Origin: Sphingobacteriales bacterium
Lineage (GTDB): Bacteria > Bacteroidota > Bacteroidia > Chitinophagales > LD1
DNA: 64,000 nucleotides
Assembly: GCA_018262795.1 (NCBI GenBank)
Contig: JADFDM010000002.1
Coordinates: 124,001-188,000 of the forward strand
Reading direction: 5' to 3'
Shown: piece by piece, positions 1 to 64,000 of the stretch
Layout: each line of letters starts with the position of its first letter
Numbering within the stretch: position 1 is the first letter of the stretch
The notes under the pieces: generated by a model
Told to the model about the DNA's origin: nothing
Databases searched by the model: none
Seen by the model: the letters and a program-made list of their open reading frames with translations, nothing else
Translations under genes and position numbers: made by a program

Positions 1-1
1 T

Positions 2-679
2 ATTGCCGGTATTCAAAGCACCATCAAAGGCAAAAAGTATGTTAAAAGTATTCGCTTCGTATCGAAAGATGAGGCTGCTAAAACACTACAGCAAGATCTC
101 GGAGAAGATTTTCTCGACATATTGGGATACAACCCACTCTACAATTCTTTTCTGATCAATGTGTATGAAGATTATTCTAATGAAGAGGCGTTTGAGAAAA
201 TGAGTGTAGAGTTATCGGGGCTGGCAGGAGTGAAGCAAGTAAATTTTCAAAAGAACATTTTACAATCGCTCAACAAAGTTGCAGGAAGGGCCTCCCTCAT
301 TGTGCTGGTAATAGCCGGATTGCTGCTGGCTTTTGCTATCTCTCTTATCTTTAGCACTATCCGTATGGCTATGTTCTCCAGACGATTTACCATTAAAACC
401 ATGCAGCTTTTTGGCGCTACCCGCTGGTTTATTATTCGACCGTTTTTAGCGAAGAGCCTCCTGAACGGATTGCTCAGTGGGTTGATAGCTTGTACGTTTC
501 TTGCTGCTCTCGTTTTCTATTTTGACTACACTATTCCTGAACTTGGTTTGAAAGGTGATTTGGTTACATTTGCCACGCTTTTTGGAGCGCTGATTTTATT
601 TGGAATTTTGATTTCTTTTCTCAGCACTCTCACAGCGGTCTTCCGATACCTTCGATTGAAAGTAGAAGACCTTTACTAA
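2..679 (+). CDS. ftsX: Cell division ABC-type permease FtsX (5' partial)
   Basis: The reading frame is open from base 2, so the N-terminus lies outside the window; about 225 residues are visible. The visible part starts inside the periplasmic FtsX domain (KSIRFVSKDEAAKTL, then a LGYNPLYNSFLI segment). It continues into three hydrophobic segments of the FtsX permease fold with the typical cytoplasmic loop RRFTIKTMQLFGATRWFI. FtsX is the membrane partner of the ATPase FtsE and couples divisome assembly to cell-wall hydrolase activation. It heads a tight operon with a DUF3098 protein and uppP, an arrangement familiar in Bacteroidota. Identification is firm; only the truncation by the window edge limits it. 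Confidence 0.93.
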   Translation: MAGIQSTIKGKKYVKSIRFVSKDEAAKTLQQDLGEDFLDILGYNPLYNSFLINVYEDYSNEEAFEKMSVELSGLAGVKQVNFQKNILQSLNKVAGRASLIVLVIAGLLLAFAISLIFSTIRMAMFSRRFTIKTMQLFGATRWFIIRPFLAKSLLNGLLSGLIACTFLAALVFYFDYTIPELGLKGDLVTFATLFGALILFGILISFLSTLTAVFRYLRLKVEDLY

Positions 680-692
680 ACGGTAAAATAGC

Positions 693-980
693 ATGGCTAA
701 ACAAGTTCAACAAAAGGAGAAGCAAACTACGATTGCTTCAAAATCACAAACCAACGCTGCCCCTTTTATCTTCGACAAAACAAATTACCTCATCATGGTA
801 ACAGGCGTGGTGGTTATCCTTATCGGCTTTGCGCTGATGAGCGGTGGGGGTACAACTGATCCGAATATTTTTCCCCGGGAGGAACTATACAGTTTCAGAA
901 GAATTACCTTGGCCCCTATTGTAGTGATGTTCGGTTTCGGAATTGAAATATTTGCCATTTTAAAACGCCCTAAAAAGTAA
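693..980 (+). CDS. DUF3098 family small membrane protein
   Basis: This 95-residue protein has a charged, Gln/Lys-rich N-terminus (about 1-30) and two membrane segments, at about 32-50 ([19 protein letters not shown]) and about 70-90. A loop with a GGGTTDPN-type motif lies between them. That pattern, and its place between ftsX and uppP, is characteristic of the Bacteroidota DUF3098 family, whose function is unknown to me. It begins 13 bp after ftsX, and its stop codon shares one base with the uppP start, so the three genes are very likely co-transcribed and the last two translationally coupled. A role near the divisome or lipid-carrier recycling is inferred from context only. Confidence 0.85.
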
Positions 981-1837
981 TGACCACTGCCGAGGCGGTA
1001 ATACTGGCAATCGTTGAGGGACTTACCGAATTTCTTCCTGTTTCATCTACAGGACACATGATTCTTGCGGAAGCTCTCTTGAAAGTAGAACAGAGTAGCT
1101 TCTCCAAAGTTTTTATCATCAACATTCAATTTGGAGCCATCCTTTCAGTCGTGGTTTTGTACTGGCGAAGATTCTTCCAATCCATTGATTTGTATTTCAA
1201 ACTATTCGTAGCTTTTATTCCGGCTGCTGTTTTCGGTTTGTTATTGAATGATTATTTGGATGCGCTGCTATCCAGTGTTACGGTAGTGGCTATTTCGCTA
1301 ATTGTGGGCGGTGTAGTGCTCCTTTTTACCGATAGAATATTTCATCAACAGATAGCGGATGCGGTCAATGACAGAGACGAAATAGTAGTGAAAGAAATTG
1401 ATGAATTTGGGATAGAACGGAAAAAAGAAGTACTAAAGAAATTCAGGTTGGGTTGGATGCAAGCCTTTATCATTGGTTGTTTTCAATGTATCGCTATGAT
1501 CCCGGGAGTTTCTCGTTCAGCGGCAACAATCATCGGTGGACTTACTCAAAAGCTGAATATGAAAAGAGCAGCCGAGTTTTCTTTTCTATTAGCAGTGCCT
1601 ACCATTACAGCCGCAGCCGGGTACAAACTATTGAAGGGAGCAGATGCCATCCGCGCTACAGATATTAATCTTCTACTTATCGGAAACGTTATTTCATTTC
1701 TGGTGGGCTTAGTCGCTATCAAATTCTTCATTGGGCTTATTACCCGCTACGGTCTTAAATTCTTTGGTTATTACCGTATTCTACTTGGCATCATCATTCT
1801 AATTATGATGGCCAAAGGCTACAAGATGGAAATTTAA
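980..1837 (+). CDS. uppP: Undecaprenyl-diphosphatase UppP/BacA
   Basis: Integral membrane phosphatase that dephosphorylates undecaprenyl diphosphate at the periplasmic face, recycling the lipid carrier for peptidoglycan and other envelope polymers. The two signature motifs are visible: the glutamate-rich N-terminal motif around residues 10-26 ([17 protein letters not shown]) and PGVSRSAAT at 175-183, which holds the catalytic Ser/Arg. At 285 residues with about eight hydrophobic segments it matches the family. A hydrophilic insertion at about 125-155, rich in Asp, Glu and Lys, lies between the membrane halves and is often seen in Bacteroidota members. The ATG overlaps the stop of the upstream DUF3098 gene by one base, and truB follows after 5 bp. 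Confidence 0.97.
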
Positions 1838-1842
1838 AACGT

Positions 1843-2529
1843 ATGGACTTCGAATTGGGGGAAGTGCTGCTGATCAATAAGCCACTTCGTTGGACATCAT
1901 TTGATGTGGTAAACAAACTTCGCTTTGCTTTAAAAGGGGTGTACGGGAAAAAGATGAAAGTGGGTCATGCCGGCACTTTAGACCCATTGGCTACCGGCCT
2001 GTTGATTATCTGTACCGGAAAGATGACTAAGCGTATTGATGAATTTGCAGGAATGGATAAAGAATACATCGGCACTTTTTATTTAGGAGCCACTACTCCT
2101 TCTTATGATTCTGAATATCCACCCAATGCTATTTTTTCTACAGAACACATTACAGAAGATATGTTAGCAGATGCGGCACAGAATTTTCTTGGTGAAATCG
2201 AGCAGGTGCCTCCTGTTTTTTCAGCTATAAAAATTGATGGGCAAGCGGCTTATCTGAAAGCTAGAAAGGGAAAAGAAGTAGAAATGAAAGCCCGGTCGGT
2301 GATTATTCGCGAGTTTGATTTAACCGATTCACTGATTCCTGATATTCATTTTCGAGTGCTGTGCAGCAAAGGCACTTATATCCGTTCGCTCGCTTTTGAT
2401 TTTGGAAAATATTTGAAGAGTGGGGCATACCTCAAAAGCCTCATCCGCACTAAAATTGGATCATTTGATTTGAACAATGCGCTCACGATTGAAGAGGCGG
2501 TTTCGCAAATAGAATCGGTAAAAAAATAA
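1843..2529 (+). CDS. truB: tRNA pseudouridine-55 synthase TruB
   Basis: Makes pseudouridine 55 in the T-loop of tRNAs. The N-terminal INKPLRWTSFDVV segment and the catalytic motif GHAGTLDPLATGLL (41-54, catalytic Asp47) are intact, followed by KEYIGTFYLGATTPSYDSE and the CSKGTYIRSL substrate-binding strand. The 228-residue length corresponds to the short form without a C-terminal PUA-like extension, usual in Bacteroidota. It is packed between uppP (5 bp gap) and ribF (9 bp gap) in one operon. The truB-ribF pairing is common in bacteria. Confidence 0.97.
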   Translation: MDFELGEVLLINKPLRWTSFDVVNKLRFALKGVYGKKMKVGHAGTLDPLATGLLIICTGKMTKRIDEFAGMDKEYIGTFYLGATTPSYDSEYPPNAIFSTEHITEDMLADAAQNFLGEIEQVPPVFSAIKIDGQAAYLKARKGKEVEMKARSVIIREFDLTDSLIPDIHFRVLCSKGTYIRSLAFDFGKYLKSGAYLKSLIRTKIGSFDLNNALTIEEAVSQIESVKK

Positions 2530-2538
2530 CTTTGTATC

Positions 2539-3468
2539 ATGCGTGTTTTTCGCGACTTAAATCATCTGCCCACTTTCAATAAATCTGTCATCACTATTGG
2601 AACTTTCGATGGTGTGCACATTGGACATCAGAAATTGATTCAGCGCATCAACCAGATTTCGAAAAAAACAAAGAGCGAAAATATCATCATCACTTTTCAT
2701 CCGCATCCGCGTATTGTTATTAACCCGCAGGACTCTACGCTTCGTTTGCTGAATACGATTGACGAAAAGATTGCCCTGTTGGAAAAATATGGAGTAGATA
2801 ATCTGGTGATTGTACCCTTCAGTCGAGACTTTTCAGAGCAGGAAGCCGAAACTTATGTGAGAGATTTCTTGGTCCGCAATTTTTCACCCGGTTACATTGT
2901 GATTGGTTACGATCACAAATTTGGCAAAAATAGAAGTGGCGATTATATGCTCTTAGAAAAGTTGAAAGCTCGTTACGGATATGAATTGGAGGAGATAGAC
3001 AAGCAAACGCTGGATGATATTGGCATCAGCTCTACCAAAATACGAATGGCGTTGGAGCAAGCGGATATAAAGTTTGCCAATGAGTTGTTGGGTCATCCTT
3101 ATACGCTCACAGGAACGGTGATAAAGGGATTGCAAAATGGACGGAAACTCGGCTTCCCTACTGCTAATCTTCAACTGACGGATGAATACAAATTAATTCC
3201 TGCCTGTGGCATTTATGCGGTATTAGTTCATCATGCAGGGATCGTGCATAAAGGCATGTTGAGTATCGGATTCAATCCAACCTTTGGCGGCACGGTAAAA
3301 AGCATTGAGGCCAATATCCTCGACTTCGATAAGGATATCTATGGAGAAGTACTCACTCTTGAGTTGATAGAATTTCTGAGAGAAGAAAAGAAATTTGATT
3401 CGGTGGAAGAACTAATAGCTGCTATCCATCAAGATGAAATAAATACCCGGAAGTTATTCTCCTCTTAA
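2539..3468 (+). CDS. ribF: Bifunctional riboflavin kinase / FAD synthetase RibF
   Basis: Converts riboflavin to FMN and then FAD. The N-terminal nucleotidyltransferase half carries TIGTFDGVHIGHQKL (19-33), the phosphate-binding signature with its HIGH-like element, and ISSTKIR near 163. The C-terminal flavokinase half carries NGRKLGFPTANL, with the PTAN motif that binds ATP/Mg, and a terminal FLREEKKFDSVEEL segment. The full length of 309 residues is typical. It is the last gene of the ftsX-to-ribF run; a convergent minus-strand gene follows. Confidence 0.97.
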   Translation: MRVFRDLNHLPTFNKSVITIGTFDGVHIGHQKLIQRINQISKKTKSENIIITFHPHPRIVINPQDSTLRLLNTIDEKIALLEKYGVDNLVIVPFSRDFSEQEAETYVRDFLVRNFSPGYIVIGYDHKFGKNRSGDYMLLEKLKARYGYELEEIDKQTLDDIGISSTKIRMALEQADIKFANELLGHPYTLTGTVIKGLQNGRKLGFPTANLQLTDEYKLIPACGIYAVLVHHAGIVHKGMLSIGFNPTFGGTVKSIEANILDFDKDIYGEVLTLELIEFLREEKKFDSVEELIAAIHQDEINTRKLFSS

Positions 3469-3527
3469 ATACACAACTATCCTTTGCCGATAACTTGAGT
3501 AACTTGACGGGACAGCCTAGGTTCTAT

Positions 3528-3716
3528 TTAATCGCACTTGTAACCATCGGCTATCAGGTGGTGGTAAGCCCCGGTGTAAGAGTCATCGGTTGCATAATCT
3601 TTTTTGCACAACTTTTGAGTTTTACCCGGATACTTGGTGCATTCTGTGCACTGCTTGCAAGAAGAAAAAGTGAATAGTAGAGTGCCGATAAACAAAAAGG
3701 AGAATAGGATGCGCAT
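3528..3716 (-). CDS. Small cysteine-rich lipoprotein, unknown function
   Basis: A 62-residue ORF on the minus strand starts MRILFSFLFIGTLLFTFSSC, a clear type II signal peptide with lipobox FSSC (lipid-modified Cys20). The mature part is about 42 residues with four more cysteines in a CKQCTECTKY...KLCKKD...YKCD pattern, suggesting a small disulfide-bonded or metal-binding module. It converges with ribF and has no operon partner. The opposite strand is also open here but has no signal peptide or recognisable content, so the minus strand is preferred. Similar short lipoproteins are scattered in Bacteroidota; no family name can be given. Confidence 0.7.
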   Translation of the reverse strand: MRILFSFLFIGTLLFTFSSCKQCTECTKYPGKTQKLCKKDYATDDSYTGAYHHLIADGYKCD

Positions 3717-3986
3717 ATCAAAATTGTATGGAACTAAGGTAAAAATTTATTTCTCATCGAATTGAGAATCTGTAAATTTTTGAAATCACTTTACTGGAGA
3801 TATTGTTCGGAGTACATGCTCAATTTGTGGAGTGAAGTAATATTTCTTTAGCTATGGTAATGAAAATTTTAGCTCATGTTTCGTTCAGCAAAATGGTTAC
3901 CCAAACTTTCTCCACAATCTTTTCAGTGACTATTCCATTAAAACAGAAAACGAGTATTTTGCAACCCATAAGCACACGTTTTTTAC

Positions 3987-4988
3987 ATGGACATTTCGAT
4001 TTACATCAGTGAATTGCTTTTTGAGCATGATTGCGTCATTATCCCTGATTTTGGCGGTTTAGTATGCAACTACAAACCGTCTGAAATTCATCCCGTTCTA
4101 AATTTAATTTCGCCACCTAGTAAGGCCATTGCTTTTAATAAAAATCTACAGCGTAATGATGGTCTATTGATCAGCTACATTGCGCAGCGGAAATTTATCT
4201 CTTTCGATATGGCTACTGCATTGGTAGCAGGTTGGGTAACCGGATCAAAATCCCTTTTAAAAGCAGGAGATCGAATTGAGCTTACTAAAATTGGCGAGTT
4301 ATATACTGACATCGAGGCCAATATTCAATTTGCACAAAATACCACGCAAAATTATTTGCGGACTTCGTACGGTTTAAAAACATTTTTTGCGGAGCCGGTC
4401 ATTCATGCAAAGGAAATTAAAGTAGTAAAGCCAGAGAACCCGGAAATAGAAAAAAACAGTAAGCCATCTAATTTTTGGAAAATTGCAGCCATTATCATCT
4501 TGCTTGTAGCAATGGCCGGCCTTACTCAATTAATGTGGTTAGGGGTGGAAATAAAACCGTTGCATGCTGATGAAGCAAACTTCAGCGCTTTAATTAGTCA
4601 GCTTTTAAAAATTCCTGAGTCAGAATTAAAGCCGGTGCCCATCGAAATTAATAAAGCTGAAATAATGAATAATGAAGGGGAAGAAATACGAGCAACGGAG
4701 ATCAATGCTGAAGTAACACCCTCTGTAAGCACGACTACAAGTAGCGATCTAATCGGAAGTAATGAGAGCAATGCCGGGTATTATATTATTATAGGCGCTT
4801 TTAAGAGCAACCATAATATTCAGTCTGCTACTGAAAAATTAACTGAAAGCCACAAAGAGATTTTACTGGATACTCAAGGTGAATTAACTCGTGTAGGTTA
4901 CTTTGCAGGCCCTAACTTTGCCACAGCAAAAGAGCAGCTCAAAGCTGCTCAGAAAGAAGACTCTTCTTATTGGTTGCTGAAAAGATAA
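3987..4988 (+). CDS. HU-CCDC81 domain / SPOR domain membrane protein
   Basis: The 333-residue protein has three parts. Residues 1-130 match the prokaryotic HU-CCDC81 module (ISELLFEHDCVIIPDFGGLVCN, a DNA-binding HU-like fold). A single membrane segment lies at about 163-185 (FWKIAAIIILLVAMAGLTQLMWL). A C-terminal SPOR domain occupies about 255-333 (AGYYIIIGAFKSNHNIQSATEKL ... TRVGYFAGPNFATAKEQL). SPOR domains bind peptidoglycan stripped of stem peptides at division septa, so the topology is a cytoplasmic HU-like head and a periplasmic septal anchor. This points to a cell-division or chromosome-tethering role, which is inferred. The gene stands alone and converges with the PorP/SprF gene only 5 bp away. 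Confidence 0.85.
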   Translation: MDISIYISELLFEHDCVIIPDFGGLVCNYKPSEIHPVLNLISPPSKAIAFNKNLQRNDGLLISYIAQRKFISFDMATALVAGWVTGSKSLLKAGDRIELTKIGELYTDIEANIQFAQNTTQNYLRTSYGLKTFFAEPVIHAKEIKVVKPENPEIEKNSKPSNFWKIAAIIILLVAMAGLTQLMWLGVEIKPLHADEANFSALISQLLKIPESELKPVPIEINKAEIMNNEGEEIRATEINAEVTPSVSTTTSSDLIGSNESNAGYYIIIGAFKSNHNIQSATEKLTESHKEILLDTQGELTRVGYFAGPNFATAKEQLKAAQKEDSSYWLLKR

Positions 4989-4993
4989 TTTCT

Positions 4994-6055
4994 CTAAAAC
5001 ATTACCGGGCAATGGCCGGGGTGCGGTTTTTTGCGAGCACATCCCTGATACATTAAGGAGATTTCGGGAGCCCCTACAGTAGCAGAAGCCGGAATAAGTT
5101 TTGAAACGTTGATGTCGTAGCTCAATCCACAACTAAATCCTTTCACCTCTATTTTGGTGTTCACTATCACTGCATCTAACAGACCGCGGTACTGAACTCC
5201 TACATGCAATGCGGTTTTACTGGTAGAAGGAGTGCCGAGCGCTGTCTTAAAATTACACCCTACATTAAACTCGTAAGCATTGCCTTGCACCAACACTAAA
5301 AAGTTCGGCATCACCGTTAGTCTTTTGCCGGTTGGAATAGCTGCTCCACCATGAATAGTAGTTTTCATAAAAATGCGGTCATTGCCGTCTGTGCTACTGG
5401 TTTGTCCGTTCGGGCGGAATGATATCTTAGGTTGGTTTAGATGGTTTAAAGAGAAGCCGAAATAAACATTCGCATCATTTTTTACCATAGCACTGTATAG
5501 TAAACCAAAACCTACATCTCCAAAAATTACTTTTGTTCTTCCGAAGGCTTCTTTCGTTCCATTCGGATCTACAGTTCCTGATGAGGGGTCATACTGAGAA
5601 TCAAAAGTGGCTTTTGATGCATCAATAGTTTTCATATTAAATGCCCCCTGTATGCCGGCTGAAATCTGCATAGTACCTTTTCTGTTCAACATAAAATGGT
5701 AGGCAAAGGAGAGGTCTAAGCGATTTGTATTGTAATTTAAGTCTCCGGCTTGATCCGAATAAAATGAAAGGCCAAGGCCGGCAAAACTGTTATACTTCGT
5801 CACTTTACCTATTGCCATATCTGCACCGGCTGCCATCGTTCGATAAGTATTTCCACTGGAAACGGTAGGCCACTGCATCCTAAAGTTTGCATGTATTCTA
5901 TAATCACAATCATTCATCCCGGCTAAGGCCGGATTGAGCAGCATTGGAGCTGCGTTGTATTGCGAGAAATGAACATCTTGGGAATGAACGGATAGAGCCG
6001 TTAATAATACCATTCCAATTACCTGTATTCGTTGTATATAATTCATCATAAGCAT
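4994..6055 (-). CDS. PorP/SprF family outer-membrane protein of type IX secretion
   Basis: The 353-residue protein has a signal peptide (MNYIQRIQVIGMVLLTALSVHSQ) followed by the PorP/SprF signature DVHFSQYNAAPMLLNPALAGM, then a beta-rich body typical of a 14-strand outer-membrane barrel. SprF-like proteins assist secretion and surface attachment of specific partners carrying type B T9SS signals. Its upstream neighbour, 7 bp away on the same strand, is such a partner (giant PKD protein), so the two form an SprB-SprF-like pair. The start shown is ATG; the second or third ATG a few codons downstream gives an equally good signal peptide. Confidence 0.9.
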   Translation of the reverse strand: MLMMNYIQRIQVIGMVLLTALSVHSQDVHFSQYNAAPMLLNPALAGMNDCDYRIHANFRMQWPTVSSGNTYRTMAAGADMAIGKVTKYNSFAGLGLSFYSDQAGDLNYNTNRLDLSFAYHFMLNRKGTMQISAGIQGAFNMKTIDASKATFDSQYDPSSGTVDPNGTKEAFGRTKVIFGDVGFGLLYSAMVKNDANVYFGFSLNHLNQPKISFRPNGQTSSTDGNDRIFMKTTIHGGAAIPTGKRLTVMPNFLVLVQGNAYEFNVGCNFKTALGTPSTSKTALHVGVQYRGLLDAVIVNTKIEVKGFSCGLSYDINVSKLIPASATVGAPEISLMYQGCARKKPHPGHCPVMF

Positions 6056-6062
6056 TAACAGA

Positions 6063-9000
6063 TTAACGGATTAAAGTTACATTTCCTTTTCCTTTTACTA
6101 TATCCCCATTTATACACTGAATTTCGTAACTGTAAACGTAAACAGCCGAATTTAGTTTCTGCCCTTGATTATCAGTGCCATCCCAACCCCATTTAGGGTC
6201 ATTTGGTGCTCCTGTTTCTGATTCAAATACGAGTTTTCCCCAACGATCAAAAATGCGGAAGTAGTTGATTTTTGTAGCCGCCAGCCCTCTTATCATAAAA
6301 ATATCATTCAGCCCATCGCCATTTGGAGTAAAAGTATTCGGGATAAAAATGATACTGTTATCACAAACTCTCAGCACCTCTATGGTCACAGAATCTGTGG
6401 TAGTGCAGGTAGTATTGTTTTCACTGTAATAAATGGTGGCGGAATAAGTGGTGGTTTGAGTGGGTAAGGCTATTGGATTAGGACAATTTCGACAATCTAG
6501 AGTGGCATCGGGAACCCAAATGATACTATCAACGCTGGCTGCAATTTGCGAGGAGATGTTAGAACTCAATCCTAATACAACCTGTTGCGGAGTGGCATCT
6601 ACCTCTAACGGAATGGGTTGAATTGTGCGAATGCTAAAGGTATCACTAGCCGCTGCGCATATTCCGTTCGTTGCGGAAACAATGTAGCTGATGTTAGCTA
6701 ATGGAGTCACTGTAACGGTAGTAGCATAAGGATCGCTTAACCAGACATTCGGAGTCCATACGATATTATCAAATACTCCACTGACGGTGTAATTGACTGA
6801 TGTTCCTAAACAAATGGTAGTGTCTCCCGGAAAAATCACTAATTCTGAAAGAGAATCGGAAACAACTGTTTTTACAATGGTGTCTGAACAGCCGTTAATA
6901 TCTTTCACCACTAACTGTACCGGATAGCTACCCGCTGGGAATTGGAAAGAGGTGTTACAGTTATTGTCTATGACAGGCGAAGGAGCTCCCTTCCAAAATA
7001 ACCACTCGCAAGAGATAATAGCTCCATCTCCTTGTGTGGAGGTGTTGCTCAACGGCATCATATCGGTTTCGCACGAAGTAGTCCAAGTAAAATCAGCATT
7101 GGGAATCTCGTTGACCGTAACCGGTATAATTGAAGTGTCGCGACAGTTATTTTGATCCATCACCACAACCGTTACCTCATAAGATGCTAAATAAGGTAAT
7201 GAATAAGAATGGCAAGGGGGAGTGGCACTATTAGAAGTTTGCCCATCACCATAAGACCAATTCCAAGTAGCAATAGGAGAGGTGCTGGTAGAAAGATCGG
7301 TAATACATAGTTGCTGATCACTACAAAGTACAGTATCATTCAATGAAAATGCGGCCTCCGGTTTAGGCAGTATGTTTACTTGTTTAGACATAGAGTCAGT
7401 GCATCCGTTATTGTCCATTATGTATTCCGTAATATTCTGATTCCCGAATACCTGATAGGTATGGCAGGTGTTGGCACCCGAAGCCGTATCCGAATCTCCA
7501 AAATCATATATCCAGTTCACCAGCGTACCATTGATATTTGTGGAACTATCTGCAACACATACCGGATCCCCTTCGCAATAAATAGTTCCCACACTAAAAT
7601 TGGCAAATACCTGTGAGATGGACAGTACTGCGGTATCTGTATCCGCACAACCATATTGATCGCCTACATGTAACGTAATGGTGGTATCTTGGAATAATTG
7701 AACGGTAGGGTTGTAAATGGTATCATTCGAGAAAAGACCCAAAGGTTCCCAATGAGGAACAGTTCCCCCTGAACCATTGATCTGTGTAACAGCCCCATAA
7801 CATACATTTCTATCCCCTCCGGCATCTGCAATCGGATTATCAATGACTCTGATTACTGTTGAGGAGTCACAATCAGGACAGCCGACACTGTCATATACAC
7901 ACATGGTCACTCTATAATAACCACCGGTAGAGAAAGAATGACAGAAATCGGGAGTATAAGAGGTATCCACTCCTGAATTATCTCCGAAGTCCCATATCCA
8001 ATATTGAGGGCCGGTTAAAGGATAGATGTAAGAAGTATCGTGGAAGCATATTGATGCATTAGCGCAGACTAAGGAATCATCAGCATAAAATCCGGCAATA
8101 GGAAACTCGGGAACCACCACTACTTCACTTACAATGGAATCGTAGCACCCAAAATTACTATGAACATATAACCTAGTATTATAGCCACCCGGTTGTGCGT
8201 AATAATGACATGGATTTAAGGATTGTGACGAATCTAATGGACTGCCATCTCCAAAATCCCAAACACGGTAGGATGTAAATGAATGGTTAGATGGTAGATG
8301 ATAACTGGTGATATCTTGAAAACATACAGTGCCATTTACACAAACACCGTAATTGTCAAACGTAAAATTCACTGTAGGGGAATCTATAAATGCGTAGTTC
8401 CCATCGAGATATACTTGACAGCCGGAAGCATCTCCAAAAATTAACTGAGGTTTACAGCTATCTGCAACACAGTAGGGCACTTGAAATTGTAAACTTGTAG
8501 GATTGGTCGGTGTGCCCACAGGTTGAATGGGATCTACTTGAGAATAACCTTGATTACAGCCATACACCAAAGTAAGATTGGTAGAATTGACTGTATTAAT
8601 TGTAAAGTTAATAGTGTCTTTACAAGAGCACATATTGGTTGGATTAAATCCAAATTCTCCGTAAGGGCCATCTACACATATTGAGTCTATGAAAACTGAA
8701 TGGGAGCAGCCATCCTTGGTAGTGACCGTTTGTGTAACGGCATAGCAACCGGGATAATTATAGATATGACCGGGATTACGAAATACAGAAACGCTGTTAT
8801 CTCCAAAATTCCATAGCCAAGTCGAATCTACATATTGTGAGGTGTCAGTATATTGTAAAATAGTCGGTGGATTAGGGCAAGAGATATAATTTGCTGAAAC
8901 ATAGCCACCTGCTTTCGGATAGTGATTTCGAATATTTATAGTATCATAAAAATCACATTGCCCTCCTGAAGAAATATGTACATAGGCTATATAATCTCCA

Positions 9001-11855
9001 ATCGCCCCAAAACTGTAACAAGGTGAAGCGCTCGTAAATGTGCTTTGAGGTAAGGCTCCCGGAATATCCCATTGGTAGGTCAGGTTTACCCCAGTTGAAT
9101 TGTTGACCACACATCCCTGTTTACCGGGGCAAATCAACGTATCCATCCGGTAGTTAATATTGGCAGGTGCAACACTAACGGTTTTAGTGATCGTGTCTGT
9201 ACACCCTTCCGCATTAGTCACTCTTAAGCCCACCTGATACTGTCCTGGGCTAATATAATTGTGGATAGGATTTTGAACAGAACTAGTACTTCCATCCCCG
9301 AAAGACCAATTCCAATTCGTAATGCCGCAAGTCGAATCTACCGACAAATCAGTGAGGTTAAGTGGAAGAGGATAGCATACGCTGGTGGGGGAGAAATTAG
9401 CATCTACTTTACAAACTCTTACAGTGCCGTAAACAGTATCAATACAACCGTTATTTGATTTGTTTCGCATGGCAACAGTATATAAACCCGGGGTTGAAAA
9501 AGTAGTACTTGAAAAGTTTCCCCACTGTAAGCCATTCGATGTATTAAAGTCAAATTTAGTGAATTGTGGGTCTGAAGAACTGGAGGTATTTACATAATTA
9601 ATCTTTAAACTAGCACACCCAACTGTATCCATAGGGCTAAAGCTGGCTGATTGACAAGGAGTATTTATCGTATTACTCTTTGAATGAACACACCCATTAT
9701 TGTTAGATGCAATTAATGTAATAGCACAAGTATCGCATAGCGGTAAAACTACTCTAGGGCTAGTTACATGTGAAGAGTCGCCATTGCAAAAATACCAAGC
9801 AAAGCTATCTGCCCCTTTTGAGTCATTGACTAAGATAATGGTATCTCCTAACGAACAAGACGTAGAAACATGGAAAGCCGCAATAGGTGGTAATACATTG
9901 ATAGTAAGCGATTGAAGGGTATCTCCTTTACAGCTATCATTATAAGCGATTATTTGTGGGTGAAAAGTTCCGGTATCTTGATAGAAATGACAAAACGTGG
10001 AGGAGTGAACAAATTCAACTACTCCATCACCATAATCCACCCTGGCATAGTCAAATGAATCGCAAGCGAGAGAAAAGCAAACTGAATCTTCTTCAAAACA
10101 CATAGTCGTTGGTGCTGCAGAAACAGAACATACCGGTGGTGCACCTACACATACTGTATCCACAAAAGTGATGCTATCAGCACAACCTGTAGATGTGGTG
10201 ACTACCAGCCGTACGTTATAGCATCCTATGTTTGAAAAACAATTAGAGAAAGAAGACTGACATCCACCTGGGATAACGCTTCCCGGAAATGACCAACAAG
10301 TAGAAGCAATCGGATCCGGTATTCCTGAATAATTAGTTTTATCTGTGAAATTTACACAGACCGGTGAACATCCTTTTGATTTGGTAAGTCCGATTTTGGG
10401 ATTTATGCGCTTCGCGACTATATAGGCACTCTTCCCCGAAGAATCGCTACAACCGTTGGGGCTATTCACGATTAGGTTGGCACCGATAGAAAGATATTGA
10501 TTGACCGTTGTGGGTAAAACTGGGTTTGTGGTAGTCGTAATATGTGGCGTTATTCCGTTGCCAAACGTCCAAGTATAATTACAACCCGTGCAGGGATTTG
10601 TTACGGTGAAATTAACCGGGAACGGAACGGAACAACCAAAGGTGTCGTCTGCCGTAAAATCGGCAACGGGTTTCAAATTCGCCACTAAGGCCTGTTGCGT
10701 TATGGTAGCACTACATCCGGATCCAAAAGTGCCGGTAACAGATACGGTATAAGTGCCCAAATTATTCACCGTAAAACTGACGGTATCTCCTGTTTTAGGC
10801 GTAAAACTTTGCGGAGGAGATCCTCCGGTGAGTGTCCATGTCATGGAAGGCAAGCCTGCAGAAGTATTGTAGAAAACAAGTGTTGCGGGGTAGCCGGGCC
10901 TTATGCAGGCGGTGGTAATGTTTTGAGAAAAACTGATTACCGGTTGTGCTCTAACACAGATGTAGCCTTTCTTAGTTAAGGAATCGCTGCAATTTCCACC
11001 GGTGATATGTCTTACCACCAAAGTAATATCATAACAGTTTGGATTGATAGGAAATGTATGGTTTAGAAATCTATTGGGACCGCTCTGCACTTGCACAGAA
11101 TTGATGTACCAGGTATAGGTGATATTTGATCCTGCACTATCAGCCGTCAAATTTACTGTAAGTGGGGCAGTGGCGCAATTGGAGCTAGTAACATCAGCCG
11201 TAAAACTGGCCACCGGTTTAGGTATTATACATACTGCATCCGTGAAAGTACTATCGCTATAACAGCCCGCAGAATTTTTAATGACCACTGTGGGGGAGAT
11301 GCACCCCGGAGGACAATTATATACCTTGTTCATAGGACTTGATGGACAGATGGAGTTGGAATCGATGCCTCCGCAGCCCCAGTCAATGGCTAATAAATCT
11401 ATCACTCCGGATCCTGCAGTGCTGTTACATGTCGCTTGTATAGCAAGAGGCGAACACCCTTCTGTTGGCGAAAAAGAGAAGTTGATGATTGGGTTTGCGG
11501 CCACTGTGATATTGCATTTTGAGGTGGAACACGTGTCGCCATTTGAATTGATGGACCACAGTCGAAGGCAGTAACAACCCGGAATATTTGCGATGTATGA
11601 AAAGGTGGCATTCGTTCCCAGCCCGGTAGTAAATACATTTGTGCCGGTGCAAGTAGTTAGATACCATTTGCGCTGAACTATTGGGAACGAAGATGTTTCA
11701 TTGGCGGTAGCCAAGATTACAAAAGGAGCGCACTTAACACTGTCCTGCAATATCATGCCACAACTTATCTGAGCCTCCACCTTTTCGGTGAAGCCTATAG
11801 ATAGAGATAAGAGAAGTAAAGGAAATAATAAACGCTTAGTAGAAAACTCAATCAT
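6063..11855 (-). CDS. Giant PKD-repeat adhesin-like protein with type B T9SS sorting domain
   Basis: About 1930 residues. I chose the ATG giving MIEFSTKRLLFPLLLLSLSIGFTEKVEAQ, a good signal peptide; an upstream in-frame ATG at 11892-11894 would add 13 unlikely residues. The body is a long array of PKD-type immunoglobulin-like repeats with recurring W-x-FGDG motifs and an unusually high number of cysteines, about two per repeat, typical of gliding/adhesion proteins. The C-terminal ~95 residues (IIFIPNTFTPNGDGLNDIFMI ... FDRWGKLVFES ... GKGNVTLIR) are the type B gliding-motility-associated CTD. It should be secreted by T9SS and displayed on the surface, probably with the adjacent PorP/SprF protein. 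Ligand unknown. Confidence 0.93.
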   Translation of the reverse strand: MIEFSTKRLLFPLLLLSLSIGFTEKVEAQISCGMILQDSVKCAPFVILATANETSSFPIVQRKWYLTTCTGTNVFTTGLGTNATFSYIANIPGCYCLRLWSINSNGDTCSTSKCNITVAANPIINFSFSPTEGCSPLAIQATCNSTAGSGVIDLLAIDWGCGGIDSNSICPSSPMNKVYNCPPGCISPTVVIKNSAGCYSDSTFTDAVCIIPKPVASFTADVTSSNCATAPLTVNLTADSAGSNITYTWYINSVQVQSGPNRFLNHTFPINPNCYDITLVVRHITGGNCSDSLTKKGYICVRAQPVISFSQNITTACIRPGYPATLVFYNTSAGLPSMTWTLTGGSPPQSFTPKTGDTVSFTVNNLGTYTVSVTGTFGSGCSATITQQALVANLKPVADFTADDTFGCSVPFPVNFTVTNPCTGCNYTWTFGNGITPHITTTTNPVLPTTVNQYLSIGANLIVNSPNGCSDSSGKSAYIVAKRINPKIGLTKSKGCSPVCVNFTDKTNYSGIPDPIASTCWSFPGSVIPGGCQSSFSNCFSNIGCYNVRLVVTTSTGCADSITFVDTVCVGAPPVCSVSAAPTTMCFEEDSVCFSLACDSFDYARVDYGDGVVEFVHSSTFCHFYQDTGTFHPQIIAYNDSCKGDTLQSLTINVLPPIAAFHVSTSCSLGDTIILVNDSKGADSFAWYFCNGDSSHVTSPRVVLPLCDTCAITLIASNNNGCVHSKSNTINTPCQSASFSPMDTVGCASLKINYVNTSSSSDPQFTKFDFNTSNGLQWGNFSSTTFSTPGLYTVAMRNKSNNGCIDTVYGTVRVCKVDANFSPTSVCYPLPLNLTDLSVDSTCGITNWNWSFGDGSTSSVQNPIHNYISPGQYQVGLRVTNAEGCTDTITKTVSVAPANINYRMDTLICPGKQGCVVNNSTGVNLTYQWDIPGALPQSTFTSASPCYSFGAIGDYIAYVHISSGGQCDFYDTINIRNHYPKAGGYVSANYISCPNPPTILQYTDTSQYVDSTWLWNFGDNSVSVFRNPGHIYNYPGCYAVTQTVTTKDGCSHSVFIDSICVDGPYGEFGFNPTNMCSCKDTINFTINTVNSTNLTLVYGCNQGYSQVDPIQPVGTPTNPTSLQFQVPYCVADSCKPQLIFGDASGCQVYLDGNYAFIDSPTVNFTFDNYGVCVNGTVCFQDITSYHLPSNHSFTSYRVWDFGDGSPLDSSQSLNPCHYYAQPGGYNTRLYVHSNFGCYDSIVSEVVVVPEFPIAGFYADDSLVCANASICFHDTSYIYPLTGPQYWIWDFGDNSGVDTSYTPDFCHSFSTGGYYRVTMCVYDSVGCPDCDSSTVIRVIDNPIADAGGDRNVCYGAVTQINGSGGTVPHWEPLGLFSNDTIYNPTVQLFQDTTITLHVGDQYGCADTDTAVLSISQVFANFSVGTIYCEGDPVCVADSSTNINGTLVNWIYDFGDSDTASGANTCHTYQVFGNQNITEYIMDNNGCTDSMSKQVNILPKPEAAFSLNDTVLCSDQQLCITDLSTSTSPIATWNWSYGDGQTSNSATPPCHSYSLPYLASYEVTVVVMDQNNCRDTSIIPVTVNEIPNADFTWTTSCETDMMPLSNTSTQGDGAIISCEWLFWKGAPSPVIDNNCNTSFQFPAGSYPVQLVVKDINGCSDTIVKTVVSDSLSELVIFPGDTTICLGTSVNYTVSGVFDNIVWTPNVWLSDPYATTVTVTPLANISYIVSATNGICAAASDTFSIRTIQPIPLEVDATPQQVVLGLSSNISSQIAASVDSIIWVPDATLDCRNCPNPIALPTQTTTYSATIYYSENNTTCTTTDSVTIEVLRVCDNSIIFIPNTFTPNGDGLNDIFMIRGLAATKINYFRIFDRWGKLVFESETGAPNDPKWGWDGTDNQGQKLNSAVYVYSYEIQCINGDIVKGKGNVTLIR

Positions 11856-11957
11856 CAGGGTAGTAGAGTTAGTTTCATAATCATTCACAAACAATAGAAA
11901 GAGGGAAAGTAAACTATTTCAGTTGCAATTCCTTCCCGCTTTTTGTCCTCACCCTTA

Positions 11958-11985
11958 CAAACATAATAAAATGAGGCTTTTGCAA
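11958..11985 (-). promoter_or_regulatory. Bacteroidota-type promoter for the PKD/PorP operon
   Basis: On the minus strand the sequence reads TTG-N17-TATGTTTG, an exact match to the TTG-N(17-23)-TAnnTTTG consensus described for Bacteroides and Flavobacterium housekeeping promoters. The -7 box occupies 11958-11965 and the -33 TTG 11983-11985. Expected transcription starts near 11950, giving a leader of about 95 nt before the start codon at 11855. Confidence 0.6.
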
Positions 11986-12063
11986 TAACATCCACATTGA
12001 TTTGTAGATACTATCGCAAATAGTTTGTCTTATTGCTCTTCATTTGCGCTTATCTTCGGTCTT

Positions 12064-12834
12064 ATGAAACACGGTATAGCGCTCTTAGGTATTATCCCCT
12101 TGCGAAAAGAATCTTCTCATCGTAGTGAATTGGTGTCGCAACTTCTGTTTGGTGAAACGTATGAACTGATTAGTACTGCCAACAATTGGAGCATGATTAA
12201 ATGCTCTTATGATGACTATGAAGGTTGGATAGACCATCAGCAACACCATGCCTTGAGCGAAAGAGATTATCTATTGCTGTCGGAAGCTGAAGCAGGTATA
12301 GCGCTCGACCTTGCCTTTACGGCTACTTCTACTCACCGCGCCATTCCTATTGTAGCAGGAAGCAGCCTTCCTTTTTTTGACGGTATGAATTTTAAAATTG
12401 GGAAAGAGAAATTTATCTATAATGGGCAGGCATTGCCCTCTGATGGGAAAGCCACTGCTCTGTTTGAAAGGGTGGCTATGCGCTATTTGAATTCCCCCTA
12501 TTTGTGGGGCGGGCGCTCTCCCTTCGGGATTGATTGTTCCGGCTTTACTCAGATGGTGTATAAGTTTTGTGGGGTGGTTTTGAGCCGCGATGCCTATCAG
12601 CAAGCAGAGCAAGGGATCACTATTAATTTTGTGGAAGAAGCACAGCCGGGCGACCTCGCATTTTTCAACAATGAAGAAGGGAAAATAATTCATGTGGGGA
12701 TAGTGCTTAAAGACGGGCGAATCATTCACTCATCGGGGAAGGTGAGAATTGATAAGCTCGATCATTTCGGAATATTTAATACCGACACCGGCAAATACTC
12801 TCATCTCTTGAAGATCATTAAACGCTTTTTTTAA
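12064..12834 (+). CDS. NlpC/P60 (C40) cell-wall peptidase with SH3-like N-terminus
   Basis: From the ATG giving MKHGIALLGIIPLRKE the protein is 256 residues. An N-terminal bacterial SH3-like region (about 1-70: PLRKESSHRSELVSQLLFGETYELI ... YEGWID) precedes a C-terminal NlpC/P60 domain with PYLWGGRSPFGIDCSGF (catalytic Cys158), HVGI (His210) and a third polar residue near His222. Such enzymes cleave gamma-D-Glu-diaminopimelate bonds in peptidoglycan stem peptides. No signal peptide is visible, as in the cytoplasmic muropeptide-recycling members of this family, so a recycling role is likely but inferred. The stop directly abuts the sirtuin ATG. Confidence 0.9.
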   Translation: MKHGIALLGIIPLRKESSHRSELVSQLLFGETYELISTANNWSMIKCSYDDYEGWIDHQQHHALSERDYLLLSEAEAGIALDLAFTATSTHRAIPIVAGSSLPFFDGMNFKIGKEKFIYNGQALPSDGKATALFERVAMRYLNSPYLWGGRSPFGIDCSGFTQMVYKFCGVVLSRDAYQQAEQGITINFVEEAQPGDLAFFNNEEGKIIHVGIVLKDGRIIHSSGKVRIDKLDHFGIFNTDTGKYSHLLKIIKRFF

Positions 12835-13521
12835 ATGAAGCGCAAACTTGTTGTAATCACCGGAGCCGGCATGAGTGCGGAAAGCGGATTGAAAACTTTT
12901 CGCGATGCCGATGGACTGTGGGAAAACCATCGCGTGGAAGAGGTGGCTACCCCGGAGGCTTGGGAGCGAAATACAGAATTGGTGTTGCGGTTTTACAATG
13001 AACGAAGGCAGCAGTTGCTGCAATGCCAACCTAACCCTGCTCATGTAGCGCTTGCCGATTTACAGAATTATTATGACGTCACTATTATTACTCAAAATGT
13101 AGACGACCTGCACGAGCGAGCGGGCTCTTCTAAAGTCATTCATCTGCACGGTGAACTTTTAAAAGTGCGCAGTTCGGTTCATCCACATCTTATTTATGAT
13201 TGTAAACGAGATGTTGAAATAGGTGATAACTGTGAATTGGGTTTTCAGCTTCGACCGCATATTGTTTGGTTTGGTGAAGCGGTGCCGATGATTGAACTCG
13301 CAGTGGAGATAGTGCAGACGGCCGATGTTTTTTTAGTGATAGGCACTTCGCTATTGGTGTACCCGGCAGCGAGTTTAGTTCACTATACCCGCAATGAAAT
13401 TCCTAAGTGGATGATTAACCCCGACAGGACTCCGACTCCCTCCATTCCTAATCTTCATTGCATCTATGAAACAGCAACGGTGGGGATGACAATGCTTTGG
13501 AAGACGCTCCTCGAAGAGTAA
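12835..13521 (+). CDS. NAD-dependent protein deacylase, sirtuin family (class III-like)
   Basis: A 228-residue Sir2 domain with GAGMSAESGLKTFRDADGLWE (NAD binding), TQNVDDLHERAG, catalytic HLHGE (His105), RPHIVWFGE and GTSLLVYPAA. A YxxR motif near Tyr54/Arg57 (FYNERR) corresponds to the residues that let CobB and SIRT5 remove succinyl/malonyl groups, so desuccinylase activity is plausible. The zinc module looks degenerate: between HGE and RPHIVWFGE only two cysteines (123 and 133) remain instead of two CxxC pairs. It starts immediately after the C40 peptidase stop, so the two are co-transcribed. Confidence 0.92.
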   Translation: MKRKLVVITGAGMSAESGLKTFRDADGLWENHRVEEVATPEAWERNTELVLRFYNERRQQLLQCQPNPAHVALADLQNYYDVTIITQNVDDLHERAGSSKVIHLHGELLKVRSSVHPHLIYDCKRDVEIGDNCELGFQLRPHIVWFGEAVPMIELAVEIVQTADVFLVIGTSLLVYPAASLVHYTRNEIPKWMINPDRTPTPSIPNLHCIYETATVGMTMLWKTLLEE

Positions 13522-13527
13522 AAAAAA

Positions 13528-14883
13528 TCACCCTTCTCCCATTTCATTAAAGAACTCCCCAATCTTAATTCCCTCTGCTTCTAATTTTTTCTTCCGCCAA
13601 AAAAAATAGAACAAAATCAAGAGCGTAAACGCAAGGTACAACAGCGGCACTATCCACTTGCTGCAAATAATAAGAATCATACCTGCAGAGGCTATTACTG
13701 AAATTAGTATAAATGTATTCAACACGGCTCGCGGAAACTTGATATAGGCGCGGGCATATTGCAACGGAAATTTTTTGGGTAGCACAAAGGCGGCAAAACT
13801 GAGAACAATGGTGAGCATCATAATTCCGAGGATGGTCATAAATCCATAAAATTCGATGACCTCTTTGCCAAAGAAGCGATGGATGATGCCGAGTGAATCG
13901 AGCAGTTGGCCGATGCCCAAAATAATAATGACCAGAATGAAAAATGCAGTGACTGAATAGGTGGGGTTTCCTTTGTGGTTCAGCTTTGAAAGAAAAATCG
14001 GTAGCGTTTGGTCGCGACTCATGGAGTAGAATTCTCTGGGCAGTGCAATGGCTGCTCCGTTATAACTGGTGAGGCCCGCACTAATCATTCCTACTTCAAT
14101 AAACCGAACGGATGGATGGCTCAAGTAGGGCTTGGCGCTATCTAACAAATTGATGGGCAACTGCGGATGCGTGGATTCATACGCAAACATGACTAACAGG
14201 TAGATGATTAAAATAATGACGGAGCCGATGATCAAGGCCAGCGGAATATTTTTCTGCGGCTCTTTTATTTCTTCTCCCAATTCAATAATTATTTGAAAAC
14301 CCAACGCAATGTTCATTGAAAGAATAATGGCAAGGAGGAAATTTCCCGAAGCTGGCATTCCAATTTCGATGTGGCCGTAGTTGACCGTGAGCACCGGGAA
14401 GGCATATAGCAACAGCGCCAGTACCAATTGCACACTCAGTATAATTTGAATGCTGCTCAACAGTTTGATACCGAAAAGGTAAAACACATAAAACGATGCG
14501 ACCATGAGCATGGCCATTACGTGTGGCGAAAAATGAAAGGGCAGGTAAGCATCAAAGTAATCGGCCAGCCCCACCGAAATTAAACTGATGGAGCAGGCCC
14601 CGCCTATGAGCGCCCAAAAAGAAGTGAGCGTGCCGGCAAGTGGCGAAAGCAGCCGACTGGCATACATGTAGCCGCCACCGGCAATGGGCAAGGCGCTCGA
14701 TATTTGAATCAAGGGCAACACGCTGATGAGCGAAACGGTGAGGGCAATGAGCACCGACAGCCAGTAGGCGCTTCCGGCTTTATTCACAATGGCGGGCACC
14801 AATGCGTAGGCACCCATCCCAATCACTCCGCCCACCACTATGGCAGTGCCTCCCGCAAGACCTATACTTTTTTCGAGCTTCAT
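13528..14883 (-). CDS. APC-superfamily amino acid permease
   Basis: A 451-residue protein with about 12 hydrophobic segments. The N-terminal GLAGGTAIVVGGVIGMGAYAL helix has the glycine-rich unwound TM1 signature of the amino acid-polyamine-organocation family, and an ELGEEIKEPQKNIPLALI loop follows TM6, as in other APC transporters. It probably imports or exchanges amino acids by proton or substrate antiport; the substrate cannot be read from sequence. The C-terminus is a short charged tail (FWRRKKKLEAEGIKIGEFF). It converges with the sirtuin gene and diverges from the M20 dipeptidase gene, a loose functional neighbourhood for peptide/amino acid use. Confidence 0.9.
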   Translation of the reverse strand: MKLEKSIGLAGGTAIVVGGVIGMGAYALVPAIVNKAGSAYWLSVLIALTVSLISVLPLIQISSALPIAGGGYMYASRLLSPLAGTLTSFWALIGGACSISLISVGLADYFDAYLPFHFSPHVMAMLMVASFYVFYLFGIKLLSSIQIILSVQLVLALLLYAFPVLTVNYGHIEIGMPASGNFLLAIILSMNIALGFQIIIELGEEIKEPQKNIPLALIIGSVIILIIYLLVMFAYESTHPQLPINLLDSAKPYLSHPSVRFIEVGMISAGLTSYNGAAIALPREFYSMSRDQTLPIFLSKLNHKGNPTYSVTAFFILVIIILGIGQLLDSLGIIHRFFGKEVIEFYGFMTILGIMMLTIVLSFAAFVLPKKFPLQYARAYIKFPRAVLNTFILISVIASAGMILIICSKWIVPLLYLAFTLLILFYFFWRKKKLEAEGIKIGEFFNEMGEG

Positions 14884-14887
14884 CTTT

Positions 14888-14914
14888 CAAACATAAATAT
14901 TTAGCACTTCTCAA
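14888..14914 (-). promoter_or_regulatory. Possible promoter for the APC permease
   Basis: Minus strand reads TTG-N16-TATGTTTG, one base short of the usual spacing. The -7 box ends only 4 nt before the ATG, which would make the transcript leaderless or nearly so. That geometry, or chance, keeps confidence low. Confidence 0.3.
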
Positions 14915-15044
14915 TTGTACTGTCCTGAAATGGACTGTAAATTGAAAACAGAAAACGAAAAACTGTAATCCTAATCTTCTGCTTTCTACCTGCTTATATC
15001 CCCTTTTCTCTATTTTCGTCCTTCAAATTAAATAGACCTAAAGT

Positions 15045-16418
15045 ATGGAACAGTTGAATGCTTATCTCGAAGCTAATAAAGAACGATTTCTAAATGAGTT
15101 AATTGATTTGTTGAAGATTCCTTCGGTAAGTGCCGATGAAAATTTTAGCAATGATGTGTTGCGCGCGGCAGAGGTAGTGAAGCAACGCTTGCTTGAAGCC
15201 GGGGTGGACCAAGCAGAAGTATGCCCCACCAAAGGCTACCCGGTAGTGTATGCCGAAAAAATAATAGATGCCGCTCTTCCCACCGTGCTTGTTTATGGCC
15301 ACTACGATGTGCAACCGGCTGATCCTTATGAACTGTGGGATTCTCCTCCCTTTGAGCCGGTGGTGAAAAATGGCGACTTGTATGCTCGCGGCTCTTGTGA
15401 CGATAAAGGACAGATGTATATGCACGTGAAGGCTTTTGAAATGATGATGAAAAACAACGCACTGCCTTGCAATGTAAAGTTTATGATAGAAGGAGAAGAA
15501 GAAGTAGGTTCTGTAAATCTGGAAACCTACGCGATCGAGAATAAGGACCGATTGAAAGCCGATGTAGTGCTTATTTCAGATACTTCAATGATTGCGAACG
15601 ATGCGCCCAGCATTACCACCGGCCTGCGCGGACTTACTTACCTTGAAGTAGAAGTAACCGGCCCCAACCGCGACTTGCACAGCGGTGTGTATGGCGGGGC
15701 AGTGGCCAACCCCATCAACATACTTTGCGATATGATTTCGTCCCTACATGACGCGGACCGTAGAGTAACGATCCCCGGCTTCTATGAGGCGGTGGAAGAG
15801 GTGTCGAAAGAAGAGCGCGACCAAATGGCTCGTGCCCCTTTTAATTTGGATGAATACCAAAGACATTTGGAAATTAAAGAAGTGATGGGAGAGAAGGGAT
15901 ATACCACTTTAGAGCGCACCTCCATTCGTCCTACCTTAGATGTGAATGGTATTTGGGGAGGATACATTGGCAAAGGAGCTAAAACCGTACTACCGTCCAA
16001 AGCCTATGCAAAAATATCTATGCGCTTAGTGCCTAATCAAAAAAGCGAAGCCATTCTACATCTGTTTACCAAGCACTTCAATGCGATAGCTACCCCTTCT
16101 GTAACGGTGAAGGTAAGGCCTCACCACGGAGGCGAGGCGGCTGTGACCCCTACCGATTCTATCGCGTACAAAGCTGCGTCCAAAGCTATGGAAGCTACTT
16201 TTGGCAAAACTCCCATCCCTTTGCGCACCGGAGGCAGCATTCCTATTGTTACTATGTTTGAAAAAGTGCTGGGGGTTAAGTCAGTGTTGCTGGGCTTTGG
16301 TTTAGATAGTGACGCTATTCACTCCCCCAACGAGAAGTTCGGGCTTTTCAATTACTACAAGGGAATAGAAACCATCCCTTATTTCTACCGCTACTTTACC
16401 GAAATGAGCAAGGGATAA
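15045..16418 (+). CDS. M20-family dipeptidase / metallopeptidase
   Basis: A 457-residue zinc aminoacyl-dipeptidase. Visible metal and catalytic motifs are VLVYGHYDVQP (His86, Asp88), ARGSCDDKGQ (Asp119/120), MIEGEEEVGS (Glu151-153) and a C-terminal SDAIHSPNEKF holding the last metal His. The dimerisation lid is recognisable from GLRGLTYLEVEVTGPNRDLHSGVYGG. It matches the M20 dipeptidase group (carnosinase/DUG1-like) that hydrolyses dipeptides in the cytoplasm; no signal peptide is present. It is a monocistronic gene divergent from an amino acid permease. Confidence 0.95.
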   Translation: MEQLNAYLEANKERFLNELIDLLKIPSVSADENFSNDVLRAAEVVKQRLLEAGVDQAEVCPTKGYPVVYAEKIIDAALPTVLVYGHYDVQPADPYELWDSPPFEPVVKNGDLYARGSCDDKGQMYMHVKAFEMMMKNNALPCNVKFMIEGEEEVGSVNLETYAIENKDRLKADVVLISDTSMIANDAPSITTGLRGLTYLEVEVTGPNRDLHSGVYGGAVANPINILCDMISSLHDADRRVTIPGFYEAVEEVSKEERDQMARAPFNLDEYQRHLEIKEVMGEKGYTTLERTSIRPTLDVNGIWGGYIGKGAKTVLPSKAYAKISMRLVPNQKSEAILHLFTKHFNAIATPSVTVKVRPHHGGEAAVTPTDSIAYKAASKAMEATFGKTPIPLRTGGSIPIVTMFEKVLGVKSVLLGFGLDSDAIHSPNEKFGLFNYYKGIETIPYFYRYFTEMSKG

Positions 16419-16464
16419 GAGTGCCTGTACGAAGGCGGTTCAAACTTTGTGTCACTTTTCTTGA

Positions 16465-16717
16465 AAATATATTGATTTGCCCCTTGCGCTTTTTTCAAGA
16501 GGATACTATCTTAATTACATCAAAGCACTTAAACATCCTGAAATGAAAAACAAAGTGGCAAAAAGAGAGACAGTGAAAGAGGAATCCTCGTCTTGTATCA
16601 GTGTTTGCCCGGAGTAGCCTGCATCGTATGCGGGAGCTCTCAAAGTGGATGGGGAATCCCTATCCCAATGAAACAAAAAGAATACTTGGTGAATTAGAAA
16701 TGAGCGGAAGAGATTAA
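16465..16717 (+). pseudogene. Possible decayed small gene (two frames)
   Basis: A stretch without a full ORF holds two protein-like segments in different frames. The frame open from 16465 reads ...RGYYLNYIKALKHPEMKNK... and stops at about 16616. A second frame, open from about 16577, reads ...SLHRMRELSKWMGNPYPNE... and stops at 16717. One indel near 16577-16615 would join them into a protein of about 75 residues. No family is recognised. It could equally be non-coding DNA with fortuitous open stretches. Confidence 0.3.
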
Positions 16718-17184
16718 CTCAAACGCTTACACAAACATCCACGTACTCCAATCAAACATCCCTAAAACCCTTGTCATTGCGGGGGGGGGCAAAAAAGTAA
16801 ATGGACAAAGAACTCTTCGGTGTTTATATGCTTTACTGATTTTTGTTTCGCATGCTCTCTTACTCGTGCGCTGAGAAAACAAAATTACTGAAGGCACTAT
16901 CAATGCTTACCTGTGGAATCTATAAGCCGTTGCAATCTATAAGCCAAGAGAGCCATTTGGCACTGCGCAACTCCGTTAACAAATATTAAGCCAAATGTTG
17001 TTAGTGAGAATTTTGCAAAAAGATGTTAACAAATTTGGTTTGTAAAAAACCGCGTTCACACATTCAGAACCTGCTTTCATGCCTATTAAGGGGGTGTTCA
17101 CACCTTGTCCACAAAAGTCATATTTTTTTGCACAGGGCGGGATGGATGGTATAAACTGACATTTGTGGTATAAAACCATTTACC
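16718..17184. other. Non-coding gap with degenerate intergenic repeat and G9 tract
   Basis: No convincing gene is seen. The stretch 16750-16825 (CATCCCTAAAACCC, TTGTCATTGCG) is a diverged copy of the 3' flank shared by the T9SS genes ending at 24874 and 26931. A run of nine G lies at 16781-16789. Short direct repeats AATCTATAAGCC (twice near 16917-16948) and GTTAACAAAT (twice, near 16976 and 17024) follow. A minus-strand ORF at the end of the gap has no coding character. Confidence 0.5.
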
Positions 17185-18600
17185 ATGAAAAAAATTATAC
17201 TCTGCATTGCCTTAGGGCTACTTATGACGGGTATCACTCCCGCCCAAACCCCTCTATCCATTCCTTACCAAGCCGTAGCTCGTGATAGTTTTGGCACACC
17301 GCTACCCAATCAGGCTATTCAACTGCGCATGAGCATTCGAACCGGAAGCAGTGGCGGAACCATAGTATATCAGGAAACCGATACCACCACTACCACCAAA
17401 CTGGGCATGTTCACGGTAAACGTGGGAAGCGGAACCGTGGTGAGCGGAGCCTTCAGTGCTATTGATTGGGCGAACGGTAGCAAATATTTGCAGGTAGAAG
17501 TGGACCCTGCCGGAGGAACCAGCTATATTGATATGGGCGCTTCGCAACTGCTGAGTGTGCCTTATGCACTTTATGCCGGAAAGAGCAGCGATGTAGCAAG
17601 TGTAACTGCTTCTCATATCCCTTATGGCAGCAGCAGCGGTTTAATTTCCGATGCCAACTTTACCCGCGATTCAGTAAATGGCAATACCCAAATTAAAACT
17701 TTAAAGGGCAGTAGCTATTACACCCTCAGTTTAGGCGATTCCACCATGTTGGATGTAGGGGTAGGCAGCGCCATCAATATCCCTTCTGTCGCTTTAAGCT
17801 ATGGCGACACTTCGGGTGATTTCTCAATGAACATCGGGGTAGGTAAGTTGCCGGGGTATGGATTAACACAATTCGGCTTTCTAAACCTTGCTAAAAGCGA
17901 TGGTACTTATGCGGGAATAGATTTCATGGAATATGGTGGAGAGCCACTATTGGTAGCCGGGGTCAACAAGTCTGGACTAACCGGTAACAGTGGGAGCAGC
18001 TTATCCTTAGAATTGGGAGGTGCCGACCTCAAATACAGCACAGACGGCACCAGTAACAGGCATGGGATAGAAGTAGATTCGTCCTCGCTGAGAATTTATA
18101 GCAGCACCACCGGAATCCATTCATGGACATGGCCTAACACAGAAGGAACAAGCGGACAAGCATTGACTACAGATGGAAGCGGAAATATGGCATGGTCTTC
18201 CACCGGCTACGCATTACAAGTAGCATCTGCCAACTTCAACCCAACGGATACCGCGACTTATTACTTTGGTCAGCGTTCGCACCTCAGCCCCAACAATACA
18301 ACCGGGGGCAGAGCCGTGAAAATTCCTCGTTCGGGCACCATCAAAGCGGCTTACTTATATGCTTATGTGGACGGCACCTTTGGCAGCACAGAAAATGTTT
18401 CCTTTTATATCCACTATGGAGGGAACGACTACGCTATTTCTACAACAACTACCTTGAATGCCTTTCGGTTAGACATAGAAAATTCGTCCTTATCCATCAA
18501 TGTATCTGCGGGCGATGACTTTGAGATAAAGGTGGTAACCCCTGCGTGGTCAACCAACCCGACATACGTGGGTTTTTCCGGTAGTATATTCATAGAATAA
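17185..18600 (+). CDS. Secreted fibre-like protein, unknown function
   Basis: The 471-residue protein has a signal peptide MKKIILCIALGLLMTGITPAQ. Residues ~25-130 (IPYQAVARDSFGTPLPNQAIQLRMSI ... LSVPYALYAGKS) are the N-terminal module common in Bacteroidota secreted fibre or tail-fibre-like proteins, ending in the PYALYA motif. The middle is low-complexity, Ser/Gly/Thr rich, with SGQALTTDGSGNMAWSS (about 318-334), a motif typical of fibre repeats. A beta-rich C-terminal domain of about 120 residues follows. No T9SS sorting domain is present, so it either remains periplasmic or is anchored differently. It opens the secretome cluster; no function is assigned. Confidence 0.8.
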   Translation: MKKIILCIALGLLMTGITPAQTPLSIPYQAVARDSFGTPLPNQAIQLRMSIRTGSSGGTIVYQETDTTTTTKLGMFTVNVGSGTVVSGAFSAIDWANGSKYLQVEVDPAGGTSYIDMGASQLLSVPYALYAGKSSDVASVTASHIPYGSSSGLISDANFTRDSVNGNTQIKTLKGSSYYTLSLGDSTMLDVGVGSAINIPSVALSYGDTSGDFSMNIGVGKLPGYGLTQFGFLNLAKSDGTYAGIDFMEYGGEPLLVAGVNKSGLTGNSGSSLSLELGGADLKYSTDGTSNRHGIEVDSSSLRIYSSTTGIHSWTWPNTEGTSGQALTTDGSGNMAWSSTGYALQVASANFNPTDTATYYFGQRSHLSPNNTTGGRAVKIPRSGTIKAAYLYAYVDGTFGSTENVSFYIHYGGNDYAISTTTTLNAFRLDIENSSLSINVSAGDDFEIKVVTPAWSTNPTYVGFSGSIFIE

Positions 18601-18630
18601 AGAAGGTGAATGGTCTTAATTGTTAATACT

Positions 18631-18647
18631 GTCTGCCGCAGGCGGAC
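18631..18647. repeat. Short GC-rich palindrome between secreted-protein genes
   Basis: Arms GTCTGCC and GGCGGAC around a GCA loop form a 7-bp hairpin with one G-T pair. It sits 35 bp before nothing recognisable and 19 bp upstream of the next start codon. There is no T-run, so it is not a standard terminator. Confidence 0.35.
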
Positions 18648-18665
18648 CCTCTAAAACTAAACACC

Positions 18666-21600
18666 ATGAAAACAAATACTAAAACACAGAGTAGGGAATT
18701 TGTCATGCTGACAAAGAGCGTATCCGGTATTTCCTTAATGCTCTTAATATCCTTGGTGGTTTTTATAATCCCCGCCACTGCCCAGCAAAACATCTTCCTC
18801 ACCCCTACCGTGCAACCCACACAGGGTAACCACACACAGGTTGGCAACTTTGCCCTTGATTACACGGTTGGCGAACCGATGCAAACTACTTTGCAAAATG
18901 GGAATGTAATGTTGACGCAAGGCTTTGAACAAATGGAGAAACCATTGCCACCGGTGGTACCGGCAAGCCAAACTGTTTGCAGTGATACGGCAGTTACGTT
19001 TACATGGGATAGCATACAGGTAGGGGAAGGTGGAGATAGTATAGAGTGGAGTTTGAGCAGTAGTTTTGATACAAGCTATATTATTTCAAACTTCGGAAGT
19101 ATTTCCTTTCTAGGAAATGATGGAAAATCAGATACAGTTTGGATGCGAAGTAAAGTGAGTGCTACTAGGTGTTTAAGCCCTACCATATATATTACAGCAA
19201 TGCTGAATGTTGTTAGTGCACCAATAGTCCCAAATTTTAAATTTGTCCCATTAGATAGTACCGCTAATGAACTTGCCCAGCTAAACGAGATTACAGCTGG
19301 TACTTGCGGAAATCAAATTGAGTGGGCTTTGGATAGCACTTTTTCTGATTTTCATTTGCTATCTTCTCCATGTAATTTGGAATTTAATTTAAGACCTGCA
19401 AGTGATACCGCAATCTGGATTAGAAGTCGGGATAGCATCACAGGTTTTACTAGTCATGGAATTTTGAAGAAGACAGAGAATGACAGAGGCGTATGTGTTT
19501 GGAGAAGTTGGTTGTTCAAACGGGATGTATTCGATTATTCACTTAGACCATTTTCTGAATCTTGTGTTAAAGTTCCATCTGAACCATTCTATAGCTGCGA
19601 AACTGCTAAAATGAAAGTGCAGGGATTAATTAATAGCAGTACGCTTGATGGTTTAAAATGGGATTGGAGTTATGATCTCAACAGTCCTATGCTAGCAGTA
19701 GATTGCCAAGTAATAGATGAAGTAAGAATGAATTTTTACAACGCTTCACTTTCAACCACTCCTTTGGTCGGTAAAATCATATATACTAATGATGCCCACA
19801 ATTATCCTTTTCAATTTCAAGCATCTCAGCCAACAGAGCCGAATTATATTGGGGGGACGTGGCTACAATCAGGTGGACATTATTGGGTACAGGCTGAATA
19901 CTCATGGCACTTAAATACAATGCAAGGGTGCTCGCTACCTACGAATGTCGTACCAACACCAATTGGATTTGGGAATGTCACTGCACTAGAATTTCAAGCA
20001 TGGGATCCAATGGATTTTACTATTGATGCTCCTCCCACACCATGCAATGGAGATGAAATGTGCTTTACCGTTACATCTAATTTGAATAGCGATACCTACC
20101 TCAGCAAGATGCTTTGGAAGGTTTATGTGGGTGACGATCCTGCTTCTTTAACAGATTTATACAGCGAATTTGCAGATTGTAATCTACCAAGTCCCACATG
20201 CTATTGCGAAGCAACTGATTGTAATGGTCAATTCTGCTATGAATTTTCAACACAAGGATCATATTATGTAGATTTATACGCATCGGCTGCTGATTGTTTG
20301 CCAACATGTCCTGATATTCAATGCAAAGCGGAAAAACAATTTGTGATTAATGATTCAGAACTTTCGGCTACTATTTCACCAAGTGATGTAACGGAAACAA
20401 GCTGTAGTGATGATGTCTTGACAGTGAGTGTTAGTGTTACTGGTGGTGGGGCACCCTACAGCTATTCATGGGAAACTACTCCAGGCTTAACAGGCAATGA
20501 GAATAATGCTGACCTATATATAGGTACTTTGGCTACCGGCATATACAATGTAACTGCTACAGATATTTTCGGATGTGAGATAACCGCTGACCTTAACTTT
20601 GAAATGAATTGTTGCATAGGGGACAATGTCCCGAGTTCAACCGATACTTATACCATTACAGATAATGGGTCTCCTGTAACTTCAAATTCTATAACTGCTG
20701 GATGGTTTCAAAGTAATTCAAATACCATAGCAATTAACGGAACACTTGTAATTGACAATCATTTCACCATTTCAGATTGTCCAGACATTGTAATGGGGAA
20801 AAATGCTAAAATCATTGTAAAACCGGAAGCTAGTTTAATCATTATTAATAGCCGTTTACACTCATGCAGTGATTTTCTTTGGCAAGGCATAACCATACAA
20901 GGCGACCCCACCCAATCTCAATACCCCATCACCGGCTCTGGTTCCTCCGGCACCTACCATCAAGGCGCAGTGTTTATGACTGATGCCACTATTGAAAATG
21001 CTGAAATAGCGGTGAACCTTAGCTTAACTGACATTGGCAAACGCGGAGGAATTATACAGGCCGTAAACAGCAGCTTTATCAATAACCGAACTGATGTGTT
21101 TATGCTGCCTTACCGCAACTTTACCAATAATAATAACACGGCTAATAATGCCAGTACTTTTTATGGATGCCACTTTACTACAAATTCGGCTTTGAGCAGC
21201 GATGACCCTAACCCCAATACCCATGTACTACTGTATGGAGTTGACGGAGTTAAAATAAAAGGTTGTGCTTTTGAAAATACCCGCACCGGTTTAACCTACG
21301 ACTACCAGTTAGGCAACGGCATATTTGCCGTAGATGCCAACTTTGCCGTAGATGATTATTGTGCGGCTTACAGCATGGGCAGTTGCACCGACCTTAAAGA
21401 AAGCACTTTTAGCAATCTGCGGCATGGTGTTCACATCGGCAGCTTTTTAAACCCTAAAGTTTGCTATGTGCGTAACAGCGCTTTTGACCACTGCCTGCGC
21501 GCCATACGCAATGAAGGTGTAAACTTTACCCGCTTTACAGGTAACGATATTGCCGTAGGCAATACCGCCACTATTACCGATATTACCAACTTTGATTACG

Positions 21601-23348
21601 CCCTGCTGGACGAAGGGATTATACTACGCCAGTGTATTGGCTTTACGGTGGAAGGCAATTACATACATCCTGCATTAGACAATAACGATGCCCCCGAAGT
21701 AGAATTAACCATTGGCACCCGTGCCGATGGCACTGGTGGGCAAAGCAATACTATACGCAATAATACTTTTGAAGAATTGTTTGCCGCGAATGTGGCGAAT
21801 AGGCAGAATAGAGCAAACCCAAATGTTGATATTACAGGTTTACAATATCTCTGCAACCAACAAACAGATGACGACTACGATATTTGTGTGACACAAGCAA
21901 CTGTCGGTGACCCTAATGGAAATTCAACAGGTGTTGGACAAAATCAAGGAGATGCAACTAAAGCGGCAGGAAATACTTTTTCAACTGCTCCTGCTATAGA
22001 CGGTAATTTTTTTAATCGATCACCTAATCACAATAATTACTTCTACTATAGTAATCCTCCTACGGAATATAGTCATGCAACTGTAACGGTTACACATACA
22101 AACGATATAGACTTGTGCCCTTCACATTCAAATAATGGCGCAAACAATTTCAATCATTTTTTAGCCGGTAAATCCGATAATGAGTTGCAAGAGCAATACA
22201 CTACCTACAAAGCATCATTGGTTACCGAAGAATCGCTTTACCGTTCGCGTATTGATAATGGTAATACACAGCGTATGCTCGCTTTTCTCGATACCAGTAA
22301 TTACAATTACTATGCAGGGCAGGTAATAGATACGCTGTTGAGCGCTTCACCCTATTTAAGCGAAACCGCTTTAATAAAAGCAGCTCAAATGCACAATGCA
22401 ATTAGCGATAGTATGCTCTATGAAATTCTTTTATTGAACCCCGATGGAATAAAAGCGAGCATCTTGATTGCCGAAATAAGTAGAAGAGAAATGCCGGATG
22501 GCTGGCTTGATTCAGCCATGCTCAGGAAACCCACCGAACGAACTTATTTAGAAGACAGCATACAAAAACATGCTTCTCTAAAAAACGAAGCCGCTTACGA
22601 ACTTATCAGCCGTATTTCGTTAGATGAAGATACCATTGATTACACTACCTTGCGGCAATGGTTAGATAGCTTGCAATACCCTATGGCAGATGCTTACTGT
22701 GCACTTACCTATATGCAAACTGCAAAGCCAGATACCGCACTCAGCAAGCTGCGTTCGATACACGGACGTTACGATTTAAGCAATGAGGATAGTTTGCAGC
22801 TAAACAGTATTGATACCCTGCTTGCTTATTACACCGGTTGGTATAATATACAAACCGATACCATATTGCCCGGTGATGTTACTACTTTTGATACAACGGC
22901 TATTGCTTTGTTCGATTCTCTCGCCAGCCAAAAGAATGAATACTTAACCGGTACGCAGGCAGTTCGAAATATAATGAACGCTATGTTCGACAGAAACTAT
23001 TTTACACCGGCTGAATTACCGGCAGAAGTATTTGGTAAAAGAGATGAATCAGAAACAGAAGAAACAATAAAGACCGCGAGTAAACAAGCACAAAAAGAAA
23101 ATCTACAATCCATTAAGGTTTATCCAAATCCTGCTAAAGATTATATTACATTTGAAGCAATTGGTGAAGTTGTAAATGCAAATATCCAAATCTATGATGC
23201 TTATGGACAAAAGATTACCGAAATAATCATGACTCAACCAATACTAACGGTTGATACCAAGCAATGGGGTAGCGGTATTTATTTATGGAGAGTTATCTAT
23301 TCAGATGAGAAAAAGGGGCAAGGTAAAATAAGCGTATTACAATGGTAG
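18666..23348 (+). CDS. Large T9SS-secreted protein with right-handed beta-helix region
   Basis: 1560 residues. The N-terminus has a charged stretch then a membrane segment ending in IPATAQQ (residues ~24-41), a signal peptide. Residues ~45-85 (VGNFALDYTVGEPMQTTLQNGNVMLTQGFEQ) form a small module usually found near the C-terminus of T9SS proteins, here at the N-terminus. Residues ~560-640 resemble a SprB-type repeat (GGGAPYSYSWETTPGLTG ... GIYNVTATDIFGCEIT). About 680-1080 show parallel beta-helix character with recurrent GxxNTIRNNTFE-like strands. About 1150-1440 is helical. The last ~80 residues (KVYPNPAKDYITFEAIGEVVNANIQIYDAYGQKITE ... WRVIYSDEKKGQGKISVLQW) are a type A T9SS sorting domain. 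Surface display or release is predicted; the substrate is unknown. Confidence 0.88.
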   Translation: MKTNTKTQSREFVMLTKSVSGISLMLLISLVVFIIPATAQQNIFLTPTVQPTQGNHTQVGNFALDYTVGEPMQTTLQNGNVMLTQGFEQMEKPLPPVVPASQTVCSDTAVTFTWDSIQVGEGGDSIEWSLSSSFDTSYIISNFGSISFLGNDGKSDTVWMRSKVSATRCLSPTIYITAMLNVVSAPIVPNFKFVPLDSTANELAQLNEITAGTCGNQIEWALDSTFSDFHLLSSPCNLEFNLRPASDTAIWIRSRDSITGFTSHGILKKTENDRGVCVWRSWLFKRDVFDYSLRPFSESCVKVPSEPFYSCETAKMKVQGLINSSTLDGLKWDWSYDLNSPMLAVDCQVIDEVRMNFYNASLSTTPLVGKIIYTNDAHNYPFQFQASQPTEPNYIGGTWLQSGGHYWVQAEYSWHLNTMQGCSLPTNVVPTPIGFGNVTALEFQAWDPMDFTIDAPPTPCNGDEMCFTVTSNLNSDTYLSKMLWKVYVGDDPASLTDLYSEFADCNLPSPTCYCEATDCNGQFCYEFSTQGSYYVDLYASAADCLPTCPDIQCKAEKQFVINDSELSATISPSDVTETSCSDDVLTVSVSVTGGGAPYSYSWETTPGLTGNENNADLYIGTLATGIYNVTATDIFGCEITADLNFEMNCCIGDNVPSSTDTYTITDNGSPVTSNSITAGWFQSNSNTIAINGTLVIDNHFTISDCPDIVMGKNAKIIVKPEASLIIINSRLHSCSDFLWQGITIQGDPTQSQYPITGSGSSGTYHQGAVFMTDATIENAEIAVNLSLTDIGKRGGIIQAVNSSFINNRTDVFMLPYRNFTNNNNTANNASTFYGCHFTTNSALSSDDPNPNTHVLLYGVDGVKIKGCAFENTRTGLTYDYQLGNGIFAVDANFAVDDYCAAYSMGSCTDLKESTFSNLRHGVHIGSFLNPKVCYVRNSAFDHCLRAIRNEGVNFTRFTGNDIAVGNTATITDITNFDYALLDEGIILRQCIGFTVEGNYIHPALDNNDAPEVELTIGTRADGTGGQSNTIRNNTFEELFAANVANRQNRANPNVDITGLQYLCNQQTDDDYDICVTQATVGDPNGNSTGVGQNQGDATKAAGNTFSTAPAIDGNFFNRSPNHNNYFYYSNPPTEYSHATVTVTHTNDIDLCPSHSNNGANNFNHFLAGKSDNELQEQYTTYKASLVTEESLYRSRIDNGNTQRMLAFLDTSNYNYYAGQVIDTLLSASPYLSETALIKAAQMHNAISDSMLYEILLLNPDGIKASILIAEISRREMPDGWLDSAMLRKPTERTYLEDSIQKHASLKNEAAYELISRISLDEDTIDYTTLRQWLDSLQYPMADAYCALTYMQTAKPDTALSKLRSIHGRYDLSNEDSLQLNSIDTLLAYYTGWYNIQTDTILPGDVTTFDTTAIALFDSLASQKNEYLTGTQAVRNIMNAMFDRNYFTPAELPAEVFGKRDESETEETIKTASKQAQKENLQSIKVYPNPAKDYITFEAIGEVVNANIQIYDAYGQKITEIIMTQPILTVDTKQWGSGIYLWRVIYSDEKKGQGKISVLQW

Positions 23349-23373
23349 AGGTAGGCAAAAGAAGATTACAACT

Positions 23374-23418
23374 AAAACAGATAATGCGATTGTTTTTTAC
23401 AATCGCATTATCTGTTTT
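23374..23418 (+). promoter_or_regulatory. Perfect 20-bp-arm hairpin over the next gene's start codon
   Basis: Arms 23374-23393 and 23399-23418 are exact reverse complements around a T5 loop; the inner arm reads ATAATGCGATTGT. The ATG at 23384 lies in the left arm, so in mRNA the start codon would be fully paired, while the arms also encode the signal peptide. A T-rich stretch follows the right arm, so it could act as a terminator after the upstream gene or as a translational switch. Confidence 0.75.
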
Positions 23419-24874
23419 GTTTTCTAAGCAGATATACGCCCAACAATTAAACAACCTGTATTATGATAATCGTCTTGCAATAATGTTTGGCTCTATTGAG
23501 GAATATAATGATAGTTACTATGTTTCAGGTGTAACTACTTTTGCAATTACAGATACGACCTATTATACTAAAGCACTATTCGGAAAAGTAAATGAGGATG
23601 GAAGTTTACATTATATCATTGGTATTTTTGATAGCTTAAACCATCATTATTCCATATTTATGAATTGCTTGAAGAAAACCGCTGATGGTAACTTTATAGC
23701 GACTGGTGATATAAATGACTCTATACCGAAAGCCTTCTTACTTAAAATTGATACTGACGGTAATGTCCTATTGTGGCATGAATATACTTATCCGAACGTA
23801 AATCTGTTCCACGGGCATGATGTAATAGAAATGGAAGGTGCTGGCTATTTAATTGCCATTAATGCCAATTTTACTAACGGTAATTCAGAAACAATTATTA
23901 TAAGAACAGACACTTTGGGAGATACATTAAATGTAAAAGATTATGGATTTGCCTATACGGAATTCCCTTGGCTTATACGCCCAATGCTGAACGGAAATTT
24001 TATGATAGGTGCAGTTACTTATAGTTACAATTGGGCACGTACATGGATGCTTGAATTGGATAGTATGGGTAATTACGTAAACCAATGGATTGATACAAGC
24101 CTTAATAACTATTATCCATTAGGTATGCAGCAAACCGCTGATAGCGGCTGGATAATAACGAGGCAGCATATAGCTTTAAATATTCCTAATTATCAAGCGT
24201 ATAATGCAAGCATTGTTAAACTTGATAAAGGTTTTAATAAACAATGGGAGTATTTTTTAGGCGATTCCAGCGATGTAACCGGTTTTTATGATGTAGAAAT
24301 ATTGCTTGATGGCAAATATATTGTTTGCGGAACCACTCCTATTTGGGGTAGTGATTCTGCTCATCGGTTTGGATGGATAGTAAAATTTGACACAGACGGT
24401 ACAAAACTTTGGGATAGAAAATATGTCGCCTACGAAAGATTTGGCACTCAAAGTTTTTTATACGATATAGATGTATTACCCAACGGAGATTTACTTGCTT
24501 GCGGTGAATTACGTTTCTCCTTTAACGTAGGCATAACCCCTGCGCAACAGGGTTGGATATTGCGAACAGACAGCAACGGTTGTGAGATAGAGAATTGTTT
24601 GGTGGGAATTGAAGAGCCACGAACCAAGCCGCAAGATGCAAGCCAAATCCAAATACAACCCAACCCTGCAAATAGTTACGTGCAAATACAAACGGAGAAT
24701 GGAATGATAAGCGGAGAAATAAAGTTGTATGATGTGGCAGGCAGATTGGTGCTCCAGAAAAGAATAGAAACCGAGCAAATGAACCTTGATATTACCCCAC
24801 TTGGCAAAGGGCTTTATATAGTAACTGCCGAAAAGGGAACAAAGCAAGCAAGAGGTAAGTTGGTGGTGGAGTAA
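23384..24874 (+). CDS. T9SS-secreted protein (type A CTD), paralog 1
   Basis: The ATG at 23384 gives MRLFFTIALSVLFSKQIYAQ, a clean signal peptide, and a 496-residue protein. An upstream in-frame ATG at 23342, overlapping the preceding stop, would add 14 charged residues and spoil it. The body (residues ~25-410) contains repeated strands of the form LKIDTDGNVLLWHEY, VKLDKGFNKQWEYF and VKFDTDGTKLWDRKY, a propeller-like pattern seen in T9SS proteins that resemble delta-60/WD-type repeats. The last ~72 residues (PNPANSYVQIQTENG ... GRLVLQKRI ... GLYIVTAEKG) are a type A sorting domain, but the canonical VYPNP is IQPNP here. The body is homologous to the gene at 25421. A strong hairpin covers the start codon. 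Confidence 0.88.
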   Translation: MRLFFTIALSVLFSKQIYAQQLNNLYYDNRLAIMFGSIEEYNDSYYVSGVTTFAITDTTYYTKALFGKVNEDGSLHYIIGIFDSLNHHYSIFMNCLKKTADGNFIATGDINDSIPKAFLLKIDTDGNVLLWHEYTYPNVNLFHGHDVIEMEGAGYLIAINANFTNGNSETIIIRTDTLGDTLNVKDYGFAYTEFPWLIRPMLNGNFMIGAVTYSYNWARTWMLELDSMGNYVNQWIDTSLNNYYPLGMQQTADSGWIITRQHIALNIPNYQAYNASIVKLDKGFNKQWEYFLGDSSDVTGFYDVEILLDGKYIVCGTTPIWGSDSAHRFGWIVKFDTDGTKLWDRKYVAYERFGTQSFLYDIDVLPNGDLLACGELRFSFNVGITPAQQGWILRTDSNGCEIENCLVGIEEPRTKPQDASQIQIQPNPANSYVQIQTENGMISGEIKLYDVAGRLVLQKRIETEQMNLDITPLGKGLYIVTAEKGTKQARGKLVVE

Positions 24875-24993
24875 CCCCCACTTTCCCCAACTTGCAGTAT
24901 AAATCCTTGCGCCAACCAAGCATCCCTAAAACCTATTGTCATTGCGCGAGCTTTCCTAAAACAGTAAACGAACAAAACCCAAAGCAACCTTCC
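24659..24993 (+). repeat. T9SS-CTD plus 3' flank cassette, copy A
   Basis: This 335-bp block is nearly identical, without gaps, to 26716-27050; I count about 11 differences, only three of them in the coding part. It begins exactly at the CCCAACCCTGCA codons of the PNPA motif, covers the rest of the sorting domain and the stop, and runs about 119 bp into the non-coding flank. The gene bodies upstream are clearly diverged, so this is a recent duplication or gene-conversion tract. Confidence 0.9.
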
Positions 24994-25214
24994 ATTTTGT
25001 ATTTTCAGTGCATGTAACTAATTCTCCACTGCACCCAACTTGCAGCAAAATGGAAAATTGCGTTTACCGTTCACCTGATAAATTTGGAAACTGTGTTGGT
25101 ATTTATGAAACCTGTTTTTGGCTTGGCTTCTGTTGTTGGTGACGTTCCGCACAAAGCTGCGGAACTAAACACCGAACAACGGCTTGCTCAAAACACCAAC
25201 AAAGGCACAAAAAT
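24875..25214. other. Non-coding gap between T9SS genes
   Basis: The first ~119 bp belong to the cassette flank. After that a perfect 8-bp inverted repeat GTTCCGCA/TGCGGAAC lies at 25144-25165 inside a longer imperfect one (GTTGTTGGTG against CACCGAACAAC). No gene is seen. The stretch ends at an orphan sorting-domain fragment. Confidence 0.5.
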
Positions 25215-25424
25215 TCTGTTATTATAGAATATATCGGCATAGCAGAAAACAGTACTCTGCGCATTATTAATACTCTCGGCATATTATTAGAGACTAAACT
25301 TTTAGATGGTGCCAACGGAAAGTTAACTTTGAACACAGCCAGCTACCAGAACGGTGTTTACCTCGCAAGGGTAGAAACTAATGGGAAGGCATTGCTGAAA
25401 GAAAAGTTTATAATCCTGAAATGA
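25215..25424 (+). pseudogene. Orphan T9SS type A sorting-domain fragment (5' lost)
   Basis: The frame ending at the TGA 25422-25424 encodes about 69 residues: NSVIIEYIGIAENSTLRI..., LGILLETKLLDGANGKL, SYQNGVYLARVETNGKALL and KEKFIILK at the end. This is a typical type A CTD lacking only the YPNP start. No start codon, signal peptide or passenger is attached, so it is the 3' remnant of a lost T9SS gene. Its stop overlaps the next gene's start as ATGA, a sign that an intact gene was once translationally coupled to it. Confidence 0.75.
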
Positions 25425-26931
25425 TTTTTTTTCATTTTTCACAAAAGCGCAAAGCACCCCTGTTTATTACGGGCTTGCTTTGCGCTTTGCCTTTTGTTAC
25501 AAATGCGCAGGTTTGGAACAAAACTTATATTGAAGACAGGCCAGCAATGATTTTCAGTAGCATCATTCAAACTGATAGCACGTATAACATTGTTGGCGCA
25601 ACTTATGGTTTTAGCAACCAATATGGAAAAGGTTTTACCGGGCAGATAAGTACAGATGGTGTTCTTTTAGATTATCATATTTTCATCGATTCAAGCTACG
25701 ATACATACGGAGTTTACTCAAATACACTCATTGGGATATCTGACTCACAATTAGCATTCACCGGCAACAGTTACGATACTGTTCCATATTTAATGTTAGG
25801 AATGGTAAATACACAAAACGGGGCTATTGAAATTTTCAAATATTACACCGCTAATACATACTCTTTTGTAGGTCACTGTATGGTAAATAAAAACAGCTCA
25901 AAATATATTGCAGGAGTTAGAACGGATGGGCTAACAAACAATGCAAATGTGGTTTTAATTAAGATTGATGCAAGCGGAAATAGAATTTGGGAAAAATATT
26001 ATGACCAACATAAGTTGGATTTGGCGAAAAGCATTATACAACTCATTAACGGGAACCTTATGCTTGGCGCTGTTCGCAACGATGTAAACCAAACCAACGA
26101 AAAAGCCAACACCTGGCTTTTAGAAGTGGACACAGGCGGCAATGTTGTAAGGCAATGGTTTGACCCTAATGACAGCACTTATGTAGCCGAAGGTTTGCGG
26201 CAAACACAAGATGGCGGGTTTATTTACGGGGCGCAAAAGAAATACTTACAAACTATAAACTCAGTTTACAAAGTAGCTACGATAGTAAAGACAGATAATA
26301 ACTTCAATAAGCAATGGGTGTTTACAGATGGTAGTTACAATACAGAAACTGCTATAGTTGATTTAGAAGAATTGCCTGATGGTAGCTTTATAGGCTGCGG
26401 CAATAAGCCGTTTTATTATACTGATTCAAGTGTCGTAAGCGGTTGGGTAGTTAAGTTAAACTCCAATGGTCAAGTAATATGGAATAGAATCTACCGCAGT
26501 GTTATCGGTTCACAAACTCTAAATCTCCTAACCGATATAGATGTATTACCCGATGGCGGCTTTATAGCCGTAGGGCAGTGCCAGCAGAGTGGCGCTACTC
26601 CGCCACAAGTAGGTTGGTTTTTAAAGTTAGATAGCAACGGTTGTGAGGTGGAGAATTGTATTTTAAATATAGACGACAGACAACAGACACAAGACATAAG
26701 GCAAATACAGGTTTACCCAACCCTGCAAATAGTTACGTGCAAATACAAACGGAGAATGGAATGATAAACGGAGAAATAAAGGTGTATGATGTGGCAGGCA
26801 GATTGGTGCTCCAGAAAAGAATAGAAACCGAGCAAATGAACCTTGATATTACCCCACTTGGCAAAGGGCTTTATATAGTAACTGCCGAAAAGGGAACAAA
26901 GCAAGCAAGAGGTAAGTTGCTGGTGGAGTAA
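25421..26931 (+). pseudogene. T9SS-secreted protein, paralog 2, frameshifted at the sorting domain
   Basis: The signal peptide (RKAPLFITGLLCALPFVTNAQ) and body (residues ~30-430) are homologous to the gene at 23384, with matching lines such as VLIKIDASGNRIWEKYY, QTQDGGFIYGAQK and KLDSNGCEVENC. At the sorting domain the frame shifts: GTT TAC CCA ACC replaces the expected GTT TAC CCC AAC (one base missing near 26716-26718). The original frame then stops at 26764, while the rest of the CTD (PNPANSYVQIQTENG to GKLLVE) continues in another frame to 26931. As it stands the product lacks its secretion signal. A base-calling error in the C-run cannot be excluded. The start ATG overlaps the TGA of the orphan CTD fragment. 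Confidence 0.8.
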
Positions 26932-27050
26932 CCCCCACTTTTCCCAACTTGCAGTATAAATCCTTGCGCCAATCAAGCATCCCTAAAACCCATTGTCATT
27001 GCGCGGGCTTTCCAAAAACAGTACGCGAACAAAGCCCAAAGCAACCTTCC
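26716..27050 (+). repeat. T9SS-CTD plus 3' flank cassette, copy B
   Basis: Second copy of the 335-bp block at 24659-24993, collinear without gaps at an offset of 2057 bp. The left boundary coincides with the frameshift of the gene it terminates. On the right, homology ends around GCAACCTT, where the two flanks become unrelated. Confidence 0.9.
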
Positions 27051-27148
27051 CCCTTGTATCCGCTAAATCCATTTAATCCGTCCCATCTGTGTCATCCGTG
27101 TGCCAATTTGTAGTATTTTTACTACTACTTGCTCAACCCATATTGCAG

Positions 27149-27571
27149 ATGTATAGCGACTTAGATAGATTCTTAACCGTACAAGAGGATAACTATAATA
27201 TGGCTTTTTCAGAAATCAGATCAGGAAGAAAAAGAAGCCATTGGATGTGGTATATTTTCCCGCAGTTAAAAGGTTTAGGAGTTAGTGAAACTTCAAAATA
27301 TTATGCCATAAAGGACATGGAGGAAGCTGTAGCGTATTTAAACCATCCCACTCTTGGAACTCGGCTGAAGGAAATTTCAAACGAACTCTTAACTCTTAAA
27401 ACTGCAAATGCCAGCTTAATTTTTGGAAACCCGGATGATTTGAAGTTGCAATCTTGTATGACTCTGTTTGCACAAATAGAAGCACCAGATGCTAATGTAT
27501 TTGCTCAGGTGATTGATAAGTTCTTTGAAGGGAATTATGACGGAAAAACTCTTGATCTGCTGGATCAATAA
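27149..27571 (+). CDS. DUF1810 family protein
   Basis: The ATG at 27149 gives MYSDLDRFLTVQEDNYNMAFSEIRSGRKRSHWMWYIFPQL, the family's conserved start; upstream in-frame codons lack coding character. At 140 residues it has the usual length. The RKRSHWMWYIFPQLKGLG motif, the LNHPTLGTRLKE segment and the IFGNPDDLKLQSCMTLF region are all diagnostic of DUF1810, a small soluble helical family of unknown function. It is a lone gene just before gyrA. The preceding ~45 bp contain a degenerate ~10-bp periodic stretch (ATCCGT-like words). Confidence 0.9.
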   Translation: MYSDLDRFLTVQEDNYNMAFSEIRSGRKRSHWMWYIFPQLKGLGVSETSKYYAIKDMEEAVAYLNHPTLGTRLKEISNELLTLKTANASLIFGNPDDLKLQSCMTLFAQIEAPDANVFAQVIDKFFEGNYDGKTLDLLDQ

Positions 27572-27808
27572 CCGCATCCCCAACAGAAAGTAGATGATCT
27601 TCTGGGTAGTAAATGGTTTCTTATCTCATTTAATTCTAACTACCTCATAATTTGGGGTTAAATGTTGAAAATTTCCTTCTAAATCATTTTGTCGTGGGGG
27701 TGTCGAATTGCTATATTCGTGCGCTCAAATCGCAGGAAAACAGCAAAACGTGTTTTTGTCCTTCTATTTTTGAAGTTTCTAAAAGAGTATTAACATAACA
27801 ATCTCCAC

Positions 27809-30364
27809 ATGAGTGACGAACTGAATCCACCCGAAGAAAAAGATCAAAAACCTGAAAATCCGAGAATAATCCCTATTAATATAGAGGAGGAGATGAAAAC
27901 CGCATACATTGACTATTCAATGTCGGTAATTGTTTCTCGTGCTATTCCCGATGTTCGCGATGGGCTAAAGCCGGTACATAGAAGAATTCTTTTCGGGATG
28001 AACGAACTTGGTTTATCTCCCGGCAGACCATATAAGAAGAGTGCCCGTATAGTGGGAGAGGTGCTGGGTAAGTATCACCCACATGGCGATACTGCTGTGT
28101 ATGATGCAATGGTTCGAATGGCGCAGCATTGGAGTCTTCGCTATCCCCTTGTTGATGGTCAGGGTAACTTTGGGTCTGTGGATAACGATCCACCGGCTGC
28201 TATGCGTTACACCGAGGCACGTATGCGCAAAATCACCGAAGAGTTTCTAAGCGATATTGACAAAGAAACCGTGGATATGCGGTTAAACTTTGACGATAGT
28301 TTAGAAGAGCCGACCGTGTTGCCTACCCGTATTCCCAACTTGCTCGTGAACGGAGCATCGGGAATTGCCGTAGGGATGGCTACCAATATGTTGCCTCACA
28401 ACCTCACCGAATGTATAGATGGCATCATGCAATATGTTGATAATAACGATATTAGCATAGAAGAACTAATGCAGTATGTGAAGGCTCCTGATTTCCCTAC
28501 CGGAGGTATTATTTACGGTTACGAAGGAGTAAAGCAAGCGCTAATGACCGGTCGTGGAAGAGTGGTATTACGCGGTAAAGCTGAGATTGAAACTCAAAAT
28601 AACGGCCGGGAGCACATCATTATCACCGAAATACCCTATCAGGTGGTAAAAAGTGATTTGGTGCGCAAAATTGCTGAACTAACAGAGGATAAGAAAATAG
28701 AAGGAATCAGTGATATCCGAGATGAGTCCGATCGCCATGGGATTAGAGTGGTAGTTGAATTGAAGCGAGATGCCATTAGCAATGTAGTCCTAAACCAGTT
28801 GTTTGCATTAACAGCCCTCCAAACAAGTTTCGGAGTAAATAATATCGCATTAGTTCACGGCCGCCCGCAACTTCTTAATCTTAAAGACATGATTAAGCAC
28901 TTTGTGGACTTCCGCCACGAAGTAGTAATTCGCAGAAGCAAATATGAACTCCGCAAAGCAGAAGAGAGGGCGCATATCCTTGAAGGCTTGCTTATTGCCA
29001 TTGATCATCTTGATGCAGTCATCAAGTTGATTCGCGACTCAGCAGATCCTGAAATTGCTAAGAGTGGCTTAGTCAGCAACTTTGGTCTTAGTGAAATACA
29101 GGCGAAAGCTATTCTCGAAATGCGTTTGCAGCGCTTAACTGGTCTGGAAATAGACAAAATCAAGCTGGAATACGATGAATTGCAGAAAACTATAGCTTGG
29201 CTAAATCGTGTGTTGAATGAAGAACCTCTGAGAATGCAGATAATAAAGGAGGAACTTGCAGAAGTAAAAAGTAAATACGGAGATGAACGCAAAACTACCA
29301 TAGAGTATGCCGCAGGTGACTTTAATATGGAAGATCTGATAGCCAATGATGAGGTAGTGGTTACTATTTCACGACTTGGCTATATCAAACGCACCCAGTC
29401 CACCGAATATAAGACACAAAATAGGGGAGGACGCGGCAGTCGGGGTGGCGCTACTCGCGATGAGGACTTTATTGAACACATGTTCTTGGCCACCAATCAT
29501 AACTATATCCTGTTCTTTACTGAGTTAGGCCGTTGTTTCTGGCTCAAAGTATATGAAATACCCGAGGGAGAAAAAACCGGTAAAGGTCGCGCCATCCAAA
29601 ATCTGATCAGCATTCCTAAAGAGGATAAGATTATGGCTTACATTCCTGTATTGAACCTGAAAGAGGATGATTACATGGAGAATAAGTTCGTGATCTTCTG
29701 CACTAAAAAGGGAACTATCAAAAAAACCACTTTGAAAGCCTACTCTAACGTGAGAGCAGGTGGTGTAAACGCTATAGACATTCGAGAGGGCGATGAATTG
29801 GTGCAGGTAAGTCTTACCGAAGGGAAAAGCGAAATTGTTATTGCTACTAAATTCGGGAAGGCCATTCGTTTTAACGATAGCACGGTTCGTGCAGTAGGTA
29901 GAGTAGCCGCAGGAGTAAGAGGAGTAACGTTAACTAATCCTAAAGATCAGGTGATTGGAATGATTACCGTAAATCCTGAAAACAAGGAAGAAACTATCAT
30001 GGTGCTTTCAGAAAAAGGATATGGAAAGCGCAGCGATATTGATGGCTACAGAATTACTAATCGCGGTGGGAAAGGAGTGAAAACCTTAAACGTGACAGAT
30101 AAAACCGGTTATTTAATTGGAATCATGAATGTCACTGATAATGACCACCTTATGGTTATCAATAAATCGGGTATTGCCATACGAATTGCGGTGGAACAGC
30201 TTCGAGTAATGGGGCGTGCAGCTCAAGGGGTTCGGGTCATTAAATTGGATAAGAAAGACGAGATAGCAGCCATTGCTAAAATCAAGGACGGAAAGCTCAA
30301 TTATAATATTGAAGAAGATGGAGAATTGGGAGCCACCGAAGAAAATGGAGATTCTGCCGAATAA
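27809..30364 (+). CDS. gyrA: DNA gyrase subunit A
   Basis: The 851-residue breakage-reunion subunit of gyrase introduces negative supercoils together with GyrB. Visible are [23 protein letters not shown], the QRDR region [18 protein letters not shown] (89-106), the catalytic tyrosine in [10 protein letters not shown] (Tyr134), the coiled-coil tower and a C-terminal beta-pinwheel with six repeats. The GyrA box near residue 530 reads QNRGGRG rather than the canonical QRRGGKG. Residue 95, equivalent to E. coli Ser83, is Thr, and Asp99 (E. coli Asp87) is retained. An acidic tail ([18 protein letters not shown]) ends the protein. It is followed after 53 bp by a TPR gene on the same strand. Confidence 0.98.
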
Positions 30365-30417
30365 GATTGGCAACAATTTTGAAATAGCTTAAAACCAATA
30401 GAAATAAACCTAAAAAA

Positions 30418-31560
30418 ATGAAAAAGACCTTATTTGCCCTATTAATAGTAGCTGCTATTCAGGGAGTACATGCTCAGGACGGTAATAATATTTGCGTATG
30501 GAACGCCATGAATACCTATAACACCGGAGGAGGCCCTGAAGATTTGGAAAGAGGAATTAAATGTAGTGACGAGGCTGCTGCCAATCAATCTACTATGGGG
30601 AAATGGAAAACATGGTTTTACCGGGGCGAAATGTACACGCTGGTGTTTACTGACACCACCTTGAAGAAGAAATACGGCAGTGCCGCTTTTGAAGCAATCA
30701 ACGCTTTTAAAAAGCTGTATGAAATCAATGATCCTAAATTTAAAGATTGGAATGAGGTGGAGAAATATATGCTTCCGCTGGCTACCAGTGCTTTCAATGA
30801 GGGAGTAGATCAATTTCAGGCAAAAAATTATGCGCAGGCCTATCAGTATTTCTATTCTATTAAAGACATTAATGCCATATTAGAAGGGAAAGGGAAAACT
30901 GCTAACATAGATTTAGCTACAGCCTTAAAGAATGCCGCCATAAGTGCAGAAAATGCTGGAGACCTGGATGGCGCAATTAAGGTTTACAAGGATTGGATAG
31001 CCGTAAAGCCGGATGCTGCTGCCTATAGAGCTTATGGCGCTGCTTTAGAAAAGAAAGGAAACCCTGAAGAGGCGGAGAAGATTATTGACGAAGGACTATC
31101 TAAGTTTCCTCAAGATGCCAACCTTTTGGTAGAAAAAATCAATAAGTACTTAGCAGACGCAAAATACACCGATGCGCTAACTTACGTGAACAACCTACTG
31201 AGCGTAGAGCCTAATAATGATGGAGCCTTGTTTATCAAGGGACTGGCTTATGAAAAAATTGGAAATGAAGACTCTGTGGTGTATTACTACCTAAAATCGG
31301 CTGAAATAAACCCTAAAAACGTAAAACCATGGAATAATCTCGGAGCATTGTATGTAAATAAGGCAAATGCCATTATTGAACAAATGAACAAGTTGGGAAA
31401 CACAGCCGAGGATACAAAGAAATATGACGAGTTAAAAGAACAACGCAAAGCGCTCTATCTCAAAGCAAAACCTTATTTGGAGAAAGCGAATGAAATAGAG
31501 CCGGGTGATGCTCAAATTACCCGAACTTTGAAGCAGATACAGATGTACACGGCAGAGTAA
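30418..31560 (+). CDS. Secreted/periplasmic TPR protein
   Basis: The 380-residue protein has a signal peptide MKKTLFALLIVAAIQGVHAQ. The mature part is a tetratricopeptide array: recognisable units include GDLDGAIKVYKDWIAVKPDAAAYRAYGAALEKKG (~180-213), EEAEKIIDEGLSKFP, KYTDALTYVNNLLSVEPNNDGALFIKGLAYEKIG and VVYYYLKSAEINPKNVKPWNNLGALY. It ends with a lysine-rich helix. Such proteins act as scaffolds in envelope assembly. It probably shares the gyrA transcript (53 bp gap, A-rich leader), though no functional link is evident. The partner is unknown. Confidence 0.85.
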   Translation: MKKTLFALLIVAAIQGVHAQDGNNICVWNAMNTYNTGGGPEDLERGIKCSDEAAANQSTMGKWKTWFYRGEMYTLVFTDTTLKKKYGSAAFEAINAFKKLYEINDPKFKDWNEVEKYMLPLATSAFNEGVDQFQAKNYAQAYQYFYSIKDINAILEGKGKTANIDLATALKNAAISAENAGDLDGAIKVYKDWIAVKPDAAAYRAYGAALEKKGNPEEAEKIIDEGLSKFPQDANLLVEKINKYLADAKYTDALTYVNNLLSVEPNNDGALFIKGLAYEKIGNEDSVVYYYLKSAEINPKNVKPWNNLGALYVNKANAIIEQMNKLGNTAEDTKKYDELKEQRKALYLKAKPYLEKANEIEPGDAQITRTLKQIQMYTAE

Positions 31561-31699
31561 CAGCGATTAGAAATGAGATTCAGAGGGTAAATCAAGATGT
31601 AAAAGAAGTACCTTAAAATCTATTTAACATAATGTAAATTATGGTGGCTCGTGTAATTATTTTTAAGGTAAGCTATTAGTATATAGAGTGATCCTTTTA

Positions 31700-32272
31700 C
31701 TATAAATCGTGCATGGTGTGTTTCCATTTGATATTACAGCCAATGCTTGGCCGTTGATAAGGCGAAACTTCTCGACCGGCAATAATAGAATCTAAAGCCT
31801 GACGAATATCTTTTCCCGTAAGTGGAATCTTATTGCCCGGGCGACTATCATCTAACTGTCCGCGATACACAAGCCTCCTATTACCATTAAAAACGTAAAA
31901 ATCAGGCGTGCAGGCAGCATCATAATCTTTTGCGACCTTTTGCTTTTCGTCATATAAATACGGAAATGGGTATTTTAACCGCAAAGCAGTTTCCTTCATC
32001 TTCTCCGGTGAATCATCAGGGTATGATTTAATATCGTTTGAACTGATGGCTATAAATGCTACACCTTGTGAAACATACTCTTTAGCTAATCGTACGAGTT
32101 CACTGTTCACGTGCTGAACATAAGGGCAATGATTGCTGAGAAACATTACAACAGTTGCCTTGCCTCCTTTTAACTGATTGAGTGCTACATCTTTCCCTGT
32201 AACAGTATCAGGTAGAGTAAATTCAGGAGCAAGAGTGCCTAACGCTATCATGTTGGATGGGGTCAGTGACAT
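31700..32272 (-). CDS. Thioredoxin-fold peroxiredoxin-like protein (PRX_like1 type)
   Basis: A 190-residue AhpC/TSA-type thioredoxin fold: LGTLAPEFTLPDTVTGKDVALNQLKG, then VVMFLSNHCPYVQHVNSEL with the single N-terminal cysteine in HCPYV, and DAACTPDFYVFNGNRRLVYRGQLDDSRPG with the cis-Pro region. There is no CxxC, so it is not a classical thioredoxin; the HCPxV form is that of the PRX_like1 group of putative peroxide-reducing enzymes. No signal peptide is visible. It lies next to tRNA-Val and is transcribed away from the neighbouring lipoprotein. The substrate is unknown. Confidence 0.85.
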   Translation of the reverse strand: MSLTPSNMIALGTLAPEFTLPDTVTGKDVALNQLKGGKATVVMFLSNHCPYVQHVNSELVRLAKEYVSQGVAFIAISSNDIKSYPDDSPEKMKETALRLKYPFPYLYDEKQKVAKDYDAACTPDFYVFNGNRRLVYRGQLDDSRPGNKIPLTGKDIRQALDSIIAGREVSPYQRPSIGCNIKWKHTMHDL

Positions 32273-32321
32273 GGTATTATTTTTCAGATAGGATATAATA
32301 CTAAATAATGAGCGGAATAAG

Positions 32322-32396
32322 TGGGTGATAGCGGGCTCGAACCGCTGACCTCTACCTTGTCGAGGTAGCGCTCTGAACCAACTGAGCTAATCACCC
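32322..32396 (-). tRNA. tRNA-Val(GAC)
   Basis: The minus strand folds into a full cloverleaf: acceptor GGGTGAT/ATCACCC, D-stem GCTC/GAGC, anticodon stem CTACC/GGTAG, T-stem AGCGG/CCGCT with TTCGAGC loop, and discriminator A at 32322. The anticodon loop TCGACAA places GAC at 34-36 (valine). Position 33, almost always U, is C here. CCA is not encoded. Confidence 0.93.
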
Positions 32397-32560
32397 TTCT
32401 GCGCAAACATAAAAAGTATAACTCACAAGGTATGTATAAAAATAGTGGCTTCCCCTACTCTTAAAACGGGAAGAATTTTTAGGGACAATGAAACATTCCT
32501 CCAAGGTGCCCGTAAACGTTAGCAAAATCAATATTAAAGGAAACTAAAATTTTCAAAATC

Positions 32561-33421
32561 ATGAAAAAACTAACAATACTAACTCTTTTAGGTTCAACAC
32601 TACTATCCATGAATTCCTGCAAAAAGGAACCTATAACACCGGTGAAGTCCCAACAAGGAACTACTACTAACATGGTAGCAGGGAATACGCTAAAGGTTGC
32701 AGACCAAACCTTTAACGAATCAATGACAATTATCGAAGCCTTAAACTCAGGGAGTTTAATTTATAAAACCGACCAAGCAGATGCTATATTGACATGTGCC
32801 ACGGTTACAAACGACACCGTATCAATGCCACATGTTTACAGACTTGATTTTGGGACCGGTTGTGTTGGTGGAGACGGATCTGTAAGAAGCGGAGTAATTA
32901 ATATTCAATACAACAGCAAAAAACTGGCTGCTATTGGGTCTTATGCAAATATTACCTTCGTCAATTATGCAGTGGACAGTAACCTTTATAACGGAACCCT
33001 TGACCTTGTAAATAATGGATTGAACGGGAATAGCAATTTGACGTTTTCACTGAACACCAATGTGGACTATACTAATGTTAATACCGGAGATGAAGTGACC
33101 ACGACCATAGCGATGGATATTGAATGGACTGCCGGATTTGGTACTTCTACCCACGATGATGACCTGCTTTCGATGACGGGTAATATCAACGGGTTTGTAA
33201 CAGGGAGCAGTTCTACTGTAAACATCAACATCATAGATCCGCTAATCAAAAGCCGTGCAACTTCTTGTGGTGAATATTTTATACAAGGCCAAATCAGAAT
33301 AGTTGAAGCAAGTAAGCCGGATACTTATTTAGATTACGGAAACGGAGAATGCGATGACAAAGGAATTGAAACGATAAATGGAGTAAGCCAAACAATTCAA
33401 TTAGAAGGTTACTTTAAATAA
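32561..33421 (+). CDS. Predicted lipoprotein, unknown function
   Basis: The 286-residue protein begins MKKLTILTLLGSTLLSMNSC, a type II signal peptide with lipobox SMNSC and KKEP after the cysteine. The mature region is beta-rich, with many Asn, Thr and Gly residues (NGTLDLVNNGLNGNSNLTFSLNTN) and two further cysteines in CATVTNDTV and GTGCVGG. No catalytic motif is visible; the fold may be a beta-sandwich. It is a single gene followed by a good terminator. Its family is not recognised. Confidence 0.75.
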   Translation: MKKLTILTLLGSTLLSMNSCKKEPITPVKSQQGTTTNMVAGNTLKVADQTFNESMTIIEALNSGSLIYKTDQADAILTCATVTNDTVSMPHVYRLDFGTGCVGGDGSVRSGVINIQYNSKKLAAIGSYANITFVNYAVDSNLYNGTLDLVNNGLNGNSNLTFSLNTNVDYTNVNTGDEVTTTIAMDIEWTAGFGTSTHDDDLLSMTGNINGFVTGSSSTVNINIIDPLIKSRATSCGEYFIQGQIRIVEASKPDTYLDYGNGECDDKGIETINGVSQTIQLEGYFK

Positions 33422-33443
33422 TCACACTAAAATTTACTCAAGC

Positions 33444-33477
33444 AATCGCAGTTCTCTTTAGGACTGCGATTTTTTTT
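33444..33477 (+). terminator. Rho-independent terminator after the lipoprotein gene
   Basis: A perfect 9-bp stem AATCGCAGT/ACTGCGATT with a 10-nt loop is followed by eight T. It lies 23 bp after the stop codon at 33421. Confidence 0.9.
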
Positions 33478-33549
33478 GTTTTGCCGGTTCGCTTGCTTCT
33501 GCCATCTTGTCACTTTAATCTTTATCTTAGCGGCTTCACTTTTAATTGA

Positions 33550-35037
33550 ATGGATAATAAACTGTACCGCAACGATAACTCTTTTGAAATCTCTGAAAAA
33601 AGGATAGATGAAAGCCGCCAGGGCGAAACATTAACCGTTGAGAAGCTATCTGCATCACCTTCCAACGGCAAAAAGTTTTACATTGAAAGCTATGGTTGCC
33701 AGATGAATTTCTCCGATAGTGAAATAGTGGCTTCTATCCTATCGCAATCGGGCTTCGATTCTACTTCTGAGTTTCTGGATGCCGACCTTATTTTGATAAA
33801 TACTTGTGCTGTTCGCGACAATGCCGAACAACGGATTCGCCACCGCCTTCAGCACTTTCAAAATGTAAAAAAGCGGAAAAAGGGCGCTTTGATTGGTGTA
33901 CTGGGTTGTATGGCAGAACGGCTGAAAGAGAAACTTTTGGAAGAAGAGAAGATTGTTGATATCGTGGCCGGTCCTGATGCGTATCGAAGCCTCCCTTTAT
34001 TGATTGAAGAGGCAGAAACCGGACAAAAGGCTGTGAATGTGTTACTTTCTCGGGAAGAAACGTATGCGGAGATTAGCCCGGTGAGACTAAACAGCAACGG
34101 TATAAGTGCCTTTATCAGCATTATGCGCGGCTGTGATAATATCTGTTCATTTTGCGTAGTGCCTTTTACGAGAGGTCGTGAACGCAGCCGTGATTATCGC
34201 AGCATTGTTTCCGAAGCTCAAGATTTATATAATCGAGGTTATAAAGAAATTACGTTACTGGGGCAGAATGTAAACTCCTATCGTTTTTCTCATAATCCAA
34301 CATTGGTAGGCAAAAAATTATTAGAAGCAAAATATGACGACACGGTTGTCAATTTTGCAAAACTCTTAGAACTCGTGGCAAAAGTATCACCGCAGCTCCG
34401 GGTTAGATTTTCTACTTCTCACCCAAAAGACATGACAGATGATGTGCTTCATACAATGGCAAAGTATCCCAACATCTGCAAATACGTACATCTACCGGTG
34501 CAAAGCGGCAACAGTAGAATATTGGAGCTAATGAACCGCACCTATGATCGCGAATGGTATAAGCAGCGGATAGAAGCGATACGAACTATCGTTCCGGAGG
34601 CCACCATTTCTACTGATATTATCACCGGCTTTTGCTCCGAAACCGAGGAAGAACACCGCGATACACTTAGCATGATGGAATTTTCGCGCTATTCGATGTC
34701 ATACATGTTTTTCTATAGCGAACGACCCGGAACCTTGGCGGCTAAGAAATATGCGGATGATATTCCAGAAGAAGTCAAGAAAAGACGACTACAGGAAGTA
34801 GTAGATATGCAGCAGAGAATCGCACTCGACCTGAACCGAGAGGACATCGGTAAAACTTTTGAGGTGTTAGTCGAAGGTATTTCGCACCGCAGTGAAGAAC
34901 ATCTGTATGGCCGCAATTCGCAGAACAAAGTCATTATTTTCCCAAAAGGAAATGTATTACCGGGTGCGTATGTAGAAGTTAAAGTAACCGATTGCTCTTC
35001 TGCTACCCTAAAAGGAGAATTGGTAAATAAATTATAG
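33550..35037 (+). CDS. miaB: tRNA-2-methylthio-N6-dimethylallyladenosine synthase MiaB
   Basis: A radical-SAM methylthiotransferase that modifies i6A37 of tRNAs. The N-terminal UPF0004 domain has the three cluster cysteines Cys50 ([12 protein letters not shown]), Cys86 ([11 protein letters not shown]) and Cys120 (VLGCMAER). The radical SAM cluster motif is [23 protein letters not shown] (Cys195/199/202), and VHLPVQSGN and [14 protein letters not shown] follow. A TRAM domain ends the protein. The 495-residue length includes a ~40-residue N-terminal extension typical of Bacteroidota. One base separates it from the sigma-54 activator gene, so they are in one operon. Confidence 0.97.
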
Positions 35038-35038
35038 C

Positions 35039-36283
35039 ATGGAAATTCAATCAATTAAAAACAGATTCGGCATCATCGGTAACTCGCCTGCCCTCAACCA
35101 CGCTATCAGTATTGCTGAAAGAGTCGCCTCTACTAACCTTACCGTATTAATAACGGGGGAGAGTGGTGTGGGAAAAGAAGTGTTCTCTCAGATTATCCAC
35201 CAACTCGGAGTGCGCAAGCATAACAACTTTATTGCGGTTAACTGTGGAGCTATTCCTGAAGGTACCATTGATTCGGAATTATTTGGGCACGAAAAGGGTT
35301 CTTTTACCGGAGCCAGCGAAGCGCGAAAAGGATATTTTGAAACCGTAGGCGGTGGTACTATTTTCCTTGACGAAGTAGGAGAATTGCCACACGGAACACA
35401 AGCACGTCTATTACGAGTTTTAGAAACCGGGGAATATATACGGGTTGGATCAAGCAAAGTAATTAAAACAGACGTAAGGGTAATTACTGCCACCAATGTA
35501 AACTTGCAGGAAGCAGTTCGGGCTGGCCGCTTTAGAGAGGATTTGTACTATCGTTTAAGCACTGTTCCCATCTATATTCCCCCCTTGCGTGAGCGGGGGG
35601 ATGATATTTATCTACTCTTCCGTAAATTCTGTATTGATTTTGCCGAACGAAATAAAATGCAACCGGTCAAGTTAACGGACGATGCCAAAGAACTGATTTT
35701 AAAATACCCATGGCCGGGAAACGTGCGTCAGTTGAAAAATGTAGCGGAGCAGGTGACTATTTTGGCAATGGACAGAGAGGTAAGCGGCCGTGAATTGTCT
35801 GAAATTGTTCCTGATATTTTAGATAACAGGCTTCCTGCACTGGCAGAGGCCCGTTACCAAAGTGGAGGTAGCAATTTCACGGAGAGAGAGATTTTGTATA
35901 AACTGATTTTTGATTTAAAAAAAGACTTGAATGACCTAAAACAGTTTGTTTTTGATGTGACCAAAATGCAAATGGGAACCGTAGAACAAATACCGGGAGC
36001 TGAAAAGATATATCCGTCTTCTAACACTTTTATGCCGACAGCGGAGCACCCTGTAATTTTACAACAGCCCCCCTCAAATCAACCGTTTGTAATAAATGAT
36101 AAGAAGGCATTTGACGAACATGAAACGATTGAGGAATCACTGTCTATTGCAGATAAGGAAAGAGAGTTAATTATTAAAGCACTGAAGAAACACCGCAACA
36201 GGCGCAAAGATGCCGCTGCCGATCTCGGCATTTCAGAAAGAACTCTTTACCGAAAGATCAAAGAGTATAACGTTGATATCTAA
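35039..36283 (+). CDS. Sigma-54-dependent transcriptional activator without receiver domain
   Basis: 414 residues: an AAA+ sigma-54 interaction domain starts almost at the N-terminus, with Walker A GESGVGKE (40-47), the sigma-54 contact loop GSFTGA (87-92; usual form GAFTGA), Walker B TIFLDE (107-112) and an arginine-finger region FREDLYYRLSTVPIYIPPLRER. A linker of ~120 residues follows, with DLKKDLNDLKQFV. A Fis-type helix-turn-helix (RKDAAADLGISERTLYRKIKEY) closes the protein. The lack of a receiver or sensor domain means activity is controlled by expression or by a partner. It sits between miaB (1 bp) and lptE (directly adjacent); this miaB-activator-lptE order recurs in Bacteroidota. Confidence 0.93.
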   Translation: MEIQSIKNRFGIIGNSPALNHAISIAERVASTNLTVLITGESGVGKEVFSQIIHQLGVRKHNNFIAVNCGAIPEGTIDSELFGHEKGSFTGASEARKGYFETVGGGTIFLDEVGELPHGTQARLLRVLETGEYIRVGSSKVIKTDVRVITATNVNLQEAVRAGRFREDLYYRLSTVPIYIPPLRERGDDIYLLFRKFCIDFAERNKMQPVKLTDDAKELILKYPWPGNVRQLKNVAEQVTILAMDREVSGRELSEIVPDILDNRLPALAEARYQSGGSNFTEREILYKLIFDLKKDLNDLKQFVFDVTKMQMGTVEQIPGAEKIYPSSNTFMPTAEHPVILQQPPSNQPFVINDKKAFDEHETIEESLSIADKERELIIKALKKHRNRRKDAAADLGISERTLYRKIKEYNVDI

Positions 36284-36286
36284 GTG

Positions 36287-36799
36287 ATGAAAAAGTCTAT
36301 CCGGAGTTATTGGGGAATTTTCCTACTCCCTATTTTATTTATATCAGGTTGTAAAGTGTACTCATTTACCGGAGCCAGCATTCCTGCTGATATTAAGTCC
36401 TTCTCGGTAGGATTGTTCCAAAATCAGGCGAATAATGGGCCTGCTTCTTTGGCACAACAATTTACAGATAAACTAAAGTTGAAATTTCAAACGGAAGCGA
36501 ATCTCAGAATGGTATCTGCTGAAGGTGATTTGCAGTTACACGGAGCAATTACCGGCTACACATATACCAGTGAAGCCCCCATAGCGGGAGCTACCAGCGG
36601 ATTGAACAAACTCACTATTACTGTAAATGTTGATTACGAAAATACGAAAGACGAAAAGGATAAATGGACTCAATCATTTAGTCGTTACGCTCAATTCAGT
36701 TCCACAGAAGATATCAGTAGTGTGGAAGATAAATTGATAAATGAAATCAACACTCAATTGGTAGATGACATTTTCCAAAAAGCCTTAGTTAAATGGTAA
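36287..36799 (+). CDS. lptE: LptE-family LPS-assembly lipoprotein
   Basis: The ATG at 36287 follows a possible GTG in frame and starts 3 bases after the activator's stop. The 170-residue protein has a lipoprotein signal (IFLLPILFISGC; Cys ~23) followed by KVYSFTGASIPADIKSFSVGLFQNQA, the signature of Bacteroidota LptE. Alternating strands and helices include LNKLTITVNVDYEN and a C-terminal INTQLVDDIFQKALVKW. LptE plugs the LptD barrel that inserts lipopolysaccharide into the outer leaflet. It is the last gene of the miaB operon. Confidence 0.9.
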   Translation: MKKSIRSYWGIFLLPILFISGCKVYSFTGASIPADIKSFSVGLFQNQANNGPASLAQQFTDKLKLKFQTEANLRMVSAEGDLQLHGAITGYTYTSEAPIAGATSGLNKLTITVNVDYENTKDEKDKWTQSFSRYAQFSSTEDISSVEDKLINEINTQLVDDIFQKALVKW

Positions 36800-36806
36800 G
36801 CAATTA

Positions 36807-37274
36807 TTACTGTACGGTCACAGAAATAGTTTTACTCCAGTCCTTTCCGTAACTCTGATGCAACCCATCGGCAAATTGAAGAGTGAGCGTATGCGCTCCC
36901 GGACTTAGTTGGATGGTATCAGAAGTTTCTCCTTTCCCATAGTGGATATGCTTTTCATCTTTAGCCACTACACTACCTTTCGCTACATAACCTTCGTCAA
37001 TTATCAGATGATGATGGCCTTTTCCTTCATGAAGTTCTCCGGCAGCTTCTACTTCCATTCCTTTAACCCCCATTTCAATCACAACCGGTGACTTAACCAC
37101 TTCCCCATCTTTTGGGCTGATAAAGTAAACTCCATTTTGCTCAGTAGTGCTATCTACAGGAGGAGCCGGCTGAACTATAGTTTGTTCATCTGTAACTTCT
37201 GTTTTGTTTGCTTTTTGATTACAACTAACTAAAGCGAGGGCAACCATTGATGCCATAAAAATTTGCTTTTTCAT
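36807..37274 (-). CDS. DUF4399 lipoprotein
   Basis: The 155-residue protein has a lipoprotein signal peptide (MASMVALALVSC; Cys ~18) and a Thr/Pro-rich spacer. A DUF4399 domain follows: VYFISPKDGEVVKSPVVIEMGVKGMEVEAAGELHEGKGHHHLIIDEG and HIHYGKGETSDTIQLSPGAHTLTLQFADGLHQSYG. The HHH and HIHYG histidines are the conserved features of the family and suggest metal binding. Function is unknown. It converges with lptE (7 bp) and is monocistronic. Confidence 0.88.
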   Translation of the reverse strand: MKKQIFMASMVALALVSCNQKANKTEVTDEQTIVQPAPPVDSTTEQNGVYFISPKDGEVVKSPVVIEMGVKGMEVEAAGELHEGKGHHHLIIDEGYVAKGSVVAKDEKHIHYGKGETSDTIQLSPGAHTLTLQFADGLHQSYGKDWSKTISVTVQ

Positions 37275-37389
37275 AAAGAGTGTTTTTTTATTGATGGATT
37301 AATTTGCAGGCACAAAACTATTATTAACAGGCTGTGAATGCAAAGTGAAAAGTGTTTAATTAACAAAGAATACCGATTGCTACAACAAG

Positions 37390-38415
37390 TCAAACACCGG
37401 GAAGTTCACTGTACTTCTTTTTTCCTTTGACAAAATACTGCCACACTATACTTTTCGGATACAGAGCCGCTGCACTTTTAGAGGGGGCTATCTTTCGCTT
37501 GTTATTTAATTTTGAGAGAGAGGTAAGAAAGGAAAAATGCGCTTTAATAATAGCAAGCAGGGTATTGAAACTTCTCTCTCTTAAAACAGACTGTAAAGCG
37601 GCAATAACATCCAACGAAATGCGCACTCCTATCCGCCCCCAAAGTTTCGAGGCGGGCATATTCTTGTAAATCATCATTAAGTTGTTTCTGAAATTCAGGT
37701 ATGTTTTCCGCGGATTCCCCTGTGGCAAGCTACCTCCGCCTACGTGATAAACAACGGAGGCCGGAACGCAAATAATACGATATCCCATATTCCGTATTCG
37801 CCAACATAAATCTATCTCTTCTTGGTGGGCAAAGAAATCTTCATCTAAACCACCAGCTTTCCAAAAAAAATCTTGTTTCACAAACAGACAGGCGCCACTT
37901 GCCCAAAAAATATCGGCCACCGTATCATATTGCCCTTCATCCTTCTCAGTAATATCAAATAATCTACCTCGGCAAAAAGCATATCCGTATTTGTCAACAA
38001 AGCCACCGCAAGCTCCGGCATATTCCAAATAATCCCTTTGATGATACGCCCTTAATTTAGGTTGTGCAGCAGCAATCTGCTTGTCTTTTTCCATCTCGGT
38101 AATAACCGACTCTACCCACGCTTCCGATACTTCTACATCCTGATTTAACAGCACATAATATTCAGCCTTTACTTGTCGCAAAGCTTCGTTATAGCCACCG
38201 GCATAGCCATTGTTAGTGAAGTTTTGAATAATGCGAACATTTGGGAAATGGACCTTTACATACTCTACCGAATCATCGGTGGAGCAGTTGTCCGCCACAA
38301 TAATTTCGCACAACTCTGGCGAAGTAAATTGGATTACCGAGGGAAGAAATTTCTCAAGAAACTTTTTCCCGTTCCAGCCTAATATAACAACAGCTACTTT
38401 TCGTGGAGCATTCAT
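37390..38415 (-). CDS. Family 2 glycosyltransferase (rhamnosyltransferase-like)
   Basis: A 341-residue GT-A enzyme: VAVVILGWNGKKFLEKFLPSV, IIVADNCSTDDSVEYV (nucleotide-sugar pocket), NGYAGGYNEALRQVKAEYYVLLNQDVEVSEAW (DxD-like NQDVE), and a WASGACLFVKQDFFWKAGGLDEDFFAHQEEIDLCWR acceptor-side motif with the ED-x-D. It resembles the rhamnosyl/galactofuranosyl branch that builds surface polysaccharide. A C-terminal amphipathic stretch may associate with the membrane. It is divergent from a second GT2 gene 180 bp away. Donor and acceptor are unknown. Confidence 0.92.
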   Translation of the reverse strand: MNAPRKVAVVILGWNGKKFLEKFLPSVIQFTSPELCEIIVADNCSTDDSVEYVKVHFPNVRIIQNFTNNGYAGGYNEALRQVKAEYYVLLNQDVEVSEAWVESVITEMEKDKQIAAAQPKLRAYHQRDYLEYAGACGGFVDKYGYAFCRGRLFDITEKDEGQYDTVADIFWASGACLFVKQDFFWKAGGLDEDFFAHQEEIDLCWRIRNMGYRIICVPASVVYHVGGGSLPQGNPRKTYLNFRNNLMMIYKNMPASKLWGRIGVRISLDVIAALQSVLRERSFNTLLAIIKAHFSFLTSLSKLNNKRKIAPSKSAAALYPKSIVWQYFVKGKKKYSELPGV

Positions 38416-38472
38416 CAGCAGTCAAAAATTTGCCTATGTTTAAGCGACACAAATCAAATCAAATCTTTGTCA

Positions 38473-38601
38473 ATGAACGAAACGCTTTCTTTGGATGAAT
38501 ATCAAGAATACCCGATCGGCAGCCGTTGGCGGCAGAGAAATATCCGAGAGATTCATCTCGCAAACGCCTTTCCAACATTAGTCTTCAGTCCTATTATATG
38601 A
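38473..38601 (+). CDS. Possible 42-residue leader ORF overlapping the glycosyltransferase start
   Basis: An ATG-initiated ORF (MNETLSLDEYQEYPIGSRW..., 42 residues) ends in a TGA that overlaps the ATG of the following glycosyltransferase as ATGA, a classic coupling overlap. The peptide is charged at the N-terminus and hydrophobic at the C-terminus (ANAFPTLVFSPII). No family is recognised; it could be a leader peptide, a truncated gene, or chance. Confidence 0.35.
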   Translation: MNETLSLDEYQEYPIGSRWRQRNIREIHLANAFPTLVFSPII

Positions 38602-39386
38602 ACGATCCTAAAGTGGAACATACTTTTGTAATTCTTGCCTACAGAGAATCGGCCTTCTTGGAAAACTGTATTCAAAGTGTGCTGCGACAAACAGTGGGCA
38701 GCCGCGTTCTTATCACTACTTCTACTCCCAATGATTTTATACGCTCTTTGGCCGAAAAATATCAACTGAATTTATTGATTAATCCGAAAGGAGGGAGTAT
38801 CGGTCGAGACTGGAATTTCGGCTTGCAATCTGCGGTAACGCCTTATGTTACCTTGGCACATCAGGACGATGACTACCTGCCGCGCTTTGCGGAACTTTGC
38901 CTGAAAGCAGCTAAAAAATTTGAAGCCTCAACACCACTAATCGTATTTACAAAAGGAAGAGTTCACAAGTTTGACCACACTTATAGATTTCACTTTAAGG
39001 ACATCATCCGCTGGTGGCTGATATTTCCTTTTCATTTTAAAAGAGGCATCTCCTCCCCTTACATCAAAAAATTTATTCTGCTATTTAGCAATAGCATTTC
39101 GTGCCCCGGAGTATTTTATGTCAAGAAGAATTTAGAGGGATTTAGTTTTGATAATGAAACCGAATTTATTTTAGACTGGAAAGCTTGGTTTGAGATGAGC
39201 CGAATGGGCGGCTCTTTTGTGTATATGCCTGAAACGCTACACCTGCACCGCGAACATGAGGGATCGGCCACTTCTGCAATTACTTCAGAAACCTTGCAAC
39301 GAGAAGAGTGGGAACTACTCACACTGATTTGGAATAATGCATGGATAGCCAAACAAATCACTCGTCTTTTGGTATTTGCTAAATAA
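38598..39386 (+). CDS. Family 2 glycosyltransferase
   Basis: The ATG at 38598 gives MNDPKVEHTFVILAYRESAFLENCIQSVLRQT, the normal GT2 opening; a longer in-frame extension upstream is not protein-like. At 262 residues it has the short GT-A domain with LINPKGGSIGRDWNFGL, YVTLAHQDDDYLPRF (metal-binding DDD) and ILDWKAWFEMSRMGG near the acceptor site, ending with an LHLHREHEGSATS motif. It probably transfers a sugar to a surface glycan. It is divergent from the GT2 gene at 37390-38415. Confidence 0.88.
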   Translation: MNDPKVEHTFVILAYRESAFLENCIQSVLRQTVGSRVLITTSTPNDFIRSLAEKYQLNLLINPKGGSIGRDWNFGLQSAVTPYVTLAHQDDDYLPRFAELCLKAAKKFEASTPLIVFTKGRVHKFDHTYRFHFKDIIRWWLIFPFHFKRGISSPYIKKFILLFSNSISCPGVFYVKKNLEGFSFDNETEFILDWKAWFEMSRMGGSFVYMPETLHLHREHEGSATSAITSETLQREEWELLTLIWNNAWIAKQITRLLVFAK

Positions 39387-39423
39387 AAATCTAAAATTAT
39401 TATCTTCGATAAAACTCAGCACT

Positions 39424-39606
39424 ATGCAGAAGAAACTTAGAAAATCAAAAGACAAGAAATTATTTGGAGTATGTGGTGGCTTAGGCGAATATTTTGATAT
39501 AGACCCTACCATTATCCGCATCCTGTTTATTATATCCGTTTTATTTTTCGGAACAGGGGTGTTATTGTACCTGATACTTGCCATCGTCATGCCTGCTGCG
39601 GAATAG
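39424..39606 (+). CDS. PspC-domain small membrane protein
   Basis: The ATG at 39424 gives MQKKLRKSKDKKLFGVCGGLGEYFDIDPTIIRILFII, an almost perfect PspC domain of 60 residues; an upstream TTG start would add 16 unlikely residues. The KKLFGVCGGLGEYF motif precedes a single hydrophobic hairpin (ILFIISVLFFGTGVLLYLILAIVMP). PspC proteins sense or respond to membrane stress; in Bacteroidota these minimal versions are usually orphans without pspA, as here. Confidence 0.93.
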   Translation: MQKKLRKSKDKKLFGVCGGLGEYFDIDPTIIRILFIISVLFFGTGVLLYLILAIVMPAAE

Positions 39607-39745
39607 AGCTTCTCTATCCGCATACCATTAGACAGAAATCAGAGAAAACGAACTTTAAATATACACAGTGGCTTCTGATGCTTTGAAAACTGCTTCATCG
39701 CGTATATTTTCGCCCGCGAATTTTAAAAACTTTAAAAACAATAGA

Positions 39746-40165
39746 ATGGCAGGAAACATCACACTCACCATGATAAAGCCCGATGCCGTAGCTGAGGGGC
39801 ACACCGGAAAAATTTTAGACATGATTATAGCGGCCGGATACAAAATACAAGCGATGAAACTGACCCGCTTGCCAAAGAGAAAAGCGGAGGAGTTTTATGC
39901 GGTTCACAAGGAGAGACCTTTTTTCGGAGAGTTAGTAGCTTTTATGACTGAAGGCCCCATTGTTGCAGCCATTCTTGAAAAGGAAAATGCTGTTGAAGAT
40001 TTCCGCAAACTTATTGGCGCTACCAACCCTCAGAAGGCCGAGGACGGTACTATTCGCAAACTTTTTGCCGCTAACATTGAGCGCAATGCCGTGCATGGTT
40101 CTGACAGTGATGAGAACGCTGCAATTGAGGCTTCTTTCCATTTTAGCGGATTAGATAGATTTTAA
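39746..40165 (+). CDS. ndk: Nucleoside-diphosphate kinase
   Basis: The ATG at 39746 gives [21 protein letters not shown] and a 139-residue protein, the standard Ndk length; codons upstream are not conserved sequence. The phosphohistidine motif NAVHGSDS (His117) and the nucleotide-binding MIKPDAV and [13 protein letters not shown] segments are intact. It transfers the gamma-phosphate of ATP to other nucleoside diphosphates. A terminator follows at 40191. Confidence 0.97.
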
Positions 40166-40190
40166 AGCGAAACTTATCAAACATCTTAGG

Positions 40191-40222
40191 AGGCCTGTTC
40201 TATTTTGAATCAGGCCTTTTAC
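40191..40222 (+). terminator. Rho-independent terminator after ndk
   Basis: Stem AGGCCTG/CAGGCCT (7 bp, perfect) with a 13-nt loop, followed by TTTT and a T-rich stretch, 25 bp after the ndk stop. Confidence 0.75.
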
Positions 40223-40389
40223 TTTATGTATGAACTCAAATTAACTACTCCTCCCCTGCTGTAGTTAGTCTGAGGCTGAGCCTGCGCCAAGGGGCTAAGG
40301 ACTCTCCTGAATGGCGCAAAGCAGAGATTGCCATTAACGTAAAGGTTTTATAGGAAGGGTCAGTTTCTTATCTGAGGAAGAGTTTTGTT

Positions 40390-41091
40390 TCAGTAGCACT
40401 CATTGGGTTTAAATCGGGCTAAGCGTTCCTGCAAATCAGCCATCACTGCTTTTTTAAAATCCTTGTTGGGAACTGATTGCATTTGGCGGATATAGTCTGC
40501 AATGTCTAATTTTTGAGTGCAAAGGGAAATTACTTTAAAGGGTTTGGGAAACCATTGGCCGGGAGCCTGCACATGATGCAATCCTCCGCTGTACACTATC
40601 ACCATTTTGCCGGTTTCCATCATTTGTAAAATATCAGCCACTCCTCCCCTTACGCTCATTGGCTTGCCGTGTTTATCTAAGCCGGTTAGCCTTTTCATAC
40701 GCCCTTCCGGCAAAATGATAACCACCGAATCCTCTTGCACCTTCTGAAGGAAATAATCCCAAGTAGCATCACGTTCGCGAGAAATGGGAACTAGCCCTGG
40801 ACCAAGTATTTTAAGCAATCGTCCAACAATAGGGCGACTAATCGTAGTGTTAGCAGCAGGCACCAACATCCGACCCGCCAGCCGCTTAATAAAGCGCCAC
40901 GGCACTGCCCCTAAAAAAAGAAATTCGTACAGACTGGTGTGATTCAAAAAAATAATCAAACGCACTCGTTCCCAGGGGTCTTCTTTATGCGGGTGCAACC
41001 AGCGGTTTTCAACTTTGTAGATGGTTCTTGCCCAAAGTTTAACTATCGAAAGAACAAGCAGGTTGAAAATACGGTTGACTGTTTTCATCAT
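40390..41091 (-). CDS. 1-acyl-sn-glycerol-3-phosphate acyltransferase (PlsC-like)
   Basis: A 233-residue membrane-associated acyltransferase with the catalytic block NHTSLYEF (50-57, an NHx4E variant of HX4D) and the substrate-binding block ILPEGRMKR (126-134). An N-terminal hydrophobic segment (FNLLVLSIVKLW) anchors it. It should acylate lysophosphatidic acid or another lysophospholipid; some family members act on unusual acceptors, so substrate is uncertain. It lies 101 bp downstream of the PorE-like gene on the same strand. Two tandem ATG codons open the ORF. Confidence 0.85.
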   Translation of the reverse strand: MMKTVNRIFNLLVLSIVKLWARTIYKVENRWLHPHKEDPWERVRLIIFLNHTSLYEFLFLGAVPWRFIKRLAGRMLVPAANTTISRPIVGRLLKILGPGLVPISRERDATWDYFLQKVQEDSVVIILPEGRMKRLTGLDKHGKPMSVRGGVADILQMMETGKMVIVYSGGLHHVQAPGQWFPKPFKVISLCTQKLDIADYIRQMQSVPNKDFKKAVMADLQERLARFKPNECY

Positions 41092-41192
41092 GGAGAAGAA
41101 AAGCCGGCTATTGCCGGAAAGTGAAAGTAATAATCAGCCAAAAGTCGTTGATGAGAAACAAAAAACAAATGATACGCCTCATAGGCATTCCA

Positions 41193-43226
41193 CTATTTTT
41201 CTTCCGGCTTTGGCTCTACATGAATATCTTCCGGCTCTATGGATTCCATATTTAACTTGGCGGATATCACCCGGAAAGTAGTTCTGCGATTTTTTTGATG
41301 TTCCTCTTCGGTGCAAGGCACCCCATTGCCGCACTTATTCACCAGCTTGGTTTCTCCATACCCTTTTGCCAGTAATCGTTCGGCAGGTATTCCCTTTTGC
41401 ACTAAATAATCTACTACGCTCTGCGCCCTAGCCTGAGATAATTTCAGGTTATAGGCATCGCTGCCACGGCTGTCGGTATGTGAGCCGATTTCAATAGTTA
41501 GATCAGGGTTTTCTTTAAAGAAGGTAAAAACCGTATCGAGTACTAACTGCGATTCAGTGCGCAGAGTTGCCTTGTCGTAATCGTAATAAATATTGGGGAT
41601 GACGATGAACTTCTGTGTAAAAATCTTTTCTAATTCAACCTGCACATACAGATTAATAAATGTAGAATCCTGATTGCGCAGACCTTTTGTAGAAACCTGT
41701 TCCGTCTTGGTAAAGTAGCCATTCTTCGTGCCGGTCACTTTGTAATCTTTCTCTGCCTCTAAGCGGAAAGTAAAATTGCCGTTCGCATCGCTGAAAGAGG
41801 AACCGATTACCTGCCCATCACTTGCTTTCAAATCCACTTTTGTTTTGGGGAGTGCTTGCAGCCCCATTGCCTTACTGTCAGGGTCTTCGGGATGCTCTAA
41901 TTTCTTTTCGACCGTAGCGCCATTGAGCACGAAAATGTTGATCCATTTTTCCTCAAAGCGGTAAATATCATCGCTTCCTTTTCCTCCGGAGCGATTGCTC
42001 GAAATGTAACCGGCAAACAGTACCGTATCTTCGGTATTCAAAGGTTTGTATTTATCAATGCGGAATTTAAAATCATCTGCTCCGCTATTGAAAGGAGTTT
42101 TCAAATTCTGCGGGTCTTTATAGCCGCTTTTGGTACGGGTAGCTCTAAATATATCCAGCCCGCCCATGCCCGGAAGCCCATCCGAAGAGAAATACAAATT
42201 CCCTCGATCATCTAACCACGGGAACCGCTCATTGCCTGGTGTATTCACTGCGCTTCCGAGATTTTTAGGATTTCCCCAACCACTGTCGGCTCTCGAAAAA
42301 ACATACATATCAGTGCCGCCAAAGTTATCCTTGGCATCAGCCGTTACTAACAGAGATTTTCCATCTTTGGAGAGATAGGGATCTAATACATTAATGGTAT
42401 CGGGGAATAAATCCATTTTTACCGGCTCACTCCAATGATCGTTATTAAATGCAGCGTAGTACACGTGGCAAAACTGATTGCTTTGTTGCTCATCGGCTTT
42501 GCAGCGCACGAAATACATTTCTTTAAAATCACTACTGAAAGTAGCCGAACTTTCATGAGCCGTAGAATTTACAGGCGCTCCGAAACTATATGGAGTAGTA
42601 AATCCTCGCTCTTGCTTTTCGGTCACAAAAAGATCTGAAAACTTTTCTCCCGTCCATGCATCTTTTGCCTCGCCCATAGATTCATTTCGGGTAGAGGTGA
42701 ACACCATTTGATTTCCCTTATAAGGCTCCAAGCCATAATCAGAAAATGGAGAATTGATTTTATCCAAATTGATGAGTTGTACCTTAGTGAATGCCTTCTT
42801 CCAAGTAGCCGCATCTAAGCATTGATTGGCCTGCAACCTACCCTCATAGCCCTGACCGGAAATGCGCTGATACTGCTCAAAGCTCTTCGCAGCATCGGCA
42901 TATTTCTCTTGTTGCTTCTGCATCATAGCCACACGGTAAAGCGACTTCTCTCCACCATTTAATTCCAACGACTTTTTGTACCACAACTCAGCATTGGCAT
43001 AGTCGTTAAACTTGCTGTATGAATCGCCCAACAGATAAGCAATGGGCTGTTGTTTCAGCGGATCCTTTTCGCTGTTAAACTCCTTGGTGAGGAAATCAAT
43101 ACTTTGATTGTAGCGCAACAACTCGCGGGCTGTTTTACCATCTTTCACTTCAAACTTCGCAGTTTTACAAGAGGAAAAGCAAAGCATCATACCGGTAAGA
43201 GCAACAAAAACTACGCGCATGTTCAT
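41193..43226 (-). CDS. PorE-like TPR / PD40 / carboxypeptidase-regulatory / OmpA lipoprotein
   Basis: The 677-residue lipoprotein (VVFVALTGMMLCFSSC, Cys20) has a TPR region (~45-130: KFNDYANAELWYKKSLELNGG), a PD40/WD40-like beta-propeller (~150-415; repeats such as SKDGKSLLVTADAKDNFGGTD and YFSSDGLPGMGGLDI), a carboxypeptidase-regulatory-like fold (~455-520: ASDGQVIGSSFSDANGNFTFRLE) and a C-terminal OmpA peptidoglycan-binding domain (~545-655: GSHTDSRGSDAYNLKLSQARAQSVV). This order matches P. gingivalis PorE (PG1058), an essential T9SS outer-membrane/peptidoglycan adaptor. The role in type IX secretion is inferred from the architecture; several paralogs of this type exist in Bacteroidota. Confidence 0.88.
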   Translation of the reverse strand: MNMRVVFVALTGMMLCFSSCKTAKFEVKDGKTARELLRYNQSIDFLTKEFNSEKDPLKQQPIAYLLGDSYSKFNDYANAELWYKKSLELNGGEKSLYRVAMMQKQQEKYADAAKSFEQYQRISGQGYEGRLQANQCLDAATWKKAFTKVQLINLDKINSPFSDYGLEPYKGNQMVFTSTRNESMGEAKDAWTGEKFSDLFVTEKQERGFTTPYSFGAPVNSTAHESSATFSSDFKEMYFVRCKADEQQSNQFCHVYYAAFNNDHWSEPVKMDLFPDTINVLDPYLSKDGKSLLVTADAKDNFGGTDMYVFSRADSGWGNPKNLGSAVNTPGNERFPWLDDRGNLYFSSDGLPGMGGLDIFRATRTKSGYKDPQNLKTPFNSGADDFKFRIDKYKPLNTEDTVLFAGYISSNRSGGKGSDDIYRFEEKWINIFVLNGATVEKKLEHPEDPDSKAMGLQALPKTKVDLKASDGQVIGSSFSDANGNFTFRLEAEKDYKVTGTKNGYFTKTEQVSTKGLRNQDSTFINLYVQVELEKIFTQKFIVIPNIYYDYDKATLRTESQLVLDTVFTFFKENPDLTIEIGSHTDSRGSDAYNLKLSQARAQSVVDYLVQKGIPAERLLAKGYGETKLVNKCGNGVPCTEEEHQKNRRTTFRVISAKLNMESIEPEDIHVEPKPEEK

Positions 43227-43283
43227 TATCTAAAATAGAAATTATTCTTTCCTTCCGCTTGACCCGGTGGATTTGTTTTTATG

Positions 43284-43730
43284 CTACCGAAAATCAACCA
43301 ACTCTACCTCGAAAATCAAAGTAGCTCTTGCCGGTATTGCGGGAGGGTAGCCCTGCTCTCCGTACCCCAAAAAATAAGGAATTATTAATTGTGCCTTTGC
43401 TCCTTTAGTCAACAATGCAATTCCTTCGTCCCAACCTTTTATCACCCGACCGGCACCCAACTGAAAGCCAAAAGGCTGATTCCGTTTATAGGAGGAGTCG
43501 AATACATTGCCGTTGGTGAGTTTGCCGGTATAATGAACACTCACCTGCTGCATTTTATTGGGGGTGGGACCACTTCCTTCTTCAGTAATCATATAATGAA
43601 GCCCCGATGCCGTGCCAATAGCGGTAGGGTAATTTTTTTCGACATAAGTTTTAAAATCAGCGATAGCCATCAGTTGGCTCTGCTCCTGTTGCTTTCTACG
43701 CTCTTCTAATTTCTTTTGAAAATCATCCAT
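43284..43730 (-). CDS. FKBP-type peptidyl-prolyl cis-trans isomerase
   Basis: The 148-residue protein has a helical N-terminal 45 residues ([16 protein letters not shown]) and an FKBP domain with [63 protein letters not shown], including the conserved Tyr, Phe, Asp, Trp and PYFLGYG elements of the active site. No signal peptide, so it is likely cytoplasmic or uses a non-classical route. It sits 6 bp downstream of a secreted-protein gene and upstream of the PorE-like gene, suggesting one envelope-biogenesis transcript. Confidence 0.93.
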
Positions 43731-43736
43731 GTTGGT

Positions 43737-44330
43737 TCAGTTAGTTCGCACAAGTTTAATGGTTGCAATCGAAACATGTGTCTCTAAATTGGTCAGTTGG
43801 CCATTTTGATAGTAATAAATATTTCTGCTGCCATCGCTGGCGGCAAATTCACACACATTGGGTTTGGGATGTTTTATTTCGGCAAAATCTCCTTCACTTT
43901 CATAGAATATCCGATTCTGTTTACTCCCATCAGTAAAAAATAATTTTACCACAGAATAGGTGGGCACTTCATTTAATATTCGCTTGCCTTTGTAACCATT
44001 CACTTGGTAGTGCTTACCATCAAAAACTACATTTACCCAGCGCTTTTGTTTGCCATTTTCTATCTCTACGTTTTCGGAGGAGATTAAGCGGTTGTTTCTG
44101 TAAACCACATCATAGCGAGTATAGTTTTCCCTCTTAATCCAAAGTAAACTTGCCTTGCTTCGTGATTCGAGCGTGTAAGTCTCAGTGCTGTCATCCACCA
44201 CCTTTCGGCTCACCGTCATGTTGCCGATTTTATCACCAAATAAAAAAATGTCGAAGTTGACAAATTGAGCATAAATTGGGGATTTCTCTACCGAGAATAG
44301 AAACACGAAAGCAATAATTAGAAGGCGCAT
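43737..44330 (-). CDS. Secreted DUF6134-like protein
   Basis: The ATG at 44330 gives MRLLIIAFVFLFSVEKSPIYAQ, a signal peptide, and a 197-residue protein. The mature region is beta-rich: FVNFDIFLFGDKIGNMTVSRKVVDDSTETYTLESRS, RYDVVYRNNRLISSENVEIENGKQKRW, YFTDGSK-like turns. Length, start and strand order resemble the Bacteroidota DUF6134 family of periplasmic proteins of unknown role; this name is tentative. It precedes the FKBP gene by 6 bp in one transcript. Confidence 0.65.
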   Translation of the reverse strand: MRLLIIAFVFLFSVEKSPIYAQFVNFDIFLFGDKIGNMTVSRKVVDDSTETYTLESRSKASLLWIKRENYTRYDVVYRNNRLISSENVEIENGKQKRWVNVVFDGKHYQVNGYKGKRILNEVPTYSVVKLFFTDGSKQNRIFYESEGDFAEIKHPKPNVCEFAASDGSRNIYYYQNGQLTNLETHVSIATIKLVRTN

Positions 44331-44692
44331 GGTGGAAATAAATGTGATTGTGAAGGAGGCGTAAAAATAGAAAACGGGCAAAATAAGAGCTAAACATTTA
44401 AGGGGGAATTAATCCTAAGAGTTGCTTGCCACTCTGCTTAATTGAAATGTCTAAGGATAAAAAGTGCCTCCATTCTGCTATGAACTACCTCCTAAGACTA
44501 CTTTGTTTTGTTTGTTCAATGTTATTTGGATGAAGGATTCTTGGCCTAAAGAGATTGTTCTAAATTTAGCATAACCAAGTCAGGGTAATAGATTTCGCAG
44601 TATTGCCTTAGTTGGGCTTTCACTTTCTACTTTCAATTTCACACTCAACTTCCTCTCCTTTCTAACCAGTGCAAAGTCTTCATCTCCGAGCT
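44331..44692. other. Gene-free gap
   Basis: I see no gene, repeat or RNA signature in this AT-rich stretch apart from a minus-strand terminator at its right end. Confidence 0.5.
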
Positions 44693-44720
44693 AAAAAAGC
44701 CCTGCCTTGTGAGCAGAGCT
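44693..44720 (-). terminator. Rho-independent terminator of the beta-helix lipoprotein gene
   Basis: On the minus strand an 8-bp stem AGCTCTGC/GCAGGGCT (one G-T pair) with a 7-nt loop runs into six T, 49 bp past the stop at 44769. Confidence 0.8.
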
Positions 44721-44768
44721 ACTTGTTTAACCCCAAAAGTATTTTGTGCGATTGCTTTTACGAACAGT

Positions 44769-45524
44769 TTAGTGCACGCGGTTTTCTGAATCAATTTTCT
44801 TTTCAAAACCGTTGCCGGCATTTATTACATGAATGGCATCCTTTCCATTATTGGTGAATATATTGGTGTTATCCATCGTAAATTCATCAGCAGCATACAT
44901 GGTGATCCCATAAGCCGAGTTTGTTTGTATGCTGTTTGAAGTAAAGTAGTTCAATTTAGAACCTTGCGACAACAAAATGCCATCGGTATTGCTGGCAGTA
45001 ATTACGCTATTGCTGATCTCAGCCATTGCCGCATTGTTACCTGTTCCTATCACTATATCTGCAGCGCCAAAACTATTCGTGCCACCACCGTGCTCAACCT
45101 TGCAGTAAGTCAATACATTTTTAGCATTGCTGCTCAGAATGGTGATCCCCTTCCAAGCCCCTCTTTTGCCTGCCTTAGAAGTAAAATAAATTTCGTTGGC
45201 CTTTTCTCCGATGGCGGTGATAGATCCCTCCGCATTTACCTGAATACCGGCTCCGTTTTCAAACATCAACGTTACCCCCGGTTGGATGCTTAGATTGGCG
45301 TTTATTTCCACATTATTCAATATCAAATAATCTACTCCGTTCACGCGATCTTTGAGCGTCATGTCGGTATTGATACTTGTCATATCCAGCACTTGTGCCT
45401 GGCTGGCATCATTTCTGAAAGCATCCACATTACTCAGAGGAGTTTCCTCCTTATTGCAGGAATAAAGCAATAAAGCAGATAGTGCCACTAAAGATGTTTT
45501 GCTAAACAAAGAGTTCCATTTCAT
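44769..45524 (-). CDS. Lipoprotein with right-handed beta-helix
   Basis: The 251-residue protein has a signal peptide ending in LLLYSC (Cys ~23) and NKEE behind it. The mature part has short repeated strands of the parallel beta-helix type: NLSIQPGVTLMFENGAGIQVNAEGSITAIG, IYFTSKAGKRGAWKGITILSSNAKNVLTYCKVEHGG, SVITASNTDGILLSQGS. The RGAWKGITI segment is a well-known feature of this fold in Bacteroidota lipoproteins. Such proteins bind or degrade polysaccharides, but no catalytic residues can be identified. A terminator follows; no operon partner. Confidence 0.85.
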   Translation of the reverse strand: MKWNSLFSKTSLVALSALLLYSCNKEETPLSNVDAFRNDASQAQVLDMTSINTDMTLKDRVNGVDYLILNNVEINANLSIQPGVTLMFENGAGIQVNAEGSITAIGEKANEIYFTSKAGKRGAWKGITILSSNAKNVLTYCKVEHGGGTNSFGAADIVIGTGNNAAMAEISNSVITASNTDGILLSQGSKLNYFTSNSIQTNSAYGITMYAADEFTMDNTNIFTNNGKDAIHVINAGNGFEKKIDSENRVH

Positions 45525-45659
45525 AGTCGTTATTTGTAGTTCTTATCGGTTCTTACGGAAGCCTTTATCAAAAGTTTCACTTCTGTATTTACAGGTGCCT
45601 CTATAAAGTACGTTAAGCCTTACTTCTATCTTAATCTTGCCCTTGTATCTTTACCGCGC

Positions 45660-47234
45660 ATGAATACAAAACTTCTCAAAATTATTGTTGCCGCGATCAC
45701 TGTTGCGCTTTTCGGATTGGTTCTTATCCAGATGAATTGGATTAAACAAAGCTATGCTGTGCGGGAGGAAAGGTTTGACCAGGGCGTATATCTGGCACTC
45801 AGTGATGTTACGCAAACCTTAGAGCGAAGCGAAGCGATGAACTATTTTGAGGTAGCAGGCTTAAATGATTTTGGCAGAAACATTAATAAGATGTATGACA
45901 CGGTGCAAACCATCAAGTCGTACACCCCTAAGTTTACACTGATTGATTCGGTAGGGCAACACGCGATGAAGTTTGGATTTAGCGATACCAGCGGGGGCTT
46001 TGTGTCTAAGTTTATTGGAAGCATTACTTACTTGCAAGAGCACGCTTCAAAACTGCACGAATACACTAATGATAAGGACATGTTTCATAATGACATGGAT
46101 CGCGAGCACCACATTATTGAAATGCAGTTTACCAAATACAACCGCATGTTTCAGGACTTGGCGATGCAGTTTATGCTGGATGACAAGTGCTTGCGCGACC
46201 GAATAGACTCTGCCGCCTTGCAGGCAATGCTCGTAGATGAGTTTCGCAAAGAAGGCATTCAAACCCCATTTGAGTTTGCGGTGTTCGATAACTGGTCCCC
46301 CGGAATGTTTACCGGCAACTTGAAAATTACGCGCGAGCAGGCAAAGGCGATAAACTTCTATTCCATTCCGCTATTCCCGAACGATTTGTATGAAAACTCC
46401 GGAATATTGATTGTAAACTTTCCGGGCAAGCGCAATTACATCTTCCAATCCATGTGGGTCATGTTGACAGCCACCATTGCTTTTATCTTCATTCTCTTAG
46501 CCTCTTTTGGCGGCTCGTTTTACATCATTTACCGGCAGAAAAAATTAGATCTTTTAAAGACCGATTTCATCAACAACATGACGCACGAGTTTAAAACCCC
46601 GGTCGCCACCATCTCTTTGGCCAGCCAAATGCTGAAGAATGAGAAGGTACTGGGTAATAGAGAGAAAATTTTGAATTACTCCAACATTATTGATGAAGAA
46701 AATAAACGATTGAGCGGCCACATTGAAAATGTGTTGCAAGTAGCCCAGTTAGATAAGGGTGATTTTAAGATGAAGATGGATCAGATAAATATCAATGGTT
46801 TGTTGAGCGACATCAGCGACTCTATTGATTTAAGAGTGAAGAGCGAAAACGGGGAACTGATTCGTCACCTCGATGCAAAAAAAGACAAGGTAAAGGGCGA
46901 TCTGTTTCACCTCACTAATGTGTTCTTTAATGTTTTAGATAATGCTATCAAATACAAGAAGGAAGATCATCTACGTATTACGGTGACCACTTCTAATAAT
47001 GACAAGGGAATAACTATCAGTATTCAGGATGAGGGGATAGGTATCTCTAAGGAAAATCAGAAAAAGGTATTTGAGAAATTCTACCGAGTGCCCACCGGCA
47101 ACATTCACAATGTAAAAGGATTTGGCCTGGGACTGAGTTATGTGAAGGTGATTATAGATGCTCACGGAGGAACGCTCGGCTTAGTCAGCGATACAGGAAA
47201 AGGAAGCCGCTTTGATATTTTTCTACCCTTTTAA
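45660..47234 (+). CDS. Two-component sensor histidine kinase
   Basis: The 524-residue membrane kinase has TM1 at about 7-27 and TM2 at about 266-290 (MWVMLTATIAFIFILLASFGG) enclosing a ~235-residue periplasmic sensor of unknown ligand. A HisKA domain follows (KTDFINNMTHEFKTPVATISL, phosphoacceptor His309), then HATPase_c with N-box LDNAIKYK, G1 IQDEGIGI, and G2 GFGLGLSYV. No HAMP or PAS domain separates TM2 from HisKA. The response regulator gene lies 88 bp downstream with its own predicted promoter. Confidence 0.95.
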   Translation: MNTKLLKIIVAAITVALFGLVLIQMNWIKQSYAVREERFDQGVYLALSDVTQTLERSEAMNYFEVAGLNDFGRNINKMYDTVQTIKSYTPKFTLIDSVGQHAMKFGFSDTSGGFVSKFIGSITYLQEHASKLHEYTNDKDMFHNDMDREHHIIEMQFTKYNRMFQDLAMQFMLDDKCLRDRIDSAALQAMLVDEFRKEGIQTPFEFAVFDNWSPGMFTGNLKITREQAKAINFYSIPLFPNDLYENSGILIVNFPGKRNYIFQSMWVMLTATIAFIFILLASFGGSFYIIYRQKKLDLLKTDFINNMTHEFKTPVATISLASQMLKNEKVLGNREKILNYSNIIDEENKRLSGHIENVLQVAQLDKGDFKMKMDQININGLLSDISDSIDLRVKSENGELIRHLDAKKDKVKGDLFHLTNVFFNVLDNAIKYKKEDHLRITVTTSNNDKGITISIQDEGIGISKENQKKVFEKFYRVPTGNIHNVKGFGLGLSYVKVIIDAHGGTLGLVSDTGKGSRFDIFLPF

Positions 47235-47257
47235 TCTGTTAATTAATGATAAGCATA

Positions 47258-47288
47258 TTGCACTTGACTTAAACCATCGGTAGCTTTG
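47258..47288 (+). promoter_or_regulatory. Promoter upstream of the response regulator
   Basis: TTG (47258-47260), 20 bp, TAGCTTTG (47281-47288): an exact fit to TTG-N(17-23)-TAnnTTTG. It lies 34 bp before the ATG at 47323 and would let the regulator be made independently of the kinase gene. Confidence 0.6.
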
Positions 47289-47322
47289 AAATGTTAAATT
47301 AACATCGCAAAAACTCACAACC

Positions 47323-48015
47323 ATGTCAATCAAAAGAAAAATACTTTTAGTAGAAGATGATACCAACCTCGGAAACCTGCTTCAGGATTCATTAGAAATA
47401 AAAAACTACGATGTTACTTTAAAGCGAAACGGGGAGGATGGCTTCACAGAATTTAAAAGCAACAAATTCGACATGTGCATCTTTGATGTGATGATGCCTA
47501 AAAAGGATGGCTTCTCACTGGCAAAGGATGTGCGCAGAATGAACGCTCAAGTGCCTATTATTTTTCTAACCGCTAAGGCTTTAAAGGAAGATACCATTGA
47601 AGGTCTAAAGCTCGGAGCCGATGATTATATGACGAAGCCTTTTAGCATGGAAGAATTGACGCTGCGAATGGAAAATATTTTTAAACGTTTGCCAAAAACA
47701 GAAATCAGCAATCAGAATAAATTTAAGATTGGCCGCTTTGACTTTGACAATACGCTGCGCATTTTGAAAATTGGGGAGCACGAAATTAAACTCACTACCA
47801 AAGAATCGGAGCTATTGAAAATGTTGGCCATATACTTAGATCGAGTACTAGAGCGCGAAGTAGCACTGAATGCCGTATGGGGAACCGACTCTTACTTTGC
47901 CGGTCGTAGCATGGACGTGTATATTGCTAAGTTGCGCAAATACTTGAAAGAAGATCCGAAAGTGGAAATACTAAACATTCACGGCACCGGATTTAAAATG
48001 ATAGTGAAGGAGTAA
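47323..48015 (+). CDS. OmpR-family response regulator
   Basis: 230 residues: receiver domain (1-~120) with EDD acidic pocket (11-13), phosphoacceptor Asp55 in CIFDVMMPKKDGF, Thr in FLTAKA and Lys in TKPFSMEEL, followed by a winged-helix DNA-binding domain (~140-228: IGRFDFDNTLRILKIGEHEIKLTTKESELLKML ... RSMDVYIAKLRKYLKEDPKVEILNIHGTGFKM). It pairs with the sensor kinase just upstream. Targets unknown. Confidence 0.96.
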   Translation: MSIKRKILLVEDDTNLGNLLQDSLEIKNYDVTLKRNGEDGFTEFKSNKFDMCIFDVMMPKKDGFSLAKDVRRMNAQVPIIFLTAKALKEDTIEGLKLGADDYMTKPFSMEELTLRMENIFKRLPKTEISNQNKFKIGRFDFDNTLRILKIGEHEIKLTTKESELLKMLAIYLDRVLEREVALNAVWGTDSYFAGRSMDVYIAKLRKYLKEDPKVEILNIHGTGFKMIVKE

Positions 48016-48035
48016 GTAATAGAGCCATAAAAAAT

Positions 48036-48070
48036 AAAGCCCCGCATTTTTTGGAATGCGGGGCTTTTTA
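48036..48070. terminator. Bidirectional rho-independent terminator
   Basis: A perfect 13-bp stem (AAAGCCCCGCATT/AATGCGGGGCTTT) with a 6-nt loop is flanked by A/T-rich tracts on both sides. It separates the response regulator from the convergent aceA gene and can serve both. Confidence 0.92.
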
Positions 48071-48109
48071 TTTTCATAACCGTCCAATTTACCGGCTACT
48101 GTATTCTAC

Positions 48110-49390
48110 TCAATGAAATTGTTCGGCTTCAGTAGAACCTGCCAGCGCAGTAGTGGAGCTTTTCCCCTGCTGAACAGTGTCTTGCACGGCATCGAAATAT
48201 CCCGTACCGACAAATGATTGATGCTTGATTGCTTTAAATCCGTCTTTCTCCATTGCAAATTCGCGTTGTTGCATTTGGCTGAAACCTGCCATGCCGCGCT
48301 CTACATAATTTTTAGACAATTCAAACATCGAAGAGTTGAGCGCATGGAAGCCGGCCAGCGTAATGAACTGGAACTTGTAGCCCAAGGCAGCAATATCTTC
48401 GCGGAAGGTGAGCATCTGCTTTTCATCCATAAACTTAGCCCAGTTAAAGGATGGAGAACAGTTATAGGCCAGCATTTTGCCGGGATATTTTGCGTGAATG
48501 CCTTGAGCAAATTCACGGGCAAGACCTAAGTCAGGGTTACCGGTTTCCATCCAAATAAGATCGGCATAGGGTGCGTAGCTCAATCCGCGGTCAATTCCCT
48601 GCTCGATTCCATTATTCACATAATAGAATCCTTCAGGGGTGCGCTTTCCGGTAATGAATTTAGTATCGCGAGGGTCAATATCGGAAGTAATCAAATTGGC
48701 TGCTTCGGCATCGGTGCGGGCAATGACCAAGGTAGGCACGTTGCAAACATCGGTTGCCAAACGTGCAGCGACCAACTTATTGATTCCCTCTTGGGTGGGA
48801 ACCAAAACTTTACCGCCTAAGTGACCACATTTTTTAGCAGAAGAAAGTTGATCTTCCCAATGCACGCCTGACGCACCGGCTTCAATCATCGCTTTCATCA
48901 GTTCAAATGCGTTCAGGTTTCCTCCAAATCCGGCTTCGGCATCAGCAACAATTGGCACCATCCAGTCAATCTTTGGCTCGCCCTCTAAATACTCAATTTG
49001 ATCTCTGCGCATTAAAGCGTTGTTGATGCGCTTCACCACCGCAGGAACTGAGTTGGCTGGGTATAAACTCTGATCGGGATACATTTCGCTACCTAAGTTG
49101 GCATCGGCAGCTACTTGCCAACCCGAAAGGTAAATCGCTTTCATTCCGGCTGCTACTTCTTGCACCGCCTGATTTCCGGTTAAGGCACCTAAACCGGCTA
49201 CCCACTTTTCGGTCTGTAACCGATTCCATAGTTTCTCGGCACCATTGCGAGCCAAAGTGTATTCAATTTCTACAGAGCCGGAAATATTAATAACTTCTTC
49301 GGCTGTGTAAGGACGAACTACGCCATTCCAGCGAGGATTGGTTTCCCAGTCTTTTTTGAGCGCTAATGCTCTTTCTAATTTTGTTGCCAT
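48110..49390 (-). CDS. aceA: Isocitrate lyase
   Basis: The 426-residue enzyme cleaves isocitrate to glyoxylate and succinate. Motifs: [52 protein letters not shown] (metal binding), the catalytic loop [13 protein letters not shown] (KKCGH at 186-190, Cys188) and [11 protein letters not shown]. Length and all catalytic residues are normal. It lies downstream of aceB on the same strand, but the 341-bp gap between them holds a tandem repeat, so aceA may have its own control. Confidence 0.97.
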
Positions 49391-49454
49391 GTGCTGTTTT
49401 AGGATTAAAAATTAATATTTAGAAGTGATGAAAACGTTTTTAGCTCTGCCTGAA

Positions 49455-49625
49455 CCATTCTGCTACCCGGAAAGTCATTTCTCTTGCTCCGAAAACCATC
49501 TCCCTTACTTGGAAAAGTATTTCTCATGCTTGGGAACCCATTCCCCTTACTTGGAGGAGAACCATTTCTCTTGCCCAGAAAGCCATTTTCCTTGCTCGGA
49601 AAATCATTTTCAGAGCAAGGATTTT
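49455..49625. repeat. 21-bp tandem repeat between aceB and aceA, about 8 copies
   Basis: Eight consecutive units, seven of about 21 bp and one of 24 bp (49539-49562), follow a consensus near CATTTCTCTTGCTTGGAAAA plus one base. They are imperfect, with 3-6 changes per unit. The period is seven codons, so every frame stays partly open and both strands show repeat-peptide ORFs (for example heptads like FPSKGNG on the minus strand) without starts or known domains. The block lies in the 5' leader of aceA. Confidence 0.85.
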
Positions 49626-49644
49626 CATTTCTGAGCAGAAATGA
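49625..49644. promoter_or_regulatory. Perfect palindrome in the aceA upstream region
   Basis: TCATTTCTG-AG-CAGAAATGA, 9-bp arms with a 2-bp centre, abuts the end of the 21-bp repeat. The short centre suits a dimeric regulator site better than an RNA hairpin. No matching site is seen in the aceB promoter region. Confidence 0.45.
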
Positions 49645-49731
49645 CCTGTTTTCTGCCCAAAACATCTATTTTACAAAGAACATCCTTCTTTTAAAAACAA
49701 GCAAAAAGACAAAGTTTACTCTCGTTTGCCC

Positions 49732-51330
49732 TTAATCAATTTCCTGATAAGCCGGAAGGGTTAAGAACTCTTTATAATCCCCCTGCTGAACCAACGAATC
49801 AAACATCGCAATAGCCTTTGCCATAGTTGGTTGGTTGTAAGCCACTTCGCCCACATAAGCCTTCACATTTTCTAACTCGCTGGGCAAAATCTCTTTGAAC
49901 AAGTCATAAGTTACCGTTCGGCCATCGTCTAATTTGCAGGCATTCTTTATCCACTGCCATACCTGAGTTCTCGAAATTTCAGCCGTTGCGGCATCTTCCA
50001 TCAGGTTGTGCAAAGCGGCTGCTCCTACTCCTCGTAGCCAACTTTCGATATAAAGTATCCCTACATTGATATTCATTCTCAATCCGGCTTCGGTAATAGT
50101 GCCAACCGGTGGGGTGAGAAGGTCTTTTTGCGTAATCACGTCATCTTTGCGAGTAATCTGGTAATTGTTGGGAGTGGGCATATTTTCATTAAACACATCC
50201 ATCGCCACCTTTACCAAGCCGGGATGCGCCACCCAAGTTCCGTCATGTCCGTTTTTTGCTTCGCGAAGTTTGTCTTGCCGCACCTTTTCAATGGCAGCAT
50301 TGTTAGCCGCTTCGTCATTTTTAATGGGGATAAAAGCACTCATACCACCTACCGCATGAACCCGGTGCTTGTGGCAAGTTTGAATCACCAAGCGGGAATA
50401 GGCATCCATAAAAGGAACGGCCATAGTTACCTGACCTCTATCGGGCAATACATAGCCGGGTAGGTTTCTTAACTTTTTAATGTAAGAGAAAATATAATCC
50501 CATCTGCCGCAATTAAGTCCGGCAATATGTTCTTTCAGTTCGTAAATAATTTCGTGCAGTTCAAAGGTGGCTGTGATGGTTTCAATCAAGCAAGTTACCT
50601 TGATTGTTCCCTGCTGAATTCCCAATTCATTTTGAGCTAACACAAATACATCATTCCACAAACGAGCTTCAAGATGCGATTCCATCTTAGGAAGATAAAA
50701 GTATGGCCCTGAACCATTTGCAAGCAATTGCTTCACGTTATGAAAGAAATATAAACCGAAGTCGAATAGCGAACCGCTCATCAACTCCCCATCTACCTTT
50801 ACATGCTTTTCGGGCAAGTGCCAACCTCTGGGACGAACTAATAAAACAGCCGTTTTCTCATTCAGTTGGTAAGATTTTCCGTTATCGGGATTCACAAACG
50901 AAATGCTGCGTTTGATGGCATCGCGAAGATTTATATGCCCTTCCATGTTATTAGTCCATGTGGGCGAGTTAGAATCTTCAAAATCGGCCATAAATACTTT
51001 AGCACCGGAATTCAGCGCATTAATAATCATCTTGCGATCTACCGGACCGGTGATCTCTACTCTCCTATCCTGCAAGTCGGCAGGAATGGGAGCGGCTACC
51101 CAATCGCTTTCCCTAATTTCCTTTGTTTCGGGCAAAAAATCGGGAAGTTTACCTAAATCTATCTGTTTTTGACGCTCTTCGCGCAAGGTCAGTAGTTCTA
51201 ATCTCCGTTTGTTGAATGTTCTTTGAAGTTTTACCACAAATTCTAAAGCCCCGGGAGTTAATATTTGAGCATATTCCGAGTTAATTGGTGCGGTAATTTC
51301 CAGTCCTTGTATGTTCGTTGAAGTTGTCAT
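49732..51330 (-). CDS. aceB: Malate synthase A
   Basis: From the ATG giving [25 protein letters not shown] the protein is 532 residues, typical of malate synthase A; an earlier in-frame codon adds nine residues from the promoter region. Motifs: [92 protein letters not shown] (catalytic Arg and metal ligands), and HPGLV near the C-terminus. It condenses glyoxylate with acetyl-CoA to malate; with aceA downstream it completes the glyoxylate shunt. It is divergent from the XRE-type regulator, with palindromic sites between them. Confidence 0.97.
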
Positions 51331-51375
51331 CGCAGAAATTTCGCGCAAAGGTGGCAAACCTTATTCAAAAAAACA

Positions 51376-51407
51376 AGCGAAAATTCGCTGAATAAAGATT
51401 TTCGCTT
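51376..51407. promoter_or_regulatory. Operator candidate, full site plus inverted half-site
   Basis: AGCGAAAATTCGCT at 51376-51389 has 6-bp arms around AA, and AGCGAAAA recurs on the minus strand at 51400-51407. They lie between the divergent aceB and regulator genes, just upstream of the regulator's predicted -7 box, where a bound protein could block or activate both promoters. Confidence 0.6.
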
Positions 51408-51411
51408 TTTA

Positions 51412-51419
51412 TATCTTTG
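51412..51419 (+). promoter_or_regulatory. Predicted -7 promoter box of the ace regulator
   Basis: TATCTTTG matches TAnnTTTG, 51 bp before the ATG at 51470. A convincing TTG at the -33 position is absent; the AGCGAA sites occupy that region, which fits an activator-dependent or autoregulated promoter. Confidence 0.4.
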
Positions 51420-51454
51420 TTCGCTGTTTGCATTATTATCGCAAATAATTTACG

Positions 51455-51468
51455 AGCGAAAATTCGTT
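51455..51468. promoter_or_regulatory. Operator candidate at the regulator start codon
   Basis: AGCGAAAATTCGTT repeats the 51376-51389 site with a single change and ends one base before the ATG at 51470. Two near-identical sites 79 bp apart bracket the regulator promoter, suggesting autoregulation. Confidence 0.6.
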
Positions 51469-51469
51469 T

Positions 51470-52966
51470 ATGGAAACTACCACAGAAGAAAACATCCGAA
51501 TCATTTTCGGATTAAAACTCAAAAAACTCAGAACCGACAGAAAATATTCTCTACAAGAGTTGTCCGGAAAATCAGGAGTTTCTGTTTCGTATCTCAATGA
51601 AATAGAAAATGGGAAAAAATATCCTAAACCTGATAAGATAAACGAGTTAGCAAAAGCCTTAGAAACCACTTACGATCAGCTGGTTTCGCTCAAAATAAAT
51701 AAAAACATGACACCGGTGGTGCAGGTGCTGAATCTGAAAATCATCAACGATTTCTTGTTTGAAACCTTTGGCGTGGATAAGGGGCTTCTGATGAGCATGA
51801 TGGCCAGCGCCCCGTCTAAACTGAGCGCACTTATTAACTCCGTTTTTGAAATTGCCCGCAACTACAACCTGCAGGAAGAGCATTTTTACTTTAGCTGCCT
51901 TCGCTCTTATCAAGAGATGAACGATAACTATTTTGAGGAAATAGAAGTGGCGGTGGAGAATTTCAGAAAAGAGATTGGTCTCGAAACAGGAAGTCAACTC
52001 AGCGCGACAGATTATGCCCAATTGCTCACCGAAAAATTCAATTACCGCATAGAGGAAACCGACTTTATCGAATATCCCAAACTGCGCGGTTTTCGCTCGG
52101 TGTTTATAAAGGGAGAACAGCCTACTTTGCTCTTTAACCGAAAGCTGACCGAGCAGCAAAAGATATTTTTGTATGGCCGCGAATTAGGCTTTAGCTACAT
52201 GAATATTCAGAAGCGTCCCCTCACCACTTCTTGGCTCAAGGTAGAGTCATTTGACCATGTGCTGAACAATTTCAAGGCCTCTTACTTTGCGCAGGCGCTT
52301 CATATTAACAAGGAAACGCTAAACAAGGACTTGGAAGAGTTTTTTAGCAAAAGTACCTGGCAACCCGAATTTCTACTCCAGCTTTTGGATAAATACAATA
52401 CCTCTCCCGAAATGCTCTTTCAGCGCATTTCAAATCTATTGCCTAAATATTTCGGCTTCAACGAACTTTACTTTATCCGCTATAGCAGTAAGGAAGCGGC
52501 CAAACATTTGAAGGAAATATCGAAGGAACTGCATTTGAGTCGCAATCAAGTAGATTTAGAATACATCATCAGTGAACAGAATTATCGCAGGTGGATCACG
52601 AAACTGCTGATGCGCCACTTAGATAAAAATCGCAGTGCATCGGACGAGAAAACTACCCAAATGGATGCCGTGATTACAAAAAATGAAGATGGGGATGAAT
52701 ACCTGACCATTTCTCTACTGCGCCCTATGCCTGAGTTGAACAATAATGCCAACTCTGTGACCATAGGTTTTGTGCTCACCGATGCCATCAAGCGCAAAAT
52801 AAACTTCCTGAATGACCCGGCACTTCGATTTGAGAAATTAGGAACCGTGAGCGATCTGTATTACGAAACTCCTTTTGCCCTTCGCAAAATTAAGGAGGAA
52901 GAGGTGAAGCAAAGCGAGTACGACCGCTTGGCGCGAGAGCTAAACAGTTCTACCGCTACTCTCTAA
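51470..52966 (+). CDS. XRE/ScfR-type regulator of the glyoxylate genes
   Basis: 498 residues. Residues ~10-65 are a Cro/C1-type helix-turn-helix (FGLKLKKLRTDRKYSLQELSGKSGVSVSYLNEIENGKKYPKPDKI). The long C-terminal part (RELGFSYMNIQKRPLTTSW ... FSKSTWQPEFLLQLLDKYNTSPEMLFQRISNLLPKYFG) resembles the ScfR/RamB family, XRE regulators of short-chain fatty acid and glyoxylate metabolism. It lacks an HExxH peptidase motif. Divergence from aceB with paired palindromes supports control of aceBA and of itself; whether it activates or represses cannot be read. Confidence 0.88.
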   Translation: METTTEENIRIIFGLKLKKLRTDRKYSLQELSGKSGVSVSYLNEIENGKKYPKPDKINELAKALETTYDQLVSLKINKNMTPVVQVLNLKIINDFLFETFGVDKGLLMSMMASAPSKLSALINSVFEIARNYNLQEEHFYFSCLRSYQEMNDNYFEEIEVAVENFRKEIGLETGSQLSATDYAQLLTEKFNYRIEETDFIEYPKLRGFRSVFIKGEQPTLLFNRKLTEQQKIFLYGRELGFSYMNIQKRPLTTSWLKVESFDHVLNNFKASYFAQALHINKETLNKDLEEFFSKSTWQPEFLLQLLDKYNTSPEMLFQRISNLLPKYFGFNELYFIRYSSKEAAKHLKEISKELHLSRNQVDLEYIISEQNYRRWITKLLMRHLDKNRSASDEKTTQMDAVITKNEDGDEYLTISLLRPMPELNNNANSVTIGFVLTDAIKRKINFLNDPALRFEKLGTVSDLYYETPFALRKIKEEEVKQSEYDRLARELNSSTATL

Positions 52967-52985
52967 CACTTCACATGAGTTTGAA

Positions 52986-53270
52986 ATGATTATCCGAATT
53001 GTAAAAATGAATTTTCAAGCCGATAAAACGGAATACTTCCTGCGCACGTTTCGGCAAAAGCAATCTCTAATTGCTTCTTTTGATGGATGCAATGGCGTGG
53101 AGCTGCTGCGCGATATTCACAACCCGAACACTTTCTTTACTTATAGCCGATGGAATAGTCCGGAGAATTTGGACGCTTACCGCCAGTCTGCTCTTTTCAA
53201 AGAAACATGGAGCACCGTGAAACTGTGGTTTAGCTGCAAAGCAGAGGCTTGGAGTGTGGAGGAAGCATAA
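52986..53270 (+). CDS. Antibiotic-biosynthesis-monooxygenase (ABM) domain protein
   Basis: The 94-residue single-domain protein starts MIIRIVKMNFQADKTEYFLRTF and has the dimeric alpha/beta-barrel pattern: GCNGVELLRDIHNPNTFFTYSRWNSPENLDAYRQSALFKETW. It matches the ABM family that includes small quinol monooxygenases and heme-degrading proteins, but lacks features that fix a substrate. It begins 19 bp after the regulator stop, so it may be co-transcribed with it. Confidence 0.82.
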   Translation: MIIRIVKMNFQADKTEYFLRTFRQKQSLIASFDGCNGVELLRDIHNPNTFFTYSRWNSPENLDAYRQSALFKETWSTVKLWFSCKAEAWSVEEA

Positions 53271-53409
53271 TGATTTGATTCTTCCCACCGTTCCACTATT
53301 TTTCTCTTTGGTTAATTGGTTGTATTCCCCTTATGACTTGGTGAACTCCTTCCTAAATCACCTCTTTCCCCCCCTTCATTTAGTGCTTTTTATACCGCCC
53401 TTACCTTTA

Positions 53410-53417
53410 TATATTTG
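53410..53417 (+). promoter_or_regulatory. Possible promoter of the reductase gene
   Basis: TATATTTG fits the TAnnTTTG box and lies 23 bp before the ATG at 53441. The -33 position has no exact TTG, so confidence is low. Confidence 0.4.
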
Positions 53418-53440
53418 CCGCCACAAACAGCTATACAAAA

Positions 53441-54529
53441 ATGTCTAAATTCCATATACTAAAAGTGAAAGAGGTGAAGATTGAAACGGCCGATGCGGTT
53501 TCGGTTTCGTTTGAAGTGCCCGATGAACTCAAAGATTCTTTTCAACATATTCCGGGTCAATACACTACTCTCAAACTGCAGGTGAATGGCGACAATGTGA
53601 ATCGCAGCTATTCTTTCTGTAGTTCGCCTTTCATGAACGAGTTGCCCACCATTGCCATTAAAAGGGTGCCTGGTGGAATAGGCTCTAATTTTATCAACGA
53701 TAATTTGTTGCCGGGAATTGAAGTAGAGGTGATGGAGCCCATGGGGAATTTTCATTCTCCTTTAGATACCCGAAACGAAAAGCATTATCTGCTTTTTGGA
53801 GGCGGTTCGGGCATTACTCCGCTCATGTCTATCCTAAAATCAGTGCTGGTGAAAGAGCCGAAAAGCAAGATTACACTGTTTTATGGCAATAGAAACGAAA
53901 ACAGCATCATCTTCAAGGAGCATCTTGAAAAGTTGATGGCCCAATACGCAGATCGGCTAAAGATTGTTTATGTATTTGATGCCCCTGTGAATACTGGCCA
54001 TCCTTACACCGGTTTTATACTACAGGATATGGCGATGCGTTTGTTGCGGGAAAATACAGAACTTCAATACCACAATGCCGAGTTCTTTATCTGTGGCCCC
54101 TCCCCTATGATGAAGGAAGTAGAAAATGCTTTAGGCCTCTTAGGCATTCCAAAAGAGAAGGTACATGTAGAATATTTTACGGCTCGCGCAGAAGAAGACA
54201 AACAAGCTGCGGGCGTAGGTACCACTTCTGCCTCCGAAGAACCATTTACCGGCACTGCTTCCGTTAAAATTATTTATGACGGAAATGAATACGAGCTTCA
54301 TGTAAAGGAGAAAGAAACCGTGTTAGAAGCTGCTTTAGATGCCGGTTACGATCCGCCTTATTCCTGCATGGTGGCTGCTTGTTGTACCTGTCGCGCCAAA
54401 CTGTTAGAAGGTAAAGTGGAGATGGATGACCGCGAAAGTTTAACCGATGCGGAGATAGCGAAAGGCTATGTGCTCACTTGCCAAAGTCACCCCAAGAGCA
54501 ACCGCATTGTGCTGAACTTTGACCTTTAA
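53441..54529 (+). CDS. FAD/2Fe-2S NADPH oxidoreductase (PaaE-like)
   Basis: 362 residues: FAD-binding domain (~1-105: HIPGQYTTLKLQVNGDNVNRSYSFCSSP, RxYS motif), NAD(P)-binding domain (~110-240: YLLFGGGSGITPLMSILKSVL ... FFICGPSPMMKEVENAL) and a C-terminal plant-type ferredoxin domain (~270-362: DPPYSCMVAACCTCRAKLLEG ... VLTCQSHP; CX4CX2C plus a distal Cys). This is the architecture of PaaE, the reductase of phenylacetyl-CoA epoxidase, and of related hydroxylase reductases. No paaABCD genes lie nearby, so it may serve another oxygenase or desaturase. A single gene with its own promoter. Confidence 0.92.
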   Translation: MSKFHILKVKEVKIETADAVSVSFEVPDELKDSFQHIPGQYTTLKLQVNGDNVNRSYSFCSSPFMNELPTIAIKRVPGGIGSNFINDNLLPGIEVEVMEPMGNFHSPLDTRNEKHYLLFGGGSGITPLMSILKSVLVKEPKSKITLFYGNRNENSIIFKEHLEKLMAQYADRLKIVYVFDAPVNTGHPYTGFILQDMAMRLLRENTELQYHNAEFFICGPSPMMKEVENALGLLGIPKEKVHVEYFTARAEEDKQAAGVGTTSASEEPFTGTASVKIIYDGNEYELHVKEKETVLEAALDAGYDPPYSCMVAACCTCRAKLLEGKVEMDDRESLTDAEIAKGYVLTCQSHPKSNRIVLNFDL

Positions 54530-54543
54530 CGCTCTCAGCTTCT

Positions 54544-56589
54544 CTATTTCTTTAGCTGATCTTTAGCCCATTTCAGGTTGTTCTTCGCCAGAGGGAAATC
54601 CGGTTTTAGTTCAATGGCTTTAGAGCAAGCCCACACTGCACTATCATATATTCCCAACTGGTTATAAGCCGAGCAAATGTTGTTATAAGCCTCCGGATAA
54701 TCAGCTTTCACGCCAATGGCTGCAAAGCAGGCATCAATGCACTCGCGGTATTTCCCTGCGGAGTAATAGGCCAATGATTGATTGAGCAAATCTACCGCTG
54801 TTTGAGTTTTATTGACAGATATGCTGGAAGCCGCAGAAGGATCTTGCGCGATCGCCAAATACATCTTTGCTTTTGGGTCATCCGGATACATGGAGAGAGT
54901 GGCTTGAGCCGTCTGTAGCAACTTATTCCAGTTCTTCTGGTAGTTGTAAATATCCATGAGCAAGTAGCGAGAATAGAGATGCCCTGAAAATAATTCTAAG
55001 CCTTTGCTGCAATATATCTCGGCTTCTTCTACCCTGCCGGAGTTGAACAAAAAGCGCGCGTAGTAATAATACGGTTCCACATAATTAGGGCCATAGCTCA
55101 AAGCATTTTTATAGTATTGCTCGGCTTCTGTTTTTTTGCCTTGCGCATCTTTCAGCACTCCCATATTAATGTGCAGAATGTAATATCTCGGAGCTTTTTC
55201 TAAGGCCTTGTTATAAGCATACTCCGCATTGGTGTAGTCCCCTTTGCTCATCAGGTTTAGCCCGTAGTTCATCCAGCCTCTTCCATTGTTGGGACTTTTT
55301 TCGGTCACATCTTTCCACAGCGTTTCATCCGTTTTCCAAATCTTATTGCGCTGGTGAGTGCCATAGGCGTAGCCACTGATGGCGAGTAGTGTGATCCCTA
55401 ACACTCCGTATTTCAGCACTACTTTTTCTTTCAGCAGGTAGTAATATAAATTGGCCAACAGCGTAATCATTGAAATAATAAGACCGATGTAGGGAAGAAA
55501 TACCCGGTGATCATTGGTTACTTCGGCCAAAGCAATAAAGGAAGAAGTGGGCAGCAGCATCAGCAGAAACCAAACCAATCCGAAAGAGAAAGGTCGCCAT
55601 TGCTTTGTTTCAGAAGTTTTAAAGGCAAGGATTATCAATCCAATCAGAAATGCAAATCCTATAAACAAGCGGTCATCATTCAGCGAAACCACCATTGGAA
55701 TATCCGTATCGGCACTGAGCCCAAAAGGGAAGAAAAACTGAGTGACATAATGAAGAATGATGTAAGGCTGCGAAACCGCATAAAATAAAGTAGAGTATCC
55801 TCCCATCTCGAAAACCTTCGTCATCTTCATAGCGAAGATGGCCAGCGCTACACAGATGACCAAAGCCGGCAAGCCGACCACAATACTCTTAAAAAACGTC
55901 TTTAATCCCTTTACGGAAAAGAGATCAGAGAAACTTTTCTGCTTTTCAATCATGAAATCATAAGCAATTAAGGCGGGGGCAAACATGATGGTGGTCTCTT
56001 TGGCAAACATGCCGATGATAGCAGGCAGCAAATACAGATAATACTTTCTCCATTTCGGAAACTCAGTATAGACGGCAAAGGAAGCAATGATGGCCAGCGT
56101 GGAGAGGATGTCGGAGCGCGAAATAATATAGTTCACGGTTTCAGCATTTGCCGTGGTAAGCCCATACCACAAGCAGCCGAGCAATGCGAAGTAGTGATTG
56201 TACTTTTCCTCAAAAGCGTAATTGTAAATCTTGCGTTGCACAAAATACATCAGCACTACAATCATCAAAAACCAACTGAAGTTTGAGAGGTGATACCATA
56301 ACACGTTGTAGCCATCCTGGTCCTTTGTGGTGTTCTTACTCAACCAGTAATCAATCGCCAGAGTGGTAGTCACCAAAGGGCGATAGCCCTGATGCGAAGG
56401 CATAGCACTGGAAGTGGCGCAATCCGTAAAAAACAAAGGAATGTTTTTCAAGTCGCGGATGTACCCATTATCGCGAACGGTGTGGGCATCATCAAAGTGA
56501 AAATCGTTGTGAAAGTGATTAGAATACGTCAACGCAATGATTCCGAGTACAAAGGCTAACAGGGCCGTTACAATAAGTCGTTGATTCAT
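54544..56589 (-). CDS. TMTC-like GT-C membrane glycosyltransferase with TPR repeats
   Basis: The ATG at 56589 gives MNQRLIVTALLAFVLG and 681 residues. The N-terminal ~400 residues have about ten to twelve membrane segments. The first external loop holds NDFHFDDAHTVRDNGYI, with the acidic FDD motif of GT-C enzymes, followed by GYRPLVTTTLAIDYWL, ETVNYIISRSDIL and TNDHRVFLPYIGL. This matches eukaryotic TMTC O-mannosyltransferases. The C-terminal ~250 residues are TPRs (WMNYGLNLMSKGDYTNAEYAYNKALEKAP and others), facing the periplasm. The DPM1-like and DUF2304 genes upstream in the operon would supply a polyprenyl-phosphate sugar. Protein O-glycosylation is inferred. Confidence 0.8.
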   Translation of the reverse strand: MNQRLIVTALLAFVLGIIALTYSNHFHNDFHFDDAHTVRDNGYIRDLKNIPLFFTDCATSSAMPSHQGYRPLVTTTLAIDYWLSKNTTKDQDGYNVLWYHLSNFSWFLMIVVLMYFVQRKIYNYAFEEKYNHYFALLGCLWYGLTTANAETVNYIISRSDILSTLAIIASFAVYTEFPKWRKYYLYLLPAIIGMFAKETTIMFAPALIAYDFMIEKQKSFSDLFSVKGLKTFFKSIVVGLPALVICVALAIFAMKMTKVFEMGGYSTLFYAVSQPYIILHYVTQFFFPFGLSADTDIPMVVSLNDDRLFIGFAFLIGLIILAFKTSETKQWRPFSFGLVWFLLMLLPTSSFIALAEVTNDHRVFLPYIGLIISMITLLANLYYYLLKEKVVLKYGVLGITLLAISGYAYGTHQRNKIWKTDETLWKDVTEKSPNNGRGWMNYGLNLMSKGDYTNAEYAYNKALEKAPRYYILHINMGVLKDAQGKKTEAEQYYKNALSYGPNYVEPYYYYARFLFNSGRVEEAEIYCSKGLELFSGHLYSRYLLMDIYNYQKNWNKLLQTAQATLSMYPDDPKAKMYLAIAQDPSAASSISVNKTQTAVDLLNQSLAYYSAGKYRECIDACFAAIGVKADYPEAYNNICSAYNQLGIYDSAVWACSKAIELKPDFPLAKNNLKWAKDQLKK

Positions 56590-56591
56590 TA

Positions 56592-56924
56592 TCAAGGTTG
56601 ATTTAATTTTTCAGCTCGCTGAAGGGTTATCTTTCGTATCAGTTCCGTTTGGTCGGCTTCTAATTTTCTAATTTTCGAATATAGAATAATGCCGGCCATA
56701 AAGAAAAACACGATGAAGATGTAAGTGACCAAGTCGGCCCCTCGCCCCACTCCCACTAAGTGAGCGAGCTGATCGGTCAAGCCGGGGAAAAGTACAAACA
56801 CAATTCCTACTGCCGACACGCCAATCAGCGAGAGGCGATAAAAGGTTTTATTCCGCAATCGGGGCAAGAAAAAGATAATGAGCAGCACTAACGGAATGAG
56901 CAGGATAATTTTGATGTTTATCAT
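56592..56924 (-). CDS. DUF2304 family membrane protein
   Basis: 110 residues with three hydrophobic segments (IKIILLIPLVLLIIFFLP, LSLIGVSAVGIVFVLFPGLTDQLAHLVGVGRGADLVTYIFIVFFFMAGIILY) and a charged C-terminal helix (IRKLEADQTELIRKITLQRAEKL). The LAHLVGVGRGADLVTYI motif is the hallmark of DUF2304, small proteins that accompany dolichyl-phosphate-mannose-synthase-like enzymes. It starts 1 bp after the upstream GT2 gene and ends 2 bp before the TMTC-like start, so all three are one operon. Its exact role is unknown; an accessory to the GT2 enzyme is likely. Confidence 0.9.
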   Translation of the reverse strand: MINIKIILLIPLVLLIIFFLPRLRNKTFYRLSLIGVSAVGIVFVLFPGLTDQLAHLVGVGRGADLVTYIFIVFFFMAGIILYSKIRKLEADQTELIRKITLQRAEKLNQP

Positions 56925-56925
56925 A

Positions 56926-57660
56926 TCAGGTGATTTTTTTTAGTAGTAAATCAATCAGTATGTTGATAGAGTTCATAGAGCTTTGCCCCTTCATTTGGGA
57001 ATATTCACTGTAAATAATTTTCACCGGTACTTCTTCGTAGCGCAGTTTATTATTTTTTATCTGCGATAAGATTTCAGAGGCATGTGCCATTCTGTTTTCA
57101 CGAAGGTGAATGCTGCACATTGCTTTTCGATTCATAGCGCGGAAACCGTTGTGCGCATCGGTGAGCCACAGCCCGGTCAGCAATCCATTGACCAGTATAG
57201 CACCTTTTAAAATCAATTTGCGAAACGGGGGAACTTGCGCGATGTCTTCACGCCTCTTAAAGCGAGTTCCCATCGAAATATCGGCTCTTCCCTCCACGAC
57301 CGGCTCCAACAGTGCTGGAATTTCTAAGACATTGTGTTGTCCATCTGCATCAAAAGTTACCGCATACTCCGCTCCACTTTGGCAGGCATATTCTAACCCG
57401 GTTTGCAAGGCGGCTCCTTGCCCCAAATTCATGACATGGTGTAAGTAGTGAATCGGCAAACCATGCAGCGCCTTCTTGGTATCGTCCGTAGAGCAATCGT
57501 CCACCACTACTACCGAGTAGCCTTGCTCCACCAAAGGAGATACCGTGTTGCGAATCACCTTCCCTTCATTGAAAGAAGGCACAATCACAAAAACAGAAGA
57601 AGGTGGATACTTAAACAAATTCACCTGCGCAAAATATTTGTTTTTGTTGAAAAAAACCAT
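56926..57660 (-). CDS. DPM1-like family 2 glycosyltransferase
   Basis: 244 residues: VFVIVPSFNEGKVIRNTVSPLVEQGYSVVVVDDCSTDDT, LGQGAALQTGLEYACQSGAEYAVTFDADGQHNVLEIPALLEPV (metal-binding DADGQH), GLWLTDAHNGFRAMNRKA (the acceptor loop shared with polyprenyl-phosphate mannose/glucose synthases) and ILSQIKNNKLRYEEVPV near the end. It should transfer a hexose from a nucleotide sugar to polyprenyl phosphate on the cytoplasmic side. There is no C-terminal membrane domain; the DUF2304 partner may supply it. First gene of the glycosylation operon, divergent from surE. Confidence 0.9.
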   Translation of the reverse strand: MVFFNKNKYFAQVNLFKYPPSSVFVIVPSFNEGKVIRNTVSPLVEQGYSVVVVDDCSTDDTKKALHGLPIHYLHHVMNLGQGAALQTGLEYACQSGAEYAVTFDADGQHNVLEIPALLEPVVEGRADISMGTRFKRREDIAQVPPFRKLILKGAILVNGLLTGLWLTDAHNGFRAMNRKAMCSIHLRENRMAHASEILSQIKNNKLRYEEVPVKIIYSEYSQMKGQSSMNSINILIDLLLKKIT

Positions 57661-57704
57661 TCCTGAATACCCCTGCCCTATTCCTCAAAGCATATATTCG
57701 CTTT

Positions 57705-58532
57705 ATGAGCAAACCACTGATATTAGTTGTAAATGATGATGGCATTACCGCCCCCGGAATTATCGCTTTAGTAAATTCGGTGAAAGACTTAGGGGAAGTA
57801 GTGGTAGTGGCTCCCGACTCTCCTCAATCGGGTATGGGACACGCCATCACCATCAACAAACCTTTGCGCTTAAAGGAGGTGCACCACATCGAGGGCATTC
57901 GCGCTTTTCAGTGCTCCGGCACTCCGGTTGATTGTGTAAAGTTGGCCGTGGGCAAAGTGCTGCACCGCCAGCCCGATTTGTGTGTAAGCGGCATCAATCA
58001 TGGCTCTAACTCTTCCATCAACATTATTTATTCAGGTACTATGAGCGCAGCCGTAGAGGCCAGCTTAGAAGGCATTCCATCGGTGGGTTTTTCACTCTTA
58101 GATTACAGTCACGAAGCAGACTTTACCGCCTCTGCCTATTACGCTCATTTTATTTCAGAATCTATTCTCCAATACGGCATTCCTAAAAACACGTTGCTGA
58201 ACGTGAACATTCCAAAGCTCTCTTTGGAAGAACTGAAAGGAGTTAAGATTTCGCGGCAGGCAGTCGCTAAATGGGAAGAGGAATACATTGAAAGGCAAGA
58301 CCCATCGGGGCGGCCTTACTATTGGCTCACCGGCAAGTTTGTAAACTACGACCGAGGGCAAGATACCGATGAGTGGGCATTGGCCAATGGTTTTGTGAGC
58401 GTGGTTCCCGTGCAGCACGACCTCACCGCGCACTACGCCATTCCTTATATCAACGAAAACTGGGACTTCAGCGCGGTAGAGAAAGGAGATGAAAACGTTC
58501 CGGGGCAGAGTAAAGGAGAGTTCAATTTTTAA
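57705..58532 (+). CDS. surE: 5'/3'-nucleotidase SurE
   Basis: The 275-residue metal-dependent phosphatase is intact: LVVNDDGITAPGI (metal ligands Asp8, Asp9), VVVVAPDSPQSGMGHAITI (Ser39 region), GTPVDCVKLAVG, VSGINHGSN (metal-binding Asn) and YSGTMSAAVEA. SurE dephosphorylates nucleoside monophosphates and short polyphosphates and is often linked to stationary survival. It precedes a small membrane protein and lpxB, with 8 bp between surE and the next gene. Confidence 0.96.
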   Translation: MSKPLILVVNDDGITAPGIIALVNSVKDLGEVVVVAPDSPQSGMGHAITINKPLRLKEVHHIEGIRAFQCSGTPVDCVKLAVGKVLHRQPDLCVSGINHGSNSSINIIYSGTMSAAVEASLEGIPSVGFSLLDYSHEADFTASAYYAHFISESILQYGIPKNTLLNVNIPKLSLEELKGVKISRQAVAKWEEEYIERQDPSGRPYYWLTGKFVNYDRGQDTDEWALANGFVSVVPVQHDLTAHYAIPYINENWDFSAVEKGDENVPGQSKGEFNF

Positions 58533-58540
58533 TTTCGCTT

Positions 58541-58864
58541 ATGCTTGATAAAATCCTCAACCGCACGCCTACCTTTTACAAGTGGGATAAATTTCTTTTA
58601 GGCCTCGTTCCCGGACTGCTGTTTCCGCTCTTGGCTTTTGTGTTCTTCTACCTCATGGAAATGAAAACCATGAGTTTCGAGCATTATATGCGCTCCATCA
58701 GAGATCCCTTTCTACTTTCAAAAATTCTGAGCTTCGGTTGCATTATCAACCTCGCGGTGTTCTTTCTGTTTATCAGCCGCGATTACTACAATGCTGCTCG
58801 TGGGGTTATTGCTGCTACCATCCTGTATGCTATTCCCACCATCATTACCAAGTTTATTATGTGA
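58541..58864 (+). CDS. Small membrane protein, unknown function
   Basis: The 107-residue protein has three hydrophobic segments (FLLGLVPGLLFPLLAFVFFYLM, ILSFGCIINLAVFFLFISRDY, GVIAATILYAIPTIITKF). The RDYYNAARGV motif after the second segment is conserved-looking. It lies between surE and lpxB, 8 bp after surE, and the lpxB start is 11 bp past its stop. Similar small membrane proteins occur at this position in Bacteroidota. No function can be assigned. Confidence 0.75.
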   Translation: MLDKILNRTPTFYKWDKFLLGLVPGLLFPLLAFVFFYLMEMKTMSFEHYMRSIRDPFLLSKILSFGCIINLAVFFLFISRDYYNAARGVIAATILYAIPTIITKFIM

Positions 58865-58875
58865 ATGAATCGCTG

Positions 58876-59973
58876 ATGAAATACTACATCATAGCCGGAG
58901 AGGCTTCAGGCGATTTACACGGAGCCAATCTCATTAAGGAGTTGAAGAATTTAGAGGCAGAAGCCTCCATCCGTTGTTGGGGTGGCGATAAAATGAAAGC
59001 GGCCGGTGGCGAAGTGGTGAAGCACATCAAAGACCTCGCCTTCATGGGGTTTTTTGAAGTGCTCAAGCATCTCGGCACTATTCTGAACAACATTAAGTTC
59101 TGCAAGCAGGATATACTTTCTTTTCAACCCGATGTGGTTATTCTCATTGACTATCCGGGCTTTAACTTTCGCTTGTTCAAGTTTCTAAAGCTACATCGCT
59201 TCAAAGTGTTTTATTACATCTCTCCGCAGATTTGGGCTTGGCGAACTTCGCGAGTGTATCAGGTGAAAGAATATGTAGATCGGATGTTTGTGATCTTTCC
59301 CTTCGAGAAAGAATTCTACGAAAAGTATGGCGTGCAGGTTGATTTTGTAGGGCACCCCTTGCTCGATGAACTAAAGCAGCGAGAGGTGGCAAACCGTGCA
59401 ACAGAGAAATTAATTGCCTTGCTTCCCGGAAGCCGTAAGCAGGAAATTGCCAGTCTTCTTCCCGAATATCTGAAAGTGATGGATGACTTTCCCGAATACC
59501 AGTTTGTGATTACCGGCTTGAGTAATGTGGGCGAAACTTATTACCGCCAGATAATGGGCAACAGCCGATGCGAATTGGTGATGGACCGAACTTATGAGGT
59601 ATTGAGCAAGGCAACAGCCGCCATTGTTACCTCCGGCACTGCTACCCTCGAAACGGCTTTGCACAACGTACCCGAAGTGATTTGTTATAAAGGAAGTTGG
59701 ATTTCGTATTTCATTGCACACTTGGTGATTGACAAAAGCATCGGCTTCATTTGCATTGTAAACCTGATTTGCAAACGCAAGGTGGTGGAAGAACTCATTC
59801 AAGGGCAGGTGAATAAAAAACGACTGCGCGAAGAATTGAAAAAGTTATTAGCCCCCGAAGAAAGACAGAAAATGCTTACCGACTATGCCGACCTCCAATC
59901 AAGGTTGGGAAATGCCGGAGCCTCTCGCAGAGCAGCAGAATTAATGCGGAACTATTTGAAAGATGAAAAGTGA
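58876..59973 (+). CDS. lpxB: Lipid-A-disaccharide synthase
   Basis: The ATG at 58876 gives MKYYIIAGEASGDLHGANLIKEL, the conserved LpxB start, and a 365-residue protein; codons upstream in frame belong to the overlapping membrane-protein gene. Motifs: RCWGGDKMKAAGGEVV, LIDYPGFNFRLFKFLK, VFYYISPQIWAWRTSRVYQVK, LLPGSRKQEIASLLP, VTSGTATLETAL and YKGSWISYFIAH. It joins UDP-2,3-diacylglucosamine and lipid X to the lipid A disaccharide. With lptE elsewhere in the window it indicates a lipid A/LPS-containing outer membrane. Confidence 0.96.
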   Translation: MKYYIIAGEASGDLHGANLIKELKNLEAEASIRCWGGDKMKAAGGEVVKHIKDLAFMGFFEVLKHLGTILNNIKFCKQDILSFQPDVVILIDYPGFNFRLFKFLKLHRFKVFYYISPQIWAWRTSRVYQVKEYVDRMFVIFPFEKEFYEKYGVQVDFVGHPLLDELKQREVANRATEKLIALLPGSRKQEIASLLPEYLKVMDDFPEYQFVITGLSNVGETYYRQIMGNSRCELVMDRTYEVLSKATAAIVTSGTATLETALHNVPEVICYKGSWISYFIAHLVIDKSIGFICIVNLICKRKVVEELIQGQVNKKRLREELKKLLAPEERQKMLTDYADLQSRLGNAGASRRAAELMRNYLKDEK

Positions 59974-60017
59974 AATTATATTTGCGGTCGCTACGAAAAT
60001 TGCCCATCTACTATTCA

Positions 60018-60091
60018 GGGGGATTAGCTCAGTTGGCTAGAGTATTTGCCTGGCAGGCAAGGGGTCACCGGTTCGAATCCGGTATCCTCCA
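60018..60091 (+). tRNA. tRNA-Ala(GGC)
   Basis: Complete cloverleaf: acceptor GGGGGAT/ATCCTCC with the G3-U70 pair that specifies alanine, D-stem GCTC/GAGT, anticodon stem TTTGC/GCAAG with loop CTGGCAG (anticodon GGC), T-stem ACCGG/CCGGT with TTCGAAT, discriminator A. CCA is not encoded. A terminator follows directly. Confidence 0.95.
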
Positions 60092-60092
60092 C

Positions 60093-60119
60093 AAAGTCCC
60101 GTTTATCGGGACTTTTTTT
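60093..60119 (+). terminator. Rho-independent terminator after tRNA-Ala
   Basis: Perfect 9-bp stem AAAGTCCCG/CGGGACTTT with a TTTAT loop and a T-run of seven, starting 2 bp after the tRNA discriminator. Confidence 0.9.
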
Positions 60120-60231
60120 ATGGAACGAATACTTGGGGTTTAGTTATTGGTTAATCGGTGTTCGGTGTTTGTTATTGATTAGCCGCTGTGGTCTCTTGCT
60201 TCTTGTCTCTTGTCTCTCTACTCTTGTCTCT

Positions 60232-61209
60232 TCACAACAATTCTATTTCAAAATGCACTGCTGTTCCTCCTGTATTCACGCCTGTGAGATAGCGATGAGT
60301 GCCCCATTCGGTAATGCCAAATTCACTAAGAGAGTGTTTCTGCTTGGCCCCTCCGGCAACGGTGATCGCAGTGCTGTTAGTGCCGCCCGGGGTGTCGGCT
60401 AAGTAGAAGGCGGCCTGTCCGCTGCCGTTTAGCTTTAGGTTGATTTCATCATCGGCAACAAAGGTATGTATGAGAATAGCCTCGGTTTCGTTGGCATCGA
60501 GTGAACCGGTGAAGAGCACTTGATTGTGCTTGCGCAAAACGTTCAGCTCAAAGAAAGGCGCAATATGAGCCGGCATTTCCGCCCCTTTATTAATCAGAAA
60601 GCCCAAGTCGCGATATTGCTCCACCGCTACTGCTTTGCGTTTCGCTTCTACCTCCGCGCTATCTAATTTGGTGCCGCCTTTAGCGCCTTCTTGCGTGTCG
60701 CGTGCTTCTTCTAACAAGGTGTAAAAATCATCTACCAAAACTTTTACAGCCGCAATGGCCGGAGTAGTCAAGGCAAAGGGAGTAAGACCTTCGCTCAAGG
60801 TATTCACGGCAGCTACTCGTGTTGCTTTGGCTCCGCTGTTAAAGATTTTAAAGCCCTTTGAAAACAACGACCGATAGTTCGGTGTGCCCTTTTCAAAACC
60901 ATCTACCGCTTGTATCAAGGCCTCCCATTTGTTCACTTTCGCAATCAGCAATTGCAACAACTGCACTAAGTTCAGCGTCTCGCCCTGTCGCGAACCGGTT
61001 CTGGCTTTCCAGATGTTGTAAGCAGTGACATACTCTTGGTGAAAAGGGTGATATCGGTTGTAGAGCATTGCCCAGTCGGGGTCACCCGGGTTTTGGGTCA
61101 TCATGGAGTACAGATACGCATCGTGGTAGTTACTCAGTTTGAGCATCTTTTTGTAGTTGCGATAGGTGATGCTTAGGAATTGATTGTTTAGATATTGCCA
61201 GGTTTTCAT
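60232..61209 (-). CDS. Protein of unknown function (helical N-terminus, beta C-terminus)
   Basis: 325 residues, no signal peptide and no recognised family. Residues ~1-225 are predicted mostly helical, with YDxY-like aromatic motifs (LSITYRNYKKMLKLSNYHDAYLYSMM, MLYNRYHPFHQEYVTAYNIWKA). The final ~95 residues (ANETEAILIHTFVADDEINLKLNGSGQAAFYLADTPGGT ... HFEIELL) look beta-rich and could form a small domain. The start overlaps the stop of the upstream repeat-containing ORF as ATGA, so the two are translationally coupled. No function is proposed. Confidence 0.7.
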   Translation of the reverse strand: MKTWQYLNNQFLSITYRNYKKMLKLSNYHDAYLYSMMTQNPGDPDWAMLYNRYHPFHQEYVTAYNIWKARTGSRQGETLNLVQLLQLLIAKVNKWEALIQAVDGFEKGTPNYRSLFSKGFKIFNSGAKATRVAAVNTLSEGLTPFALTTPAIAAVKVLVDDFYTLLEEARDTQEGAKGGTKLDSAEVEAKRKAVAVEQYRDLGFLINKGAEMPAHIAPFFELNVLRKHNQVLFTGSLDANETEAILIHTFVADDEINLKLNGSGQAAFYLADTPGGTNSTAITVAGGAKQKHSLSEFGITEWGTHRYLTGVNTGGTAVHFEIELL

Positions 61210-61697
61210 GGTTTTGGGAGTTTAGTGATGAAATAATGAGTTTGTAAAGAATAATATGGAGGTGGATGCTTGCCGAATGAAGCCAATGAATGCTGGTCAT
61301 TATAATAGATAGCGAACACCTTGAATGAATGAGTCCATTTGCTTGCGGTGGCAGTTGACACCTTGAATGAATGAGTCCATTTGCTTGCGGTGGCAGTTGA
61401 CACCTTGAATGAATGAGTCCATTTGCTTGCGGTGGCAGTTGACACCTTGAATGAATGAGTCCATTTGCTTGCGGTGGCAGTTGACACCTTAAATGAATGA
61501 GTCCATTTGCTTGCGGTGGCAGCTGACACCTTGAATGAATGAGTCCATTTGCTTGCGGTGGCAGTTGACACCTTGAATGAATGAGTCTTTTCAGTTAAAA
61601 ATGTGATAAAATTGGAGGATAAAGTATGCAGATGGGCTGCATTAGCAATAAAAGGGGACATAAAAACTTCTTCTTTTGAAGAGGTTGCAGCATCCAT
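61206..61697 (-). CDS. Repeat protein encoded by a 42-bp minisatellite
   Basis: From the ATG at 61697 the ORF encodes 163 residues: ~40 non-repetitive residues (MDAATSSKEEVFMSPFIANA...), then six full and one partial copy of THSFKVSTATASKW, then a ~40-residue tail with aromatic and basic residues (YYNDQHSLASFGKHPPPYYSLQ). The repeat length is 14 codons, so the frame would stay open by chance if the DNA were non-coding. Support for coding is the ATGA overlap with the following gene. Alternatively this is a non-coding minisatellite in the leader of that gene. Confidence 0.45.
   Translation of the reverse strand: MDAATSSKEEVFMSPFIANAAHLHTLSSNFITFLTEKTHSFKVSTATASKWTHSFKVSAATASKWTHSFKVSTATASKWTHSFKVSTATASKWTHSFKVSTATASKWTHSFKVSTATASKWTHSFKVFAIYYNDQHSLASFGKHPPPYYSLQTHYFITKLPKP
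61315..61587. repeat. 42-bp minisatellite, 6.5 copies
   Basis: Six full copies and a 21-bp partial copy of a 42-bp unit (starts GACACCTTGAATGAATGAG, ends GTGGCAGTT) are nearly perfect, with isolated changes such as TTAAATG in the fifth copy and CAGCTG at its end. Such near identity indicates a recently expanded, likely length-variable tract. Confidence 0.95.
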
Positions 61698-61966
61698 AGA
61701 GATCGAATGGAAGTTTTTATGTGCTTGAGCAGCCAACTTACTGATAGGTTGTATCTATTAGTGAATAGTCTTAGCAACACCGAAGGTAGAATCGGCCATA
61801 GGTGCCAATTTATGAGGCTCGTCAGCCTCAAAAATGTTAAATGACACTTTTGGGGTAGGATGAGGAGGGAATGAGGAAATGAGGGAATGAAGTATGAGAG
61901 TCCTCCTCTTGCAATAAAAAGTACTGAACCACTAAGCACACAAAGATCATTAAGAAGTTAGACAAT

Positions 61967-62133
61967 TCGGTATTCGATTAACTCCGGCCTTTAGGCTGGA
62001 GATAGAGACAAACGAACATCCCGGGCTTTAGCCCTGATAGTGCTCAAAGTCATGGCTAAAGCCGATACGATAGGTTGCGTTTCTCTCCGCCATAAATGAC
62101 GGAGTTAATTATTCCCTATCGGTCGAAGTTTCA
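61967..62133. mobile_element. Four-hairpin REP/MITE-like element, copy 1
   Basis: The 133-bp core (61977-62109) is bounded by 10-bp inverted ends ATTAACTCCG/CGGAGTTAAT. It contains four stem-loops: CTCCGGCC-TTTA-GGCTGGAG, GGGC-TTTA-GCCC, GGCT-AAA-GCC and CTCCGCCAT-AA-ATGACGGAG. No transposase gene is present here, so it is non-autonomous; it may be mobilised by a REP-associated (RAYT/IS200-like) transposase elsewhere, which is inference. Confidence 0.65.
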
Positions 62134-62378
62134 AGGGTCGAAACATCCAGCAGGTGAAGCCCCGATCTGACAAAAAACAATGAACCACTAAGCACACCAG
62201 GAATGCACGATGAACACAAGAGAAACTCATCGTGCGCTTTGTGCATCCCCCCTTTGTGACCTTTGTGGTAAAAGCATTGGGGCGTTATGAGTTAACCGTC
62301 TGTTGGCAAAGACCTATCATCTATGCTTTAGGAGGATGAAGCGCGCCATCGTAATTCGATATGTTCGACATTCAGTAG

Positions 62379-62545
62379 TCGGTATTCGATTAACTCCGGC
62401 CTTTAGGCTGGAGATAGAGCCAAACGACCACCTCGGGCTTTAGCCCTGATGGCGCTCAAAGTCATGGCTAAAGCCAATACGATAGGTTGCGTTTCTCTCC
62501 GCCATAAATGACGGAGTTAATTATTCCCTATGGGGAGAAGTTTCA
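62379..62545. mobile_element. Four-hairpin REP/MITE-like element, copy 2
   Basis: Second copy, in the same orientation 412 bp downstream and collinear without gaps; core at 62389-62521. I count about seven differences in the core, several in loops or between stems. The similarity extends about 10-24 bp outside the inverted ends, which argues for tandem duplication or targeted insertion rather than two independent hops. Confidence 0.65.
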
Positions 62546-62564
62546 ATAAATGATTCAAAAAAAG

Positions 62565-62602
62565 AAAAAAGAAAAGCGACACGGAATGAATCGTGTCGCT
62601 TT
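62565..62602 (-). terminator. Rho-independent terminator of the small secreted protein gene
   Basis: On the minus strand an 11-bp perfect stem AAAGCGACACG/CGTGTCGCTTT with an 8-nt loop is followed by a long T-rich run, about 50 bp past the stop at 62652. Confidence 0.88.
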
Positions 62603-62651
62603 CAGTTGTTTTTTAGGGGACGAAAGGAATCACTCCAATCGCCCCGTTTTC

Positions 62652-63044
62652 TTATTCCTGCTTTACACTCAAATTTGCTGAAGTGAGGTAAGCGCCTTTA
62701 TCGTTATAAACTTTTACGCGGTACGTGCCGGGATTGTAAAAAGTAACTTTCTTCCAGGCAAAACTCCAATCGGGTTCTACAAACTGAGGCAGTTTTGAAA
62801 TTTCAGATTCTTTGCCGTTATCATCCACAAAAAATATTCGGTACTCTACTCCTTCCGTGTTGAGTTTTTCATCTCCTTTTACCAATATCTTAACCGGATT
62901 GCCCTCTTTTCCGGTACTAATACTGTTCGATGCGTTTTGCGCGGTTCCCTCCGTGCTTACTTCTTTACAAAAAGTAAGTGAGTATTGCGAAAAACCAATT
63001 TGACCCATTGCCATAAAAACGATTGCAAAAATTCCCTTTTTCAT
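62652..63044 (-). CDS. Small secreted protein, unknown function
   Basis: The ATG at 63044 gives MKKGIFAIVFMAMGQIGFSQ, a clear signal peptide, and a 130-residue protein; a preceding in-frame TTG is less likely. The mature ~110 residues look like one beta-sandwich domain: NPVKILVKGDEKLNTEGVEYRIFFVDDNGKE and WKKVTFYNPGTYRVKVYNDKGAYLTSANLSV, ending without a sorting domain. The NPGTYRVKVYND segment resembles C-terminal Ig-like modules. Monocistronic with a strong terminator. Confidence 0.78.
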   Translation of the reverse strand: MKKGIFAIVFMAMGQIGFSQYSLTFCKEVSTEGTAQNASNSISTGKEGNPVKILVKGDEKLNTEGVEYRIFFVDDNGKESEISKLPQFVEPDWSFAWKKVTFYNPGTYRVKVYNDKGAYLTSANLSVKQE

Positions 63045-63319
63045 ATAGTTCAATTTAGTGACGAAATTAATTGTGTGTGCGCCTTCCCGTAGGTCGGCTT
63101 TTAGCCTTCATCGTGTAGATAACCAATTAATTTCCTGATTTTGCTACACCCTGCTTGCTTCAAGTATATACGTGCATGGCAGAAAAAGTTTCACCTCCTT
63201 TAGCGGCTTTATTCCTGCGTTCTGATTATAAAGCAGTTAGTCAAGAAAGTTTGCGTTACTTTTTTTACAAAACAGTGACAAAGGGTTCATTTTATTCGCG
63301 CCTTAAACTACCCATACAC

Positions 63320-64000
63320 ATGCGCACCTCCGTTTACCTTGTCCTCCTTACCTTGCTTTTTACAGTATTAAACAACCCCATCACCGCCTCCTCCTCCGAA
63401 GCATCATCTGCCGCTGATAGCAGCGCTATACATTTTGCGCAGGAGGGGCATTTGAAAAACGTCCGCCAGTTATCTTTTGGCGGAGAAAATGCCGAAGCCT
63501 ATTGGAACTTTAGCGATACCCGCCTCACTTATCAGTACACGAATAAATCGAAAGGGGTGCTGTGCGATCAAATCTACCTGATGAATATTGCAGATACTAC
63601 CTCCTCACTTATCAGTACCGGCAAAGGGAGAACTACCTGTTCATTTTTCTTGCCGGGTGATTCACAAATTCTATATGCCTCCACTCATTTAAAAATGGAT
63701 AGCTGCCCACCGGAGCCGGGGCATGAACACGGAAAGTATCTGTGGCCGCTTTATCCCGAATACGAAATCTTTATTGCCGACCTGAAAGGGAATATTGTAA
63801 AACAACTCACTCACAATCATTACTATGACGCAGAGGCCGTAGTTTCTCCAAAGGGCGATAAAATTCTTTTTACCTCTGACCGCAGTGGCGACTTGGAACT
63901 TTATACCATGAACTTAGATGGCAGCGATGTAAAGCAAATTACCAATGAATTGGGCTACGATGGTGGAGGCAACTTTTCGCCCGATGGTTCTCAAATTGTT
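63320..64000 (+). CDS. TolB-like PD40 beta-propeller protein (3' partial)
   Basis: The frame from the ATG at 63320 is open for 227 codons to the window end. It starts with a signal peptide (MRTSVYLVLLTLLFTVLNNPITA). PD40 propeller repeats follow: LSFGGENAEAYWNFSDTRLTYQYTNKS, VVSPKGDKILFTSDRSGDLELYTMNLDGSDVKQITNE and GGNFSPDGSQIV. This is the TolB-type WD40-like beta-propeller found in periplasmic scaffolds and in amidohydrolases fused to such a propeller. The C-terminal part is outside the window, so the full architecture is unknown. Confidence 0.85.
   Translation, partial: MRTSVYLVLLTLLFTVLNNPITASSSEASSAADSSAIHFAQEGHLKNVRQLSFGGENAEAYWNFSDTRLTYQYTNKSKGVLCDQIYLMNIADTTSSLISTGKGRTTCSFFLPGDSQILYASTHLKMDSCPPEPGHEHGKYLWPLYPEYEIFIADLKGNIVKQLTHNHYYDAEAVVSPKGDKILFTSDRSGDLELYTMNLDGSDVKQITNELGYDGGGNFSPDGSQIV

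What the first reader, a model, noticed from the sequence alone, without database searches (positions are those of the whole stretch)
24659..27050. Near-identical T9SS sorting-tag cassettes on diverged genes suggest tag exchange by recombination
Two paralogous secreted-protein genes have clearly different bodies, yet share a gap-free 335-bp block with about 11 differences: the whole type A sorting domain from the PNPA codons, the stop and ~119 bp of flank. Sharp left boundaries at the PNP codons imply a recent gene-conversion or cassette-replacement event. If general, T9SS tags may be swappable modules that let new passengers acquire secretion.
Basis: seen in the sequence. Interest (0 to 1): 0.75.

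Follow-up and report, generated by a model that had tools for sequence, protein, structure and literature searches.

The report
Secretion tag copied between neighbouring genes
Two neighbouring bacterial genes for different secreted proteins carry almost the same export tag because one tag was recently copied over the other, but in one gene the tag now sits out of reading frame, so this looks like local gene conversion rather than a free-moving cassette.

Summary
Window 24658-24993 and 26715-27050 align without gaps with 11 differences, while the gene bodies share 34% of residues and are saturated at silent sites. Body and tag trees disagree, so recombination is well supported. The tag is of gene 2's type, so gene 1 is probably the recipient (about 75%).

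Three things change the reading. (1) Gene 2 is one base short at the left edge of the block: its body ends 14 residues after YP and its tag lies in the -1 frame. (2) All ten other homologs looked at already have a T9SS-like tag, so a tag was replaced, not acquired. (3) No further copy was found in the genome or in 17 congeners, and among 116 homologous body pairs this one is extreme. A mirror-image case on contig C15 (bodies alike, tags different) shows that the process is not tag-specific.

Near-identical T9SS tags on different passengers are already in print (Tannerella KLIKK proteases). Best reading: short-tract gene conversion between tandem T9SS-effector paralogs, a new example of a known kind. 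Side leads: a dispersed palindrome in frame just before T9SS tags in relatives, and a second near-identical tag pair in another species.

The parts
18666..23348 (+). gene 0: 1560-aa protein with T9SS type A tag, overlapping the start of gene 1; distant homolog of gene X, the upstream neighbour in relative G005
23342..24874 (+). gene 1: 510-aa protein, homolog of gene 2 (predicted beta-propeller), tag in frame; likely recipient of the tag
   Evidence: (TIGR04183 42.4 bits, cut-off 23)
24658..24993 (+). shared block, copy 1: PNPA codon (24659) to stop plus 119 bp of flank
24912..25004 (+). dispersed intergenic repeat, cut short (about 93 bp of about 139)
25203..25424 (+). orphan T9SS tag, probably the remnant of a lost gene X; its stop overlaps the ATG of gene 2 (ATGA)
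   Evidence: (31.7 bits, cut-off 23)
25421..26764 (+). gene 2: intact 431-codon body (predicted beta-propeller), then frameshift; the 0-frame product has no tag
   Evidence: (no TIGR04183 hit)
26715..27050 (+). shared block, copy 2; its tag codons 26716-26931 lie in the -1 frame relative to the body
   Evidence: (45.6 bits in the shifted frame)
26716..26721 (+). place of the missing base relative to an in-frame PNPA junction
26662..26668 (+). TTTAAAT, a -1 slippery-type heptamer in phase inside the frame overlap; probably chance
26963..27107 (+). longer copy of the dispersed repeat in the gene 2 flank

Best explanation
Gene 1 and gene 2 are old paralogs (predicted beta-propeller passengers with T9SS tags) lying 2 kb apart. 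The 3' end of one was recently copied onto the other by homologous (ectopic) recombination, that is, short-tract gene conversion. The tract covers the tag from the PNPA codons, the stop and about 119-128 bp of flank, and ends inside a dispersed repeat. The tag type belongs to the gene 2 lineage, so the probable direction is gene 2 to gene 1, replacing gene 1's own tag. Gene 2 lost one base at the same junction, before or after the copying, so its body is now made without a tag unless the base is an assembly error. Shown: block, edges, tree conflict, frameshift in the assembled sequence. Inferred: conversion rather than another recombination route, direction, order of events, and loss of surface export of gene 2.
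For: Block and edges. dS 0 over 46 sites in the tag against saturation in the body. Body tree: gene 1 with G009 and G013 (100/100), gene 2 with G008A/B, G004 and G005a (100/99); tag tree: gene 1 + gene 2 (98/97); AU tests p 4e-5 and 0.0095. Tag identities of gene 1: 96% to gene 2, 46-56% to gene 2-type G008A/B and G005a, 27% and 23% to its own orthologs G009 and G013. The repeat is longer behind gene 2 and cut behind gene 1. Similar events: the two G008 paralogs around the X remnant share a 38-nt identical run ending at the stop (chance 2e-5 to 0.004 by the assumed identity); C15 tandem paralogs share 93.4% over 1538 bp (a run of 60-bp windows at 100%) in the body but 37% in the tag; G014 has two loci with 97.6% over 291 bp of linker plus tag, ending at the stop.
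Against: Direction is not proved: G017, an outgroup by body, has the same tag type (54%), while G004, a gene 2 ortholog, does not (31-33%); the AU test of gene 1 + G009 alone does not reject (p 0.07); the tag alignment has 74 columns and long branches. Flank differences (8 of 119) exceed tag differences (3 of 215; Fisher p 0.02), and by eye gene 1 and gene 2 each carry private changes in the repeat, so the block may be of two ages. Read data were not available, so an assembly error at the repeat edge is not excluded.
Confidence: 0.8

Rival explanations
1. A mobile or freely swappable tag cassette that has been joined to new passengers.
For: Sharp edges at the tag; a tag with flank but no passenger on C16:84097, 85% to C13:51792 over 212 bp; the orphan tag at 25203-25424.
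Against: Two copies only in the genome; in 17 congeners nothing better than 68% over 212 bp, with shorter pieces of 75-79% over 57-69 bp in G008. No inverted repeats of 60 bp or more in the window; I did not test for shorter ends, transposases or target duplications. The homologs looked at already have tags; orphan tags look like remnants.
Confidence: 0.07
2. Assembly artefact: a misjoin at a repeat makes either the second tag copy or the frameshift.
For: The only split gene seen by eye in the 64 kb is broken exactly at the repeat edge.
Against: The two copies differ at 11 places; contig of 389 kb; G008 has the same order body-tag-remnant-body-tag, though its wider flanks differ by eye.
Confidence: 0.1
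3. The frameshift is functional: -1 programmed frameshifting at TTTAAAT makes a minor tagged form of gene 2 and a major untagged one.
For: Slippery-type heptamer in phase within the open overlap; G008's gene 2 ortholog is also one base short at the same junction, at another base.
Against: No unusual structure downstream (z 0.87); no such heptamer in the overlap of G008 gene B; G005 and G004 orthologs are in frame; about 0.2 such heptamers would be expected by chance (rough mental estimate, no call).
Confidence: 0.04
4. No recent exchange: whole-gene tandem duplication in which the body diverged under selection and the tag stayed conserved.
For: Genes are tandem paralogs.
Against: Body data place each gene with different orthologs in other species and reject them as sisters; no silent change in the tag; in 101 of 116 body pairs the tag is the less conserved part, though local body alignments favour the body somewhat.
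Confidence: 0.02

Closest known systems
KLIKK proteases of Tannerella forsythia (PMC4404884; listing and passages seen)
   Same: Several secreted proteins with virtually identical T9SS C-terminal domains on otherwise different bodies; the authors suggest a common origin of a domain acquired relatively recently.
   Different: Six protease genes in two clusters; here two paralogs of one family, one with its tag out of frame.
Domain rearrangement and allelic exchange among gingipains and adhesins of Porphyromonas gingivalis (PMC5266723; passages seen)
   Same: Recombination among T9SS-exported surface proteins.
   Different: In the passages seen the variation is in catalytic and adhesin domains, the CTD being called conserved; here the exchanged part is the CTD.
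T9SS type A CTD as a portable signal (review PMC10202324; passages seen)
   Same: The CTD is stated to be necessary and sufficient and to work when fused to heterologous proteins, so exchange is mechanistically easy.
   Different: Laboratory fusions, not natural exchange.
Gene conversion between bacterial paralogs, e.g. class-I release factor genes (PMC4530459; search listing only)
   Same: Copying of part of one paralog onto another.
   Different: Other genes; not a sorting signal.

Membership tests
T9SS type A sorting domain (TIGR04183 / PF18962) | profile score above the curated cut-off | tested here: met
   gene 1 42.4 and gene 2 tag in the -1 frame 45.6 bits against 23; Pfam 47.1 and 51.4 against 27
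T9SS type A sorting domain (TIGR04183 / PF18962) | at the C-terminus of the translated protein: gene 1 | tested here: met
   residues 439-509 of 510
T9SS type A sorting domain (TIGR04183 / PF18962) | at the C-terminus of the translated protein: gene 2 | tested here: not met
   0-frame product of 447 aa has no NCBIfam hit and no tag hit in Pfam; tag in -1 frame
T9SS type A sorting domain (TIGR04183 / PF18962) | organism has the translocon | tested here: met
   SprA TIGR04189, 2538 bits against cut-off 200; other T9SS parts not searched
T9SS type A sorting domain (TIGR04183 / PF18962) | Sec signal peptide on the passenger | not tested
   hydrophobic N-termini seen by eye only
T9SS type A sorting domain (TIGR04183 / PF18962) | secretion and cleavage of the tag | not testable with these tools
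   needs the organism
gene conversion between paralogs | high-identity tract inside diverged paralogs | tested here: met
gene conversion between paralogs | tract and flanks give conflicting trees | tested here: met
gene conversion between paralogs | one-way copying (non-reciprocal) | tested here: inconclusive
   direction by tag type and cut repeat only; no close relative with the state before
mobile cassette | further copies on other passengers | tested here: not met
mobile cassette | terminal repeats, transposase, target duplication | not tested
   only inverted repeats of 60 bp or more were looked for, none found
programmed -1 frameshifting | slippery heptamer in phase in the overlap | tested here: met
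   TTTAAAT 26662
programmed -1 frameshifting | downstream stimulatory structure, conserved | tested here: not met
   z 0.87 (pseudoknots not scored); no heptamer in the overlap of G008 gene B
beta-propeller passenger | fold | tested here: met
   model of the gene 2 body, pLDDT 75.1, pTM 0.77; CylK 245-662 Z 38.5-39, YncE Z 30.7

The most novel reading that the evidence does not exclude
In this genus the junction between passenger and T9SS tag is a recurrent recombination and switching point: tags are replaced by short-tract recombination at the PNP codons, linkers take up dispersed palindromes in frame, and one-base indels there turn export on or off, so passengers and tags evolve as separate modules.
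Probability: 0.2. Interest if true: 0.65.

Novelty: new member of a known kind. Interest (0 to 1): 0.4.

Why it matters
A T9SS tag decides whether a protein leaves the cell. A bounded case in which one paralog's tag overwrote another's, while the likely source went out of frame, shows how export can be reassigned by ordinary recombination between neighbours. It also warns that near-identical tags need not mean functional tags. The body-against-tag comparison is a simple screen that can be run on any Bacteroidota genome.

Tried and rejected
Mobile cassette: searched the own genome and 17 congeners; only the two copies. Dispersed repeats as a general source of linker homology in this genome: repeated 15-mers are 0.6-0.7% in the last 90 bp before the 150 tags, against 0.6-1.3% from -240 to -91 and 1.1-3.2% further upstream, so no enrichment. 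Rfam on 23000-28000: nothing at gathering thresholds. Programmed frameshifting: one heptamer, no unusual structure. G008's matching frameshift as proof of function: it is one base short at another base, the assembly is a MAG, and 4 of 150 scored tags there have open frames under 150 aa, against 6 of 150 here, so I gave it little weight. An alternative alignment in which gene 1 lacks GGTTT after CAAATACA relative to gene 2 (by eye) would also explain why gene 1 is in frame; I prefer the codon alignment but cannot decide. No paper found naming the G008 assembly. PMC7323717 came up for T9SS with 'concerted evolution', but the term stands only in its reference list.

Limits: the tag survey scored 150 of 283 candidates in the own genome and 150 of 357 in G008. 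The body comparison dropped pairs under 120 aligned residues or above E 1e-10 and bodies under 60 aa, and used at most about 433 aa before the tag; one of the 116 pairs (C14 70850/71369) is one ORF counted twice. G011 was dropped from the trees because its tag (PNPS) did not fit my motif. Fetched and not analysed: L200 and L201. Five of the 17 congener genomes are under 90% complete.

Full report
What is there. The window holds a tandem run of T9SS-tagged genes: gene 0 (18666-23348), gene 1 (23342-24874), an orphan tag (25203-25424), gene 2 (25421-26764), with what looks like gyrA at 27809 (name recalled from its sequence, not tested). Blocks 24658-24993 and 26715-27050 align without gaps with 11 differences. 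The bodies are old paralogs, 34% identical over 427 codons with silent sites saturated; the tag has no silent difference over 46 silent sites and three replacement differences. The gene 2 body is predicted as a beta-propeller (model from 6 sequences), nearest to CylK residues 245-662 (Z 38.5-39, 354-361 residues, rmsd 3.4-3.7), with YncE next (Z 30.7, 292 residues, rmsd 2.5).

Gene 2's reading frame runs ...QIQVYP, then 14 residues TLQIVTCKYKRRME and a stop; the tag codons from 26716 lie in the -1 frame. The 0-frame product has no tag hit, the -1 frame scores 45.6 bits. By eye the window has no other split gene. The orphan tag before gene 2 resembles the end of a gene X, which in G005 (JAEUVA010000041.1) is a larger ORF overlapping the gene 2 ortholog; in G008 (JAHCHW010000002.1) X-like tag ends lie in front of both paralogs. 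The right end of the block lies in a dispersed repeat with 7 other places in the genome, longer behind gene 2, cut behind gene 1.

Who gave to whom. Of 18 genus genomes (own included) 8 have a homolog of the gene 1 body at E 1e-15. Gene 1 groups with G009 (58%) and G013 (49%), gene 2 with G008A/B, G004 and G005a (50-57%) (11 sequences, G011 left out). The tag tree joins gene 1 and gene 2, near G005a, G008A/B and G017; AU tests reject gene 1 + gene 2 for bodies (p 4e-5) and gene 1 + G009 + G013 for tags (p 0.0095), but not gene 1 + G009 alone for tags (p 0.07). So gene 1 most likely received a gene 2-type tag. The ten other homologs looked at (G011 included) end in a type A-like tag by eye, that of G008 gene B out of frame, so nothing is shown to have become secreted for the first time.

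How general. Of 150 tags scored in the genome (of 283 candidates), all-against-all comparison of tag plus flank shows no other pair as alike, once overlaps of a locus with itself are set aside. In 116 homologous body pairs the tag exceeds the body by 62 points here, by 39 in C18:180439/C2:62412 (tag dS 0.75, body saturated) and by 22 in C19:105484/104608 (tag silent sites saturated, so not recent); in 101 of 116 the tag is the less conserved part. The opposite case, C15:198870/201434, has bodies 91% and tags 37% identical, with 93.4% over 1538 bp and a run of identical 60-bp windows. So conversion or duplication among neighbours is not aimed at tags. In G014 two loci share linker plus tag, 97.6% over 291 bp, ending at the stop; one contig ends inside the block, so its passenger is unseen and the whole gene may be duplicated. 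G008's paralogs share a 38-nt identical run ending at the stop.

Age of the block. Tag 3 of 215, flank 8 of 119 differences (Fisher p 0.02); no silent change in 46 sites against the flank or repeat rate gives p 0.02 to 0.11 over four variants. This hints at an older shared 3' end and a later conversion of the tag; it is weak.

Frameshift. G008's gene 2 ortholog is also one base short at this junction, at another base (in GTTAC there, in CCCAAC here), while G005 and G004 are in frame. Open frames under 150 aa occur at 6 of 150 tags here and 4 of 150 in G008, so out-of-frame or orphan tags are not very rare. I read it as decay or loss of export; a TTTAAAT heptamer leaves a small door open for programmed frameshifting.

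Known before. The CTD is stated to be necessary and sufficient for export (PMC10202324, passages). Virtually identical CTDs on different proteases are published for Tannerella (PMC4404884, passages), and domain exchange among gingipains and adhesins for Porphyromonas (PMC5266723, passages). Searches combining T9SS with gene conversion, domain shuffling, swapping, frameshift or concerted evolution listed nothing that looked closer (listings only, except the papers named and PMC7323717, where the term is in the references), in a library without most subscription journals. The finding is therefore a clean new example of a known kind, with the general idea already proposed.

Noticed in passing
G005:C48:1188-1202, G008:C8:503111-503125, G005:C4:146-160, G014:C8:11174-11188, G014:C60:120059-120073 (L225, L227, L264, L265, L250): A dispersed palindrome (AACCCCCGAAGGGGG; 50 copies in 9 of 18 genus genomes, reversed control 0) lies 25-36 nt before a T9SS tag in 5 of 50 copies, each reading TPEGG in an open frame; 0.08-0.22 expected under rough assumptions. 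They stand for about three independent genes, two of them distant homologs. One further copy lies inside a tag (L252) and one 21 nt behind a tag (L228).
   Followed up: partly
G014:C60 and G014:C8 (L250, L265): Two loci share linker plus tag, 97.6% over 291 bp, ending at the stop codon; the second contig ends inside the block.
   Followed up: partly
G000:C15:197080-198617 and 199635-201172 (L199): Tandem paralogs with near-identical 5' parts (93.4%, a run of 60-bp windows at 100%) but different tags: recent conversion or duplication of the body.
   Followed up: partly
G000:C18:180439 and C2:62412: Unlinked pair, bodies 38% and tags 77% identical; strong DNA similarity (79.6%) covers just the tag codons.
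   Followed up: partly
G000:C13:181270-183692 (L150): Row of orphan or truncated T9SS tags (open frames 65-88 aa) between longer genes.
   Followed up: no
G000:C16:84097-84264: Tag plus 46 bp of flank without passenger, 85% identical to C13:51792.
   Followed up: no
window 25115-25142: 28-bp stretch 93% like the intergenic region behind the G005 gene 2 ortholog, by eye part of an imperfect inverted repeat around TTGTTGGTG/CACCAACAA; perhaps a second dispersed element.
   Followed up: no
window 61274-61651 and 61967-62546: Tandem 42-bp repeat (7 overlapping 126-nt copies) and a 168-bp direct repeat, 94%.
   Followed up: no
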